Part shown: one piece after another, positions 1 to 64,000 of the stretch
Numbering within the stretch: the stretch's first letter is position 1
Layout of the letters: each line of letters opens with the position of its first letter
Assembly: GCF_007830255.1 (NCBI RefSeq)
Contig: NZ_VLKG01000001.1
Coordinates: forward strand, 248,001-312,000
Reading direction: 5' to 3'
DNA: 64,000 nt
Source of the DNA: Azomonas agilis
GTDB lineage: Bacteria; Pseudomonadota; Gammaproteobacteria; Pseudomonadales; Pseudomonadaceae
Notes under the pieces: model-generated
Told to the model about the DNA's origin: nothing
The model's input: only the letters and a program-made list of their open reading frames with translations
Database searches by the model: none
Position numbers and translations under genes: made by a program

Positions 1-1
1 C

Positions 2-232
2 ATTGAGCTGCTGAGTTTAACTCGTGCTCAATGCCACTGCCGCTTTAGCGATTTAGCCCGTCTAAAAGCGCGTTTGACCGACTTTGAAGCACTATTAGAA
101 GCTGAATGCTTCGACGCTGAAGGAGCCGAACTTCAATTAGCCGTCCCTCAATCACGCTTGTCTGATTTACAGAGCTTTATCAAAGACCTCAGCCGAGGAC
201 ACAGCCAACTCAAACCGAAGACAGAGAATTAG
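2..232 (+). CDS. yigZ: YigZ/IMPACT family protein, C-terminal part
   Basis: The first 76 codons are the end of a gene that begins left of the window; the stop is TAG at 230-232. The translated tail resembles the C-terminal DUF1949-like domain of E. coli YigZ: an 'LAVP' strand, a short helix and a final 'SRGHSQL' segment where E. coli has 'SRGSLQL'. YigZ belongs to the IMPACT family, linked to translation control; its molecular job in bacteria is poorly defined. The gene converges on ung, and its TAG overlaps the ung stop by three bases. The family call rests on only the last third of the protein, so it is good but not certain. Confidence 0.7.
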
Positions 233-918
233 TCGGGGAGTCGCCAATCAATGGGCGTTAATCCTTGTTGCTGCAAAAACTGATTCGCCTGACTGAAATG
301 CCCATTTCCCATAAAGCCACGATGGGCCGACAAAGGCGAAGGATGAGCCGACTTTAGTACCAAGTGCTTCGAGCCATCAATCAGGGGCATTTTACTTTGT
401 GCGTGACTCCCCCACAGCATAAACACCACATGCGGACACTGACGGGATACCAACTCAATAATGCGGTCGGTAAAGCGCTGCCAGCCTGCTTGCGCGTGGG
501 AGCCCGCTTTGCCCTGCTCCACACTTAAGGAAGTGTTCAACAATAAAACACCCTGATCGGCCCAGTGCTGTAAACATCCATGCTTAGGCGGATCAATCTG
601 CAAATCTCGATGCAATTCTTTGTAGATATTCAGCAGCGAAGGAGGAATCGCAACCCCTTGCGGGACTGAAAAACACAAGCCATGCGCTTGCCCCGGCCCA
701 TGATAGGGGTCTTGCCCTAAAATCACGACCTTAACCTGATCCAAAGGCGTGGAATTCAAAGCGTTAAATATCAGCGCACCGGGCGGATAAATCACCTTAC
801 CGGCTGCCTTTTCATGCCGTAAAAAATCCCCTAAAGCCTGCATATAAGGTTGCTGAAACTCATCCAGCAAAGCAGCCTTCCAATGAGGTTCCAACTTGAT
901 GCGATCAACAGCACTCAT
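229..918 (-). CDS. ung: Uracil-DNA glycosylase
   Basis: This 229-residue protein is a family 1 uracil-DNA glycosylase, which removes uracil from DNA to start base excision repair in the cytoplasm. The diagnostic motifs are present: GQDPYHG with the catalytic Asp, a uracil-binding 'LLLNTSLSV' segment, and the '[11 protein letters not shown]' DNA-intercalation loop. Length matches the E. coli enzyme. The start [13 protein letters not shown] looks natural. It converges with yigZ at the left. No regulation is visible. Confidence 0.97.
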
Positions 919-1112
919 GGGGGAGCCTAAATCCTGTTTCAGTTTGATGTTTTAAGAACTTGCCTACAAAAAAGGCAAATACCTACCGCCTTTCCCATAG
1001 AAAACCTCTATGCTGCATTGTAAGGATTTATCCTCTTGATGCGGTAGTACAGCGAACTCATTGTCTCGTTCTTATGTTTACAACAACTTATAAAGGGCTT
1101 ACCGAGGCTTAT

Positions 1113-2225
1113 ATGGATGTACTCTTTGAACAACAACCCACCCACCAAGGCTCCTCAATCGGCATTGTTACCCTTAACAGTGAAAAGACCCTCAATGCCC
1201 TCACCCTAGCCAGCGTTGAGGCCATGTTGCATCACCTGCAAAACTGGGCGCAAGATCCCTCGGTGGTCTGTGTTGTATTGCGTGCTGAAGGGCAAAAAGC
1301 CTTTTGTGCTGGTGCGGATGTTCGTCGGCTGGCCAAAGCCTGCCTTGAGCAACCCGGCCATGTGCCGCAATTAGCCGCTCAATTCTTTGAGACCGAATAC
1401 CGTTTGGATTACCTACTACATTGCTTCCCAAAACCAGTAATCGCTTGGGGACACGGCTATGTGATGGGCGGTGGTATGGGATTACTGCAAGGTGCTTCAA
1501 TCCGCATTGTGACTCCAAGCAGCCGATTAGCCATGCCAGAAATTAACATTGGCTTGTATCCCGATGCAGGAGCCAGTTGGTTTCTACCAAGGCTTCCGGG
1601 CAAATTGGGCTTATTTTTAGGCTTAACCGGCGTGCAAATTAACGCACAGGATGCTTTGGATTGGGGATTAGCCGATCGTTTATTACCAGAGGATCAATAC
1701 GAAGCGCTGCTCCAAGGGCTACGACACATTAATTGGGCTCAGCAACCAGAGCTGCAATTAAACGCTTTGTTGCAAAGCCTAGCCGTCTTAGCCCAAGCGC
1801 AACACCCTGAGGCCTGGATAGCCCCCCGCCGTGCACGCATTGAACAATTATTGGATACCACCGAATTACCCTTAGCTTGGGAAGCTTTTCGAAGGTTATC
1901 CGAGGATGCAGACCCGTTCTTAGCCCAAGCAGCCCAACAGCTTATCCAAGGCTGCCCCATGACAGCCCAGCTTGTGTGGGAGCAAATGCAGCGCGCCCGT
2001 CACTTATCACTTGCTGAAGCCTTTCAAATGGAATACACCATAAGCATAAATTGCTGTCGACATCCCGAATTTTCTGAGGGTGTACGAGCAAAACTCATTG
2101 ATAAAGATCAAAAGCCACGTTGGCATTGGGCGGATATTAATGATATTCCGCTGACAGTTGTTCAGGCACACTTTCAGCCGATAGGAACTCATGCTCATCC
2201 ACTGGCACAAATCAATGAAGGATAG
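1113..2225 (+). CDS. Enoyl-CoA hydratase/isomerase family protein, 3-hydroxyisobutyryl-CoA hydrolase-like
   Basis: The start is taken at the ATG at 1113, with GAGG five bases upstream, giving 370 residues; the frame stays open upstream to 960 but that part has no family resemblance. The protein is a crotonase-fold enzyme. 'AFCAGADVR' and 'GHGYVMGGGMGL' form the oxyanion hole, and 'MPEINIGLYPDAGASWFLPRLP' around residue 140 carries the Glu and Asp pair typical of 3-hydroxyisobutyryl-CoA hydrolases (the ECH_2 type, longer than plain hydratases). In that family the reaction is hydrolysis of 3-hydroxyisobutyryl-CoA in valine breakdown. No other valine catabolic gene lies nearby, so the substrate is inferred from family only. 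Confidence 0.85.
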   Translation: MDVLFEQQPTHQGSSIGIVTLNSEKTLNALTLASVEAMLHHLQNWAQDPSVVCVVLRAEGQKAFCAGADVRRLAKACLEQPGHVPQLAAQFFETEYRLDYLLHCFPKPVIAWGHGYVMGGGMGLLQGASIRIVTPSSRLAMPEINIGLYPDAGASWFLPRLPGKLGLFLGLTGVQINAQDALDWGLADRLLPEDQYEALLQGLRHINWAQQPELQLNALLQSLAVLAQAQHPEAWIAPRRARIEQLLDTTELPLAWEAFRRLSEDADPFLAQAAQQLIQGCPMTAQLVWEQMQRARHLSLAEAFQMEYTISINCCRHPEFSEGVRAKLIDKDQKPRWHWADINDIPLTVVQAHFQPIGTHAHPLAQINEG

Positions 2226-2488
2226 CTTGCCCCTAGAGGATTGAACTACTTCTGCAGATCAAGCTCAAAGTATTGCTTTTTTATATAGCTTCTTGCTTAA
2301 AAGCACCAATAGCATTGGGTATTTCGCAAAAGGCTTTCACATATTCACTAAAGATAAGCATAATCAGAAGTATACATACAGATATTGTGAGGCCTTGGGC
2401 AATGCTTCCGTCATACCGCTGATTGATGATGAGATCACCCAACAAACCACAACACTGCACACCTAAACCACATTGGGACCTGTATCCT

Positions 2489-2851
2489 ATGAAACAAGCC
2501 ACATTATCCAGTCGAACTGCTGATAAATTTGTCGTCCGCCTGCCTGATGGTATGCGCTCTCGCATTGCCGAAGTGGCCCGTCAGCACCACCGCAGCATGA
2601 ACTCTGAGATCATCGCTCGGCTGGAACACAGCCTTTTTCACGAGGTTTCCCCCGTGGAACACCTAAGATCAATCGTTGATGATCAAACTGGCTTAACCGC
2701 CCACGAGCTTGAGTTGTTGCAGCGTTTTCGGCAGTTATCTGAACGCCAACAAAATGCTTTAGTGGCGCTGATCGCCCAAGACCAAGGCCCATTGGCTCCT
2801 AAGGTTCGCCATGAGTCACAGATTCTCGACTATCAACCTAAAGCACGATGA
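2489..2851 (+). CDS. amrZ: AmrZ-type Arc-family (ribbon-helix-helix) regulator
   Basis: This 120-residue protein has an N-terminal Arc-like ribbon-helix-helix domain (about residues 8-52) with '[16 protein letters not shown]' and '[17 protein letters not shown]', nearly identical to Pseudomonas AmrZ/AlgZ as I recall it. The rest includes '[22 protein letters not shown]', also like the AmrZ C-terminal oligomerisation part. In Pseudomonas AmrZ is a global regulator of alginate, flagella, c-di-GMP and twitching genes. The ATG at 2489 is chosen because homology begins there; an upstream in-frame ATG at 2423 would add an unrelated leader. The gene stands alone after an AT-rich 260-base gap and ends just before a strong hairpin. 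Targets here are unknown. Confidence 0.88.
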
Positions 2852-2854
2852 TGA

Positions 2855-2875
2855 TGCGCCCTAAACGAGGGCGCA
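2855..2875 (+). terminator. Hairpin after amrZ
   Basis: TGCGCCCT and AGGGCGCA form a perfect 8-bp stem with a 5-base loop, four bases after the amrZ stop. The following bases are CCTCCTTATC rather than a clean T-run, so it could be a weak terminator or an mRNA-stabilising hairpin between convergent amrZ and mgtE. Confidence 0.5.
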
Positions 2876-2921
2876 CCTCCTTATCTATTTCCAGCGCTAC
2901 AAGCCTCTGTGCCAACCTACT

Positions 2922-4376
2922 TTACATCAAGCAGAGGCTGGCTAAACCGAGGAAGATAAAAAAGCCACCACTGTCAGTTACTGCAGTGATCATGACACTT
3001 GCGCCCATTGCAGGATCGCGCCCTAAACGAGCTAATGTCATGGGGATCAAAACGCCCATTAATGCCGCCAACAATAAATTTAGGGTCATAGCCGACACCA
3101 TCACCAAGCCTAAGCCAAGGCTGTCGTATAAAACAGCGGCGACCACACCAATGACACCGCCCCAGACCAATCCATTAATCAAGGCTACAGAGAGCTCCTT
3201 GCGCAGCAGGCGTAGCGTATTACCTTTGCCCGTGGTTAGCTGATCCAGCGCCATAGCCCGAACAATCATAGTGATGGTTTGGTTACCCGAATTTCCACCA
3301 ATGCCCGCTACAATCGGCATCAAAGCGGCCAAAGCCACTAACTCGCTGATGGTGTCATCAAACAACCCAATCACCCGAGAAGCAACAAAGGCCGTCATGA
3401 GGTTTACTGCCAACCAAAACCAACGGTTACGCACCGACTTCCACACCGATGCGAAGATGTCCTCCTCTTCGCGCAAACCCGCCATATTGAGGACTTCGCT
3501 CTCGCTTTCCTCGCGGATCAGGTCAACGATCTCATCAATGGTCAGACGGCCAATTAATTTGCCGTTTTTATCAACCACCGGAGCAGAGACTAAGTTATAG
3601 CGTTCAAAAGCTTGGGCAGCCTCATAGGCATCTTCGTCCGGGTGAAATAACACCGGATCTATTGCCATAATTTGAGCAACAGTTTTATCTGGATCGCTGA
3701 CCAAAAGTCGCTTAATGGGGAGTACCCCTTTCAGCACGCCGTCGTAATCCACCACAAACAGCTTGTCGGTATGCCCCGGCAGCTCTTTCAAGCGTCTTAA
3801 ATAGCGCAGTACTACTTCAAGGCTAACGTCTTCGCGAATGGTCACCATCGCAAAGTCCATCAAAGCCCCTACTTGGTCTTCCTCATAGGAGAGTGCCGAA
3901 CGAAGCCGCTCACGCTGCTGAGCATCCAAGCCCTCCATGAGCTCATGCACCATGTCACGCGGCAATTCGGCGGCTAGATCCGCCAGTGCATCGGCATCCA
4001 TTTCCCGTGCAGCCGCCAGCAACTCCTGATCGTCCATATCGGCAATCAGGGTTTCACGCACAGCATCTGATACTTCAAGCAGGATGTCACCATCCCGCTC
4101 GGCCTTAACCAATTGCCAGACCATCAAACGGTCTTCAAGGGGTAAAGCTTCTAAGAGATGGGCTACGTCAGCGGGGTGCAGCTCATCCAACTTGGCTTGA
4201 AGCTCAACCAGATGTTGGCGGTGCACCAACTGCTCGACGCGGTCTTGATGATGTCCCTCTTGGCGTTGAGTCAGCCCCTCAACCAGCTTATGGCGGTGTA
4301 ATAACTCAACGACTTGTCCCAAGCGATCCTGTAGGGACTCTTGCGCTTTCTTTGCTTCTACTTCAGCTTCAGTCAT
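2922..4376 (-). CDS. mgtE: Magnesium transporter MgtE
   Basis: The 484-residue protein has the three parts of MgtE: an N-terminal helical superhelix (roughly residues 30-150, rich in 'HPADVAHLLEALP'-type repeats), two CBS domains (about 150-275, 'DPVLFHPDEDAYEAAQAFERYNLVS'), and a C-terminal membrane pore with about five helices ending '...SGGFFIFLGLASL'. The pore motif 'GGNSGNQT' is present. It is a Mg2+-gated Mg2+ channel of the inner membrane; the cytosolic domains sense Mg2+. Start ATG at 4376 is preferred over 4388 because GGAG lies six bases before it. It is monocistronic, convergent with amrZ. A long upstream gap may hold a leader. Confidence 0.94.
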   Translation of the reverse strand: MTEAEVEAKKAQESLQDRLGQVVELLHRHKLVEGLTQRQEGHHQDRVEQLVHRQHLVELQAKLDELHPADVAHLLEALPLEDRLMVWQLVKAERDGDILLEVSDAVRETLIADMDDQELLAAAREMDADALADLAAELPRDMVHELMEGLDAQQRERLRSALSYEEDQVGALMDFAMVTIREDVSLEVVLRYLRRLKELPGHTDKLFVVDYDGVLKGVLPIKRLLVSDPDKTVAQIMAIDPVLFHPDEDAYEAAQAFERYNLVSAPVVDKNGKLIGRLTIDEIVDLIREESESEVLNMAGLREEEDIFASVWKSVRNRWFWLAVNLMTAFVASRVIGLFDDTISELVALAALMPIVAGIGGNSGNQTITMIVRAMALDQLTTGKGNTLRLLRKELSVALINGLVWGGVIGVVAAVLYDSLGLGLVMVSAMTLNLLLAALMGVLIPMTLARLGRDPAMGASVMITAVTDSGGFFIFLGLASLCLM

Positions 4377-4776
4377 GGCGCACTCCATCCCCGGTCGAGG
4401 ATGGGTGCCGGGGATCAGTCAAAGATGGATCAGTAAGTTTGAATGGCTACTGGGTAATTCCATGATTTATTCCGGATATCTGACAAAGAGTCGGATCAGC
4501 ATCAGCAATTTATTGAGCTTACACATCTGAATCTTTTGCCAGCTTAGGATGACCTCCAGCAATTTTGCTCTTAAAGCCTTAAGCACCATCAGGCCAACTT
4601 AGGGCTTACTCAGATTTTGTCCCATTTATCAGTACGCTAGTTCCGTGACAAACACCAGATGCAGCAAATAATTCAAATAGCCTTAGATTTGGCTACAGTT
4701 TTCTGGTGTTAATCTTTAGCGAAGGATCTTTGCTGCTACCAACACACATCGACTTCTGTTTTGGCAACAAAAAAAT
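4377..4776 (-). other. Gene-free stretch upstream of mgtE with an inverted repeat at 4651-4710
   Basis: I find no convincing coding region here. The notable element is a perfect 9-bp inverted repeat, AACACCAGA at 4651-4659 and TCTGGTGTT at 4702-4710, enclosing a second small hairpin TAGCC/GGCTA. Immediately before mgtE, CATCC and GGATG (near 4380-4400) can pair and would partly cover the ribosome-binding site. This may be the mgtE promoter and leader; no known Mg2+ riboswitch was recognised. Confidence 0.35.
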
Positions 4777-4804
4777 AAAAAGCCTACGTTTAGGTAGGCT
4801 TTTT
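4777..4804 (-). terminator. Intrinsic terminator of the tRNA-Ser/Arg/Arg operon
   Basis: AGCCTAC (4781-4787) pairs with GTAGGCT (4794-4800) around a 6-base loop. The stem can extend with flanking A and T bases, and on the minus strand it is followed by a long T-rich run. It lies nine bases past the last tRNA-Arg. Confidence 0.85.
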
Positions 4805-4812
4805 ATTAGATA

Positions 4813-4889
4813 TGGTGCACTCAGGAGGATTCGAACCTCCGACCGCTCGGTTCGTAGCCGAGTACTCTATCCAGCTGAGCTATGAGTGC
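4813..4889 (-). tRNA. tRNA-Arg (ACG)
   Basis: Read on the minus strand, this 77-base gene has a GCACTCA/TGAGTGC acceptor stem, a D-arm, a CTCGG/CCGAG anticodon stem with loop CTACGAA (anticodon ACG), a GGAGG TTCGAAT CCTCC T-arm and an encoded CCA. A34 would be modified to inosine to read CGU, CGC and CGA. It is identical to the copy at 4927-5003. Confidence 0.97.
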
Positions 4890-4926
4890 AAAACTTTGGG
4901 CACATCTTAAGGTACAACATCTTATA

Positions 4927-5003
4927 TGGTGCACTCAGGAGGATTCGAACCTCCGACCGCTCGGTTCGTAGCCGAGTACTCTATCCAGCTGAGCTATGAG
5001 TGC
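4927..5003 (-). tRNA. tRNA-Arg (ACG), second identical copy
   Basis: The sequence is identical to the tRNA gene at 4813-4889, with the same ACG anticodon and encoded CCA. The two copies are separated by 37 bases and form one transcript with tRNA-Ser upstream. Confidence 0.97.
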
Positions 5004-5014
5004 GTAACCGTGCA

Positions 5015-5105
5015 TGGCGGAGAGGGGGGGATTCGAACCCCCGACACCCTTTTGAGGTGTACTCCCTTAGCAGGGGAGCGCCTTCGGCCTCTCGGCCACC
5101 TCTCC
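5015..5105 (-). tRNA. tRNA-Ser (GCT)
   Basis: This 91-base class II tRNA has acceptor stem GGAGAGG/CCTCTCC, anticodon stem CTCCC/GGGAG with loop CTGCTAA (anticodon GCT), a long variable arm and an encoded CCA. It is the first gene of a three-tRNA operon read leftwards and serves AGC/AGU serine codons. Confidence 0.97.
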
Positions 5106-5119
5106 GAAACACGGGGCGC

Positions 5120-5147
5120 ATAATACCTTTCTTTACGCCAATTGCAA
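5120..5147 (-). promoter_or_regulatory. Promoter of the tRNA-Ser/Arg operon
   Basis: On the minus strand, TTGCAA is followed 16 bases later by TATTAT. The -10 has five of six consensus bases, and a GC-rich discriminator (GCGCCCC) precedes the tRNA. A GC-rich discriminator is typical of stringently controlled stable RNA promoters. Confidence 0.65.
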
Positions 5148-5164
5148 ACAAAAAATAGATCAAA

Positions 5165-5350
5165 TCAGTGGTTTGATTCCTGATCCTTTTCTTTTTGGAT
5201 GCGCTGGTAAATTTCTTCACGGTGTACAGCCACTTCTTTAGGGGCATTCACACCAATACGCACTTGGTTGCCTTTCACACCCAGTACAGTGACGGTGACA
5301 TCATCTCCCACCATCAGGGTTTCCCCTACCCGACGTGTTAAAATCAGCAT
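5165..5350 (-). CDS. csrA: Carbon storage regulator CsrA/RsmA
   Basis: The 61-residue protein starts [17 protein letters not shown], the canonical CsrA sequence, with Arg44 in '[11 protein letters not shown]'. It is a dimeric RNA-binding protein that represses translation by binding GGA motifs near ribosome-binding sites. The start at 5350 follows GAGGAGAAAGGA; this leader itself contains GGA motifs of the kind CsrA binds, which fits autoregulation. It lies between lysC and tRNA-Ser, as in pseudomonads. A 170-base gap after lysC probably carries its own promoter. Confidence 0.98.
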
Positions 5351-5523
5351 TCCTTTCTCCTCAACGGATTCAGCCAGAAAACAGCTGCACACTCAAAGAT
5401 GATCCCGTCATCTTGTGAAATACAGACAGCCGCCTGAGTTTATTTCAGCATACAGGGAAATTAATCGCTCTGTATCTCTCTTTGAGGACAACTCAGGGGG
5501 TAAAACCTAAGCTGTCCAAGTCA

Positions 5524-6750
5524 TCACGCAGTTACTGCATCCAGCTCAAAAGCAGTATGTAGTGCTCGTACCGCCAATTCGAGGTATTTCTCCTCAATCA
5601 CCACCGATACCTTAATCTCGGAAGTAGAAATCATTTGGATGTTAATGCTTTCCTTAGCCAGAGCTTCAAACATACAACTGGCCACTCCAGCGTGGGAGCG
5701 CATACCCACACCCACGATGGATACCTTAGCAATATTAGTATCTCCAGAGACTTCTCGCGCACTCAGTGTTTGAGCCGTTTCTTTTAATACAGATAAGGCC
5801 TTCTCGTAGTCGTTGCGGTTGACCGTGAAGGTAAAGTCGGTGGTGTTATCGTGCGCTACATTTTGCACGATCATATCTACCTCAACGTTAGCCGCCCCAA
5901 TGGGGCCTAGGATTTTGAAGGCGACGCCAGGATTATCCGGTACGCCGCGAATGGTCAGCTTGGCTTCGTCGCGGTTAAAGGCGATGCCGGAGATGATTGG
6001 CTGCTCCATGGATTCCTCTTCATCAAGGGTAATGAGGGTACCCGGCCCCTCTTGAAAGCTGTGCAGCACGCGCAGCGGAACATTGTATTTACCCGCAAAC
6101 TCCACCGAGCGAATTTGCAGAACTTTGGAGCCGAGGCTGGCCATTTCCAGCATCTCTTCAAAGGTGATTTTTTCCAGGCGACGGGCCTTGGCAACAACGC
6201 GCGGGTCGGTGGTGTAAACGCCGTCCACATCGGTATAAATCTGGCACTCGTCGGCCTTAAGGGCGGCGGCTAGAGCCACACCGGTGGTATCGGAGCCGCC
6301 ACGGCCGAGGGTGGTGATGTTGCCTTGCTCATCCACGCCTTGGAAGCCTGCGACCACCACCACACGACCGGCCTTCAGATCACCCATGATGTTCTGGGAG
6401 TCGATCTGCAAGATACGGGCCTTAGTGAAGGCGCTGTCGGTAAGAATCCGTACTTGGTTCCCAGTGTAGGATACCGCTGGCACGCCGCGCTTAATCAGGG
6501 CCATGGCTAACAAGGCAATAGTGACCTGCTCGCCTGTGGATACCATCACATCCAGCTCACGTGGATCGGGCTGCGGATTAATGGCTTTGGCCAATCCAAT
6601 CAAGCGATTGGTCTCACCGCTCATGGCGGAAACCACGACTACGATGTCGTCGCCTCGGTCACGAAACTTCTTTACCTTCTCGGCTACCTGTTCGATCCGC
6701 TCAACGCTGCCAACCGAAGTGCCTCCGAATTTTTGTACGATCAACGCCAT
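5524..6750 (-). CDS. lysC: Aspartate kinase
   Basis: This 408-residue monofunctional aspartokinase begins MALIVQKFGGTSVGS, with the kinase domain to about residue 235 and two ACT domains after it. It makes aspartyl phosphate, the first step to lysine, threonine, methionine and diaminopimelate; the ACT domains usually bind lysine and threonine. The ATG at 6750 is chosen, with AGGTGG upstream. Met248 (at 6009) opens 'MEQPIISGIAF' and is preceded by AGAGGA four bases upstream, so a separate 161-residue beta subunit may be translated in frame, as known for the alpha2-beta2 aspartokinases. It lies 93 bases downstream of alaS. Confidence 0.97.
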   Translation of the reverse strand: MALIVQKFGGTSVGSVERIEQVAEKVKKFRDRGDDIVVVVSAMSGETNRLIGLAKAINPQPDPRELDVMVSTGEQVTIALLAMALIKRGVPAVSYTGNQVRILTDSAFTKARILQIDSQNIMGDLKAGRVVVVAGFQGVDEQGNITTLGRGGSDTTGVALAAALKADECQIYTDVDGVYTTDPRVVAKARRLEKITFEEMLEMASLGSKVLQIRSVEFAGKYNVPLRVLHSFQEGPGTLITLDEEESMEQPIISGIAFNRDEAKLTIRGVPDNPGVAFKILGPIGAANVEVDMIVQNVAHDNTTDFTFTVNRNDYEKALSVLKETAQTLSAREVSGDTNIAKVSIVGVGMRSHAGVASCMFEALAKESINIQMISTSEIKVSVVIEEKYLELAVRALHTAFELDAVTA

Positions 6751-6843
6751 GTCATAACCACCTAAGCCCTCATGGGGCAATTATGGGTACTGCATTCAGA
6801 AAAACAGGGAGCTGCCGGCAGACCTAAGCCTGCCGATGGGTGC

Positions 6844-9471
6844 TCAGGCACCCTGCTCAACAAATTGAGTGGCTAATGCCAAAGCTTCATCCAAGCGTGA
6901 AGTATCTGTACCGCCGCCTTGGGCCATGTCAGGACGACCGCCCCCTTTACCACCCACCACCGCGGCTGCTTGCTTCATCAGCTCGCCTGCTTTGAGTTTA
7001 GCGGTCAGATCAGGAGTTACGCCGGCGACCAATACAACCTTGTCGTCCACGACACTGCCTAAGAGAATCAGGGCACTGCCGAGTTTATTTTTCAGCTGAT
7101 CGACCAGAGCCAGCAGGGCTTTGCCGTCTTGGCCTTCAAGACGGGTGGCCAAGACTTTAATGCCTTTGACTTCGACAGCCTCATTGGCCAGCTCGCTACC
7201 AGCAGCACTGGCAGCTTTGGCTTTTAGCTGTTCCAGCTCTTTTTCCAGCTGACGGTTACGGTCTAACAGGCCACTCAGTTTATCCAGCAAATTATCGCGG
7301 CTGCCTTTGACCAAACCGGCCGCCTCTTTGAGCTGAGTCTCCGCCTGAGTGAAGTATTCCAGTGCGCCCGCACCGGTGACTGCCTCAATACGGCGCACCC
7401 CAGCCGCAACGCCGCCCTCACTGGTGATTTTGAACAGACCAATATCACCCGTACGCTGAGCATGAATACCGCCACATAGCTCTACGGAGAAGCCTTGGCC
7501 CATGCTCAATACGCGAACCTGATCGCCGTACTTTTCACCAAACAGCGCCATCGCGCCCTTGGCTTTGGCGGTTTCGATGTCGGTTTCTTCGGTTTCAACG
7601 AGGGTGTTTTTACGAATCTCGGCATTCACCAAGGCTTCGAGGGTTTTCAGCTGCTCAGGCTTTACGGCCTCAAAGTGGCTGAAGTCAAAACGCAGGGCTT
7701 GGCTGTGCACCAGCGAGCCTTTTTGCTGTACGTGATCGCCCAGCACTTGGCGCAATGCGGCGTGCAGCAAATGGGTGGCTGAGTGGTTCAGCGCCGAGGC
7801 TTGACGCACTTCAGCATCCACCTGAGCCTCAAGGGTAGCGCCCACAGCCACGGAGCCGCTGACCAAAACACCGTGGTGCAAGAAGGCACCGCCGGCCGTT
7901 TTGGTGGTATCGCGCACTTCAAAGCGCACGCCATTTGCCAGCAGATAACCGCAATCGCCCGCCTGACCACCGGACTCTGCGTAGAATGGCGTTTGATCCA
8001 GCACCACAACCGCTTCATCACCGGCCACCAGCTGCTCTGCGGCTTGACCGGCTTTGAACAGCGCCAAGACTCTGCCCTGACCCTGAGTATGGCTATAACC
8101 GGTAAATTGGGTTTGACCCTCTACCCGCACCAGTGCGTTGTAATCCATACCAAAGGCACTGGCCGAACGGGCGCGCTCGCGCTGTGCCTGCATTTCGCGC
8201 TCAAAGCCTTCTTCGTCCAGCGTCAGCTCGCGCTCACGGGCGATGTCGCCGGTCAAGTCCACGGGGAAACCGTAGGTGTCGTAGAGCTTAAAGATAACTT
8301 CGCCCGGAATAACCTTACCTTGTAGGCCGGCCAAATCCTGCTCCAGAACGCGCAGGCCTTGCTCCAAGGTTTTGGCAAATTGCTCTTCTTCGGTTTTCAG
8401 CACGCGCTCAATATGCGCTTGCTGGGCGGAAAGCTCTGGGTAAGCTGCGCCCATTTCCTGCACCAGCGCCGCCACAATCTTGTGGAAGAAGCTGCCGCTC
8501 GCGCCCAGCTTATTACCGTGGCGGCAGGCACGACGAATAATGCGGCGCAGCACATAGCCACGGCCTTCATTCGAGGGCAGTACGCCGTCTGCAATCAAGA
8601 AGCCGCAGGAGCGAATGTGGTCGGCCACAACCTTCAGCGAGGGCGCGCCATCATTGGCACAACCAATGGCTTGAGCAGAGGCACTGAGCAGATTTTGGAA
8701 CAGATCGATTTCGTAGTTGGAGTGCACGTGCTGCAACACCGCACTGATGCGCTCCAAGCCCATGCCCGTATCCACACTGGGTGCCGGCAGAGGATGCAAT
8801 ACGCCATCCGCAGTCCGGTTGAACTGCATGAACACGTTGTTCCAGATTTCGATGTAACGGTCGCCGTCTTCTTCGGGTGAGCCGGGTGGGCCGCCCCAAA
8901 TGCCTTCGCCGTGGTCAAAGAAGATTTCGGTGCAAGGGCCACACGGCCCCGTATCACCCATCGCCCAGAAGTTATCCGAAGCGTAGGGAGCGCCCTTGTT
9001 ATCACCGATGCGCACCATACGCTCAGCTGGGACACCCACTTCTTTAGTCCAGATGTCGTAGGCTTCGTCATCGCTGGCGTACACCGTGACCCACAGCTTG
9101 TCTTTGGGCAGGGCTAGCCACTTGTCAGAGGTCAGAAACTCCCACGCATAGGTGATGGCATCGCGCTTGAAGTAGTCACCAAAGCTGAAGTTACCCAGCA
9201 TTTCAAAAAAGGTATGGTGACGCGCGGTATAACCGACGTTCTCCAAATCGTTGTGCTTACCGCCCGCGCGGACGCACTTCTGGCTGGTGGTAGCGCGGGT
9301 GTAGGCGCGCTTTTCCAAGCCGAGGAAGCAGTCTTTAAACTGGTTCATACCGGCATTGGTGAACAGCAATGTGGGGTCGTTCGCCGGGATCAGCGAACTG
9401 GAGGCCACACGGGTATGTCCCTTTTCTTCGAAGAAGCGAAGGAAGGCTTCACGGATTTCTGCGCTTTTCAT
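6844..9471 (-). CDS. alaS: Alanyl-tRNA synthetase
   Basis: The 875-residue protein is full length (E. coli 876). It begins [19 protein letters not shown], and the N-terminal class II catalytic core includes '[22 protein letters not shown]' and '[15 protein letters not shown]'. The editing domain has '[12 protein letters not shown]' and the distal '[15 protein letters not shown]' zinc/editing motif; the C-terminal C-Ala part ends with the Gly-rich '[15 protein letters not shown]'. It charges tRNA-Ala and clears Ser-tRNA-Ala. It heads the alaS-lysC-csrA-tRNA block; recX and recA, which precede alaS in many relatives, are not here. Confidence 0.98.
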
Positions 9472-9601
9472 AGGTTCTTCCAGAGAGCAGCGGCGGAGCG
9501 ACTACCGGTGGACTCGGCAACACAAGGCAGCCGTGAGCCGTCCAATTGACCGGCAAAGCGTCGCATTATATCGGCCTTAGGCACAAGGTACAGGCTTTGA
9601 A

Positions 9602-10051
9602 TTAACCCGCTCTAAAAATCAAATAAGATTCCCAATCTTCTTCAGCCACCTCACGCTCACTCAGCATACGCCCCGCTTGCGAAATACGCTCCTTGTGTAC
9701 CGCTTGTGGGTCGCCACAGACTAGAGGGTGCCAAAGGGGTAAATCCTTACCTTCTGAGCGCAATCGGTAGGCGCAGGTAGGCGGAAGCCAAGTAAAACGC
9801 TCGGCATCAGCCGCTGTGAGCTGCACACAATCTGGCACAAACTGCCGACGATTGGGATAATCCGTACAACGGCAGGTACTAAGATCTAACAGGTGGCAAG
9901 CCACGCGCGTGTAGTAAATAGCACCGTCCTCTTCATCTTCTAACTTTTGCAAACAGCATAACCCGCAGCCATCGCAGAGAGCCTCCCATTCCTCTGTCTC
10001 CAACTGATCTAAGGATTTACGCTTCCAAAAGGGTTCAACTTTGGCAGCCAT
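9602..10051 (-). CDS. ycgN: YcgN family cysteine-cluster protein (UPF0260)
   Basis: The 149-residue protein has the conserved '[19 protein letters not shown]', '[18 protein letters not shown]', 'PDCVQL', 'PPTCAYR' and 'HPLVCGD' segments of the YcgN/UPF0260 family. The CxxCGxCC arrangement resembles zinc- or iron-sulfur-binding clusters, but the biochemical role is unknown. It is the last gene of a leftward rnd-ycgL-ycgN cluster, 21 bases after ycgL, an arrangement I associate with many gammaproteobacteria. Confidence 0.9.
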
Positions 10052-10072
10052 GAGCCTTGTTCCTGCAAGTCT

Positions 10073-10366
10073 TTACAGAGGATCGTTCATGCGTAACAGT
10101 TCTTCGGGCAGATGTTCGATGTACTCTTCTTCAGGAGGCGGCATTTGTAGATGAAAGCCTTGCTGCTCCAGATTTGCCAACACTTTGTGAATGTCTTCCT
10201 GCGCCAAAGTACGTTCTGGAGTCAGTACCAGATCAAACGCATGTCGAGGCGTACCGAACACAGCCAATAAAGCTTCGGGGACACGCGTCAAGGCTTCTTG
10301 CTTGTTTACGTAAAGATACATCCCGCTTTTACGCGGGCTTTTATAGATAGAGCACAGGCGCTTCAT
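10073..10366 (-). CDS. ycgL: YcgL domain-containing protein
   Basis: This 97-residue protein starts [20 protein letters not shown] and contains '[23 protein letters not shown]', the signature of the small alpha/beta YcgL fold. Its function is not established. Its ATG overlaps the rnd stop as ATGA (10363-10366), so it is probably translationally coupled to RNase D. Confidence 0.9.
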
Positions 10367-11481
10367 AGAGGATTTTCCAAAGCAGCCAGCAAAACAGGCC
10401 CTATTTGGGCACGTCGCCAACCGCGCAGGCTGTCAGGGAGTCGATAAGGGCCTTTAGGATACCCGGTTTTGAGTAGCGCCTCTAAGGTCTTACGCCGTAC
10501 TACCAATTCAGGAGCAATGTCTAAGCGCACGGCCTCTTGTTGTGCTATAGCCCGCAGATGCTTAAGCGGCCCCGAGGATTCAATGGGTAAAGGCTCAGGC
10601 AGTCGCTGCGGCCAAGCCTCTGCCGGTAATCGCTGCGCTTGGCGGATCAACTCCAGCAACTGGGCTCCATCCTGACGAACCGTTTTAGGATGCATATCCT
10701 CCAAACGTGCCAGAGCTTCTATATCCTTAGGTTGGTGGCATGCCAATGACCATAGGGTGTTTTCTCGTACAATGCGATTACGCGGCTGGTTGCGGCTAAT
10801 AGCCTGTTGCTCACGCCATGCAGCCAATGAGCGCAATACTGCCAATTGCTGTGGCCTTAGCCGCCACGCTTGCTTTACCTCTAGGTAGAGGCTATCTAAA
10901 TCAAGCTCACGCCCCAACTGTTCGGTGATTTCTTGGCCATCCTCCAGCAGCCAGGCCCGCTTTTCAGAGGATAGGCGCACATCCAATACTTGATAAATCT
11001 CCGCCAGATGCTGCACATCTTCGGCGGCATAGCGGATCTGGGTGTCCGTCAAGGGGCGATGCAACCAGTCTGAACGAGTCTCTCCCTTAGGGAGCTCAAC
11101 GGCTAAGATCTGCCCCACCAACCGCGAATAGCCCATAGAAAAGCCAAGATTCAGATAGGCTGCGGCCAACTGTGTGTCGAATAACGGCTGAGGCAATTGC
11201 CCGGTTAACCGAAGAAAGACTTCTAAATCTTCACTACAGGCATGCAGCACCTTCACAACCGAAGGGGTGGTCAATAAATCGCCTAGAGCCTGCCAATTAG
11301 TGATCCGCAGAGGATCAATCAACCAGACTTTTTGCCCATCACTGACTTGAATTAAGCCGACCTCTGGGTAAAAGGTATCCACCCGCATGAACTCGGTATC
11401 CATAGCGATAAAGGGGCGCTGCTGCCAGTTGCTGCACACCTGTTGCAAGGCAGCGTCATCACAAATCCAATGAATATCCAT
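10363..11481 (-). CDS. rnd: Ribonuclease D
   Basis: The 372-residue enzyme has a DEDDy 3'-5' exonuclease domain: Asp28 and Glu30 in '[14 protein letters not shown]', Asp in '[11 protein letters not shown]', and Tyr/Asp in 'YAAEDVQHL'. An HRDC domain follows ('[23 protein letters not shown]'), and possibly a second degenerate one near the end. It trims tRNA and other stable RNA precursors. The ATG at 11481 fits homology; a GTG two codons upstream has a better-spaced AGAGGA. The frame stays open further upstream but would overlap divergent sseA. It is first in rnd-ycgL-ycgN. Confidence 0.95.
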
Positions 11482-11595
11482 AGTCACGAAAGCAGTTCCT
11501 CTAGCCATCGCCTGCGTAAAAGAAGAACACAGTATATATGGATTGCCTAAGCCACATGCTAATGTTCCACCGCGCAGATTATTGGAGCTAAAAGG

Positions 11596-12444
11596 ATGTC
11601 CCTCGCCCGCCTGATCAGTCCCAAAGCCTTGCTGGCCCGTCAACAACAGCCCAATCTTGTGATCATTGATTGTCGTTTTGCCTTGGATCAACCCCTGTAT
11701 GGCCAAGACAGCTATCAAGTGAACCACATTCCAGGCGCCGTCTTTTTAGATTTGGAACAGGACTTATCCGGGCCTATTCGCCCAGGGATCACGGGTCGTC
11801 ATCCACTGCCTGACCCTCAGCAACTGCAAGCCAAACTGCGGGCCTGTGGCCTCAATCAAGACTCTGAGGTTGTGCTGTATGACGATGGCCCCGGAGCCTT
11901 TGCAGCACATGCGTGGTGGCTTTTACTCTGGCTGGGTAAATCGCAGGGAGTTTATCTATTAGATGGCGGGCTGCAAGCTTGGAAGGCAGCTCAATTGCCC
12001 CTAAGCAGTCAAATCCCTACAAGCTGCTCCGGTGATTTCCAAGCTCAGGCGAATCCAGCGCTTACCTTGGATATGAATGCGATACGCGCTCAGCATGATC
12101 AACTCATCTTACTTGATGCGCGTGCTTTACCTCGATTTCGTGGTGAAGTGGAACCTATTGATCCCGTGGCAGGCCATATTCCCGGTGCTCACTGTGTGCC
12201 CTTTAATGAAAACTTAGGTGCAGACGGGTGTTTTTTGCCTCCCGAACAACTTAAACAACGCTTCGCTCCCTTTATTGAGGGCAAAAATACAGAACACGTG
12301 GTGGCCTACTGCGGCTCTGGTGTGACGGCCTGCCATAACCTTTTTGCGCTTTGCTTGGCGGGATACCCCCTCATTAAGCTCTATCCCGGATCTTGGAGTG
12401 AATGGATTACCCAACCTAATAACCCTATTGCTACTGGCTGCTAA
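11596..12444 (+). CDS. sseA: 3-Mercaptopyruvate sulfurtransferase
   Basis: This 282-residue protein has two rhodanese domains. The N-terminal one is inactive ('IDCRF...HIPGAVFLDLE'); the C-terminal one has the active-site loop with Cys239 in CGSGVTA. That loop is the mercaptopyruvate sulfurtransferase form (thiosulfate rhodaneses have CRxGx[R/T]). It moves sulfur from 3-mercaptopyruvate to thiol acceptors in the cytoplasm. It is divergent from rnd and 23 bases ahead of a phosphoesterase, so probably co-transcribed with it. Confidence 0.93.
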   Translation: MSLARLISPKALLARQQQPNLVIIDCRFALDQPLYGQDSYQVNHIPGAVFLDLEQDLSGPIRPGITGRHPLPDPQQLQAKLRACGLNQDSEVVLYDDGPGAFAAHAWWLLLWLGKSQGVYLLDGGLQAWKAAQLPLSSQIPTSCSGDFQAQANPALTLDMNAIRAQHDQLILLDARALPRFRGEVEPIDPVAGHIPGAHCVPFNENLGADGCFLPPEQLKQRFAPFIEGKNTEHVVAYCGSGVTACHNLFALCLAGYPLIKLYPGSWSEWITQPNNPIATGC

Positions 12445-12467
12445 AGCCCTTTTAAAACGAAGCGCGC

Positions 12468-13289
12468 ATGACCAAGATTTTACATTTATCCGATACCCAT
12501 TTTGGTACAGAAACTCCTGCGGTCGTGGCTGCTTTAGAACAGCATGTGCAAAACCAAGGGGTCGATCTGCTTATCCTCAGCGGTGATATCACTCAAAGAG
12601 CACGCCGAGCGCAATTTGCTTCTGCTCAAGCCTTTATCCAGCGACTGAATCAAATAGGGGTTCTGACGCACCTGAGTGTGCCCGGAAACCACGACATTCC
12701 TTTGTTCAACCTCTTTCAACGCTTTTACAAACCCTACGCCAATTACCGCCATTACTTAGGGGATGAATTAGAACCCTACTTTGAAAATGATCAAGTGGTG
12801 GTGATTGGTCTTAACACCACTCATCCACGGCGGCATAAAAACGGGCTCATCACTCCAGAACAGACGCACCGTGTCTGTGAGTGTCTGTACCAAAGTGCAG
12901 TGGATAAAGTACGGATTGTAGTTGCTCACCAACCCTTTGGAGCCATGGTCAGCAGCGATCTGAAAAATCTACAGCGAGGTGCCCAGACCGCACTACAGGC
13001 TTGGGCTAATGCGGGACTAGACATTGTGATGGGTGGGCATATTCACCTGCCCTACATACGACCTTTACGCCAACAGTACCCAGAACTAGCCCGAGAGATT
13101 TGGACGGTACAGGCGGGAACGGCAACATCTTCGCGCATACGTCACTCAATCCCAAACTCCTTCAATCGGTTACATATTCATAGCAGCCAAGAAGGAAAAA
13201 GGGTTCAGGTAGAGCGCTGGGATTTTCAACAGGATCAATTTGTACTGGGCACCTGCTTAGATCTTGATTGGGGATCAACCAACCCTTGA
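12468..13289 (+). CDS. Calcineurin-like metallophosphoesterase
   Basis: The 273-residue protein has all the metal-binding blocks of the superfamily in order: 'LSDTHFG' (DxH), 'LSGDITQ' (GDxT), 'VPGNHD' (GNHD), 'VVAHQPF' and 'GGHIHLP' (GHxH). It resembles CpdA/Icc-like and YkuE-like phosphoesterases, but the substrate cannot be told from sequence. There is no signal peptide, so it is cytoplasmic. It follows sseA closely and converges with an NlpC/P60 gene five bases away. Confidence 0.85.
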   Translation: MTKILHLSDTHFGTETPAVVAALEQHVQNQGVDLLILSGDITQRARRAQFASAQAFIQRLNQIGVLTHLSVPGNHDIPLFNLFQRFYKPYANYRHYLGDELEPYFENDQVVVIGLNTTHPRRHKNGLITPEQTHRVCECLYQSAVDKVRIVVAHQPFGAMVSSDLKNLQRGAQTALQAWANAGLDIVMGGHIHLPYIRPLRQQYPELAREIWTVQAGTATSSRIRHSIPNSFNRLHIHSSQEGKRVQVERWDFQQDQFVLGTCLDLDWGSTNP

Positions 13290-13294
13290 TCTAA

Positions 13295-13852
13295 TCAGGG
13301 ATTCACAGCCAAATGCTGGTTACTCAGGATGCGCTTGGCACCCAAATAATTTTTCTGCCAGTAAGTGCTCGACAGTTGATCCATACGCACTGTGCCTCCT
13401 GCTGAGGGGGCATGGATAAAACGCCCTTCTCCCACATAGATACCCGCATGGCTGACTCGCCCCGGGCCATTGGTGGCAAAAAACACCAGATCTCCCGCTA
13501 ACAGTGAACCTCGTGCCACATTAGGGCCATGCATTTGGCTCATTTCAGTCGTGGTGCGCGGTAGACGAATACCCGTAGTCTCTCGATAGACATAAGCAAT
13601 CAGACCACTGCAATCAAAACCGCTGTCTGGCGTATTTCCACCCCAACGGTAAGGTACTCCTACCAGACCCAAGGCTCGAAACAGAATATCGTGCGCTAAG
13701 GGGGAAAAGACTTGGCTCTGTTGCACCTGCGACCTTTGCCCAATAGGGGAATCCACAGAGTCCGGCGTATGGTTGGAACACCCAGACAGCAGCATACCCA
13801 CAATGAGAACAGAGCTAATCAACAGAGTACGCAGATGGGATGGGGTCAGCAT
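13295..13852 (-). CDS. NlpC/P60 family lipoprotein, cell-wall peptidase
   Basis: The 185-residue protein has a lipoprotein signal with lipobox LLSGC (Cys25). The NlpC/P60 catalytic triad follows: Cys81 in FDCSG, His135 in SHAGIY and His147 in FIHAP. Such enzymes cut D-Glu/meso-DAP bonds in peptidoglycan peptides; E. coli relatives are NlpC and MepS (Spr). Lipidation places it in the periplasm, probably on the outer membrane. A second member lies next to it at 14028-14693 in the same direction, 175 bases away. Confidence 0.92.
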   Translation of the reverse strand: MLTPSHLRTLLISSVLIVGMLLSGCSNHTPDSVDSPIGQRSQVQQSQVFSPLAHDILFRALGLVGVPYRWGGNTPDSGFDCSGLIAYVYRETTGIRLPRTTTEMSQMHGPNVARGSLLAGDLVFFATNGPGRVSHAGIYVGEGRFIHAPSAGGTVRMDQLSSTYWQKNYLGAKRILSNQHLAVNP

Positions 13853-14027
13853 GCCGTGCTATTCCAAGATATTATAAAGCCAAGGGGTTATAATTCTGAT
13901 CCAAAGCGGCCTTAGGATAAATGGATGTATAGCCTACTCTTTGTGACCTTTATCAAGAGTAGATGTAAATTGTTTTACTTTTTAGACATTTTTCATGGGG
14001 CTATGTCAAAAAACACCTTAGGCATTA

Positions 14028-14693
14028 TCAAGCATCAGGTACGGCGGCTGCTAAGACTCGTTTAGCCTGCATGTAGCTACTGTTCCAGTAGCGATCTTCC
14101 AAGCTGTCTACCCGAACCCCACCGCTCTTACGGCTGGAGGAGTGGATAAATTGATCGTTACCAATATAGATCCCTGTGTGAGATACCCGGCCCCGCCCCT
14201 GATTGTTGAAGAACAACACATCGCCCGGTTGCAAATCACGACGCGCTACATTAGGAACATCCAACTCAATCAGTTCGCGGGTTGAACGTGGTAGATCAAT
14301 ACCAGCCTCTTCACGGAATAAGAATCCCACAAAACCACTGCAATCAAAGCCTGTTGTTGCTGAATCGCCACCGAATTTATAGGGCGTTCCGACTAGATCA
14401 AAACCACGGTCTAAAATCGTACCGACCATCAGCTTAGGAAACTCATAGAGTTGCTCGACAACAGCATGTGCCCGCTGCATTAAGCCTTGCTGAGCAGGAG
14501 CCTGAGCCCTTTGAGGTGCTTTGGCATTGGTCTGGGAGCTAAAACGGAAGTGGTTATCCCAAGCTCTTTGCTCATGGGCATCAGCTTGGTTTGTTACGGC
14601 CACGGGGGAGTTTTCATAGGCAACAGGGCTTGCGCAACCCGCTAACACGCTGGTTAAGGCACATAACAGCAAGAGTGCAATACGATGTGGCAT
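14028..14693 (-). CDS. NlpC/P60 family lipoprotein, cell-wall peptidase (second copy)
   Basis: From the ATG at 14693 this is a 221-residue lipoprotein with lipobox LAGC (Cys20), a disordered Gln/Ala-rich linker (about 30-75) and a C-terminal NlpC/P60 domain with Cys118 (FDCSG), His172 (SHTGIY) and His184 (FIHSS). It differs from its neighbour in the linker and much of the domain, so this is an old duplication. A GTG at 14699 or a TTG at 14717 are alternative starts. It probably acts as a murein endopeptidase like MepS. Confidence 0.9.
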   Translation of the reverse strand: MPHRIALLLLCALTSVLAGCASPVAYENSPVAVTNQADAHEQRAWDNHFRFSSQTNAKAPQRAQAPAQQGLMQRAHAVVEQLYEFPKLMVGTILDRGFDLVGTPYKFGGDSATTGFDCSGFVGFLFREEAGIDLPRSTRELIELDVPNVARRDLQPGDVLFFNNQGRGRVSHTGIYIGNDQFIHSSSRKSGGVRVDSLEDRYWNSSYMQAKRVLAAAVPDA

Positions 14694-14903
14694 AGACACA
14701 ACCCTGTAGCTCCTCAAAACATGGGGCGCGACTATGCCTCCTAGGGTTTTATTCCTGCAAGATCTGACTTAATGGAAGTGTCTCTTTTTTTGATATATAT
14801 CAGTTTTTAAGAACGACTAAAGTATAAACACTGAACTGCATCACAAAACAAAAGCCAGAATAAAATCCATTAGAGCTAGATCAATAAAGCATAAAAAACA
14901 GAC

Positions 14904-15728
14904 CTAAAACTCAGATAAGTCCGCACAACGTACCGGAGCCTGCTCATTAATACGCAAACCTGCAAAATCAAATAAAGCGCGATCGGCTAGCTGTGAAGGA
15001 TGCACGTTTTGCAATGCTCGAAACATGATCTCAGTGCGGCCAGGAGCCGTGCGCTCCCAGTCATGCAGCATACTTTTGATAACTTGACGCTGTAAGTTTT
15101 CTTGAGAACCGCAGAAGTTACAGGGAATAATCGGGAAGTCTTTGATCTTCGCGTAAACCTCAATATCTGACTCACTGCAATACGCCAGTGGCCGAATTAC
15201 CACATTACGCCCATCATCAGACAGCAACTTGGGAGGCATAGCCTTCAAGGTGCCACCGTAGAATAGATTCAGAAAGAAGGTTTCTAAAATATCATCCCGA
15301 TGATGACCTAACGCCATCTTGGTGGCCCCAATCTGGTCAGCAAAGGTATACAAAGTACCACGCCGCAGTCTGGAGCACAGGGAACAGCTTGTCTTACCTT
15401 CTGGGACTTTTTCCTTCACAATCGAGTAGGTATCTTTCTCAATGATGTGGTATTCGACCCCTAAATTCTTTAAATAAGTGGGCAACACCTCTTCTGGAAA
15501 CCCCGGTTGCTTCTGGTCCAGATTGACGGCCACCAATTCAAACTTGATCGGCGCTACTTTTTGCAGATACATCAAAATATCCAGCATGCTGTAGCTGTCT
15601 TTACCCCCCGATAGGCAGACCATCACCTTATCGCCTTCTTCGATCATGTTGTAATCAGTCACCGCCTCGCCTGCTAAACGACGCAGGCGCTTCTGCAGTT
15701 TATTTTGATTGACCGAAAGACTGCCCAT
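14904..15728 (-). CDS. ttcA: tRNA 2-thiocytidine synthetase TtcA
   Basis: The 274-residue protein has the PP-loop SGGKDS (residues 40-45) and the two CxxC pairs of TtcA, Cys115/Cys118 (CSLC) and Cys204/Cys207 (CNFC), which hold a [4Fe-4S] cluster with 'LGHHRDD' between them. It thiolates cytidine 32 in some tRNAs using ATP and cysteine-derived sulfur. It is monocistronic, with about 210 bases to the NlpC/P60 gene downstream in which no gene was seen. Confidence 0.97.
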
Positions 15729-15821
15729 GATGTTATCCGCCGTGACTCAAAAGCCGGATATTCTAAGAAAAAACCACCCTACTGCCTAACCCAGATACCA
15801 GAATAAATAACAAGGAACGGC

Positions 15822-16424
15822 TCAACCTTGAGCCAACAGATGATTGACCGTGGGCACCCAAGCGGCAAAGTTATCCGCCAAAATAGCCATTTCCATACGA
15901 TGCACTTCTTGGGCTTTTAGTACAGCACCACCAAAGGGCAAATCACGCGTGGCGCAGGCACTGTCTACCACCGTACAGCGATAACCGTAGTCTTTGGCTG
16001 CGCGGATGGTAGTGCTGACACTTGAATGAGTCATAAACCCGCATACGATTAAATCTAAACGCCCCAACCGTTGTAAGGTATCGTGTAAATCCGTACCCGC
16101 AAAAGCATTGGGCAAGCGCTTAGCCAACACCGTTTCACCTAACTGCGGTAAGGCTTCGGGCATAATCTGGCCCCGAAAGCCCTGAGGATCAAACAGACCA
16201 CCGCTAATGCCCAAGTGATGTACATGCACAATGGGGGTTCCCGCTTGACGGGCTGCGGCCAATAACGTGTTGATTTCATCCAAAGCAGCAGGCAAATCAG
16301 GCAGAGCCAATACGCCGCTGCGGTATTCCTCTTGTACATCAATCACTAACAGAGTGGCATCCCCCAGTTTAGCGGGGGCATAGCTACGGCCACTTAGTTG
16401 CAGCATGGTCTGTGGCTGAGACAT
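15822..16424 (-). CDS. Isochorismatase-fold hydrolase lacking the usual catalytic cysteine
   Basis: The start at 16424 has AAGGAG six bases upstream and gives 200 residues. The fold is clear: Asp29 in 'LLVIDVQEEYRSG', Lys102 in 'VLAKRLPNAFAG', and the third motif 'CGFMTHSSVSTTIRAA'. In cysteine hydrolases of this superfamily (nicotinamidase, YcaC-like) that motif has Cys just before Val; here it is Ser135, encoded AGT. EntB/PhzD isochorismatases also lack the Cys, so activity is possible but cannot be assumed to be amidase-like. It is divergent from prmB. Confidence 0.82.
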   Translation of the reverse strand: MSQPQTMLQLSGRSYAPAKLGDATLLVIDVQEEYRSGVLALPDLPAALDEINTLLAAARQAGTPIVHVHHLGISGGLFDPQGFRGQIMPEALPQLGETVLAKRLPNAFAGTDLHDTLQRLGRLDLIVCGFMTHSSVSTTIRAAKDYGYRCTVVDSACATRDLPFGGAVLKAQEVHRMEMAILADNFAAWVPTVNHLLAQG

Positions 16425-16575
16425 CAGTCGCTCCTTAATTAATATAAGAGGGGGATTGTGGCTTTTGACGACCCCGTTGTGAACTAGCCGAAATATGCTA
16501 AACGCCGATAAAGGTGATCTTGTGCCATCACTTGGAATCATTCGCTAGTATTAGCATTTTACTGGAGCCTTTATT

Positions 16576-17505
16576 TTGTCTGTTCTGCCCTCTGAATTAC
16601 ATACATTACGTGACTACATCCGCTGGGCTGTCAGCCGCTTCCATGCTGAAGGCTTATTTTTCGGGCACGGCCAAGATAATGCTTGGGACGAAGCCCGTTT
16701 TTTGGTGTTGGGGGGATTGCATCTCCCTTGGAACATGCCAGAAGCCTATCTGGATTGCCGATTAACGACCGAAGAGCAGCATCAGCTCTACGCACTCTTA
16801 CAACAGCGTATTGAGGAGCGTATCCCCACGGCCTACTTGTTGGGAGAGGCTTGGTTCTGCGGTCTTTCCTTTATCGTTGATCAGCGCGTACTGATCCCAC
16901 GCTCTCCCATCGGTGAGCTAATCCGCAAATCCTTCCAACCTTGGTTGAGCCAGCCACCCGCACGGATTTTAGATTTATGTACTGGTTCAGGCTGTATCGG
17001 CATTGCCTGCGCCTATCAATTCCCAGAGGCGGAGGTTGTACTGTCCGACCTCTCCTTTGAGGCACTGGAAGTCGCTAACCTCAATATTGAACGGCATAAT
17101 TTGGAGGATCGCGTTTATACCGTACAGGGCGATGGCTTTTCTGGACTCCCCCATCAACGCTTTGATCTGATACTGTGCAACCCACCCTATGTAGATGCGG
17201 AAGACTTTGCCGATATGCCGGTAGAGTACCAACATGAACCTGCCATTGCCCTAGCCTGCGGTGAAGACGGACTGGATCTAGTGCGGCAGATCCTAGCGGA
17301 AGCGGCTGAGCATTTAACGGAGCAAGGCTTGCTGATTTTAGAGGTGGGTAACTCATGGGTACATGTGCAGCAAAACTACCCAGATGTTCCCTTTACTTGG
17401 CTAGAGTTTGAGCAGGGTGGATCAGGGGTATTTTTGCTAACGGCCGAACAGTGTCAGCAATACCGCACACTTTTTAAAACACAAGTATCTCAGCCTAGCC
17501 CATGA
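16576..17505 (+). CDS. prmB: 50S ribosomal protein L3 glutamine methyltransferase PrmB
   Basis: This 309-residue protein has an N-terminal helical domain with '[28 protein letters not shown]', the SAM-binding '[14 protein letters not shown]', and the catalytic NPPY at 202-205. The 'PRSPI' in place of PrmC's 'PRPET' points to PrmB, which methylates a glutamine of ribosomal protein L3. It uses a TTG start at 16576 with TGGAG eight bases upstream; homology begins at this residue. It is divergent from the isochorismatase-fold gene. Confidence 0.93.
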
Positions 17506-17530
17506 TTCATCCATTTATGTTAAAAATTAG

Positions 17531-17559
17531 TTGACAGCCGTCAAACTCACTCCTAATAT
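17531..17559 (+). promoter_or_regulatory. Near-consensus sigma-70 promoter for tRNA-Ala/tRNA-Glu
   Basis: TTGACA (17531-17536) and TAATAT (17554-17559) are separated by exactly 17 bases. A GC-rich discriminator (GCGCCCG) follows, and the first tRNA begins 18 bases after the -10. This is the strongest-looking promoter in the window and has the layout expected of a stringent-controlled stable RNA gene. Confidence 0.88.
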
Positions 17560-17576
17560 GCGCCCGTCCTTAAGAC

Positions 17577-17652
<76 letters not shown>

Positions 17653-17701
17653 AACACTAGTATTTGATGTAAGATTGCATCAGGTACTCATCGAAGGTTT
17701 C

Positions 17702-17777
17702 GTCCCCTTCGTCTAGTGGCCTAGGACATCGCCCTTTCACGGCGGTAACAGGGGTTCGAGTCCCCTAGGGGACGCCA
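17702..17777 (+). tRNA. tRNA-Glu (TTC)
   Basis: The 76-base gene has acceptor stem GTCCCCT/AGGGGAC, anticodon loop CTTTCAC (anticodon TTC), a normal T-arm and an encoded CCA. It lies 49 bases after tRNA-Ala in the same transcript. Confidence 0.97.
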
Positions 17778-17796
17778 ATTTTGCCTTAGTGGCGCA

Positions 17797-17833
17797 GGGG
17801 CACACCTGAATGGGTATGCTCCTTTGTTATTTT
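17797..17833 (+). terminator. Intrinsic terminator after tRNA-Glu
   Basis: GGGGCACAC (17797-17805) pairs with GTATGCTCC (17814-17822) with one mismatch and one G-T pair. The stem is followed by the T-rich TTTGTTATTTT. It ends the two-tRNA transcript before the thioesterase gene. Confidence 0.6.
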
Positions 17834-17885
17834 AGGGCTACCTAAAATCAATCCTCTCAGCTTTTTCCGAATATCCTAAATCAAG

Positions 17886-18332
17886 ATGGACAGTATCCAT
17901 TGGGATAAACCTTATCCCTTCTGCGCCAATATTCAGGTCGAACCAAAGCACATTGACAGCTTAGGGCATGTTAATAACGTAGTGTACGTCTCTTGGCTTG
18001 AACACTGTGCTTGGCAGCACGCCAATAGCTTAGGAATAGACTTAAACGACTACCATCGGCTTAACCGTGCCATGGTGGTAGTTCGCCACGAGTTAAATTA
18101 CCTCGCCAGTGCCTTTGCTGAGGATCAGCTTATAATGGCTACTTGGATCACCCAGTCCGATTTGCGCCTGAAGCTTCGGCGGCAATTTCAACTGATACGC
18201 CCCGCTGATGGTTGCACCCTACTCCGAGCAGCAACAGACTTTGTATGCATTGAACTATCCAGCGGAACCCCCAAGCGCATGCCTCCTTTATTCGCAGAGG
18301 CTTATGGGAAAGCGCTGCAACTACAGGCATAA
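17886..18332 (+). CDS. Acyl-CoA thioesterase, 4-hydroxybenzoyl-CoA thioesterase-like hot-dog protein
   Basis: The 148-residue protein has a single hot-dog domain. 'VEPKHIDSLGHVNNVVYVSWLEHCAW' near the N-terminus carries the Asp and the 'GHVNN.Y..W.E' signature of the YbgC/FcbC group, whose members hydrolyse acyl-CoA thioesters. The substrate cannot be told. It is a lone gene between tRNA-Glu and htpG, ending at a strong bidirectional terminator that overlaps its stop codon. Confidence 0.85.
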   Translation: MDSIHWDKPYPFCANIQVEPKHIDSLGHVNNVVYVSWLEHCAWQHANSLGIDLNDYHRLNRAMVVVRHELNYLASAFAEDQLIMATWITQSDLRLKLRRQFQLIRPADGCTLLRAATDFVCIELSSGTPKRMPPLFAEAYGKALQLQA

Positions 18333-18360
18333 AAAAGCCCGCATTAAGCGGGCTTTTTTA
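18331..18360. terminator. Bidirectional terminator between the thioesterase and htpG
   Basis: AAAAAAGCCCGC (18331-18342) pairs perfectly with GCGGGCTTTTTT (18348-18359) around loop ATTAA. The A-run on one side and T-run on the other make it work for both convergent genes. Confidence 0.93.
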
Positions 18361-18371
18361 TCAGCACAAGG

Positions 18372-20276
18372 TCACGCTGAGAGCGCTACCAAAAGCTTAT
18401 TCAAGCGCTGCACATAAGCACTAGGATCTTTCAGGCTATCCCCTGCGGCCAGAGTGGCTTGGCCAAACAACACTTGGGCCAGATCAGCAAAACGATCTTC
18501 GTCCGGCTCTTGATCCAGTTTTTCAATCAAAGGATGCTGCGGGTTGATTTCGAAAATTGGTTTGGAGTCTGGGAGTTTTTGTCCACTGGCTTCCAAAATT
18601 TGGCGCATTTGTAGTCCCAAATCTTGCTCACCGATGGCCAAAATCGCTGGGGAATCGGTCAAGCGATGGGATACCCGTACCTCGGAAACCTGATCTTTCA
18701 GCACTTCTTTCAAGCGCTCCAGCAAGCTCTCTTTGGACTTAGCGACTTCTTCCTGAGCTTTTTTCTCTTCTTCAGTGTCCAGTGTACCCAGATCCAAATC
18801 ACCACGGGTTACGTCGGCGAATTGCTTGCCATCAAACTCGGTGAGGTGGCTCATGGCCCACTCATCAATGCGATCGGTGAGTAGCAGCACTTCGATGCCT
18901 TTTTTACGGAAGACTTCAAGATGTGGGCTGTTTTTCACCTGTGCGTAGGACTCACCGGTCAGGAAGTAAATCTTATCTTGGCCTTCCTTCAGGCGGCTAA
19001 GGTAATCGGCCAAGGAAACGCTTTGCTCGCCTGAGCTGTCGTGGGTGGAGGCAAAGCGCAGCAAACTGGCAATTTTTTCGCGGTTAGCAAAATCTTCGGC
19101 AGGGCCCTCTTTCAGCACTTGGCCAAAGGTTTTCCAGAAGGTTGCGTACTGCTCAGGCTCGTTTTTAGCCAGCTTCTCCAGCATATCCAGCACACGCTTG
19201 GTCAGGGCCGACTTCATGGAGTCGATGACGGGATCTTTTTGCAGGATTTCACGGGAGACGTTCAGGGATAGGTCGTTAGAGTCCACAATCCCCTTGATAA
19301 AACGCAGGTACAGAGGCAGGAATTGCTCAGCCTGATCCATAATGAACACGCGCTGCACATAGAGCTTCAATCCCTTAGGCGCTTCGCGCTGGTACAGGTC
19401 GAAGGGCGCACGAGCCGGAACGTACAGCAGTGAGGTGTATTCCAGCTTGCCTTCGACCTTGTTGTGGCTCCAAGACAGCGGCGCGTCGAAATCGTGGGAA
19501 ATATGCTTGTAGAACTCTTTATAGTCTTCGTCGCTGACCTCAGTGCGTGGACGAGTCCAGAGGGCACTGGCGCGGTTGACGGTTTCCCACTCTACTTCGG
19601 TAGCTTTCTCAGCTTCTTCGCCGTACAGCTCTTTGGGCAGCTCAATGGGCAGACTGATGTGGTCGGAGTATTTTTTCACCACATTGCGCAAACGCCAGCC
19701 GTCAGCAAAGTCGGCCTCGTCCGCTTTTAGGTGCAGTACGATGCGCGTACCGCGCTCGGCTTTCTCAATCGTGGCAACCTCAAATTCACCCTCGCCCTTC
19801 GACGACCAGTGTACGCCCTCCGAAGCCGACAGACCGGCACGGCGGCTGTACACATCTACTTGATCGGCCACGATAAAGGCGGAGTAGAAACCCACACCAA
19901 ACTGACCGATCAGGTTGGAGTCTTTTTTCTGGTCGCCGGTGAGGTTTTTCAGGAAGTCACTGGTTCCTGAGCGGGCAATGGTACCCAGATGCAGGATGAC
20001 GTCCTCACGGCTCATACCGATGCCGTTATCTTCTAAGGTCAGGGTGTTGGCGGCTTTATCGAAGCTGAGGCGAATTTTCAGCTCGGTGTCGTTTTCCAGC
20101 AGCTCTGGCTTGGCCAGACTTTCAAAACGCAGTTTATCCGCAGCATCCGAAGCGTTGGAGATCAATTCGCGCAGGAAGATTTCCTTGTTGGAATACAGCG
20201 AATGGATCATCAGGTGCAGCAGTTGCTTAACTTCGGTCTGGAAGCCCAGAGTTTCTTTTTGAGTTTCCACACTCAT
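18372..20276 (-). CDS. htpG: Chaperone HtpG (bacterial Hsp90)
   Basis: The 634-residue protein begins [20 protein letters not shown]. The GHKL ATPase domain shows '[15 protein letters not shown]', 'DNGIGM', '[12 protein letters not shown]' and '[15 protein letters not shown]'. The middle domain carries the ATPase Arg in 'NVSREILQ', and the C-terminal dimerisation domain is complete. Start ATG 20276 has GGAGTG upstream; a GTG at 20285 is less likely. It lies downstream of brnQ on the same strand with 114 bases between. Confidence 0.98.
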
Positions 20277-20390
20277 GTTTAACACTCCACATCGTCAAGG
20301 GATCAGGCCACCGATGGGTGGCAATGGCGACGAAATGGGGCCTTAGTGGAAGCATTTCAAGGGCAAGAGAGCCAAAGACACCCTAATGAG

Positions 20391-21701
20391 CTACCCCTTA
20401 GATCGTGCCGCCCACCAGCGATCTACCAATGCAGCGATCAGTAACATGCCCAAACTAGGCCAAAACCAAGCTAAGTTATGTTCACTGAGCGGTAGCTGCC
20501 GAAAGAACGACGGAACCCAATCATTAAGCTGTGCGGCCACTAAACCGTCCACAAGCCCACATAGAAAGGTTACGGCTAATACGGGCCGAAAAACGATGTG
20601 TGGCCGCCGCCATAAGTAGCCTAATAGGTTGAGTAGTACCAGCATAATGGCCAAGGGATATAAACCAATCAAAACCGGCAAAGAGACTCGAATTAACTCT
20701 GTTAAACCTCGGTTAGCCACAGCAAAGCTAAACAGCGTTAACAGCACAACAAGAATGCTATAGCGGATGGGAAAGACTTGGCTGAAAAACTCCGCGCAGG
20801 CGACAACCAAGCCCACTGCGGTGGTCAAACAGGCCAAACTGATAATGACTCCAAGCAGTAAGTACCCTGAAGCACCAAAGGTATGGTGTACATAAGCTAA
20901 CAGAATTTGCGCCCCATTCTCGGGCTCTGTTACTAAGGAGCCGCTGGTTGCTCCCAAGTAGAAAAAAGCCAAATACACCCCTACGAGACAGCCTGCTGCA
21001 ATCAGGCCCGCACCTAGGGTATAGCGCACTGTGGCAGCAGCATCAGTAATCCCATGATCCCGCAAGGCACCCGTAATCACGACACCAAAGACCAAACCAC
21101 CTAGGGTATCCATCGTCAGATAGCCGTCTAAAACACCCTTTAAAAAAGGGCTGCTTGGGGCAGAGTCTGGCGGTGAGATAGGGATATTCCCCGCAGGTTG
21201 TAGCACAGCAGATAAGCCCAAAATACACAGACCTGACAGCAAGACGGGAGTAATTAAAGCCCCTACTCGCTCCATTAAACGGCCACGCCCTAGGGCTAAG
21301 TACAACACCAAGGCAAAATAGACCAGCGCGTATGAAAATAAAGCCAGCGCTGAAGAACCCACCAAGGGCACAATAGCGAGCTCAAACGAAACTACAGCGG
21401 TTCTTGGAGTGGCAAATAAGGGGCCAATGGCCAAATAAACCACAATGGCCATACCCAAGCCCAAGGATTTACCCAAAGGCTGGGTTAAGTGGCTCATCCC
21501 TCCGCCGGCCTGAGCTACAACTACCAAAGTCAGGATAGGTAAGCCCACCGCTGTGACCAAAAAACCTAAGGCAGCCCACCAAACCCCCGCTCCGGCAGCT
21601 AGACCGGCACTGGGTGGAAAAATAATGTTCCCAGCCCCTAAAAAGAGTGCAAAGGTCATGAATCCTAAAGCCCACTGATCCTTGAACCCCAGTCTCTTCA
21701 T
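20391..21701 (-). CDS. brnQ: Branched-chain amino acid transport carrier (BrnQ/BraB type)
   Basis: The 436-residue inner-membrane protein has about twelve hydrophobic segments. It starts MKRLGFKDQWALGFMTFALFLGAGNIIFPPSAG, the LIVCS family signature. It imports leucine, isoleucine and valine with Na+ or H+. It starts 21 bases after sucD on the same strand and may be read through from the TCA operon. A braB gene is also next to sucCD in Pseudomonas, as I recall. Confidence 0.94.
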   Translation of the reverse strand: MKRLGFKDQWALGFMTFALFLGAGNIIFPPSAGLAAGAGVWWAALGFLVTAVGLPILTLVVVAQAGGGMSHLTQPLGKSLGLGMAIVVYLAIGPLFATPRTAVVSFELAIVPLVGSSALALFSYALVYFALVLYLALGRGRLMERVGALITPVLLSGLCILGLSAVLQPAGNIPISPPDSAPSSPFLKGVLDGYLTMDTLGGLVFGVVITGALRDHGITDAAATVRYTLGAGLIAAGCLVGVYLAFFYLGATSGSLVTEPENGAQILLAYVHHTFGASGYLLLGVIISLACLTTAVGLVVACAEFFSQVFPIRYSILVVLLTLFSFAVANRGLTELIRVSLPVLIGLYPLAIMLVLLNLLGYLWRRPHIVFRPVLAVTFLCGLVDGLVAAQLNDWVPSFFRQLPLSEHNLAWFWPSLGMLLIAALVDRWWAARSKG

Positions 21702-21722
21702 AGTGGTGTGCCTCGTCCTAAG

Positions 21723-22601
21723 TTAGCGTGTCCACCCCGTCGCCGTGGCTAGAGCTTGGCTGATTTCTGCAAGAGAACGCACGGTGGTTACTCCCGCATC
21801 TTGCAAGGCGGCGAACTTTTCCTCAGCCGTTCCATGACCACCCGCAATAATAGCGCCCGCATGTCCCATGCGTTTGCCGGGAGGCGCGGTAACGCCCGCA
21901 ATATAAGCCACCACCGGCTTGGTCACTTCAGCTTTGATGTAAGCCGCTGCCTCTTCCTCAGCCGAACCACCAATTTCACCGATCATCACAATGGCTTCGG
22001 TTTGAGGATCAGCTTGGAACAGGCGCAGCATATCCACAAAGGAGGAGCCGGGAATAGGATCACCACCGATTCCCACACAGGTGGATTGGCCAAAGCCTGC
22101 ATCCGTAGTTTGCTTAACCGCTTCATAGGTCAGAGTACCGGAGCGCGATACAATCCCCACTTTGCCCGGTAAATGAATGTGCCCTGGCTGAATGCCGATT
22201 TTGCAAGCACCGGGGGTAATCACACCCGGACAGTTAGGGCCAATCAGGCGTACCCCTAGCTCATCGCATTTGACCTTCACCTCCAACATATCCAGCGTTG
22301 GAATACCTTCGGTGATGCACACGATCAGCTTAACGCCCGCAAAAGCGGCTTCTAAAATGGAGTCTTTACCAAAGGGGGCTGGTACATAGATGACCGAAGC
22401 ATCGGCACCTGTGGCCTGTACAGCCTCGTGCATCGTATCAAAAACCGGCAAGCCCAGATGCTGAGCACCGCCTTTACCCGGTGTAACGCCACCCACCATC
22501 TGAGTACCATAGGCAATGGCTTGTTGGCTGTGAAAGGTTCCTTGGCTGCCAGTAAACCCCTGACAGAGCACTCGGGTATTTTTATCAATCAAAATACTCA
22601 T
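21723..22601 (-). CDS. sucD: Succinyl-CoA ligase, alpha subunit
   Basis: This 292-residue subunit has the CoA-binding Rossmann domain ('[16 protein letters not shown]', 'GGVTPGKGG') and the ligase domain with the phosphorylated histidine in '[17 protein letters not shown]'. With SucC it converts succinyl-CoA, ADP and phosphate to succinate, CoA and ATP. Its ATG overlaps the sucC stop by four bases (ATGA), which couples the two subunits. Confidence 0.98.
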
Positions 22602-23773
22602 AGAGCTTTGGCCTCCATAGCGGCTGACACCACACGAGCGGCAGCATCCTGTAAATCCAGTGCGGGGATAATGTTAAGGCCGCTTTCTGCTAAGAATGCC
22701 GCTCCTTTATCCGCGTTATTGCCCTCCAAGCGCACTACCACAGGCACCTTAACGCCTACATCTTGTACCGCGTGGATAATGCCTTCTGCAATCATGTCGC
22801 AGCGCACGATGCCGCCGAAAATATTGACTAGCACGGCCTTAACCTGAGCATCCGACAGGATGATCTTAAAGGCCTCACTGACGCGCTCTTGAGTGGCACC
22901 ACCACCGACATCCAAGAAGTTAGCCGGACGACCACCGTGCAAATTCACCATATCCATGGTCGCCATCGCCAAGCCTGCGCCATTGACCATACAGCCAATG
23001 TCTCCGGTCAAGGCAACGTAGTTCAGCTCCCATTTTTCGGCATGGTTTTCGCGGGGATCACGCTGCGAAGAATCGTGTATTTCACGCAAATGCGGATGGC
23101 GGTATAGAGCGTTGGAGTCGATACTGACCTTCGCATCCATACAATGCAGATTACCCGCTTTAGTAATGACCAGCGGATTAACCTCCAATAAAGCAACATC
23201 GTTCTCAATGAACAGGCGGGCTAGTGTGGTGAAGATGTGTACGCACTGCTCAATCTGAGCCCCTTTTAGCCCCAGCCAACCCGCTAGCTGACGGCCTTGA
23301 AAAGGCTGCGCGCCCACTAAAGGATCTAAAGTCAGTTTAAAAATAAGATGCGGAGTGTCACGGGCCACTTTTTCAATGTCCATGCCCCCCTCCGTAGAAG
23401 CCATGAACACAATACGCCGACTACTACGGTCAACGATGGCACCCAGATACAGCTCGCGCTCTACCTCAATGCAGTCTTCCACCAGAATTTTACTGACCGG
23501 TTGACCACGGCTATCGGTTTGATAGGTAACGAGGCGTTGATCCAACCAGTGTAGGGCAAACTCCCGAGCATCCTCTTTGCTCGTAACAACCTTTACCCCT
23601 CCGGCTTTACCACGGCCACCCGCATGTACCTGAGCTTTGACTACCCAACGGTGTCCACCCAGTTTGTCACAGGCTTCGGCAGCTTCTTTAGGAGTTTCGA
23701 CAACATGGCCACGGGAAACCGGTAGGCCATATTCAGCAAACAATTGTTTGCCCTGATATTCATGGAGGTTCAT
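22598..23773 (-). CDS. sucC: Succinyl-CoA ligase, beta subunit
   Basis: The 391-residue subunit starts [22 protein letters not shown] at 23773; the frame is open upstream to 23869 but that part is not homologous. An ATP-grasp domain ('[19 protein letters not shown]') is followed by the ligase domain with '[12 protein letters not shown]'. It binds nucleotide and succinate in the SucCD complex. It is preceded by about 128 bases with two strong hairpins. Confidence 0.98.
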
Positions 23774-23826
23774 GCCTTTACCGTCATCCTTATAGGTTAT
23801 ACGTTGACAGGTACTGCATGCCCGAA

Positions 23827-23887
23827 CCTCCCGCCCGCTCAGGAACGGGAGACTCAAGCCAGTGATCATTTAAGCACGATCACTGGC
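23827..23887 (-). ncRNA. Structured leader between lpd and sucC (possible sucC RNA motif)
   Basis: GCCAGTGATC (23858-23867) and GATCACTGGC (23878-23887) form a perfect 10-bp stem with a 10-base loop. Next to it, CTCCCG and CGGGAG (about 23828-23852) form a second hairpin. A conserved RNA motif called sucC has been reported upstream of sucC in pseudomonads. I cannot test the match; the location and structures are seen, the identity is inferred. Confidence 0.45.
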
Positions 23888-23901
23888 AAACGCTACTGGG
23901 A

Positions 23902-25416
<1,515 letters not shown>

Positions 25417-26610
25417 TTAGATGTCCAGCAGCAGACGGGCTGGGTCTTCCAGCAGGTCTTTCATGGTCACCAGGAAGGTCACCGCTTCTTTACCGTCGAT
25501 CAGGCGATGGTCGTAAGACAGAGCCAGATACATCATCGGCAGAATCACTACTTGACCGTTAACAGCCATTGGACGCTCTTGGATTTTGTGCATGCCCAAG
25601 ATAGCGGTTTGTGGTGGGTTAACGATTGGAGTAGACAGCAGAGAACCGAATACACCACCGTTGGAGATGGTGAAGGTACCGCCAGTCATGTCTTCGATGC
25701 TCAGCTTGCCAGCTTTGGCTTTCTTACCGAAGTCATTGATGGTGCCTTCGATGGTAGCCAGGTTCATGTTCTCAGCGTTACGCAGGATAGGTACTACCAG
25801 ACCGCGATCGCTAGAAACAGCCACACCTACGTCGCAGTAGCCGTGGTAAACGATGTCGTTACCGTCGATAGAGGCATTCACACCGGGTTGACGCTTCAGT
25901 GCTTCAGTAGCAGCCTTCACGAAGAAGGACATGAAGCCCAGACGCACGCCGTTGTGGGTCTTCTCGAACAGATCTTTGTACTTAGAGCGCAGCTCCATGA
26001 TGGGCTTCATGTTGACTTCGTTGAAGGTAGTCAGCATGGCCATAGAAGACTGAGCTTCAACCAGACGTGAAGCCACTTTGGCACGCAGGCGCGTCATAGG
26101 AACGCGTTTTTCGATGCGATCGCCGCCGGGCAGCGCAGGCGCAGAAGCAGCAGGAGCGGCAGATTTGCCAGCAACCGCAGCCACAGCGTCTTCTTTAGTG
26201 ACGCGGCCGCCTTTGCCAGTGCCGGGAATGCCAGCAGGGTCTAAATCATTTTCAGCAGCGATTTTACGCGCCGCAGGAGCCAGAATAGGCTCAGCCGCAG
26301 CGGCTGGAGCGGCAGCAGGTGCAGCAGCGGCAGGCGCAGCAGCAGGAGCGGCGGCGGCTGGAGCGGCAGCAGCACCGGCTTCCAGTTTACCCAGCAGCTC
26401 ACCGCTCAGAACGGTTGAACCTTCGCCTTTAACGATTTCAGTCAGAACACCGTCGGTCTCGGCCAGTACTTCCATGACCACTTTGTCGGTTTCGATATCG
26501 ACAATCAGCTCATCACGCTTAACGGCATCACCTGGCTTTTTATGCCAAGTAGAAACGGTACCGTCAGCTACGGACTCTGGGAATGTTGGGGCCTTGATTT
26601 CGATTGCCAT
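25417..26610 (-). CDS. sucB: 2-Oxoglutarate dehydrogenase E2 (dihydrolipoyl succinyltransferase)
   Basis: The 397-residue protein has one lipoyl domain with the modified Lys43 in 'ETDKVVMEV', an Ala/Pro-rich flexible linker (about residues 80-107), a peripheral subunit-binding domain ('[20 protein letters not shown]') and the catalytic domain ending with His368 and Asp372 in 'SYDHRLIDG'. It transfers the succinyl group to CoA at the core of the complex. The linker is encoded by a GC-rich repetitive stretch. It follows sucA by 66 bases. Confidence 0.98.
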
Positions 26611-26676
26611 GTCAGATCCTAATAATTCGGTGAGTGCATGGGAGCTGTATTAACACAGCTCCTTTTTAGCAGATTT

Positions 26677-29508
26677 TCAAGCAGTGAAAGCGTCGTTGAG
26701 CAACTGCTCTTGCTGTTCGGCGTGCAGTGAAGCGTAACCCACTGCTGGAGAAGCCGAAGCCGGACGACCGGTGTAAGCCAGTGACAGTGCTGGGTTATGT
26801 GCTTTCAGAACCTTGTGCATGTGGTGTTGGCTGCAATACCAAGCCCCTTGGTTCATAGGCTCGTCTTGGCACCAAACAACATTCTTCAGGTTGGTGTAAG
26901 GACGGATCACCTCGGCCAGTGTCTCTTCCGGGAAGGGATAGAGCTGCTCGATACGCACGATAGCAATATCATCACGACCGCTGGCTTGACGCTTCTCAAC
27001 CAAGTCGTAATAGATCTTGCCGGAAGTCAGGATCAAACGCTGAACCTTAGAAGCCGTGATGCTGCTGTCGGTTTCTGGGATCACGGTTTGGAAAGAACCG
27101 TTGGCCAGTTCGTCTAAGGTGGAGATCGCCAGTTTGTGACGCAGCAGTGACTTCGGTGTAAAGACAACCAGCGGCTTACGCAGCGGACGCACCACTTGAC
27201 GACGCAGCAGGTGGAAGATCTGACTCGGAGTGGTCGGTACTACAACCTGAACGTTGTGCTCAGCACAGAGTTGCAGGTAACGCTCCAAGCGAGCAGAAGA
27301 GTGCTCTGGGCCTTGGCCTTCATAACCGTGTGGCAGCAGCATAGTCAAACCGCACAGACGGCCCCACTTGTGCTCACCGCTGGTGATGAACTGGTCGATC
27401 ACTACTTGGGCACCGTTGGCGAAGTCACCAAACTGAGCTTCCCAAATGACCAATGCGTTAGGCGTGGTAGTAGCATAGCCATACTCAAACGCCAGCACCG
27501 CCTCTTCTGACAAGAAAGAGTCATAAAGGATGAACGGCGGTTGATCGTCAGACAGATGTTGCAACGCAATGTAGTTGCTACCGTCTTTTTGGCTGTGCAG
27601 AGCGGCATGACGGTGGGAGAAGGTACCACGGCCCACGTCTTGGCCTGTAATGCGTACTGGATAGCCTTCGGTCAGCAGAGAAGCATAGGCCGCAGTTTCA
27701 GCAAAGCCCCAGTTGATCGCCAGCTCACCAGTAGCCATCTTGGCACGGTCTTCCAGCAGCTTGCCTACTTGACGCTGAACTACGAAGCCTTCTGGCAACT
27801 TCAGCAGCTTGGTGGACAGCTCTTGCAGTTTTTTCAGGTCAAAGCGCGTGTCACAATCTGCGGTCCAAGCGTGTCCCAAATAGGGAGTCCAGTCCACAAA
27901 CAGCGCTTTGTTAGGCTCTTTAACCAGACTTTTAACCACGTGCTGACCGTTATCCAGCGCTTGACGATACTCATCGACCAGCGCTTGAGCTTCTTCAGCA
28001 GTTACAACCTTAGCGTTGATCAAAGCATCAGCATACAGCTCACGAGTAGTGCGCTGTTTAGCAATTTGCTGATACATCAGAGGCTGAGTACCGCTTGGCT
28101 CATCCGCTTCGTTGTGACCACGACGACGGTAGCACACCAGATCAATCACGATATCGCGATTAAAGGTCATGCGGTAATCAACCGCCAACTGAGCTACGAA
28201 CAACACTGCTTCAGGATCATCACCGTTGGCGTGCAGGATCGGAGCTTCGATCATTTTGGCAACGTCGGTAGCGTACTCAGTGGAGCGTACGTCATCGACA
28301 CGGTTGGTGGTGAAGCCTACTTGGTTGTTGACCGCAATACGAATAGTACCGCCGGTTTTATAGGCGCGTAGCTGAGACATTTGGTAGGTCTCCATGACCA
28401 CACCCTGTCCCGCGATTGCCGAGTCACCGTGAATGGTGATCGGTAGTACGCTGTCACCCTTGACATCACCACGGCGGTCTTGACGAGCCCGCACCGACCC
28501 CTCAACCACTGGAGAGGCAATTTCCAAGTGCGAAGGGTTAAAGGCCATGGCCAGATGGACTTCACCACCTGAGGTCATGATGTTGGAGGAGAAGCCTTGG
28601 TGGTACTTCACGTCACCGCAGCTCAAACCTTCTACGCGCTTACCATCGAACTCGTCAAACAGGTCGCGTGGATTTTTGCCCAAAGTGTTGACCAGTGTGT
28701 TCAGACGGCCACGGTGGGCCATGGCGATCACGACTTCTTTGGTCAGACCAGTAGCACCGGCACGTTGGATGATTTCATCCAACAGAGGAATCATGCTCTC
28801 GCCGCCTTCCAGACCAAAGCGCTTGGTGCCTGGGTATTTAGTACCTAGGTATTTTTCCAAACCTTCAGCCGCAGTCAAACGCTCTAGCAGGTGCTTTTTG
28901 GCTTCTGCAGAAAATGCTGGGCGAGAACGCACACTTTCAACACGCTCTTGCAGCCAATTACGCTGCTGAGTGTCGGTAATGTGGGTGAATTGGGTAGCGA
29001 CGGTGCGGCAATAGGTCTCTTTCAAGGCCTGCTGGATTTCGCGCAAAGTGGCCTCTGATTTTCCAATGGCCAAATCACCAGTAGAAAACTGAGTATCCAG
29101 ATCAGCGTCGCTAAGACCGTAGTAAGCCAAAGACAGCTCTGCCGGAGCTGCTTTCTGTTGTAGACCTAGCGGGTCTAGCTGGGCAACACGGTGGCCCAAG
29201 GTACGATAGCCTTGAACCAGTTGCAGGACAGCAACTTGTTTTTTCTCATGTTCAGGACTGACGGAACCAGCAGCGCTTGCGCGGCGCGGATTTTTGGCCA
29301 GCTCAACAAATTGGTCACGAATGACGGAGTGGGGAACGTCCTTGGCCTGTGTACCAGTCGCTGGCAACTTCTGGAAGTAGCTACGCCACTCCTCTGAAAC
29401 GGCATTGGGATCTTGCAGATAGAGCTCATAAAGTTCTTCTACATAGTCGGCGTTGCCGCCAGAGATGTGGGCAGAGTCCCACATACGCTGCATCACACTT
29501 TCTTGCAT
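26677..29508 (-). CDS. sucA: 2-Oxoglutarate dehydrogenase E1
   Basis: The 943-residue thiamine diphosphate enzyme starts MQESVMQRMWDSAHISGGNADYVEELYELY, as in Pseudomonas. Catalytic regions include 'AMAHRGRLNTLVNTLGKNP', 'HGDSAIAGQGVVMETYQMSQL' and 'QDVGRGTFSHRHAALH'. It decarboxylates 2-oxoglutarate and succinylates the SucB lipoyl group. GAGG lies about ten bases before the ATG. The next ATG, five codons in, is possible. A 275-base structured gap separates it from sdhB, so it may have its own control. Confidence 0.97.
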   Translation of the reverse strand: MQESVMQRMWDSAHISGGNADYVEELYELYLQDPNAVSEEWRSYFQKLPATGTQAKDVPHSVIRDQFVELAKNPRRASAAGSVSPEHEKKQVAVLQLVQGYRTLGHRVAQLDPLGLQQKAAPAELSLAYYGLSDADLDTQFSTGDLAIGKSEATLREIQQALKETYCRTVATQFTHITDTQQRNWLQERVESVRSRPAFSAEAKKHLLERLTAAEGLEKYLGTKYPGTKRFGLEGGESMIPLLDEIIQRAGATGLTKEVVIAMAHRGRLNTLVNTLGKNPRDLFDEFDGKRVEGLSCGDVKYHQGFSSNIMTSGGEVHLAMAFNPSHLEIASPVVEGSVRARQDRRGDVKGDSVLPITIHGDSAIAGQGVVMETYQMSQLRAYKTGGTIRIAVNNQVGFTTNRVDDVRSTEYATDVAKMIEAPILHANGDDPEAVLFVAQLAVDYRMTFNRDIVIDLVCYRRRGHNEADEPSGTQPLMYQQIAKQRTTRELYADALINAKVVTAEEAQALVDEYRQALDNGQHVVKSLVKEPNKALFVDWTPYLGHAWTADCDTRFDLKKLQELSTKLLKLPEGFVVQRQVGKLLEDRAKMATGELAINWGFAETAAYASLLTEGYPVRITGQDVGRGTFSHRHAALHSQKDGSNYIALQHLSDDQPPFILYDSFLSEEAVLAFEYGYATTTPNALVIWEAQFGDFANGAQVVIDQFITSGEHKWGRLCGLTMLLPHGYEGQGPEHSSARLERYLQLCAEHNVQVVVPTTPSQIFHLLRRQVVRPLRKPLVVFTPKSLLRHKLAISTLDELANGSFQTVIPETDSSITASKVQRLILTSGKIYYDLVEKRQASGRDDIAIVRIEQLYPFPEETLAEVIRPYTNLKNVVWCQDEPMNQGAWYCSQHHMHKVLKAHNPALSLAYTGRPASASPAVGYASLHAEQQEQLLNDAFTA

Positions 29509-29783
29509 GCTTTGTCGCCCTCAATAAGGGGACACCACCGGCGTACAAACCGTAACTGGTCTCCCCTTAAGTATTGATCCAACTAACTCAAGGTGAATAG
29601 TTAAGGCCGCAGATAGCCCGGACACCAGCCCGGTCGTCCCCTGCTGGTCTACAGATTCCGAGAGAACCCCAGCACCTGCTAGGATTCTTTTTCAAACACC
29701 ACCCTCTTTTAGAAGGGTGGTGGGTAACACTGGATCAGCAAAGTGCCATCAGAATCAGCCCCCACTGACCCTAATCTGACCGA
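29509..29783 (-). ncRNA. Structured leader between sdhB and sucA (possible sucA-II RNA)
   Basis: This gap in an otherwise tight operon holds at least two strong hairpins. CACCACCCT (29697-29705) pairs with AGGGTGGTG (29714-29722). CCTAATC (29770-29776) pairs with GATTAGG (29782-29788), placing the sdhB stop codon inside the stem. A conserved motif called sucA-II is known upstream of sucA in Pseudomonadales. The match is inferred from position only. Confidence 0.45.
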
Positions 29784-30488
29784 TTAGGTCGCACTCTTCA
29801 GCAGCAAGTTGCGAATATGACCAATGGCTTGAGTTGGGTTCAGGCCCTTTGGACATACGTTGACGCAGTTCATGATGCCGTGGCAACGGAAGATACTGAA
29901 GGGATCATCCAGCTCTGCCAGACGATCTTCGGTCTCAGTATCCCGGCTATCCGCTAAGAAGCGCCAAGCTTGCAGAGATGCAGAAGGGCCAAGGAACTTG
30001 TCGGGGTTCCACCAGAAGGATGGGCAGCTGGTGGAGCAGCAAGCGCACAGGATGCACTCGTACAGGCCGTCCAGCTTCTCACGATCTTCAGGGCTTTGCA
30101 GACGCTCAATGGCCGGAGCCGGTGTATTGTTGATCAGGTACGGACGAACGCGCTCGTACTGCTTGTAGAAAATCTTCATATCTACAACCAGATCGCGGAT
30201 CACCGGCAGACCGGGCAACGGACGCAAGGTTAGGACGTTGTCAGTCACCACGCTAGACAGCGGAGTGATGCACGCCAGACCGTTCTTACCGTTGATATTC
30301 ATACCGTCGGAGCCACAAACCCCCTCACGGCAAGAACGACGGTAGGAGAAAGAACCGTCTTGCTCTTTAACCAGCGCCAATACGTCCAGCACCATCAGAT
30401 CTTTTCCATGAGTCTCGATCTGGAAAGTCTGCATGTAGGGCTTTTCGTCTTTCTCGGGGTTATAGCGATAAACACTTACTTGCAACAT
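29784..30488 (-). CDS. sdhB: Succinate dehydrogenase iron-sulfur subunit
   Basis: This 234-residue protein starts MLQVSVYRYNPEKDEKPYMQ at the ATG 30488, with AAGGGTG six bases upstream; a GTG three codons earlier is an alternative. The [2Fe-2S] motif 'SCREGVCGSDGMNI' lies near residue 60. The C-terminal domain has 'CILCACCSTSCPSFWWNP' and 'CHGIMNCVNVCPKGLNP' for the [4Fe-4S] and [3Fe-4S] centres. It passes electrons from SdhA to quinone at the inner membrane. It follows sdhA by 11 bases. Confidence 0.98.
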   Translation of the reverse strand: MLQVSVYRYNPEKDEKPYMQTFQIETHGKDLMVLDVLALVKEQDGSFSYRRSCREGVCGSDGMNINGKNGLACITPLSSVVTDNVLTLRPLPGLPVIRDLVVDMKIFYKQYERVRPYLINNTPAPAIERLQSPEDREKLDGLYECILCACCSTSCPSFWWNPDKFLGPSASLQAWRFLADSRDTETEDRLAELDDPFSIFRCHGIMNCVNVCPKGLNPTQAIGHIRNLLLKSAT

Positions 30489-30499
30489 AGCGTTCACCC

Positions 30500-32287
30500 T
30501 TAATAAGTACGAACTTTAGGTTTGAAGTACTCAAGGAGGTCTTCACCGATGGTTTTCGGTGAGCGGTTGACTTCGCGCTTGGCTACGCGCTTCTCACCCG
30601 GGAAGTACAGGGTGTGGCACAGCCAGTTCTCGTCATCGCGATCCTCGTAGTCTTCACGCGCGTGGGCACCACGAGACTCTTTACGCTCTTCGGCGGCAAT
30701 AGCGGTTGCTTCAGCTACTTCCAGCAGGTTTTGCAGTTCCAGAGCTTCGATACGCTCGGTGTTGAAGGCTTGGCTCTTATCAGCAATTTTGATGTTGCCA
30801 ATACGTCCACGCAGTTCAGCCAGTTGAGCAATACCTTTCTGCATGTATTCGCCAGTACGGAATACACCGAAGTAGTTCTGCATGCACTGTTGCAGTTCAC
30901 GACGCAGCGGAGCAACGTCTTCGCCCGAAGTACGCTCGTTGACCGCCGCCAGACGCGCTACTGCTACGTCCAGATCGGTTTCGGTGGCGTTGCGGTATTC
31001 GATGCCGTCTTTGAGGGCTTTTTCCAGGTGCAGGCCAGCAGCACGACCGAACACCACCAAGTCCAGCAGCGAGTTACCGCCCAGACGGTTAGCACCGTGT
31101 ACGGATACGCACGCCACTTCGCCCACAGCAAACAGACCTTCGATGATCTTATCGTTGCCGTTAACATCTTGAGTGATCGCCTGACCATGAATGTTGGTGG
31201 CAACACCACCCATCATGTAGTGGCAGGTTGGAACTACTGGAACTGGAGCGGTTACAGGGTCAACGTGAGCGAAGGTTTTGGACAGTTCGCAAATACCGGG
31301 CAGACGGCTGTGCAGAACTTCTTCACCCAGGTGATCCAGCTTCAGCATCACGTGGTCTTTGTTCGGACCACAGCCATTACCGGCGATGATCTCTTTAACC
31401 ATGGAGCGAGCTACTACGTCACGACCGGCCAAGTCTTTGGCGTTCGGTGCATAACGCTCCATGAAGCGCTCACCGTGGGCGTTGATCAGGTAACCACCTT
31501 CACCACGGCAACCTTCAGTAACCAGTACACCGGCACCGGCAATACCGGTTGGGTGGAACTGCCACATTTCGATGTCTTGTACTGGAACGCCAGCACGCAG
31601 AGCCATACCAACGCCGTCACCGGTGTTAATCAGGGCATTCGTGGTAGAGGCGTAGATACGACCCGCACCACCGGTAGCCAATACGGTCGCTTTGGAACGA
31701 ACGTAAACCGTCTCACCTGTCTCGATGCAGATGGCGATGATACCGACGATAGCACCGTCTTGGTTTTTCACCAGATCCACTGCGTACCATTCGTTCAGGA
31801 ACACAGTGTTATTTTTCAGGTTGCCTTGGTACAGAGTGTGCAGCAGAGCATGGCCAGTACGGTCAGCCGCCGCGCAAGTACGAGCGGCTTGGCCACCTTT
31901 ACCGAACTCTTTGGACTGACCACCGAACGGACGCTGATAGATACGACCCGCTTCAGTACGGGAGAACGGCAGCCCCATGTGCTCCAGTTCGAACACAGCT
32001 TCTGGGCCTACGGAACACATGTATTCGATAGCGTCTTGGTCACCGATATAGTCGGAACCTTTAACGGTATCGTACATGTGCCAGCGCCAATCGTCATTCG
32101 GGTCGGCCGAAGCGATCGCGCAGGTAATACCGCCCTGAGCCGATACGGTGTGTGAGCGAGTCGGGAAGACTTTGGTCACTACAGCCGTTTTGTGACCAGA
32201 CTGGGCCAATTGCAGCGCAGCGCGCATGCCAGCACCGCCACCACCAACAATGATGGCATCAAAAGAAAGCGTACGAAGGTTAGCCAT
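30500..32287 (-). CDS. sdhA: Succinate dehydrogenase flavoprotein subunit
   Basis: The 595-residue subunit has the FAD-binding '[21 protein letters not shown]', the flavin-linking His in '[11 protein letters not shown]', and catalytic segments '[23 protein letters not shown]' and '[16 protein letters not shown]'. It oxidises succinate to fumarate. The coding sequence avoids TTA, CTA and TCA codons so strongly that a 513-codon antisense frame stays open; this reflects high-expression codon bias. It is third in sdhCDAB, three bases after sdhD. Confidence 0.98.
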
Positions 32288-32290
32288 GAA

Positions 32291-32659
32291 TCAAATACCC
32301 CAAAGAATCTGCACACCCCAGACGAAGAACGTGAACATGGCAACGCCACATCCCGCCTGGAAGATGAAACGGATAGCAGTAGCGCTTTTACCCAAAGTCA
32401 TGGGAGTGAGGTAGTCGGTGGAAATAGTCCACATGCCTACCCAAGCGTGGGCGCCCATGGCAACCAAAGCCAGCAGACTGAAAATCTGCATAGCGCTGCT
32501 AGAGAACAAATCAGCCCACTGGGCGTAATCCAGTTCTGGATGCAGAACCAAATACCCTAGCAAGAAGATAAAATAGAGTGCCAATACAACGGCAGACACA
32601 CGCTGGGCCATCCAGTCATACAGACCCGAGCGTGAAAAATTGGTGACATTGACTACCAT
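32291..32659 (-). CDS. sdhD: Succinate dehydrogenase membrane anchor SdhD
   Basis: From ATG 32659 the protein has 122 residues and three hydrophobic helices, starting MVVNVTNFSRSGLYDWMAQRVS, where the Ser and Arg of the quinone pocket lie. 'GAHAWVGMWTISTDYL' holds the haem-ligand region. It anchors SdhAB with SdhC and binds haem b and ubiquinone. Its start lies inside the end of sdhC (7-base overlap), so the two are probably translationally coupled. Confidence 0.95.
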   Translation of the reverse strand: MVVNVTNFSRSGLYDWMAQRVSAVVLALYFIFLLGYLVLHPELDYAQWADLFSSSAMQIFSLLALVAMGAHAWVGMWTISTDYLTPMTLGKSATAIRFIFQAGCGVAMFTFFVWGVQILWGI

Positions 32660-33039
32660 ACCCAAACCCCCGTCAGCAAAATCAATACTGCCGATACGAT
32701 AAAGACGATTTTCGAGCCCAGAATACCGCCTTGAAGTGTCTCACCATGGCCTGTATCCATAATCAGATGGCGAACACCCGCCACTAGGTGATACAGCAGT
32801 GCAGACAGTAATCCCCAAACAATCAGCTTAACCAAAGGATTGCTCAGGTAGGATTTGACCTGTTCGAAGCCTTCTTCCGAAGACAAAGAGGTATCAAGTG
32901 CGAGTAACAGCACGGCAATACCGACAAACAGGATCACACCGGAAATACGATGTAAAATCGACGTATACGCAGTGATTGGGAGTTTAATAGTCCTAAGATC
33001 TAGGTTTACAGGTCGTTGGCTTTTCACGGCTTTTTTCAC
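32653..33039 (-). CDS. sdhC: Succinate dehydrogenase cytochrome b556 subunit SdhC
   Basis: The 128-residue start is a GTG at 33039 (giving 'KKAVKSQRPVNLDLRTIKLP'), chosen from Pseudomonas homology and an AGGG nine bases upstream; a GTG at 33027 is possible. Three membrane helices are clear. 'SILHRISGVILF' holds the quinone-site Ser and Arg, and 'LLYHLVAGVRHLIMD' the haem-ligating His. It is first in the sdhCDAB-sucAB-lpd-sucCD operon, divergent from gltA. Confidence 0.94.
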   Translation of the reverse strand: MKKAVKSQRPVNLDLRTIKLPITAYTSILHRISGVILFVGIAVLLLALDTSLSSEEGFEQVKSYLSNPLVKLIVWGLLSALLYHLVAGVRHLIMDTGHGETLQGGILGSKIVFIVSAVLILLTGVWVW

Positions 33040-33161
33040 ACTCGAAAGCCCTGGCGTCCAGAGCAAAGTTGTCGGGAAGAGCAGCTAAACAGCGCTCGCC
33101 ACCCACGGGTAAAACCTTCAAGACAGTCACACCTAGAAGGCCCCCTGCCGGTCGGTGGCCG

Positions 33162-33190
33162 AGTATAAACCGATAGGTTCCTAATCACAA
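33162..33190 (-). promoter_or_regulatory. Candidate promoter of the sdh-suc operon
   Basis: On the minus strand TTGTGA is followed by TATACT after 17 bases. It lies about 120 bases before sdhC, inside the 355-base gap shared with gltA. The matches are good but unproven. Confidence 0.5.
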
Positions 33191-33306
33191 TCTGATGCGC
33201 TACCCACTAAAGAAAGCATTGCGAAGGAACACTAAAAGGCGTATTCATCGGCCGCTACTAATGAAAAAGCTCTCTGAGGACCCTTACCATTATGCTTTAG
33301 GCCAAA

Positions 33307-33334
33307 TTGACTTTGTGTCCTAGAGAACTATAGT
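33307..33334 (+). promoter_or_regulatory. Candidate promoter of gltA
   Basis: TTGACT (33307-33312) and TATAGT (33329-33334) have a 16-base spacer, about 60 bases before the gltA ATG. The rest of the 33040-33394 gap holds no gene that I can see, only the two divergent promoters. Confidence 0.65.
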
Positions 33335-33394
33335 GACCCGGGCCCTGCATGGGGGCTTTTCTGAGTGATTCCAAGCAAACACAGGAGGCCGTAC

Positions 33395-34660
33395 ATGGCT
33401 GACAAGACAGCGCAGTTGAGCTTCGATGGTAAAACCGTCGAATTGCCCGTTCTCAGTGGCACTCTGGGGCCTGACGTATTAGACGTGCGTGCATTAGGCA
33501 GCGCCGGTGCTTACACTTTTGACCCAGGCTTCATGGCAACTGCGTCCTGCGAGTCCAAAATCACCTTTATCGATGGCGACAAAGGTATCCTGCTGCATCG
33601 CGGATACCCCATCGAGCAGTTGGCCGAGAAAGCTGATTATCTGGACACCTGCTACCTGTTGCTGAACGGCGAGTTGCCAACAGCCGAGCAAAAAGCTCAG
33701 TTCACCGACGTGATCAAGAACCACACTATGGTTCATGAGCAACTGAAGAGTTTCTTCAACGGCTTCCGCCGTGATGCTCACCCCATGGCCATCCTGTGTG
33801 GCGTGGTCGGTGCTCTGTCTGCGTTCTATCACGACTCGCTGGACAACAACAACCCGCAACACCGTGAAATCTCAGCGCATCGTCTGATCGCTAAGATGCC
33901 AACCATCGCTGCTATGGCGTACAAATACTCCATCGGCCAGCCGATGATGTACCCACGCAATGATCTGGGTTACGCTGAAAACTTCCTGCACATGATGTTC
34001 AACACTCCGTGCGAAGAGAAGCCAATCAGCCCTGTTCTGGCTAAAGCCATGGACCGCATCTTCGTTCTGCACGCGGACCACGAGCAAAATGCCTCTACCT
34101 CCACTGTACGCTCCGTAGGCTCTACTGGCGCTAACCCCTTCGCCTGTATCGCTGCCGGTATCGCTGCTCTGTGGGGCCCGGCCCACGGTGGTGCCAACGA
34201 AGCTGTTCTGCTGATGCTGGACGAAATCGGCACCGTTGAAAACGTTGAGAAGTTCCTGGCTAAAGCCAAAGACAAGAACGATCCGTTCAAACTGATGGGC
34301 TTCGGTCACCGCGTCTACAAAAACTTCGACCCACGCGCGCGCGTGATGAAGAAGACCTGTGACGAAGTTCTGGCCGAGCTGGGCATCAACGATCCGCAAC
34401 TCGAACTGGCGATGAAGCTGGAAGAGATCGCGCTGAAAGACCCCTACTTCGCCGAGCGCAACCTGTATCCGAACGTAGACTTCTACTCCGGTATCATTCT
34501 GAAAGCCATCGGTATCCCAACCAGCATGTTTACTGTGATTTTCGCCCTGTCCCGTACAGTTGGCTGGATTTCTCACTGGAAAGAAATGCTGTCTGGCCCC
34601 TACAAAATCAACCGTCCTCGCCAGCTCTACACTGGCTCGGTCAAGCGCGACATTCCGTAA
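33395..34660 (+). CDS. gltA: Citrate synthase (type II, NADH-sensitive family)
   Basis: The 421-residue protein begins [20 protein letters not shown], with AGGAGG six bases upstream. It is the long hexameric citrate synthase form. Catalytic histidines lie in '[13 protein letters not shown]' and '[15 protein letters not shown]', with '[12 protein letters not shown]' between. It condenses oxaloacetate and acetyl-CoA at the entry of the TCA cycle. It is divergent from the sdh operon and ends at an intrinsic terminator. The propionate operon carries a separate 2-methylcitrate synthase. Confidence 0.98.
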
Positions 34661-34695
34661 TCTACGGTTTTTGTCGGCGGTTGGTGTGCCGAAAC

Positions 34696-34725
34696 AAAAA
34701 ACCCTGCCTTATGGCAGGGTTTTTT
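34696..34725 (+). terminator. Intrinsic terminator of gltA
   Basis: AAAAAACCCTGCC and GGCAGGGTTTTTT form a 13-bp stem with loop TTAT (34709-34712), with a T-run. It lies 36 bases after the gltA stop. Confidence 0.93.
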
Positions 34726-34752
34726 ATTGGCTGAAATTTATGGCCAACACAT

Positions 34753-34782
34753 AAAAAACCCGGCACTGAGGCCGGGCTTTTT
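34753..34782 (-). terminator. Intrinsic terminator of ppsA
   Basis: CCCGGC (34759-34764) pairs with GCCGGG (34771-34776) around ACTGAG. A-rich and T-rich flanks allow termination of leftward ppsA transcripts, and a second stop for gltA. Confidence 0.85.
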
Positions 34783-34802
34783 ATACGGAGCAGAGAATCG
34801 AA

Positions 34803-37181
34803 TCAGAGGTGATCCAGATTGTTTTCGGCTAAGAAGAACCAAGTGTCCAATACGGAATCTGGGTTCAGGGACACACTGTCGATGCCCTGATCCATCAGCC
34901 ATTTGGCCAGATCAGGATGATCGGATGGGCCTTGGCCACAGATGCCGACATACTTGCCAGCCTTACGGCAGGCTTGAATGGCGTTAGCCAGCATCTTCTT
35001 CACCGCTGGATTACGCTCATCAAACAAGTGGGCTATGATGCCGGAGTCACGATCCAGACCCAGAGTTAATTGAGTCATGTCGTTGGAGCCGATGGAGAAA
35101 CCATCGAAGTACTCCAAGAACTCATCGGCCAACACAGCATTGGAAGGCAGCTCGCACATCATGATCACGCGCAGGCCATTCTCACCGCGCTTCAGACCGT
35201 AGTGACCCAAAAGATCAATCACTTGCGCCGCTTCACCCAGAGTACGCACAAAGGGCACCATCAGCTCGACGTTGGTCAAGCCCATGACTTCGCGCACTTT
35301 CTTCATGGCACGGCATTCGAGCTCAAAGCAATCGCGGAAGTTGTCGCTGATGTAGCGAGAAGCACCCCGGAAACCGAGCATGGGGTTCTCTTCTTCCGGC
35401 TCGTACAGCTTGCCGCCGATCAGGTTGGCGTATTCGTTGGACTTAAAGTCCGACAGACGCACGATGACCTTCTTCGGCCAGAAAGCAGCGGCTAGGGTAC
35501 TCACACCCTCCACCAGCTTCTCAACGTAGAAGTTGACTGGATCAGAGTAGCCCGCGATACGCTTAGTTACATTTTCTTTGATTTCGGGCGGTAAGCTCTC
35601 AAAATTCAGCAGCGCTTTAGGGTGTACACCAATCATGCGGTTGATGATGAACTCCAGACGCGCTAGCCCTACCCCTTCATTGGGCAGGTTAGCGAAGTCA
35701 AACGCACGATCTGGGTTACCGACGTTCATCATGATTTTGAACGGTAGCTCCGGCATGGCATCCACAGAGTTTTGACGGATATCAAAGCCTAGCTCACCGG
35801 CAAAAATGTAGCCCGTATCGCCTTCGGCGCAGGAAACAGTGACACGCTCGCCATCTTTGAGGATATCCGTAGCATCACCACAACCGACCACCGCAGGAAT
35901 GCCCAATTCACGGGCAATGATCGCAGCATGGCAGGTACGACCGCCACGGTTGGTCACAATGGCGCTGGCACGCTTCATCACCGGCTCCCAATCAGGGTCG
36001 GTCATGTCGGAAACCAGCACGTCACCGGGCTGTACTTTATCCATCTCAGCAATGCTGTGGATGACCTTAACCGGGCCAGCACCAATACGCTGACCGATGG
36101 CACGGCCTTCCACCAATACAGTGCCTTTTTCTTTAAGCAGGTAACGCTCCATCACATTCGCCGAAGAACGGCTTTTTACCGTTTCTGGGCGCGCCTGTAC
36201 GATGTAGAGCTGGCCATCATCACCGTCTTTGGCCCACTCAATGTCCATCGGACGGCCATAGTGTTTTTCGATGATTAAAGCTTGCTTGGCCAGATTGGTA
36301 ACTTCTTCGTCACTTAGGGCAAAACGAGCACGCTCTGCGGCCTCTACGGGTACAGTTTTCACCGAGCGACCGGCGCTAGCTTCTTCGCCGTACACCATTT
36401 TGATGGCTTTGCTGCCCAGATTGCGGCGCAGAATTGCAGGACGACCAGCCTCTAGGGTGGGCTTGTGGACGTAAAATTCGTCGGGGTTCACAGCACCCTG
36501 TACTACGGTTTCACCCAAACCGTAAGCGCCGGTAATGAAGACCACATCACGGAAACCGGACTCGGTATCCAGCGTAAACATCACACCGGCTGTAGCCGTT
36601 TCCGAACGCACCATACGTTGGATGCCAGCAGACAGAGCCACCAACTTGTGATCAAAGCCTTGGTGTACGCGATAAGCGATGGCGCGGTCGTTAAACAGAG
36701 ACGCAAAAACTTCCTTCACCGCGCGGATTACGTTATCTACGCCGCGAATATTGAGGAAGGTTTCTTGCTGACCGGCAAAGGAAGCATCCGGCAAATCCTC
36801 AGCCGTTGCTGAAGAGCGTACCGCTACCGCCAAGTTAGGATTACCCGCAGACAATGCCGCAAACGCCTGACGGATTTCAGCATCCAAACGGGCTGGAAAC
36901 TCAGCCTCCATCACCCATTGGCGGATCTGAGCCCCCACTTCAACCAATTTATTGACGTCATCGACATCCAAAGCATCTAAGGTTTCGTGAATACGCGCAT
37001 TCAGACCGCTTTGCTCTAAAAAATCGCGGTATGCCTGTGCTGTGGTAGCAAAACCACCGGGAACCGAAACACCAGCGCCCGCCAGGTTACTAATCATCTC
37101 GCCAAGGGACGCGTTTTTGCCTCCCACATGCTCTACATCATGGACACCGAGCTTATCGAGGGAAACTACGTAATCTACCAA
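34803..37181 (-). CDS. ppsA: Phosphoenolpyruvate synthase
   Basis: The 792-residue enzyme uses a TTG start at 37181 with GGAGAG six bases upstream; the product reads '[29 protein letters not shown]' after it, as in Pseudomonas. An ATP-binding domain is followed by the swivelling phospho-His domain ('[26 protein letters not shown]') and a PEP-binding barrel ('[19 protein letters not shown]'). It makes PEP from pyruvate and ATP for gluconeogenesis. It is divergent from ppsR, its regulator. Confidence 0.97.
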
Positions 37182-37350
37182 GGTGATCTCTCCAGAATTA
37201 TGTTGGTAACCCGACTGAGGACAGGTCTGCGCATGATGGCGTTGGCCCGAATCGACAAAATGGGTAACAATGCCGACAGTCAAGGTGTTGCAAATTAGTT
37301 GCAATTATAGCAGTTGAGCGTACAGCCCGATGCCTACAGGCCCACAGGAT

Positions 37351-38172
37351 ATGACAAACAGAACCGCTTTTTTTATTTCTGACGGTACCGGCATCACAGC
37401 CGAAACACTGGGCCAAAGCCTGCTGGCACAGTTCGAGAACATCCATTTTACCAAGCTGACCCGGCCTTACATTGACACCCCCGAAAAAGCCAAGGCCATA
37501 GTACAGCAAATCAATGCTGCTGCTGCAAAGGATGGCGCTCGACCTATTATTTTCGACACTTTAGTCAACCAAGAAATCCGTGACATCATTGCCAGCTCTC
37601 AAGGTTTTATGGTGGATATCCTCTCTTCGTTCCTTGCTCCCTTGGAACATGAACTGAAAGAGCGCTCATCCTACTCGGTGGGCAAATCCCACGCCATTGG
37701 CCTAAACAGTAACTATGCAGATCGAATCGCGGCGGTTAACTTTGCCCTTGATAATGATGATGGAGCCCGCACCCATTATTACAACAAAGCAGATATTATT
37801 CTGGTCGGGGTTTCCCGCTCGGGTAAAACGCCCACCTGCCTATACATGGCCATGCAGTTTGGCATTCGCGCCGCCAATTACCCGCTGACCGAAGAAGATA
37901 TGGAAAACCTGCGTTTGCCCAGCTCTTTACAACCTCATCGCCACAAGTTGTTCGGCTTAACCATCGACTCTGAGCGCCTGTCCAACATCCGCCATGAACG
38001 CAAACCAGACAGCCGCTATTCCAGCTACGCCCAATGCGAATTTGAAGTGCGGGAAGTGGAGAAGCTGTTTAAGCGCGAGAACATCAAATACATCGACTCC
38101 ACCCATTTTTCGGTCGAGGAAATCTCCGCCCGCATCTTGGTAGAAATGGGTATTGAGCGGCGCTTGAAATAG
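37351..38172 (+). CDS. ppsR: PEP synthase regulatory protein (kinase/pyrophosphorylase)
   Basis: From ATG 37351 the protein has 273 residues, starting [22 protein letters not shown]; an ATG at 37330 adds seven residues without homology. It is a DUF299 protein with the P-loop 'GVSRSGKTP' and '[22 protein letters not shown]'. It inactivates PpsA by ADP-dependent phosphorylation of a threonine and reactivates it by phosphate-dependent removal. The 169-base gap to ppsA must hold both promoters. Confidence 0.96.
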
Positions 38173-38181
38173 CACGCAAAG

Positions 38182-38213
38182 CGCCGTGAGCGCTCATGCA
38201 ACTCACGGCGTTT
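38182..38213. terminator. Terminator between convergent ppsR and prpF
   Basis: CGCCGTGAG (38182-38190) pairs with CTCACGGCG (38202-38210), followed by TTTATTG. It lies ten bases after the ppsR stop and close to the prpF end; the T-run is short. Confidence 0.65.
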
Positions 38214-38227
38214 ATTGCTGAGTACGC

Positions 38228-39406
38228 TTAGAAGGTGTCGCCGGGAATCCGTACAGCACCTTCCATCAGCACACGGGCGCTGCGGCTCATCACGGCTTTG
38301 GTGGCGGTCCACTCGCCATTCACCACTTCCGCAGACGCACCCACGCGCAGGGTGCCGGAGGGATGACCGAAGGTCACGGCCTCACGCTCGCCACCACCGG
38401 CGGCCAAGTTCACCAGCGTGCCGGGAACCGCGGCAGCGGTGGCAATGGCCACAGAAGCGGTGCCCATCATGGCGTGGTGCAGTTTGCCCATAGACAAGGC
38501 GCGCACCAGCACATCCACATCAGCGGCTTTGATTTCTTTGCCGCTGGAGGCCACATAGTCGGTAGGCGGCGCAACAAAAGCGATTTTTGGCGTGTGCTGA
38601 CGGGCAGCTGCCTCAGAAATATCGGCGATCAGGCCCATCTTCACCGCACCGTAAGCACGCATGGTTTCAAAACGCGCTAAGGCTTCGGCATCGGAGTTGA
38701 GGTCTTTTTGCAGTTCAGTGCCGGTGTAACCAATGTCCGCCGCGTTGACGAAAATGGTCGGAATGCCGGAGTTGATCATGGTCGCCTTAAAGGTGCCGAT
38801 GCCGGGAACCTCTAAGTCGTCCACTACGTTGCCGGTGGGGAACATGGAGCCTTCGCCGTCGGCTGGGTCCATAAATTCGATGACTACTTCAGCAGCGGGG
38901 AAGGTCACGCCATCCAACTCAAAATCGCCAGTTTCCTGCACTTCACCCTTGGTGATAGGTACATGGGCGATGATGGTTTTGCTGATGTTCTTCTGCCAAA
39001 TGCGCACGGTGCAAATGCCGTCTTGTGGCACACGCGCCGGATCAATCAGGCCTTTGCTGATGGCAAAAGCGCCTACGGCTGCGGTCAGGTTGCCGCAGTT
39101 GCCGGACCAATCCACAAAGGCTTTGTTGATCGCGACTTGGCCGAACAGGTAGTCGACATCGTGGTCGGGCTGTTCGCTCTTGGCGAGGATCACGGTTTTG
39201 GAGGTGGAAGAGGTCGCACCACCCATGCCGTCGATTTGCTGGCCATAGGGATCGGGGCTGCCGATCACACGCATCAGCAGTTTGTCGCGGGCCTCACCCG
39301 GCACTTGGCAGGCTTCGGGCAGGTCTTTGAGGCTGAAAAACACACCCTTACTGGTGCCGCCACGCATATAGGTAGCAGGCACTTTGATTTGGGGAAGATG
39401 AGCCAT
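38228..39406 (-). CDS. prpF: 2-Methylaconitate cis-trans isomerase PrpF
   Basis: The 392-residue protein begins MAHLPQIKVPATYMRGGTSKGVFF and has the two diaminopimelate-epimerase-like halves of PrpF. 'SSTSKTVILAKSE' holds the catalytic Lys and 'DWSGNCGNLTAAVG' the conserved Cys. It isomerises the 2-methylaconitate made by AcnD so that it can be hydrated to 2-methylisocitrate. It is last in the operon, after a hairpin with a U-run that may lower its expression. Confidence 0.97.
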   Translation of the reverse strand: MAHLPQIKVPATYMRGGTSKGVFFSLKDLPEACQVPGEARDKLLMRVIGSPDPYGQQIDGMGGATSSTSKTVILAKSEQPDHDVDYLFGQVAINKAFVDWSGNCGNLTAAVGAFAISKGLIDPARVPQDGICTVRIWQKNISKTIIAHVPITKGEVQETGDFELDGVTFPAAEVVIEFMDPADGEGSMFPTGNVVDDLEVPGIGTFKATMINSGIPTIFVNAADIGYTGTELQKDLNSDAEALARFETMRAYGAVKMGLIADISEAAARQHTPKIAFVAPPTDYVASSGKEIKAADVDVLVRALSMGKLHHAMMGTASVAIATAAAVPGTLVNLAAGGGEREAVTFGHPSGTLRVGASAEVVNGEWTATKAVMSRSARVLMEGAVRIPGDTF

Positions 39407-39424
39407 GAGCGTGGATCCTCATGT

Positions 39425-39457
39425 AAAAAAAGGGGCCACTAGAGAGGGGGCAGCCCC
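39425..39457 (-). terminator. Possible attenuator between acnD and prpF
   Basis: On the minus strand GGGGC and GCCCC enclose a 16-base loop and are followed directly by seven T residues. A tighter GGGG-CTG-CCCC hairpin is an alternative. The stem is short, so partial termination is more likely than complete. A CGCGCG inverted repeat lies closer to the acnD stop (about 39469-39495). Confidence 0.5.
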
Positions 39458-39501
39458 AAAAAAGGAACGCGCGACCCTTGGATCAGGCCGCGCGTTGACG
39501 G

Positions 39502-42105
39502 TTAGGCTTGGCCGAGGAAGTCCTTGGCAAAGCGTTGCAGTACACCGCCTGCTTTATAAACGCTGACTTCCGCTGCGGTATCCAGACGGCAGGTCATGGG
39601 CACTTCCACCACTTCACCGTTTTTACGGGTGATGACCAGAGTCAGGTCGCAACGAGGGGAGATGTCGCCCTTCACATCGTAGGTTTCGGTACCATCAATG
39701 TTCAGGGTTTTGCGGTTAACGCCGGGTTTGAACTCCAGCGGCAACACGCCCATGCCCACCAAGTTGGTGCGGTGGATACGCTCAAAACCTTCTGCGGCGA
39801 TGGCTTCAACACCGGCCAGACGCACGCCTTTGGCGGCCCAGTCACGCGAAGAACCTTGGCCATAATCCGCGCCAGCAACGATGATCAGTGGCTGTTTGCG
39901 GTTCATGTAGGTTTCGATGGCTTCCCACATGCGCATCACTTTGCCTTCTGGCTCAACGCGCGCTAAAGAACCCTTCTTCACTTCGCCATTGACCACGGCC
40001 ATTTCGTTCACCAACTGAGGGTTGGCGAAGGTGGCGCGTTGGGCGGTCAGGTGGTCACCACGGTGGGTGGCGTAGGAGTTGAAGTCTTCCTCCGGCAAGC
40101 CCATCTTGGCCAAGTACTCACCCGCAGCAGAGTCCAACAGAATGGCGTTGGAGGGCGACAGGTGGTCGGTGGTGATGTTGTCGGGCAGTACGGCCAGAGG
40201 ACGCATGCCTTTCAGAGTACGCTCACCGGCCAACGCACCTTCCCAGTAGGGCGGACGACGGATGTAGGTGGACATGGGACGCCAGTCGTACAGCGGCGAC
40301 TTGGCCTCTTCCACGGTGCCCAGATCGAACATCGGGATGTAGATCTGATGGAACTGCTCCGGCTTCACGCTGGTTTTCACCAGTGCGTCGATTTCTTCAT
40401 CGCTCGGCCACAGGTCTTTCAGGGTGATGGGGTTGCCGTTCTTGTCGGTGCCCAGCACGTCTTTTTCGATGTCGAAGCGCACAGTACCGGCAATGGCGTA
40501 GGCAACCACCAGCGGCGGCGAAGCCAAGAAGGCTTGCTTAGCGTACGGGTGGATACGGCCATCGAAGTTACGGTTACCGGACAGCACGGCGGTGGCGTAC
40601 AGGTCACGGTCGATGATTTCTTGCTGAATCACCGGATCCAGCGCACCGGACATACCGTTACAGGTGGTGCAGGCATAGGCCACGATACCGAAGCCCAGTT
40701 GCTCCAACTCGTGCAGCAGGCCGGCTTCTTCCAAATACAGCTTGGCCACTTTAGAGCCGGGGGCGAAGGAGGTCTTCACCCAAGGCTTACGCACCAGACC
40801 CAGCGCATTGGCTTTCTTAGCCAGCAAACCGGCCGCCACGACGTTGCGTGGGTTGGAGGTATTAGTGCAGCTGGTGATGGCGGCGATGATCACCGCGCCA
40901 TCAGGCAGCAGACCCTTGGCCTCTTCGGCCTTGGCAGCGGCCAGTTTGGCTTCGTCAGCGATGCCACGTTCGTGCAGTGCCGAAGTCGGCAGACGCTTGT
41001 GCGGGTTAGACGGGCCAGCCATGTTACGCACAACGGTGGACAGGTCGAAGCTCAGCACACGCTCATACACAGCGGTTTTCAGCGCATCGGCCCAAAGACC
41101 GGTGGTCTTGGCGTAGTTTTCCACCAAGGCGACTTGCTCCGGCTCACGACCAGTCAGCTTGAGGTAGTCGATGGTTTGCTGGTCGATGTAGAACATCGCC
41201 GCCGTCGCGCCGTACTCAGGGCACATGTTGGAGATGGTCGCACGGTCGCCGATGGACAGGCTGTCCGCGCCCTCACCAAAGAACTCCACATAGGCACCGA
41301 CCACGCGCTCTTTACGCAGGAACTCGGTCAGCGCCAACACGATGTCGGTAGCGGTGATGCCGGGTTTGCGTTGGCCAGTCAGCTTCACGCCGACGATGTC
41401 GGGCAGACGCATCATGGACGGATGGCCGAGCATTACGGTTTCCGCTTCCAGACCGCCCACGCCGATGGCGATCACGCCCAGCGCGTCCACATGTGGGGTG
41501 TGGGAGTCGGTACCAACGCAGGTATCGGGGAAGGCCACACCTTCACGCGCCTGAATCACTGGAGACATTTTCTCCAAGTTGATTTGGTGCATGATGCCGT
41601 TACCAGCGGGGATCACGTCCACGTTTTTGAACGCGGTTTTCGTCCACTCGATGAAGTGGAAGCGATCCTCGTTGCGACGGTCTTCGATGGCGCGGTTTTT
41701 CTCGAAGGCTTCTGGATCAAAACCGGGCGCTTCAACGGCCAAGGAGTGGTCCACGATCAACTGCGTGGGCACTACGGGGTTGACCTTGGACGGATCGCCG
41801 CCTTGGTCCGCAATGGCATCACGCAGACCGGCCAGATCCACCAGCGCGGTTTGGCCCAGAATGTCATGGCACACCACACGCGCGGGATACCAAGGAAAGT
41901 CCAGATCGCGCTTGCCTTCGATGATTTGCTTCAAGGAATCGGTCAGCGCCGCTGGCTCACAGCGACGTACCAATTGCTCGGCCAGTACACGCGAGGTGTA
42001 GGGCAGCTTGTCATAGGCTCCGGGCTGGATGGCTTCAACCGCCGCACGGGTGTCGAAGTAATCTAAGGCAGAACCGGGCAGAGACTTACGGTATTCAGTG
42101 TTCAT
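39502..42105 (-). CDS. acnD: Fe-S-dependent 2-methylcitrate dehydratase AcnD
   Basis: The 867-residue aconitase-family protein has cluster cysteines in 'ITSCTNTSNP' and 'CTTCNGMSG', the 'DSHTPHVDALG' and 'GADYGQGSSRDWAAKG' substrate-binding segments and a C-terminal swivel domain. Length and operon position with prpF point to AcnD rather than AcnA: it dehydrates 2-methylcitrate and needs PrpF. Codon bias is strong; a 675-codon antisense frame stays open as a result. It begins three bases after prpC ends. Confidence 0.97.
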   Translation of the reverse strand: MNTEYRKSLPGSALDYFDTRAAVEAIQPGAYDKLPYTSRVLAEQLVRRCEPAALTDSLKQIIEGKRDLDFPWYPARVVCHDILGQTALVDLAGLRDAIADQGGDPSKVNPVVPTQLIVDHSLAVEAPGFDPEAFEKNRAIEDRRNEDRFHFIEWTKTAFKNVDVIPAGNGIMHQINLEKMSPVIQAREGVAFPDTCVGTDSHTPHVDALGVIAIGVGGLEAETVMLGHPSMMRLPDIVGVKLTGQRKPGITATDIVLALTEFLRKERVVGAYVEFFGEGADSLSIGDRATISNMCPEYGATAAMFYIDQQTIDYLKLTGREPEQVALVENYAKTTGLWADALKTAVYERVLSFDLSTVVRNMAGPSNPHKRLPTSALHERGIADEAKLAAAKAEEAKGLLPDGAVIIAAITSCTNTSNPRNVVAAGLLAKKANALGLVRKPWVKTSFAPGSKVAKLYLEEAGLLHELEQLGFGIVAYACTTCNGMSGALDPVIQQEIIDRDLYATAVLSGNRNFDGRIHPYAKQAFLASPPLVVAYAIAGTVRFDIEKDVLGTDKNGNPITLKDLWPSDEEIDALVKTSVKPEQFHQIYIPMFDLGTVEEAKSPLYDWRPMSTYIRRPPYWEGALAGERTLKGMRPLAVLPDNITTDHLSPSNAILLDSAAGEYLAKMGLPEEDFNSYATHRGDHLTAQRATFANPQLVNEMAVVNGEVKKGSLARVEPEGKVMRMWEAIETYMNRKQPLIIVAGADYGQGSSRDWAAKGVRLAGVEAIAAEGFERIHRTNLVGMGVLPLEFKPGVNRKTLNIDGTETYDVKGDISPRCDLTLVITRKNGEVVEVPMTCRLDTAAEVSVYKAGGVLQRFAKDFLGQA

Positions 42106-42107
42106 TG

Positions 42108-43268
42108 TTACAGGCGCTCCCGGAGCGGAACGAATTTGAGGTTTTCCGGGCCAACATAATTGGCGCTCGGACGAATGATCTTGCCATCAACGCGCTGCTC
42201 AATAACGTGAGAGGACCAGCCGGAAGTACGGGCGATCACAAACAGCGGGGTGAACATGGCCGTGGGTACGCCCATCATGTGGTAGCTGACCGCGCTGAAC
42301 CAATCGAGATTGGGGAACATCTTTTTGACTTCCCACATCACGCTTTCCAGACGTTCGGCAATGTCGTACATCTTGGTGTTGTTTTGCTCGACGCTCAGCT
42401 CGCGGGCGACCTCTTTGATCACCTTGTTGCGTGGGTCAGCAACGGTGTACACCGGATGGCCAAAGCCAATCACCACTTCTTTGCGCTCAACGCGGGCGCG
42501 GATGTCGGCTTCGGCTTCTTCCGGATTGTCGTAGCGCTTCTGGATCTCGAAGGCGACTTCGTTGGCACCGCCGTGTTTTGGACCACGCAGGGCACCAATG
42601 GCGCCGGTGATGCAAGAGAACATGTCTGAGCCCGTACCGGAAATCACGCGAGAGGTGAAGGTAGAGGCGTTGAACTCGTGCTCTGCATACAGAATCAGGG
42701 AGGTGTGCATGGCACGTACCCAAGATTCGCTGGGCTTTTTGCCGTGCAGCAGGTGCAGGAAGTGACCACCGATGGAATCGTCGTCAGTTTCTACGTCGAT
42801 GCGCTTGCCGTTGTGGCTGAAGTGGTACCAGTACAGCAGCATGGAGCCCAAGCAGGCCATCAGCTTGTCGGCGATGTCGCGGGCACCGGGATGGTTGTGG
42901 TCGTCTTTCTCAGGCGACAGGCAGCCGAGTACCGATACGCCGGTACGCATCACATCCATCGGATGGGCCGAAGGCGGCAGTTGTTCCAGAGCGGCCTTAA
43001 CGCCAGCGGGCAGGCCACGCAGCGCCTTGAGCTTGGCTTTGTAGCCGTTCAGTTCGGCCAGATTGGGCAGCTTGCCATGGACCAGCAGGTGGGCGATTTC
43101 CTCGAACTCACAGGTGGTAGCAAAGTCGAGAATGTCGTAGCCACGGTAATGCAGGTCATTACCGCTGCGACCGACGGTACACAGAGCGGTATTACCGGCA
43201 GCAGTGCCGCTCAGGGCTACGGACTTTTTCGGCTTGAAGCCAACGCTGGTGGTTTCAGTAGTGCTCAT
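42108..43268 (-). CDS. prpC: 2-Methylcitrate synthase
   Basis: This 386-residue citrate-synthase family enzyme has catalytic residues in '[17 protein letters not shown]' and '[14 protein letters not shown]'. It is shorter than GltA and has the PrpC start region '[22 protein letters not shown]'. It condenses propionyl-CoA with oxaloacetate. It is third in the operon, 87 bases after prpB; the gap contains a near-perfect hairpin built on two CCTAGG copies. Confidence 0.97.
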
Positions 43269-43355
43269 CGCTTGAATTCCTAATCCGGTTGAATAGTTGT
43301 CTTTGTTTTCCCCTAGGCTCGCCCTGCACAGACGAACCTAGGCCGGTTACTGTGA

Positions 43356-44243
43356 TTACTTCTTGCCCGCAGCAAACAACGCGTCGAGGTGCTGCTCAAA
43401 CGCGTGGTAGTTGATGCGATCGTACAGCTCCATACGGGTTTGCATGGTGTCGATCACATTCTTCTGAGTACCGTCACGGCGCAGGGCGGTGTAGACGTTC
43501 TCAGCAGCCTTGTTCATGGCGCGGAAGGCGGACAGCGGATAGAGCACCAGCGATACGTCCACAGAAGCCAGTTCTTCAGTGGTGTACAGCGGAGTCGCAC
43601 CAAACTCGGTGATGTTGGCCAGAATCGGCGCCTTCACACGGTCGGCAAAGGTTTTGTACATCGGCAGTTCGGTGATGGCTTCGGGGAAGATCATGTCCGC
43701 ACCGGCTTCAATGCAGGCGGCGGCGCGATCCAGAGCGGAGTTCAGACCCTCAACCGCCAGCGCATCGGTACGCGCCATGATGACGAAGCTGTCATCGGTA
43801 CGGGCATCGACAGCGGCTTTCACGCGGTCGATCATCTCTTGCAGAGAGACGATTTCTTTATTCGGACGGTGGCCGCAACGCTTGGCACCCACTTGGTCTT
43901 CGATGTGGATGGCAGCCGCGCCAAACTTGATCATGGACTTAACGGTACGGGCGACGTTGAAGGCTGAGGAACCGAAGCCCGTATCCACGTCCACCAGCAA
44001 AGGCAGATCGCAGACGTCGGTGATGCGGCGTACGTCGGTCAGTACGTCATCCAGACCGGTGATGCCCAGATCCGGCAGACCCAGAGAGCCCGCCGCCACA
44101 CCGCCACCCGACAGGTAGATGGCTTTGAAACCGGCACGCTTGGCCAGCAAAGCGTGGTTTGCGTTAATCGCGCCGACTACTTGCAGCGGATGTTCGGCAG
44201 CAACGGCATCGCGGAAACGCTGGCCGGCGGAGATATTACTCAT
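43356..44243 (-). CDS. prpB: 2-Methylisocitrate lyase
   Basis: The 295-residue lyase has the catalytic Cys123 in '[12 protein letters not shown]' and metal ligands in '[10 protein letters not shown]' and 'IHIEDQ'. It cleaves 2-methylisocitrate to pyruvate and succinate. Its start overlaps the stop of the upstream regulator gene by four bases (ATGA), so regulator and enzyme are co-translated. Confidence 0.97.
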
Positions 44244-44959
44244 GCTTCACCTCGGGTTTTGGGGGTGTTCTGCTTGCTTTGAAGATGACGCTCGACGTTA
44301 CGCCGTGAGGCTGCGATGTGGCGGCGCATTAGCAGCTCTGCCAGTTCGGCATCGCCCTCGGCAATGGCATCGAGAATACGGTGGTGCTCGTTAAAGGCTT
44401 GGCGGGGCCGATTGGGCGTGGTGGAGTATTGGATGCGGTACATGCGCACCAGCTGATACAGCTCGCCGCACAGCATCCGGGCCAATGTTGTGTTGCCACA
44501 GCCTTGAATAATTCGGTAATGGAAGTCGAAGTCCCCTTCCTGCTGGTAGTAACCCACGCCCGCACGGAAGGCCTCGTCACGCTCGTGGGTATCCAATACC
44601 CGGCGCAACTCATCGATGTCTTGGGGGGTCATGCGCTCAGCCGCGAGACGGCAAGCCATGCCTTCTAAGGATTCGCGGATTTCGTACAGCTCAATCAATT
44701 CAGCGTGGGACAGAGACACTACTCGTGCGCCCACATGGGGAACACGCACCAGCAGTTTCTGGCCTTCTAAACGATGAATCGCTTCACGCAGCGGGCCACG
44801 ACTAATGCCGTAGGTGCGCGCCAGCTCTGGCTCGGAGATTTTGGCGCCCGGTGGAATCTCGCCCCGGACAATCGCACTTTGAATCTGACGAAAAACCTGT
44901 TCTGACAGGGTTCCGCCCTCTTCCTCTTGAATTTGAACAATCTGTCCGGGCTGGCTCAT
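44240..44959 (-). CDS. GntR family (FadR subfamily) regulator of the propionate operon
   Basis: From ATG 44959 the protein has 239 residues; a GTG at 44974 is an alternative and neither has a clear Shine-Dalgarno. An N-terminal winged helix ('[35 protein letters not shown]') is followed by an all-helical FCD ligand domain with '[14 protein letters not shown]' and '[14 protein letters not shown]' metal-binding residues. It is first in the prp operon, so it is probably an autoregulated repressor that responds to a methylcitrate-pathway intermediate; that response is inferred. Two TGTCGACA palindromes flank its promoter. Confidence 0.92.
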
Positions 44960-44965
44960 CTTGAT

Positions 44966-44973
44966 TGTCGACA
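44966..44973. promoter_or_regulatory. Candidate GntR operator, downstream site
   Basis: The perfect palindrome TGTCGACA lies within the 13-base repeat ATTGTCGACACTT, about 15-22 bases past the expected transcription start of the prp operon and just before the regulator's ATG. The form fits FadR-type GntR operators (TNGTNNNACNA-like). Confidence 0.75.
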
Positions 44974-44994
44974 CTTATCTATTTGCTTGGCTAG

Positions 44995-45023
44995 AAAATA
45001 GGTTAAGTAGTGAATTTGGTCAA
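44995..45023 (-). promoter_or_regulatory. Promoter of the prp operon
   Basis: On the minus strand TTGACC (45018-45023) and TATTTT (44995-45000) are separated by exactly 17 bases. The promoter lies between the two TGTCGACA operators, with the expected start near 44988. Confidence 0.75.
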
Positions 45024-45038
45024 CACTACATAGACTAT

Positions 45039-45046
45039 TGTCGACA
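45039..45046. promoter_or_regulatory. Candidate GntR operator, upstream site
   Basis: This is the second TGTCGACA, again inside ATTGTCGACACTT in the same orientation. Its centre is 73 bases from the other site, about seven helical turns, so two bound dimers would face the same side and could loop over the promoter. Confidence 0.72.
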
Positions 45047-45097
45047 CTTTGTAAGATAGCTACCTAAATACTTCAACCCCTCAATACGCAATGAGCG

Positions 45098-45106
45098 TGC
45101 TAGAAT
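45098..45106 (+). promoter_or_regulatory. Extended -10 promoter element for pabB
   Basis: TGC followed by TAGAAT (45101-45106) is an extended -10 without a good -35. The same 15 bases, GTGCTAGAATCCCAA, occur before pcnB. The position implies that translation starts at 45154 rather than 45091. Confidence 0.45.
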
Positions 45107-45153
45107 CCCAACCCGCACCTAAATCGCCCCGCTTGTTCAGGAGCTTTCCGGGC

Positions 45154-46524
45154 ATGTCCACTCTCCCTGCCGATGCCCTACCTTTGGTTCGCTGCTTCCC
45201 TCTGGCCTACGAAGCAGATCCTAGCCGCCGCTTTGATCTGATCCGCCACGCGCAGGGTGCCATACTGCTGGATGCAGGCCAGCCTAAAGCCTATCGTGGG
45301 CGCTTCGATCTGATGAGTGCTTGGCCCATAGAAACCCTAGAACCCAAACCTCAAGAAAGGGGATCGGCTTTTTTTCAACGTCTGCGCCAAGCCTTAGAGC
45401 GTTTGGGGCCCACAGCGGTGGCCGAACAGGATCAACCCTTGCCCTTTGCAGGCGGTTTGATGGGGATGCTCAGTTACGACTTTGGCCAACGCTTGGAGCA
45501 CTTGCCGCAACAGGCGATGGATGACATCGGCCTACCGGATGCACGGTTGGGACTTTACGGCTGGGCCTTAATCAGCGATCACCAGCAACAGCGGAGCTAT
45601 TTAATGTTCCATCCCGCCTTTTCGCGGGGGGAGCAAGCCTGTATCCAAGCCTTGTTTGTCCAAGATGAACCTACTGCTGCCTGTGGTTCGTTTAAATTGT
45701 CGACAGCCTTTACCCCTGAACTGTCACCCGAGACTTATCAACAAGCCATCGCCCGGATTCAGGATTACATTCAGGCCGGTGACTGTTATCAGGTGAACTT
45801 TACCCAACGTTTCCGCGCCACCTACCAAGGCGACCCTTGGCTGGCGTATCAGGCCCTACGTCAGGCTTGCCCCACGCCCTTTGCCGCTTATATGGCATGG
45901 GAAGATACCGCCATCGCCAGCCTATCGCCGGAGCGCTTTTTAAAAGTCAGCCAAGGACAGGTGGAGGCCCGCCCTATTAAAGGCACACGCCCCCGCAGAG
46001 CAGCGATAGAGCACGATCAAGCGGAGATTCAACAGCTTAAAGATAGCCTCAAAGACCGCGCGGAAAACCTGATGATTGTGGATTTGCTGCGCAATGATTT
46101 AGGGCGCAGTTGTCAGATTGGTAGCATCCGCGTGCCGGAACTGTTCGCCATTGAAAGCTACCCCAACGTGCACCATCTGGTCAGCAGCGTGACCGGCGCG
46201 CTAGCCGAAGGTAAAGATGCGCTGGATTTACTGGCTGGTAGTTTTCCCGGTGGTTCTATCACCGGCGCGCCGAAAATCCGCGCCATGCAAATCATCGACG
46301 AGCTGGAGCCTTGCCGCCGCCAACTCTACTGCGGCTCGCTGCTGTATGTGGATGTGCGGGGAGAAATGGACAGCTCCATCGCCATCCGCAGCCTGATCTT
46401 CAAGCAAGGCCAAGTCCACTGCTGGGGCGGCGGTGGCATCGTGATGGATTCGGAAGCAGAGGCCGAATACCAAGAGTCGCTAACCAAGGTTCGCGTCTTG
46501 ATGCAAACCTTGGAGCAGCTTTAA
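45154..46524 (+). CDS. pabB: Aminodeoxychorismate synthase component I
   Basis: The start at ATG 45154 (456 residues) is chosen because AGGAG lies ten bases upstream and the open frame to 45091 overlaps a promoter element. The chorismate-binding domain has 'ARPIKGTRPR', where the Lys distinguishes PabB from anthranilate synthase TrpE, plus 'DLLRNDLGRS' and 'SITGAPKIRAMQIIDELEP'. With PabA it makes 4-amino-4-deoxychorismate for folate. It ends four bases from convergent thrH. It is transcribed away from the prp operon. Confidence 0.94.
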   Translation: MSTLPADALPLVRCFPLAYEADPSRRFDLIRHAQGAILLDAGQPKAYRGRFDLMSAWPIETLEPKPQERGSAFFQRLRQALERLGPTAVAEQDQPLPFAGGLMGMLSYDFGQRLEHLPQQAMDDIGLPDARLGLYGWALISDHQQQRSYLMFHPAFSRGEQACIQALFVQDEPTAACGSFKLSTAFTPELSPETYQQAIARIQDYIQAGDCYQVNFTQRFRATYQGDPWLAYQALRQACPTPFAAYMAWEDTAIASLSPERFLKVSQGQVEARPIKGTRPRRAAIEHDQAEIQQLKDSLKDRAENLMIVDLLRNDLGRSCQIGSIRVPELFAIESYPNVHHLVSSVTGALAEGKDALDLLAGSFPGGSITGAPKIRAMQIIDELEPCRRQLYCGSLLYVDVRGEMDSSIAIRSLIFKQGQVHCWGGGGIVMDSEAEAEYQESLTKVRVLMQTLEQL

Positions 46525-46528
46525 ATAC

Positions 46529-47146
46529 TTACAGGCTCAACTTACGGTTGGAGGCCTTGATGAATTCCTGTTTCAGATCTTCATAAGTATGCACGGCGGG
46601 GAACTGCGGGAATTCGCGGATCACGTTTTCCGGTGCATGGAACAGGATGCCGGCATGGGCTTCGCTGAGCATGGTGGTGTCGTTGTAGGAGTCACCCGCC
46701 GCAATCACGCGATAGTAGAGGCTCTTAAAAGAAATCACGGATTGACGCTTGGGATCTTTCTGGCGCAGTTGGTAATCCACCACGCGATCGCTGTCATCGG
46801 TAATCAGACGATGGCACAGCAGCGTCGGGAAGCCTAGTTGACGCATCAAAGGCTGGGAGAACTCGTAGAAGGTGTCGGAGAGAATCACCACTTGGAAGCG
46901 CTCGCGCAGCCAATCCACAAACTCCACCGCACCGTCCAAGGGTTTCAGGGTGGCGATCACATCCTGAATGTCTTTCAGCTTAAGGCCGTGCTCATCCAGA
47001 ATGCGCAGGCGTTGCTTCATCAGCACATCGTAATCGGGAATATCGCGGGTGGTCGCACGCAGGGATTCGATGCCGGTTTTCTCGGCAAAAGCGATCCAGA
47101 TTTCCGGAACCAGTACCCCTTCTAGGTCGAGACAGGCGATTTCCAC
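46529..47146 (-). CDS. thrH: ThrH: phosphoserine phosphatase / homoserine phosphotransferase
   Basis: The 205-residue protein uses a GTG at 47146 with GAGGA seven bases upstream; it reads 'EIACLDLEGVLVPEIWIAFAEKTGI' after the start. The HAD nucleophile Asp7 lies in DLEG; 'ILSDTFYEFSQPLMRQLG' and 'AAGDSYNDTTMLSEA' complete the catalytic motifs. In P. aeruginosa ThrH dephosphorylates phosphoserine and can transfer its phosphate to homoserine. It is monocistronic, convergent with pabB. Confidence 0.95.
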   Translation of the reverse strand: MEIACLDLEGVLVPEIWIAFAEKTGIESLRATTRDIPDYDVLMKQRLRILDEHGLKLKDIQDVIATLKPLDGAVEFVDWLRERFQVVILSDTFYEFSQPLMRQLGFPTLLCHRLITDDSDRVVDYQLRQKDPKRQSVISFKSLYYRVIAAGDSYNDTTMLSEAHAGILFHAPENVIREFPQFPAVHTYEDLKQEFIKASNRKLSL

Positions 47147-47377
47147 GAACACATCCTCAGGCAGATAGAGAAGGCGGCACTCTAACCACAAGCCTTAGCC
47201 AACGCAACCGCCGCTCCCTTTCATGTGCCCGTCAAAAAAGCGGCTAGGCTCTGGCTTAGGAATTTGACTCATGATGTGGTGTCTATTTTATAAAGGAAGA
47301 ACGCCTAACGAGTCGCTGAGCCTGTACGACCTACTACTGAACAACGCCCCATTCAGTCACTTACTCAGGATGACCCC

Positions 47378-48310
47378 GTGTCTCGAATCATGAGCCCCAA
47401 ACCGCCGTTTCTCTTTACCACCCTCACCTATGTGGGCTGGTCACTGTTTTGGCTGCTGCTGTGGGATATTTTTGTCACCGCCTACTACATGCTGGTTCTT
47501 GACCCTACCTACAGCCTACCCTCGATGCCCGTTACCCTGATGGGTTCGGCACTGGTGGTTCTGATCAGTTTTCGTAACACCAGCGCCTATAACCGCTGGT
47601 GGGAGGCACGTACCCTGTGGGGCGGTATGACTAACTATTCCCGCAGCTATGCCCGCCAAGTCCTCACCCTGATTGACGATCCACAGGACGGTCTCAACCC
47701 CGTTAAGCCTCTGTTGCTCAAGCGCCATCTGGCCTACTTAAAAAGCCTCTCCGCCCATCTAAGGGGCGAACCCTGCCCTACAGACATCCGGGAGCTGATC
47801 GACTGGCAAGAGCAGGCGCGCAGCGATCAGACCAATAATTTCCCCAATGACCTACTGACGACTTCCGCCGCTTTGTTGGTTCAAGAATACAAAGAAGGCC
47901 GCCTAGATAGCATTCGTCTCGCACGCCTTGAGTCGACGATGGTGGAGCTGTCCAACTGTCAAGGCGGCATGGAGCGCATTGCTAACACGCCACTGCCCTT
48001 CCCCTACGTCTACTTTCCGCGCTTTTTTATCACTCTATTCTGCATCATTGTGCCCATTGGCTTGGTAGAGACCCTGCACTGGTTTACCCCCCTTGTGTCC
48101 ACGGTAGTGGGCTATATGCTGTTGGCCATTGAAACCGTAGGTACGCATTTGCAAAATCCCTTCCACGACAGCGAGTTACGCATTCAAACCGAAACCATCT
48201 GCCAAAATATTGAGCGCAACCTAAACTCCATGCTGCGCGATGCACGGGATGAGCGGTTAGCAGCAGCAGGTAAAGCAGGCCCGAATGAATTACCCTGCCT
48301 TTTTACCTAA
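47378..48310 (+). CDS. Bestrophin family (UPF0187/YneE-like) membrane channel protein
   Basis: The 310-residue protein starts at a GTG (47378) with AGGAT six bases upstream; an ATG at 47390 is the alternative. Two N-terminal and two later hydrophobic helices frame a cytosolic region. 'SFRNTSAYNRWWEARTLWGGM', 'ANTPLPFPYVYFPRFF' and 'HLQNPFHDSELRI' are the conserved bestrophin segments. Bacterial members form pentameric ion channels, some favouring cations. The role here is unknown. It stands alone, 230 bases from divergent thrH. Confidence 0.88.
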   Translation: MSRIMSPKPPFLFTTLTYVGWSLFWLLLWDIFVTAYYMLVLDPTYSLPSMPVTLMGSALVVLISFRNTSAYNRWWEARTLWGGMTNYSRSYARQVLTLIDDPQDGLNPVKPLLLKRHLAYLKSLSAHLRGEPCPTDIRELIDWQEQARSDQTNNFPNDLLTTSAALLVQEYKEGRLDSIRLARLESTMVELSNCQGGMERIANTPLPFPYVYFPRFFITLFCIIVPIGLVETLHWFTPLVSTVVGYMLLAIETVGTHLQNPFHDSELRIQTETICQNIERNLNSMLRDARDERLAAAGKAGPNELPCLFT

Positions 48311-48412
48311 AGTGCTCCTTCTTTTGATCAAAGGCTTTGGAGCGATTCTCAAGCATAGGCAAAGGGGCTTAAGATCGCGGTTCCGTGATTTAAGCCCATA
48401 GAAGAGACCGCC

Positions 48413-49141
48413 ATGACCACAGCCTTTGATGTGGACAGCCTCGCCGCTGCCTATGCCGACCGTTCGCCACAAGACATTCTAAAACTGGCCTTTGAGCACT
48501 TTGGGGATGACCTTTGGCTGTCGTTCAGTGGTGCCGAAGATGTGGTGCTGGTGGATATGGCGTGGAAGCTGAATAAGAACGTCAAGGTATTCAGTCTGGA
48601 TACCGGCCGCCTGCACAGCGAAACCTATCGTTTTATTGAGCAGGTACGCGAGCATTACAAGCTGCCCATCGAAATCATGAGCCCCGATGCACAGCGCCTA
48701 GAGCCCTTTGTACGCGAAAAAGGCCTGTTCAGCTTCTACCGTGACGGTCATGGCGAATGCTGCGGCGTGCGTAAAATTGAGCCCCTGCGCCGTAAACTAT
48801 CCACTGTTCGCGCTTGGGCGACCGGCCAGCGTCGTGACCAAAGCCCCGGTACGCGCAGTCAGGTCGCGGCCTTAGAGCTAGACACCGCCTTCTCCAGCCC
48901 AGAACGCCCGCTGTATAAATTCAACCCACTGGCACAGATGAGCAGCGAAGAAGTCTGGGGCTACATCCGCATGTTGGAAATTCCCTATAACCCGCTGCAT
49001 GAGCGCGGCTACATCAGTATCGGTTGCGAGCCTTGCACCCGCCCGGTACTACCCAATCAACACGAACGCGAAGGCCGTTGGTGGTGGGAGGAAGCGACCC
49101 ACAAAGAGTGTGGTTTACACGCGGGCAATCTAAAAAAATAA
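48413..49141 (+). CDS. cysH: Adenylyl-sulfate (APS) reductase
   Basis: The 242-residue protein has the PP-loop-like '[19 protein letters not shown]' and a C-terminal 'HKECGLH' active-site Cys. It also has the two cysteine pairs 'GECCGVRK' and 'GCEPCTRP', which mark the [4Fe-4S] APS reductases rather than the E. coli PAPS type. It reduces APS to sulfite and AMP using thioredoxin in assimilatory sulfate reduction. No other cys gene is adjacent. It converges with mqo about 60 bases downstream. Confidence 0.95.
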
Positions 49142-49204
49142 CCCTCCCTAAAACGACTGTTCCCCGCCTAAGCGAGGAACAGTTGACGGCAACAGCGGTA
49201 GAAA

Positions 49205-50689
49205 TTAACCGGCCAAGCCCAAACGCTCTGCGGATTGCTTAGCTACAGTACGGTAGGCATCAGCATCGGTTTGCAGTTGTTTTTCACGCGCTTGGAAGAT
49301 TTCGCCCAGTTTGGCTGTCCAGTCTGCCGACTTGTAACGCTCAGGGAAGCAACGCTCAATCAGGCCCAGCATAATGGGTACGGTAACAGAAGCACCTGGA
49401 GACGCGCCCAACAAGGCAGCAATGGTGCCATCTTTAGCTGCTACCAGCTCAGTACCAAACTGTAGAACGCCACCTTTCTTCTCATCTTTCTTGATGATCT
49501 GAACGCGCTGACCGGCAATGGCCAGTTTCCAGTCTTCGGCTTTGGCTTGTGGGTAGAACTTCCGCAGGCTGGCCAGACGATCATCCATAGACTGGCGTAC
49601 TTCACGCACCAGATACTTGGTCAGATCCATATTGTCGCGTGCTACCGCCAGCATCGGCCCAATGTTGGCCAAACGAATGGAGCAAGGCAGATCGAAGAAG
49701 GAACCAAACTTCAGGAACTTAGTGGTAAATCCGGCATAAGGCCCAAACAGCAGAGATTTTTTGCCATCCACCACGCGGGTATCCAGATGAGGGACAGACA
49801 TGGGGGGAGCACCCACTTCAGCCTGACTGTACACCTTAGCCTGATGCTGGTTCACCACTTCTGGATTGTCGCAGCGCAGCCACTGGCCACTGACGGGGAA
49901 ACCACCGAAGCCTTTACCTTCCTCAATACCGGACAATTGCAGCAAAGGCAGAGCACCACCACCGGCACCGAGGAAAACGAACTTAGCTTGCAGTTCGCGG
50001 GAGTCAATATTGCTTCTGTGACCAACCTTAACCGACCAACCCTGTCCCTGACGCTTTAACCCAATCACTTTATGGCTGTAAGTGATGGTCACTCCGGGCT
50101 GCTTGGATAAGTAATCCAGCAGTTTTTGGGTTAAAGCACCAAAGTTAACGTCTGTACCGCGCTCAGAACGGGTAGCCGCTACTACTTCACTGCTGTCACG
50201 GCCCGGCATCATTAAGGGAGCCCACTCCGCAATGGTATTGCGGTCTTCGGTATACACCATATCCTCAAAGGTATGGTGAGCACTGAGCAGCTCGTGGCGC
50301 TTTTTCAGGAAGGGAACATCCTTGCCGCGCACAAAGCTGATATGAGGCACGGGGTTGATGAAGTCACTGGGATTATCAAAACCTTCGCGCCCAACCATGT
50401 AGGCCCAGAATTGCTTAGAAACCTCAAATTGGCTGTTAATAGCCACGGCTTTAGAGATTTCAACCGACCCATCAGCGCTTTGCGGGGTGTAATTGAGCTC
50501 ACACAGACCGGCGTGACCGGTACCTGCGTTGTTCCAAGGGTTAGAGCTTTCTTGAGCTCCACCGTCTCGCATTTCCACAATTTCCAGCTTAAGGCTGGGG
50601 TCAAGCTCTTTGAGCAGTACCGCCAAGGTAGCGCTCATGATGCCGGCTCCAACCAGAACCACATCCAGCGCTTCGCTATTTTGCGTCAT
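49205..50689 (-). CDS. mqo: Malate:quinone oxidoreductase
   Basis: This 494-residue FAD protein starts [31 protein letters not shown] at 50689, with GGAG eight bases upstream. Other Mqo segments are '[18 protein letters not shown]', '[18 protein letters not shown]', 'FGPYAGF' and '[21 protein letters not shown]'. It oxidises malate to oxaloacetate and passes electrons to quinone at the inner membrane, replacing or complementing NAD-malate dehydrogenase. A 494-base gap full of hairpins precedes it. Confidence 0.97.
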
Positions 50690-51183
50690 TAACGCTTCTC
50701 CCAGAATGCAGCAAAAATTTTTCACGCGTGCAAGAGCTTACGTGAAACACTTTGGCCAGACGACCCAAGGGGTTTAGCCAGAAGATTTTGCTGGCTTTTG
50801 GGTAGTCTGAACCACCCACCCGCATCGCAGTCTCCGCTTAAAGCTCAGTAGCTTCCTAACAGAAGAAAGGAAGCTGTCACTCTAAAACGGCCAGCCGATG
50901 AACCTAAACCGGCCTATACCGGCATACAGACTTTGTCTCCCAGTGGGATAGCCACGAGGTAAGGTTGACGCTGGAGGTCAGCCTGACAAGACCGTCAGAT
51001 TACACATCAGCCCAAGGCTAAGGCATTGATGTCAGACACAAAGCCCTGTACTCAGGACAAGCAAGTGCCCACGGGAGAGGCAGTGTACTCTTGGCAACCC
51101 AAGGGCTCAACGCACCCTGAGTGCTTGCGACCAAGGTAGTACCCCATTTTTGCGCCTATTTTTGAGATTACTACGTGCATTAA
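50690..51183 (-). ncRNA. Long structured non-coding region upstream of mqo
   Basis: No open frame looks real here. On the minus strand several hairpins can be read: ACATCA/TGATGT and CTGAC/GTCAG in the first half, a GCCGGT.../CCGG repeat, AGCTTCC/GGAAGCT, GGGTGG/CTACCC and AGCCAG/CTGGCT. The last, TTTCACG/CGTGAAA at 50720-50747, is followed by AATTTTT. This density suggests a regulatory leader of mqo or a separate small RNA ending near 50713. I could not match it to RNase P, tmRNA, 6S, SRP or a known riboswitch. Confidence 0.4.
50713..50747 (-). terminator. Terminator-like hairpin just before mqo
   Basis: CGTGAAA (50741-50747) and TTTCACG (50720-50726) form a 7-bp stem with a 14-base loop. 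On the minus strand the stem is followed by two A and five T residues, 24 bases before the mqo ATG. It could end an upstream RNA or attenuate mqo. Confidence 0.5.
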
Positions 51184-51897
51184 TTAAGGCCAGACTAAGG
51201 GTAATGACTTAGTAATGCGCATCCCTTTAGGTGACAACTCAACCGCATAGGCTAATAAACGCACACCGGCACTCTGGGCGGTAATCAAAGCTTGAGCGTA
51301 CTTAGGATCAATCTCTAAGGCAGGCCGCACCGCTTGCATCCCGGATAAACACACGCAGTACAGTAGCGCTGCTGCACCCACGCCCTGATAAGCCAAGTGC
51401 GTTAATTCGCGCAAGTGCTTTTGCCCACGCTCTGTCACAGCATCGGGAAAAGCAGCTACCTCAGAATCAGAAAATCCTAGGGTGACGCTTTTAACTTCCA
51501 GATATAACGAGCCAGAAAGGTAATCCAAGCGAAAATCCGCCCGACTGCGTTCGGCTCCATAGGGTACTTCGCGCTTGAAAGCGCTAAAACCTGCCAGCTC
51601 CGTAATCAAGCCTGCGGTTAAGGCTTCTTCAACCAACGTATTGGCCCGCTGAGTATTGATACAGGCCAAACGACCTTGCGGAGTTTCAGCCAGCTCCCAA
51701 GTAGCGGGTAGTTTACGTCCCGGTTTATCGCTGCGTTGAAACCATACCCGCCCACCTTCCTGCATACAGTTCAACATGGAGCCTGTATTAGGACAGTGAA
51801 TACACAGGGTTTCCCCTTCAGGAGTGATCACATCGGCTAAAAAGCGCTTGTAGCGCCGAATTAAGCGCGCCTCTTCTAAGGGTGGGGAAAACTCCAT
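51184..51897 (-). CDS. sfsA: Sugar fermentation stimulation protein homolog SfsA
   Basis: This 237-residue protein starts [23 protein letters not shown] at 51897, as in E. coli, with GGAG six bases upstream. '[13 protein letters not shown]' and '[20 protein letters not shown]' are SfsA signatures; the latter resembles a nuclease-like PD-(D/E)XK core. The role is unclear; E. coli SfsA was linked to maltose metabolism and DNA binding. Its ATG shares one base with the stop of the upstream aminotransferase gene. Confidence 0.94.
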
Positions 51898-53072
51898 CAA
51901 CGACTCCAATGGGCTAAAGCCCGCTCAATCCGCGCCACAGCCTGCTCTAAGCGAGGAATGCTCTGGGTATAGGCAAAACGAACATGCTGTTGAGCCCGAT
52001 ACTGGCCAAAATCCAAACCCGGAGTCACAGCAACATACTCCGTCTCCAACAAATAGTTACAGAAGCTTTGGGCATCACCACCCAAATGGCTAATATCGGC
52101 ATACAGGTAAAAAGCCCCTTCCGGCTCCACCTCAATACGAAACCCCAGACTCCGTAAAGCAGGCAGCAAATAATCACGCCGCCGCGCCAACTCTGCCCGC
52201 CGCTGCTCAAAAATGGCCAAAGTTTCAGGCTCAAAGCAGGCCAGTGCCGCATACTGTGCAAGGGTAGAAGCGCTGATGTAGAGGTTTTGCGCCAAACGCT
52301 CTAAGGCAGGAATGGCCGCCTCAGGAGCCACTAACCAACCCAAACGCCAGCCCGTCATACCAAAATACTTAGAAAAACTATTCAAGATAAAGGCTTCATC
52401 GTCCACCGCCAGCGCTGTGGTTGCTTCCACGCCGTAGGTAAGGCCGTGGTAGATCTCGTCCACCACCAGATGTCCGCCTTTTACCCGTATAGCTTTAGAC
52501 AGAGCCGCCAATTCATCGGGATAGAGCAACGTCCCTGTGGGATTGGCTGGAGAGGCCAAGAGCGCACCCACCGAATCCTCAGACCAATATTGATTCACTA
52601 AATCAGGGGTTAATTGATAACGACTGGCGGCGGTTACCGGAACCAACCGTCCCTGCGCCTCCACCAAGCGCAAAAAATGCCGATTGCAAGGATAACCGGG
52701 ATCAGCCAATAACCAGTGTTTTCCCGGATCCACCAATAAACTGGTGGCCAGTAATAAAGCCCCAGAGCCGCCGGGGGTAATCAAAATACGCTCAGGACTT
52801 AGGGTTACGGAATAGCGCTGCGCGTAAAAATCCGCAATGGCTTGGCGTAACGCAGGTAAGCCACGAGCCGCCGTATACTGAGTGTGGCCAGCAGCCAAAG
52901 CCGCTTGCCCCGCCGCAATAATAGGAGCCGCCGTTGGAAAGTCAGGCTCACCAATCTCTAAGTGAATCACATCACGGCCAGCGGCCTCTAAGGCCTTAGC
53001 CCGCGCCAGTAACGCCATGACTTGAAAAGGCTCAATGGCTTGACTGCGCGCACTGAATAAAGAGTCCATCAT
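51897..53072 (-). CDS. Class I/II pyridoxal-phosphate aminotransferase
   Basis: The 391-residue protein has the aminotransferase fold. '[14 protein letters not shown]' is at the N-terminus, then '[18 protein letters not shown]', '[10 protein letters not shown]', the Asp/Tyr of '[12 protein letters not shown]', and the PLP-binding Lys in '[16 protein letters not shown]'. The amino acid specificity cannot be told; aspartate- or alanine-type enzymes of subgroup I are likely. The start is one of two adjacent ATGs (53072 or 53069) after AAGAG. It is coupled to sfsA and divergent from dksA, as in Pseudomonas. Confidence 0.9.
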
Positions 53073-53255
53073 CTTCTCTTACACCCTAATTAGTGGATAG
53101 ATTCTATCCAAAGGCCCAAAAATGCCGCACGATCCGCCCAAGTCTGGAGTAGCATGGATATCTGCAATCTGGTAATTTCCCCCGCTTGCAGTGGCAAGCC
53201 CTAGATGAGGGGCCAAGTCCCAACTGCGCCATGGACACAGCGAGAGGCAGCCATC

Positions 53256-53702
53256 ATGCCCATTACCAAAGACAGTCAAAGCAACGCTCAATTAGTCCGA
53301 GGCTTTCAGCCCTACAAGGAAAAAAAGGGCGAGGAATACATGAGCGACGAAATGCGCGAGCACTTCACCGCCATCCTCAATCAGTGGAAGAAGGAGCTGA
53401 TGGAGGAAGTGGATCGGACAGTACACCATATGCAGGATGAGGCAGCTAACTTCCCTGATCCAGCAGATCGTGCCAGTCAGGAAGAGGAGTTCAGCCTAGA
53501 ACTGCGCGCCCGCGATCGTGAACGCAAACTGATTAAAAAAATTGACGAAACCTTGCAACTGATCGAAAACAACGAGTACGGCTGGTGTGATTCCTGTGGC
53601 GTTGAAATCGGTATCCGCCGTTTAGAAGCACGCCCCACAGCCACCCTGTGCATCGACTGTAAAACCCTAGCTGAAATCAAGGAAAAACAGGTCGGATCTT
53701 GA
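53256..53702 (+). CDS. dksA: RNA polymerase-binding transcription factor DksA
   Basis: The 148-residue protein has a central coiled coil with the tip motif DxxDxA (Asp68, Asp71, Ala73) and a four-cysteine zinc finger (Cys111, 114, 132, 135). The last hundred residues look nearly identical to P. aeruginosa DksA. With ppGpp it inserts into the RNA polymerase secondary channel and represses stable RNA promoters such as the tRNA promoters in this window. The start at 53256 has GAGAGG upstream. It is divergent from the aminotransferase gene. Confidence 0.97.
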   Translation: MPITKDSQSNAQLVRGFQPYKEKKGEEYMSDEMREHFTAILNQWKKELMEEVDRTVHHMQDEAANFPDPADRASQEEEFSLELRARDRERKLIKKIDETLQLIENNEYGWCDSCGVEIGIRRLEARPTATLCIDCKTLAEIKEKQVGS

Positions 53703-53753
53703 TTACTCTGTGCGGCGAGTTATCCCCAGTCTCGCCGCCCGATCTGCCATAGC

Positions 53754-54665
53754 ATGTCTTATCCAGCAGACTATGTGGGGCGTTTTGCCCCCACGCCTAG
53801 CGGCTCACTGCATCTTGGCTCGTTAGTGGCAGCATTGGCTTCTTATCTGGACGCTAAATCCGCTCAGGGGCACTGGCTGCTGCGCATTGAGGACTTAGAC
53901 AAACCCCGCGAAGTCCCCGGAGCAACCACCTCCATCTTAACCACCCTAGAGCACTATGGTTTTGAGTGGGATGGGCCGGTGATTTATCAAAGTCAGCGCC
54001 TAAAAGCCTATCAAGAAGCCGCTGAATACTTACAGCAACAGGGTTTAGCCTATTTCTGCCGCTGCTCCCGCAAACAATTGGAAGCCTATCCTGGCCCCTA
54101 TCCCGGTTTTTGCCGTGATCGACAATATCCTCCTCAACAGGCAGCCCTTAGACTAAGGGTTCCCGAGCAGAGCTTTAGTGTTCAGGATCGCGTACAGGGA
54201 GCATTCTGTCAGCACCTAGGGCGGGAAGTGGGCGATTTTATTATTCAGCGGCGGGATCAGGTATTCGCCTATCAATTAGCGGTAGTGGTTGATGATGCGT
54301 GGCAGGGTATTACTCAGATTGTACGCGGCGCTGATCTTTTGGACTCCACGCCGCGCCAGCTTTACTTACAACAGCAGCTTAAACTACCTCAGCCTCAGTA
54401 CTTGCACGTTCCCCTGCTAATGCAAGCCGATGGACACAAACTCAGTAAGAGCCATCAAGCGCCACCCATTGAGCCTCAAGCGGCGGCACAACTATTGGTC
54501 ACAGCGCTCTCTTTGTTGGGACAAGATCCTCCGAAAGCCCTTGAGCAAGAATCACCCCACCGCATCTTGGCCTGGGGAATTCAGCACTGGGCAAGCCATC
54601 AAATACCCGCGACCCCACAGCTACTCTTTAATCCTTTATCAGCAGATACGACCTTTAAACGGTGA
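53754..54665 (+). CDS. gluQ: Glutamyl-Q tRNA(Asp) synthetase
   Basis: The 303-residue protein is a truncated glutamyl-tRNA synthetase without the anticodon domain. It has the class I motifs 'GRFAPTPSGSLHLGSL' and 'GHKLSKSHQ', and zinc ligands in 'YFCRCSRKQL' and 'PGFCRD'. It attaches glutamate to queuosine at position 34 of tRNA-Asp. It follows dksA by 51 bases, the usual place for this gene. Confidence 0.96.
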   Translation: MSYPADYVGRFAPTPSGSLHLGSLVAALASYLDAKSAQGHWLLRIEDLDKPREVPGATTSILTTLEHYGFEWDGPVIYQSQRLKAYQEAAEYLQQQGLAYFCRCSRKQLEAYPGPYPGFCRDRQYPPQQAALRLRVPEQSFSVQDRVQGAFCQHLGREVGDFIIQRRDQVFAYQLAVVVDDAWQGITQIVRGADLLDSTPRQLYLQQQLKLPQPQYLHVPLLMQADGHKLSKSHQAPPIEPQAAAQLLVTALSLLGQDPPKALEQESPHRILAWGIQHWASHQIPATPQLLFNPLSADTTFKR

Positions 54666-54722
54666 CGCTGAGAACGCCTTTAGTTACCATCCCCTAACCT
54701 TTTGGCCGCAGGAGGACTGGGT

Positions 54723-54899
54723 ATGTACATCTACCGGCTGGTATTGATTCTGGTAGTGGGAATCTACCTGTTTTCCCCCACCATCATGGACTGGTGGATT
54801 GCGCCCGACGGTGCTTGGTATCGCCCCTATATGCTGTGGCTGATCCTCATCATTGTGACCTTTATCTTGCAGAATGGAAGTGACGTTGACCAGTTTTAA
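54723..54899 (+). CDS. cbrX: Small membrane protein CbrX, overlapping cbrA
   Basis: This 58-residue protein starts MYIYRLVLILVVGIYLFSP, with AGGAGG seven bases upstream. It has two hydrophobic helices (about 5-20 and 36-50) joined by 'MDWWIAPDGAWYRPY'. Its last 26 bases overlap the start of cbrA, so cbrA translation is probably coupled to it. A similar small frame upstream of cbrA, called cbrX, has been described in Pseudomonas putida. No enzymatic function is suggested; it could also act on CbrA in the membrane. Confidence 0.88.
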   Translation: MYIYRLVLILVVGIYLFSPTIMDWWIAPDGAWYRPYMLWLILIIVTFILQNGSDVDQF

Positions 54900-57822
54900 C
54901 CTCAGCCACCTATTGCTGATCAGCGTACTCTATTTATCTTTGCTGTTTGGCCTCGCATGGATTACCGACCGTGGGTTAATTCCCAGCCGCATTGTGCGCA
55001 GCCCCGTGGTGTATATTTTGTCCATTGGCGTGTATGCCAGTGCTTGGGCCTTTTACGGCACGGTCGATCTGGCCTATCAATATGGATATGGCTACTTAGC
55101 CACTTATTTGGGGGTTAGCGGCGCTTTTTTGCTGGCTCCGGTTTTGCTACACCCTATTTTGCGCCTTACTCGCACCTATCAGCTATCCTCTCTGGCGGAT
55201 CTGTTTGCGTTCCGCTTTCGCAGTACTTGGAGCGGCTCACTCACCACCCTGGTGATGCTGATCGGGATGCTGCCGTTACTGGCCCTGCAAGTACAGGCCA
55301 TTGCCGACACCATCAGCATCCTGACCCATGAGCCTCAGCCTAAGCATGTGGCTTTAAGCTATTGCTTGCTGATCATGTTATTCACCATGCTGTTTGGAGC
55401 ACGCCAAGTAGCCTCCCGCGAAAGGCATGAAGGATTAGTGCTAGCGGTAGCCTTTGAGTCCTTGGTTAAACTCATCGCGTTAAGTGTGATCGGCTTATAT
55501 GCCCTGTTTGTAGTCTTTGATGGGCCAAGTGGTTTAGAGCGCTGGTTACTGGAACACCAAGTGGCATTAGCTGCACTGCATGCACCGCTCAACGAAGGCC
55601 CTTGGCGTACCATGCTGTTGGTGTTTTTTGCCGCCGCGTTGGTCACGCCCCATATGTACCACATGGCTTTTACCGAAGGGATCGGCCCGCGCAATATGAC
55701 TACCGCGAGCTGGGGTTTGCCTCTGTTTTTGCTGTTGATGAGCCTTGCCGTCCCGCTGATTCTTTGGAGTGGTCTTAAACTCGGAGTTACCACTCACCCT
55801 GAATACTTCACCCTCGGCTTAGGGCTCACCGTACACAGTGAAACACTGGCATTACTGGCCTTTATCGGCGGGCTATCGGCTTCCAGTGGTTTAATTATTG
55901 TCAGCACCCTGTCCCTATCGGGCATGGTGATTAACCACTTGGTTTTGCCACTCTATCAACCCCCTACCGATGACATTTATCGCTGGTTACGCTGGACTAA
56001 GCGCATCCTAATTTTTGTCATTATCATGGCGGGATACGGTTTTTACCTGCTGCTGGACAGCAAACAAGGCCTGACCAGCCTAGGCAGCGTTGCCTATGTT
56101 GCCACTCTGCATTTTTTACCGGCGGTGCTCTCAACCCTGTATTGGCCCGCCGCCAATCGACGCGGCTACATCAGCGGATTGCTAGCAGGCATCTCCATCT
56201 GGCTGGTCACCATGCTGCTCCCGCTAATTGGAGGCCAAGATAGCTTCTACCTCCCGCTGCTGAATTTAACCTATGTACTGGACGAAAATACATGGCACTT
56301 AGCGGCGGTAGCCTCTCTAACGGTAAACGTACTGGTATTTGGGTTAGTCTCCCTGTTTAGCCCCTCCACCCCAGAGGAAATTCGCGCCGCTGAAGCCTGT
56401 ACCGTAGATAACATGCGCCTGCCTCAGCGCCGGGAGCTGGAAGCCAGTTCGCCGCACGAATTTGTGCTACAGCTTTCTACTCCCCTTGGGCCACAGATCG
56501 CCCAACAGGAGGTAAAACAAGCCCTAAATGCCTTACAACTTCCGCTGGATGAGCATCGCCCCTACGCATTACGCCGCTTACGCGACCACATAGAGGCCAG
56601 CCTATCTAGCCTCATGGGGCCGAATGTGGCTCAGGATATCGTCAAAAACTTTTTGCCCTACAAAAAAACGGCAGAAAGCTTCATCAGCGAGGACATTCAC
56701 TTTATTGAGAATCGTCTGGAAGAATATCGCTCCCGCCTCACCGGCCTAGCGGCTGAGCTTGACACCCTGCGCCGTTACCACCGCCAAACCCTGCAAGAAC
56801 TGCCGATGGGGGTTTGCTCCCTAGCCAAAGACCGCGAGATTTTAATGTGGAATCGGGCAATGGAAGAGTTAACAGAAATTCCAGCGCAAAATATCGTAGG
56901 CTCACGTCTGAATACCCTGAGTGAACCTTGGCGTACCCTGTTGGAAACCTTTATCCAGCAACCGGACGAGCACCAGCACAAAAAACAACTGTCTTTACAA
57001 GGTAAACTGCGCTGGCTGAATTTGCACAAAGCCGCGATTGAAGAACCCCTTTCCTTTGGATGCAGCGGCTTAGTGTTGCTGGTCGAAGACTGCACCGAAA
57101 CTCAAGTGTTAGAAGAACGCCTGATTCACTCAGAGCGCCTAGCCAGCATCGGACGGCTGGCCGCAGGGGTAGCCCACGAAATCGGCAACCCGGTTACGGG
57201 CATTGCCTGCTTAGCACAAAACCTTCATGAAGAACGGGAACACGACCCAGAAATCAACGAAACCAGTTTGCAGATTATTGAGCAAACCCGACGGATTTCT
57301 AAAATTCTGCACTCTCTGATGAGCTTTTCCCACGCGGGCAATCATCAGCATAACAGTTACCCTGTAAGCCTCACCGCCATCACTCAGGATGCTATGGCTT
57401 TGCTGTCCTTAAATAAAGAACAGGAAGTGCGCTTTATCAACCAATGCCACGCCGAGCATTATGCCGAAGGCGATCCCCAGCGACTGGGGCAAGTACTGGT
57501 GAATTTACTGTCTAATGCTCGCGATGCCTCACCGCCTAGAGGACGTATCTGGGTCAGTAGCTCCGCCACTGAGCACAGCGTTTGCCTTATCCTTGAGGAT
57601 GAAGGGGCAGGAATTCCTACTGAGATTCAAAACCGCCTGTTTGAACCTTTTTTCACCACCAAGGATCCGGGAAAGGGCACAGGGCTAGGTCTTGCGTTAG
57701 TCTATTCCATCATTGAAGACCATTATGGCCAGATTGATATCGAAAGCCCTACCGACCCCCTAAGCCAACGCGGAACGCGCATTCGCATCCAACTACCCCG
57801 CGCGACTAATACCGCCCCCTAG
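54874..57822 (+). CDS. cbrA: Sensor kinase CbrA with N-terminal transporter domain
   Basis: The 982-residue protein joins a sodium/solute symporter-like domain (about residues 1-500, some 13 membrane helices), a linker with a coiled coil (about 610-640), a PAS domain (about 642-745) and a histidine kinase. The phosphorylated residue is His768 in 'AAGVAHEIGNP'; the ATPase G boxes are 'DEGAGIP' (909 onward) and 'GKGTGLGLAL' (about 934). It senses carbon/nitrogen balance, possibly through histidine uptake, and phosphorylates CbrB. The start overlaps cbrX by 26 bases and has no strong Shine-Dalgarno. Confidence 0.95.
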   Translation: MEVTLTSFNLSHLLLISVLYLSLLFGLAWITDRGLIPSRIVRSPVVYILSIGVYASAWAFYGTVDLAYQYGYGYLATYLGVSGAFLLAPVLLHPILRLTRTYQLSSLADLFAFRFRSTWSGSLTTLVMLIGMLPLLALQVQAIADTISILTHEPQPKHVALSYCLLIMLFTMLFGARQVASRERHEGLVLAVAFESLVKLIALSVIGLYALFVVFDGPSGLERWLLEHQVALAALHAPLNEGPWRTMLLVFFAAALVTPHMYHMAFTEGIGPRNMTTASWGLPLFLLLMSLAVPLILWSGLKLGVTTHPEYFTLGLGLTVHSETLALLAFIGGLSASSGLIIVSTLSLSGMVINHLVLPLYQPPTDDIYRWLRWTKRILIFVIIMAGYGFYLLLDSKQGLTSLGSVAYVATLHFLPAVLSTLYWPAANRRGYISGLLAGISIWLVTMLLPLIGGQDSFYLPLLNLTYVLDENTWHLAAVASLTVNVLVFGLVSLFSPSTPEEIRAAEACTVDNMRLPQRRELEASSPHEFVLQLSTPLGPQIAQQEVKQALNALQLPLDEHRPYALRRLRDHIEASLSSLMGPNVAQDIVKNFLPYKKTAESFISEDIHFIENRLEEYRSRLTGLAAELDTLRRYHRQTLQELPMGVCSLAKDREILMWNRAMEELTEIPAQNIVGSRLNTLSEPWRTLLETFIQQPDEHQHKKQLSLQGKLRWLNLHKAAIEEPLSFGCSGLVLLVEDCTETQVLEERLIHSERLASIGRLAAGVAHEIGNPVTGIACLAQNLHEEREHDPEINETSLQIIEQTRRISKILHSLMSFSHAGNHQHNSYPVSLTAITQDAMALLSLNKEQEVRFINQCHAEHYAEGDPQRLGQVLVNLLSNARDASPPRGRIWVSSSATEHSVCLILEDEGAGIPTEIQNRLFEPFFTTKDPGKGTGLGLALVYSIIEDHYGQIDIESPTDPLSQRGTRIRIQLPRATNTAP

Positions 57823-57858
57823 GCAGATCCGGTGTTAGGCTTGCCAAGAGAGACCTCC

Positions 57859-59301
57859 ATGCCACACATCCTCATTGTCGAAGACGAAAGTATTATCCGC
57901 TCCGCTCTACGCCGCCTATTGGAGCGCAATCAGTACCAAGTCAGTGAGGCGGGCTCCGTGCAGGAAGCCTTAGAGCGTTACTCACTCACGCAATTTGACT
58001 TGATTATCAGCGATCTGCGCCTTCCTGGTGCGCCTGGCACAGAGTTAATCCAGCATGCCAAAGGGCAACCCGTTCTGATTATGACCAGCTATGCTAGCCT
58101 GCGCTCAGCCGTAGACTCTATGAAGTTGGGCGCGGTGGACTATATTGCTAAACCCTTTGACCACGGAGAAATGCTGCAAAGTATCCAGCGCATCTTAAAA
58201 GACAACCAAGCCAACTCCAGCAGCAAACCAACCGTCCCGACTGCAACCCCGAGCGCTCCGCCCGCACCAAGCTCACAGATCCCTCAACAGGTATCCCTAG
58301 GCATCATTGGCCGCTGTTTGGCCATGCAAAACCTGTTTGGCAAGATTCTCAAAGTCGCGCCAACAGACTCCAACGTTTTAATCCTAGGGGAGTCAGGAAC
58401 GGGCAAAGAATTAGTCGCTCGGGCACTACATAATCAATCACAGCGCGCTAAATCACCCATGATTTCCGTGAACTGTGCAGCCATCCCAGAAACCCTGATT
58501 GAGTCCGAACTCTTTGGCCATGAAAAAGGGGCATTTACCGGAGCCACCAGTGGACGCACCGGCTTAGTGGAGGCAGCGGATGGCGGAACCCTATTTTTAG
58601 ACGAAATAGGAGAACTGCCTTTAGAAGCCCAAGCCCGCCTACTGCGCGTATTACAAGAGGGAGAGATTCGTCGTGTAGGCTCGGTACACTCACAAAAGGT
58701 CAATGTGCGCCTGATTGCGGCTACCCATCGTGACCTAAAAACCCTGTCTAAGGCTGGGCATTTTCGCGAAGACCTGTATTACCGCCTCAACGTCATAGCC
58801 CTTAAGCTCCCGCCGCTGCGTGAGCGTGAGCAAGATGTCTTAGAGATTGCCGAGGCTTTTTTAAAACACCACAGCAACCGGCTTAATACGGGGCCTTTGT
58901 TTTTCTCCCCAGAAGCTAAGCAAGCCATCCTACACTACGCTTGGCCTGGCAACGTGCGCGAGCTGGAAAACGCTATTGAACGCGCCGCTATTCTCAGCGA
59001 TCGCCAAGAAATCAGTGCTGAAGTATTGGGCATTGATTTGGAACAAAACGCCTTTGAAGCCTTTAACAGCCTGCACCGCGAAGAACACAACAAGCCCAGT
59101 GAAGCTAAAACCAATGACCTTCCCGAGGCTGCCGAAAATTTATCCCTTGAGGATTACTTTCAGCACTTTGTGTTGGAACACCAAGAGCATATGACCGAAA
59201 CCGAACTGGCACGCAAACTGGGTATCAGCCGCAAATGTTTGTGGGAACGCCGGCAACGCTTGGGGATTCCGCGCCGAAAATCAGCCGCCGGTGAAGCTTA
59301 A
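57859..59301 (+). CDS. cbrB: Sigma-54-dependent response regulator CbrB
   Basis: The 480-residue NtrC-family protein has a receiver domain with Asp52, an AAA+ domain with GESGTGKE (177-184) and the sigma-54 contact loop GAFTGA (224-229), and a Fis-type helix-turn-helix near the end ('[20 protein letters not shown]'). The start ATG 57859 is preferred to 57832 on homology, with AGAGA upstream. It activates crcZ, directly downstream, from the GTAAC sites at 59317-59401. It is co-transcribed with cbrA. Confidence 0.96.
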
Positions 59302-59316
59302 CTCAAGGTAGCAAAG

Positions 59317-59401
59317 TGTTACCGACCACAGAAACAAGGTAACTTCAAGCGGGTTGATTGGTAACAAAAGTCTGCGTAACACTTCAAACCCTGCTGTAAC
59401 A
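59317..59401 (+). promoter_or_regulatory. CbrB upstream activating sites of crcZ
   Basis: TGTTAC at 59317-59322 and four GTAAC copies at 59339, 59361, 59376 and 59396 lie within 85 bases, ending 40 bases before the -24 element. Three of them read GTAACA. Inverted TGTTAC/GTAACA elements have been reported as CbrB binding sites in Pseudomonas. Confidence 0.8.
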
Positions 59402-59440
59402 AAAACATATAACCACATGAAAAATAAGTGATTATAAAAG

Positions 59441-59457
59441 TTGGCACAACCCCTGCT
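59441..59457 (+). promoter_or_regulatory. Sigma-54 promoter of crcZ
   Basis: TTGGCAC at 59441-59447 and TGCT at 59454-59457 give the GG-N10-GC arrangement (GG 59443-59444, GC 59455-59456). The start is expected near 59468. Confidence 0.9.
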
Positions 59458-59467
59458 ATTGTACTGA

Positions 59468-59815
59468 TATAACAACAATAACAAGTGAAACTTTATAACA
59501 AGAACAACAGATAACGGCTCTAACACAATAACAACAAGATGGTAGAGACGAAGCTAACTGATTCTTTTGGAGAGGAGTTGTCGTCAGGGAAACCTGCGAC
59601 AGTGTGATAAGAATAAAACTGCGGTATTCAGCAGACACCACACTGATCCAAGCATCACCTCATCGATCAAAGGTATCCGTTTGCTCTTAGCCCCCGAGTA
59701 GGGGGCACCTCCCGATGCGTCCAGCCGGGATGGGCTAAAATAACAATAACGGGCCCAATACAATAACAATAAGAGCAGCGCACTATCCTCTGGAAGGGAG
59801 CCTCGGCTCCCTTTC
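59468..59815 (+). ncRNA. crcZ: CrcZ small RNA, Hfq/Crc decoy
   Basis: The transcript of about 348 bases begins with AACAACAATAACAAG and carries at least four clusters of the CA motif AAYAAYAA: 59471-59484, 59527-59537, 59739-59749 and 59762-59772. A partial one is at 59490-59502. Such motifs bind the distal face of Hfq (with Crc) and relieve catabolite repression. Position between cbrB and pcnB is the same as for crcZ in P. aeruginosa. One CA cluster sits in the loop of a GGGC/GCCC hairpin, and a GCCCCC/GGGGGC hairpin precedes it. The 3' end is set at the stem 59792-59815, which lacks a U-run. Short antisense frames here are not genes. Confidence 0.9.
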
Positions 59816-59873
59816 GCACATCTGGACTTATCAAAACTTTGCCCATATTTCATACAGACTCTTGACGTTCTGG

Positions 59874-59882
59874 TGCTAGAAT
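59874..59882 (+). promoter_or_regulatory. Extended -10 promoter element for pcnB
   Basis: TGC plus TAGAAT (59877-59882) lies in the same GTGCTAGAATCCCAA context as the element before pabB. No good -35 is seen. It would give an mRNA starting about 85 bases before pcnB. Confidence 0.45.
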
Positions 59883-59974
59883 CCCAATCTTTAATTCAAG
59901 CAGATGCACTTTGGCTGATCAGCCAATCCTGCATACTTCAGTGCCCATTCGTTATCTCATGCACAATTATCCCC

Positions 59975-61315
59975 ATGCTGAATAAGCTGTTTCAATTCAT
60001 CCGCCAGCCCCTTAATCACTTACCTCAACGACGTAAGGCTCAAGAAGCTGCTCCCTTTCAGCATGATTTAAGTCCTGAAGACATTAGCCCTAATGCGCTG
60101 TACAGCATTGAGCGTTTACAACAAGCCGGGTACTCCGCCTATGTGGTAGGTGGCTGCGTACGAGATCTTTTATTGGGGATTCGCCCCAAAGACTACGATG
60201 TGGTCACTGATGCCACCCCTGATCAGATACGTAGTCTCTTTCATAATGCCCGTATCATTGGCCGTCGTTTCCAATTGGTGCATCTACCTTTTGGGCGCGA
60301 GCTGATTGAGGTTGCTACCTTCCGCGCCGAACACAGTTATGAGGATGAGGACGAACAGCTTGCCGCCCGCAATGCCAGTGGACGCATCCTGCGCGACAAC
60401 ATCTTCGGCAGCTTAGATGATGATGCCTACCGTCGGGATTTCACGATTAATGCCCTGTACTACGACCCCGTCAGTGAGCAAATCATCGACCATGTACAGG
60501 GCGTGCGAGACATTCGCGAGCGCCAAATTCGTCTTATTGGCAGTCCTAAACAGCGCTATCAAGAGGATCCGGTACGCATGCTGCGTGCCGTGCGCTTTGC
60601 AGCCAAGCTGGATTGTCAGATAGAGCCCCATACTGCGGCTCCCATTCGCAGCCTGGCCCACTTATTAGCAGAGATTCCGCCGGCCCGACTCTATGAGGAA
60701 GTGCTCAAGCTCTTCCTAAACGGTCAGGGGGTACAGACCTTTGAGCTGCTGCAAAAATACCAGCTTTTTGCGCCCCTTTTCCCAGCCACAGCCCTAGCCT
60801 TACAAAGCAATTACCAATACACCAACACCCTGATCCACAATGCCTTGGCTAATACCGATTTACGCATTGCTCAAGGTAAGCCTATTACCCCAGCGTTCTT
60901 ATTTGCGGCATTACTCTGGCCAGCACTTCCGGCACGCTCTTTAGAGCTGCAAGCTCAGGGTCTGCTGGCGATCCCTGCGTTACAAGAAGCTGCTCAAGAA
61001 ATTCTGTGGGAACAGTGCCAACGCACCGCCATCCCCAAGCGCTTTTCCATTCCTGTGCGAGAAATTTGGGATCTACAAGAGCGCCTCCCCCGCCGTCAGG
61101 GTAAAAGAGCCGATGCTTTGTTAGAAAACCCCAGATTCCGCGCCGGTTACGACTTTTTACTGCTGCGGGAAAGCGCCGGTGAACAAACTGAAGGCTTGGG
61201 TCAATGGTGGACTCAGTACCAAGAGGCTTCTGACTCTGAACGCCGCGCCATGATTAGCGCCTTAAAAACGAACACCCCGCCTACCCATCAGCGCAAAAAA
61301 CGTCGTCCTCGTTGA
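59975..61315 (+). CDS. pcnB: Poly(A) polymerase I
   Basis: The 446-residue protein starts MLNKLFQFIRQPLNHLPQRR at 59975; the open frame to 59873 overlaps a promoter element and has no homology. The nucleotidyltransferase domain has 'YVVGGCVRDLLLGIRPKDYDVVTDA' with the metal-binding Asp73 and Asp75, then 'IIGRRFQLVHLPFG' and 'RRDFTINALYYDP'. The C-terminus is Arg/Lys-rich. It adds poly(A) tails that promote RNA decay. It is followed by folK after 25 bases. Confidence 0.95.
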   Translation: MLNKLFQFIRQPLNHLPQRRKAQEAAPFQHDLSPEDISPNALYSIERLQQAGYSAYVVGGCVRDLLLGIRPKDYDVVTDATPDQIRSLFHNARIIGRRFQLVHLPFGRELIEVATFRAEHSYEDEDEQLAARNASGRILRDNIFGSLDDDAYRRDFTINALYYDPVSEQIIDHVQGVRDIRERQIRLIGSPKQRYQEDPVRMLRAVRFAAKLDCQIEPHTAAPIRSLAHLLAEIPPARLYEEVLKLFLNGQGVQTFELLQKYQLFAPLFPATALALQSNYQYTNTLIHNALANTDLRIAQGKPITPAFLFAALLWPALPARSLELQAQGLLAIPALQEAAQEILWEQCQRTAIPKRFSIPVREIWDLQERLPRRQGKRADALLENPRFRAGYDFLLLRESAGEQTEGLGQWWTQYQEASDSERRAMISALKTNTPPTHQRKKRRPR

Positions 61316-61340
61316 TTTATAGCGCTACGAGCTGAACGCT

Positions 61341-61853
61341 ATGACCGCAGAAATCGCCTACATTGGGCTGGGCAGTAACCTATCTCAGCCACAACAACAG
61401 CTATGCAACGCCCTACAAGCACTGGCTACCCTGCCTGACACTCAACTCACAGGGCAATCCGCACTCTACAGGAGTGCTCCCTTAGGCCCAACGGATCAAC
61501 CAAGCTACATCAATGCTGTAGCACGGCTTAGCACCTACTTATCACCCTTAGCCTTGCTCGATGCCCTGCAAGCCATTGAGCAACAGCAAGGCCGTATACG
61601 CCAAGGTGAGCGCTGGGGGCCAAGAACCCTAGATTTAGACATTGTATTGTTTGGCTCACAGCTTATCTGTGAGCCTCGCCTACAGGTGCCGCATTATCAT
61701 CTACAGGCGCGGGCCTTCGTGCTCTATCCCCTAGCCGAGTTAGTGGCTGAGGACTTTCGCCTCCCCGATGGACGATGGCTGCGGCAACTATTAGCCGAAT
61801 GTCCTCCCGAAGGGATCGAGCGGCTGACACAAGCTTCAATCATTGACTTATGA
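61341..61853 (+). CDS. folK: 6-Hydroxymethyl-7,8-dihydropterin pyrophosphokinase
   Basis: This 170-residue enzyme has 'AYIGLGSNLSQP' at the N-terminus and the HPPK signature 'RWGPRTLDLDIVLFG' with the Mg-binding aspartates, then 'VPHYHLQARAFVLYPLAEL'. It pyrophosphorylates the pterin precursor in folate synthesis. It lies between pcnB and panB as in Pseudomonas, and its product joins the pathway fed by pabB in this window. Confidence 0.96.
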   Translation: MTAEIAYIGLGSNLSQPQQQLCNALQALATLPDTQLTGQSALYRSAPLGPTDQPSYINAVARLSTYLSPLALLDALQAIEQQQGRIRQGERWGPRTLDLDIVLFGSQLICEPRLQVPHYHLQARAFVLYPLAELVAEDFRLPDGRWLRQLLAECPPEGIERLTQASIIDL

Positions 61854-61969
61854 TGCGTCCGTCCTGAGTATAGCGTTTCATTCTAACCCATAGAACTTTC
61901 GGTTTTAGGAAAGCAATTCGCAGCGTGCCACACGAACAATAATCTCTGCGACCCAACGAGGATGGCCCA

Positions 61970-62770
61970 ATGCCCGAAGTAACCCTAACCAGTTTGTACG
62001 GCTTAAAGCAGCGTGGCGAAAAAATCGTCATGCTCACATGCTATGACGCGACCTTCGCCCACCTCTCCTGCGAGGCTGGGGTAGAAATGCTCTTGGTAGG
62101 GGACTCGCTGGGCATGGTGCTTCAAGGACATGACAGTACCCTCCCGGTCACCTTGGAGGATATGGCCTACCACACAGCTTGCGTTAAACGGGGCAACCGA
62201 GGAGCCTTTATCGTGGCGGATATGCCTTTTATGGCCAATGCCACCCTAGACCAAACGCTCAACAGCTCGGCACGCTTGATGCAGGCCGGAGCGCATATGG
62301 TCAAGTTAGAAGGCAGTCGCTGGTTAGCTGAGTCTATTCGTATTTTGGCCGAACACGGTATCCCCGTCTGTGCGCATATGGGACTCACTCCCCAATCAGT
62401 AAACCTATTGGGAGGCTATAAAGTACAGGGTCGCCAAGAGGCCCAAGCGCGCAAAATGTTGGAAGATGCTCAGGCGCTAGAACAAGCCGGGGCTGCCATG
62501 CTGTTGTTAGAGTGCGTTCCCACCCCTCTGGCACAGCAAATCAGCCAAGCCGTTCAGGTGCCAGTTATTGGCATCGGAGCTGGAGTACACACCGATGGCC
62601 AAGTTTTAGTGGTACAGGATGCTTTAGGCTTATCCCGGACAGGGCACACTCCCCGTTTTGTTAAGAACTTTATGCAGGGCCAACCCGATATTCTGGCAGC
62701 ACTTAAAGCCTATGTCGCTGCCGTCAAAGATCGGAGTTTCCCAGCCCCTGAACAGAGCTTTAACGCATGA
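61970..62770 (+). CDS. panB: 3-Methyl-2-oxobutanoate hydroxymethyltransferase
   Basis: The 266-residue TIM-barrel enzyme has '[12 protein letters not shown]', the Mg-binding '[15 protein letters not shown]', 'ADMPFM' and 'KLEG', and the catalytic Glu in 'LLECVP'. It makes ketopantoate from 2-oxoisovalerate and methylene-tetrahydrofolate. The ATG follows GAGGA by seven bases. The 116-base gap after folK probably holds a promoter for panBCD. Confidence 0.97.
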
Positions 62771-63630
62771 ATACTCTGACCAGTGTCGCCGAATTACGCC
62801 AAGCCATTGCCCTAGCTCGAAGCGCCGGAAAACGTATCGGTTTTGTACCTACTATGGGCAATTTGCACGCCGGTCATATTTCCCTAATTAAGACCGCCCT
62901 ACAGCGGGCTGACTACATTGTGGCCAGTATTTTCGTCAATCCACTGCAATTTGGCCCGCAGGAAGACCTCGATAACTATCCCCGCACGCTGAGCGCCGAT
63001 CAGCAGCAGTTGCAAGAAGCCGGCTGTGATCTACTCTTCACGCCCACTGTGGCTGAGATGTATCCACAGGGCCAGCAACAACAAACCTTGGTCAGCGTAC
63101 CTCAGGTTTCTGAAGGGCTTTGCGGAGCCAGTCGTCCGGGGCATTTTGTGGGTGTTGCCACCATCGTGTGTAAGCTGTTCAATATGGTGCAACCCGACGT
63201 CGCTGTATTTGGCCAAAAGGATTTTCAGCAACTGGCTGTTATCCGTAGCATGGTTCGAGATCTAAATATTCCCGTACAGATTGTGGGCGCGCCGACGGTT
63301 CGAGCGGCTGATGGACTGGCACTATCCTCCCGCAATGGCTATCTGTCTGCTGAGCAACGAGCTATAGCTCCAGTTGTTTACCAGTGCTTACAAAGCATCG
63401 CCGAGGCGCTACGCGCAGGGGCCAAAGACTACGAACAACTGCGTCAGCAGGCCCAAGAGGTTTTAGTCGGTGCGGGTTTGCGCCCTGACTATCTGGAAAT
63501 TCGCGAAGCTCTGAGCCTAAAACCGGCGAATGAGGATTCGTACACGCAGGATTTAGTCATTCTGGTAGCAGCTTTTTTAGGCTCAACCCGTTTGATTGAT
63601 AACTTACTGGTAGAAGCCGCTCAACCCTGA
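62767..63630 (+). CDS. panC: Pantothenate synthetase (pantoate-beta-alanine ligase)
   Basis: This 287-residue enzyme has the HxGH-like '[15 protein letters not shown]', '[22 protein letters not shown]', '[10 protein letters not shown]' and the KMSKS-like '[11 protein letters not shown]'. It joins pantoate and beta-alanine with ATP. Its ATG overlaps the panB stop by four bases (ATGA), so the two are coupled. Confidence 0.97.
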
Positions 63631-63706
63631 GATTCACTACAACTGATTAATCCCCGTTTGGGACTCGACTATTTCTGCGCGCTGCGCAGTCGGAGGAATT
63701 CCTGCC

Positions 63707-64000
63707 ATGTACGCCATCATGCTCAAGGCAAAATTGCACCGTGCCCTAGTGACACATTCGGTATTGGATTATGAAGGCTCCTGTGCAATCGACGGCGATT
63801 GGCTGGATTTAGCCGGTATCCGAGAGTATGAGCAGATCCAGCTCTATAACGTCGATAACGGAGAGCGCTTCACGACCTACGCTATTCGTGGTGAAGAAGG
63901 GTCGCAGATTATTTCCGTCAACGGAGCAGCCGCCCATAAAGCAGCAGTGGGCCATCGTTTAATCATCTGTGCCTACGCCCAATACAGCGAAGCCGAGTTA
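63707..64000 (+). CDS. panD: Aspartate 1-decarboxylase, N-terminal 98 codons
   Basis: The gene starts at ATG 63707 with GGAGGA upstream and continues past the right edge. The translation begins [19 protein letters not shown]. The self-cleavage site is Gly24-Ser25 in 'YEGSCAID'; Ser25 becomes the pyruvoyl group. 'YAIRGEEGS' and '[21 protein letters not shown]' complete the fold. It makes beta-alanine for PanC, 76 bases after it. Only some 25-30 residues are missing, judged by the family length. Confidence 0.97.

Follow-up and report, generated by a model that had tools for sequence, protein, structure and literature searches.

Does the spacer between cbrB and pcnB in the 64-kb stretch of DNA analysed here (the window) encode the decoy RNA CrcZ, and how far does such a locus extend beyond Pseudomonas? 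A sequence-only reading had proposed a complete CbrB-sigma-54-CrcZ module at this place, and the covariance model, synteny, operators, promoter and partner proteins all agreed with that proposal. We regard it as close to certain that the window RNA comes from a Pseudomonadaceae crcZ gene and would act as a CbrB/sigma-54-driven decoy of Hfq (and Crc). The window crcZ is one more CrcZ of a known family and by itself ordinary; the order-wide extension of the module and a short form of the RNA outweigh it in interest.

Identification of crcZ in the window

The check proposed for the locus, a scan with the Rfam CrcZ covariance model (RF01675), gave a match at 59469-59843(+) that covered the full model (positions 1-398) and scored 210.1 bits against a gathering cut-off of 95 (E 1.6e-58). 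The sequence folded 5 s.d. better than its shuffled versions (z-score -5.0). When the whole genome was scanned with the same model, a single CrcZ copy and no CrcY/CrcX-type paralog were found. CrcZ was present in 192 of 198 sampled Pseudomonadaceae genomes and in all three sampled congeners, and no match was found in the four sampled genomes (G012, G029, G041, G052) of the small-genome Pseudomonadaceae genus g12. The suggestion that this could be a CrcZ outside the genus stood in part: the GTDB genus differs from that of Pseudomonas sp. RIT-PI-AD, and identity to Pseudomonas CbrB does not exceed 75%, but the genome belongs to the same family. This family is taken to be Pseudomonadaceae because one of its genomes has a crcZ locus identical in sequence to that of RIT-PI-AD.

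The neighbouring gene order, which had been thought to differ from that of Pseudomonas, does not differ at this locus. In the window the order is sfsA, an aminotransferase gene, dksA, gluQRS, cbrA, cbrB, crcZ, pcnB, folK, panB and panC, and the arrangement around crcZ from sfsA to panC was identical in ten named Pseudomonas/Stutzerimonas loci (Table 1). The matches of CbrB to NtrC-type models lay under the curated cut-offs. The genome encodes one Crc, whose gene adjoins pyrE and which matches P. aeruginosa Crc (4jg3) at E 3e-152, and one Hfq, the first 77 residues of which are nearly identical to those of P. aeruginosa Hfq. A search of plasmids returned nothing beyond generic NtrC-family and short pcnB-region matches. 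Elsewhere in the window, a sucA-II RNA (RF01758) was matched at 29512-29725(-) with 73.4 bits, barely above its cut-off of 70.

Table 1. Features of the cbrA-pcnB region, in window coordinates
Feature	Position	Strand	Basis
cbrA, SLC5-PAS-histidine kinase	54874..57822	+	ORF; 67-73% identity to CbrA of named Pseudomonas/Stutzerimonas loci
cbrB, sigma-54-dependent response regulator	57832..59301	+	at most 75% identity to Pseudomonas CbrB, full length
CbrB operator array (predicted)	59317..59401	+	0/2000 shuffles reach 5 sites; promoter phasing as in named Pseudomonas loci
Operator site TGTTAC	59317-59322	+	
Operator site GTAAC	59339-59343	+	
Operator sites GTAACA	59361-59366, 59376-59381, 59396-59401	+	
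Sigma-54 promoter TGGCACAACCCCTGCT, GG-N10-GC	59442..59457	+	sequence; combined operator-promoter pattern unique in window and genome
crcZ, non-coding RNA	59468..59811	+	RF01675 match; fold z-score -5.0; 3' end uncertain
A-rich Hfq-type cluster 1, AACAACAATAACAA	59471..59484	+	word count
A-rich cluster 2, AACAAGAACAA	59497..59507	+	word count
A-rich cluster 3, AATAACAACAA	59527..59537	+	word count
A-rich cluster 4, AAGAATAA (weakest, 3 repeats)	59609..59616	+	word count
A-rich cluster 5, AATAACAATAA	59739..59749	+	word count
A-rich cluster 6, AATAACAATAA	59762..59772	+	word count
Terminator-like hairpin GGGAGC-CTCG-GCTCCC with short T tail	59788..59815	+	sequence, fold
Likely pcnB promoter, extended -10 TGCTAGAAT	59874..59882	+	sequence
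pcnB, poly(A) polymerase	59975..61315	+	TIGR01942 557.6 bits; predicted start, longest ORF from 59873

Operators and sigma-54 promoter

The cluster of one TGTTAC and four GTAAC sites described in the sequence-only reading was recovered in full, with five sites observed against 0.6 expected and at least five in none of 2000 dinucleotide shuffles. The published consensus for CbrB sites is TGTTAC-N12-14-GTAACA-N15-19-GTAACA (PMC8871633). The window keeps the TGTTAC/GTAACA/GTAACA order with spacers of 16 and 17 nt and with GTAACT as the second site; the first spacer is 2 nt over the published 12-14, and spacers of 15-16 nt are common among relatives. Unlike Pseudomonas CrcZ, the window has two additional GTAACA, at 59376 and 59396, which follow the usual sites and precede the promoter. 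The GG-N10-GC sigma-54 promoter was likewise found as described, at 59442-59457, and the transcription start site (TSS) of crcZ is therefore expected near 59468. A combined pattern, consisting of two operators and a sigma-54 promoter at natural distances, matched once in the 64-kb window, where 0 matches were expected, and this crcZ locus was also its one match in the whole genome.

Two weak Rfam matches in the same region were rejected as separate RNAs, since P36 overlays the operators and P11 overlays the sigma-54 promoter. The match to RF01679 ("P36 sRNA") coincides with the CbrB operator array at window 59312-59374; among 20 loci, P36 was found 96-156 nt upstream of CrcZ and above cut-off in seven (L006, L011, L012, L033, L034, L036, L127). 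P36 may be operator DNA and not an RNA of its own; in some species it may also include the cbrB terminator.

A-rich clusters, RNA length and 3' end

The putative non-coding transcript carries the AAYAAYAA clusters that had been claimed for it. Twelve AANAANAA words were counted in six clusters against 0.5 expected, at least 12 were reached in none of 2000 shuffles, and the antisense strand had 0. The crcZ gene has the highest density of these words per 350-nt stretch in the window, both strands considered, and five of its six clusters contain at least four A-R-N repeats.

A hairpin does stand at the proposed end of the RNA (59815), but the weakness of its T tail (TTTCGC) leaves the 3' end uncertain. 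The strict terminator scan did not call this hairpin, which ends at about 59811, and the Rfam match extends some 30 nt beyond it. The RNA had also been described as shorter (~348 nt) than the roughly 400 nt of P. aeruginosa. The distance from TSS to hairpin is ~344 nt, about 17 nt under the median of 361 for Pseudomonas CrcZ and within the range of 344-389 seen in 78 named loci. The apparent shortness is mostly an artefact, because a TSS-to-hairpin length was set against 407 nt, the length of the complete P. aeruginosa CrcZ (PMC4063720).

Proposed mechanism and alternative readings

P. aeruginosa CrcZ, with 407 nt and six A-rich stretches, is a decoy on the distal face of the RNA-binding protein Hfq (PMC4063720). 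By analogy, a poor carbon supply would lead CbrA to activate CbrB in the window organism; CbrB would bind the TGTTAC/GTAACA array, and RNA polymerase with sigma-54 would produce an RNA of ~345-375 nt. Its six A-rich clusters would then fill the Hfq distal face (with Crc), freeing catabolic mRNAs from Hfq-Crc repression. Observed in the window genome itself were the sequence homology and the gene order, the operators and promoter, the A-rich clusters, and genes for Crc and Hfq; crcZ transcription, its dependence on CbrB and RpoN, and Hfq titration would be expected from studies of P. aeruginosa, P. putida and A. vinelandii. CrcZ also arises by cbrB read-through in Azotobacter and P. putida (PMC6292655, PMC8871633), and such read-through may contribute to CrcZ in the window. 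Because of this second source, strict RpoN/CbrB dependence is too narrow a criterion for CrcZ.

Read-through bears on a different interpretation, in which the stretch is mainly a long cbrB 3' UTR and/or a pcnB leader with A-rich clusters that act in cis. No clear cbrB terminator was seen upstream of the operators, and the processing of a cbrB-crcZ co-transcript to CrcZ in Azotobacter (PMC6292655) would suit such an arrangement. Nevertheless, we judge it very unlikely: the A-rich RNA has its own sigma-54 promoter upstream, to which the operators are phased; before pcnB come a terminator-like hairpin and then a distinct extended -10 element; and the operator-promoter-RNA unit is kept without an adjoining cbrB in two other Pseudomonadaceae genera and in family f8. 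We give practically no credence to the idea that the clusters stem only from the A-biased composition of the spacer and that the RNA is non-functional. The GC content is 0.46 in the CrcZ-matched stretch compared to 0.53 in the window, and intergenic spacers tend to be A+T-rich, which speaks for composition as a null hypothesis only; the strand and shuffle controls in the window already reject it. The same strand bias was seen across the order, where 77 cbrB-pcnB spacers contained 1095 sense and 88 antisense AANAANAA words (17.1 versus 1.4 per kb) and the sense-strand density in neighbouring spacers was 0.4-1.6 per kb.

As a predicted CbrB/sigma-54-driven crcZ, the window RNA resembles Pseudomonas CrcZ (RF01675; PMC4063720, PMC8871633) in its position between cbrB and pcnB, its CbrB sites and sigma-54 promoter, its six A-rich stretches, its covariance-model match, and the Crc and Hfq encoded with it; it differs in that the genome lacks a second copy. 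CrcY/CrcX of P. putida, P. syringae and A. vinelandii have the RNA family and the control in common with it, but they are located at other loci, whereas the window RNA occupies the crcZ position in a genome without a paralog. The decoys RsmY/RsmZ and CsrB titrate CsrA/RsmA via GGA motifs, unlike the titration of Hfq via A-rich triplets. In them, too, a response regulator controls a translational regulator through the RNA that it makes and that titrates the latter (as compared in PMC4063720); the likeness is one of analogy only.

Distribution of the module across the order

CrcZ is the decoy RNA of carbon catabolite repression that has been studied best. CbrAB and the cbrA-cbrB-crcZ locus were called unique to Pseudomonadaceae, and described in Pseudomonas and Azotobacter only, in a 2022 review (PMC8871633), and a 2018 study considered CbrAB exclusive of the Pseudomonads (PMC6296734). 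In the open-access literature we found no description of CrcZ outside Pseudomonadaceae, whether in Marinobacter, Halomonas, Acinetobacter or other members of the order. The comparisons below point to an order-wide module and contradict this Pseudomonadaceae-only status.

A covariance-model search of 294 genomes of the GTDB order yielded weak, full-length CrcZ matches in several families besides Pseudomonadaceae. Those that were checked lie upstream of pcnB, most of them with cbrB on the other side. Outside Pseudomonadaceae, only family f2 reached the Rfam gathering score (101-111 bits); full-length matches in f35, f20, f8, f45 and f39 scored 32-73 bits, under the cut-off, and twelve further loci of the order, mostly short forms of the RNA, gave no Rfam match above any cut-off. 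The RNAs of other families would thus be CrcZ-like by anatomy and, with the exception of f2, not members of Rfam CrcZ.

The region upstream of pcnB was surveyed in ~95 genomes of the order outside Pseudomonadaceae. Most retained the order dksA-gluQRS-cbrA-cbrB-pcnB, and their CbrA proteins mostly shared 40-58% identity with the window CbrA over almost the entire protein, transporter domain included. In 60 of the 77 cbrB-pcnB spacers a sigma-54 promoter matched the consensus at 10 or more of 12 positions, and across the order GTAACA usually lay some 80 and 102 nt, and TGTTAC some 122 nt, upstream of the promoter. Of the 38 families in which cbrB and pcnB are neighbours, 30 had both the A-rich RNA and the promoter; without Pseudomonadaceae the count is 29 of 37. 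The strict operator-promoter pattern occurred at 30 of 96 loci of the order outside Pseudomonadaceae, in 18 families; in other orders of the class it was found in 2 of 364 genomes, compared to three matches of the reversed control. By its frequency within the order and its chance level outside, the module is a property of the order.

Several loci depart from the usual arrangement. At L134/L260, L139/L261, L142, L144 and L145, pcnB is still preceded by the operators, the promoter and the RNA, with no cbrB adjoining crcZ; these loci represent the two Pseudomonadaceae genera and family f8 mentioned above. One f8 genome (G204) has a second locus away from pcnB (L155/L263) that combines TGTTAC/GTAACA and A-rich clusters with a promoter-like TGGCACG; it may be a CrcY-like paralog in a family other than Pseudomonadaceae. 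In f13, f15, f26, f42 and f47, a CbrB-like regulator and an A-rich spacer were present and no adjoining CbrA was found (L202, L203, L216, L168, L172, L171). The extended -10 element of the window (59873-59882) has counterparts, GTGCTAGAAT, in several other families, located after the CrcZ terminator and ahead of pcnB, and is probably the pcnB promoter.

Crc relatives lacking nuclease residues

Crc is related to exonucleases but lacks their catalytic residues. A pyrE-linked relative of Crc with replaced nuclease residues (D, N or G in place of E, and no D-x-N pair) was found in ~25 families besides Pseudomonadaceae. The pyrE-linked protein retains the nuclease residues in f17, f21, f25, f28 and f36 (the last judged by eye, GDVN), and in f13 and f45 a catalytic relative alone was found. 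Across the order we find the whole set, from the operator and promoter to the A-rich RNA, the kinase with its regulator and a degenerate Crc, mostly invisible to Rfam. From these comparisons we think it likely that a CbrB/sigma-54-controlled A-rich decoy RNA together with a non-catalytic Crc is ancestral to the order, with a short form of the RNA in ~11 families and tandem copies in some genomes. The evolution of Hfq/Crc control becomes testable in these families: did the decoy RNA come first, or the loss of the Crc nuclease residues?

A short form of the RNA

The short RNA of these ~11 families has a few A-rich clusters and a conserved terminator element, GACCTGGRTGGGGA, and appears not to have been described previously. 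The element usually lies 48-112 nt past the TSS in f4, f11, f13, f23, f29, f30, f31, f32 and f41. A sequence model of the short form trained on f23, f30, f31 and f41 recovered the held-out families f29 (E 2e-14), f4 (1e-11), f32 (7e-10), f9 (2e-6), f13 (4e-6) and f14 (2e-5). Such short natural decoys offer a means to measure the minimal number of Hfq sites. Short-form loci with GACCTGGRTGGGGA, which includes a GACCTGG part, are L181, L189, L175, L165, L166, L176, L191, L197, L230, L232, L182, L200, L186 and L209. Tandem copies occur in f30, f29 and f41, and between cbrB and pcnB at L165, L166, L182, L219 and L232 the operator-promoter unit, the short RNA or both are repeated in tandem.
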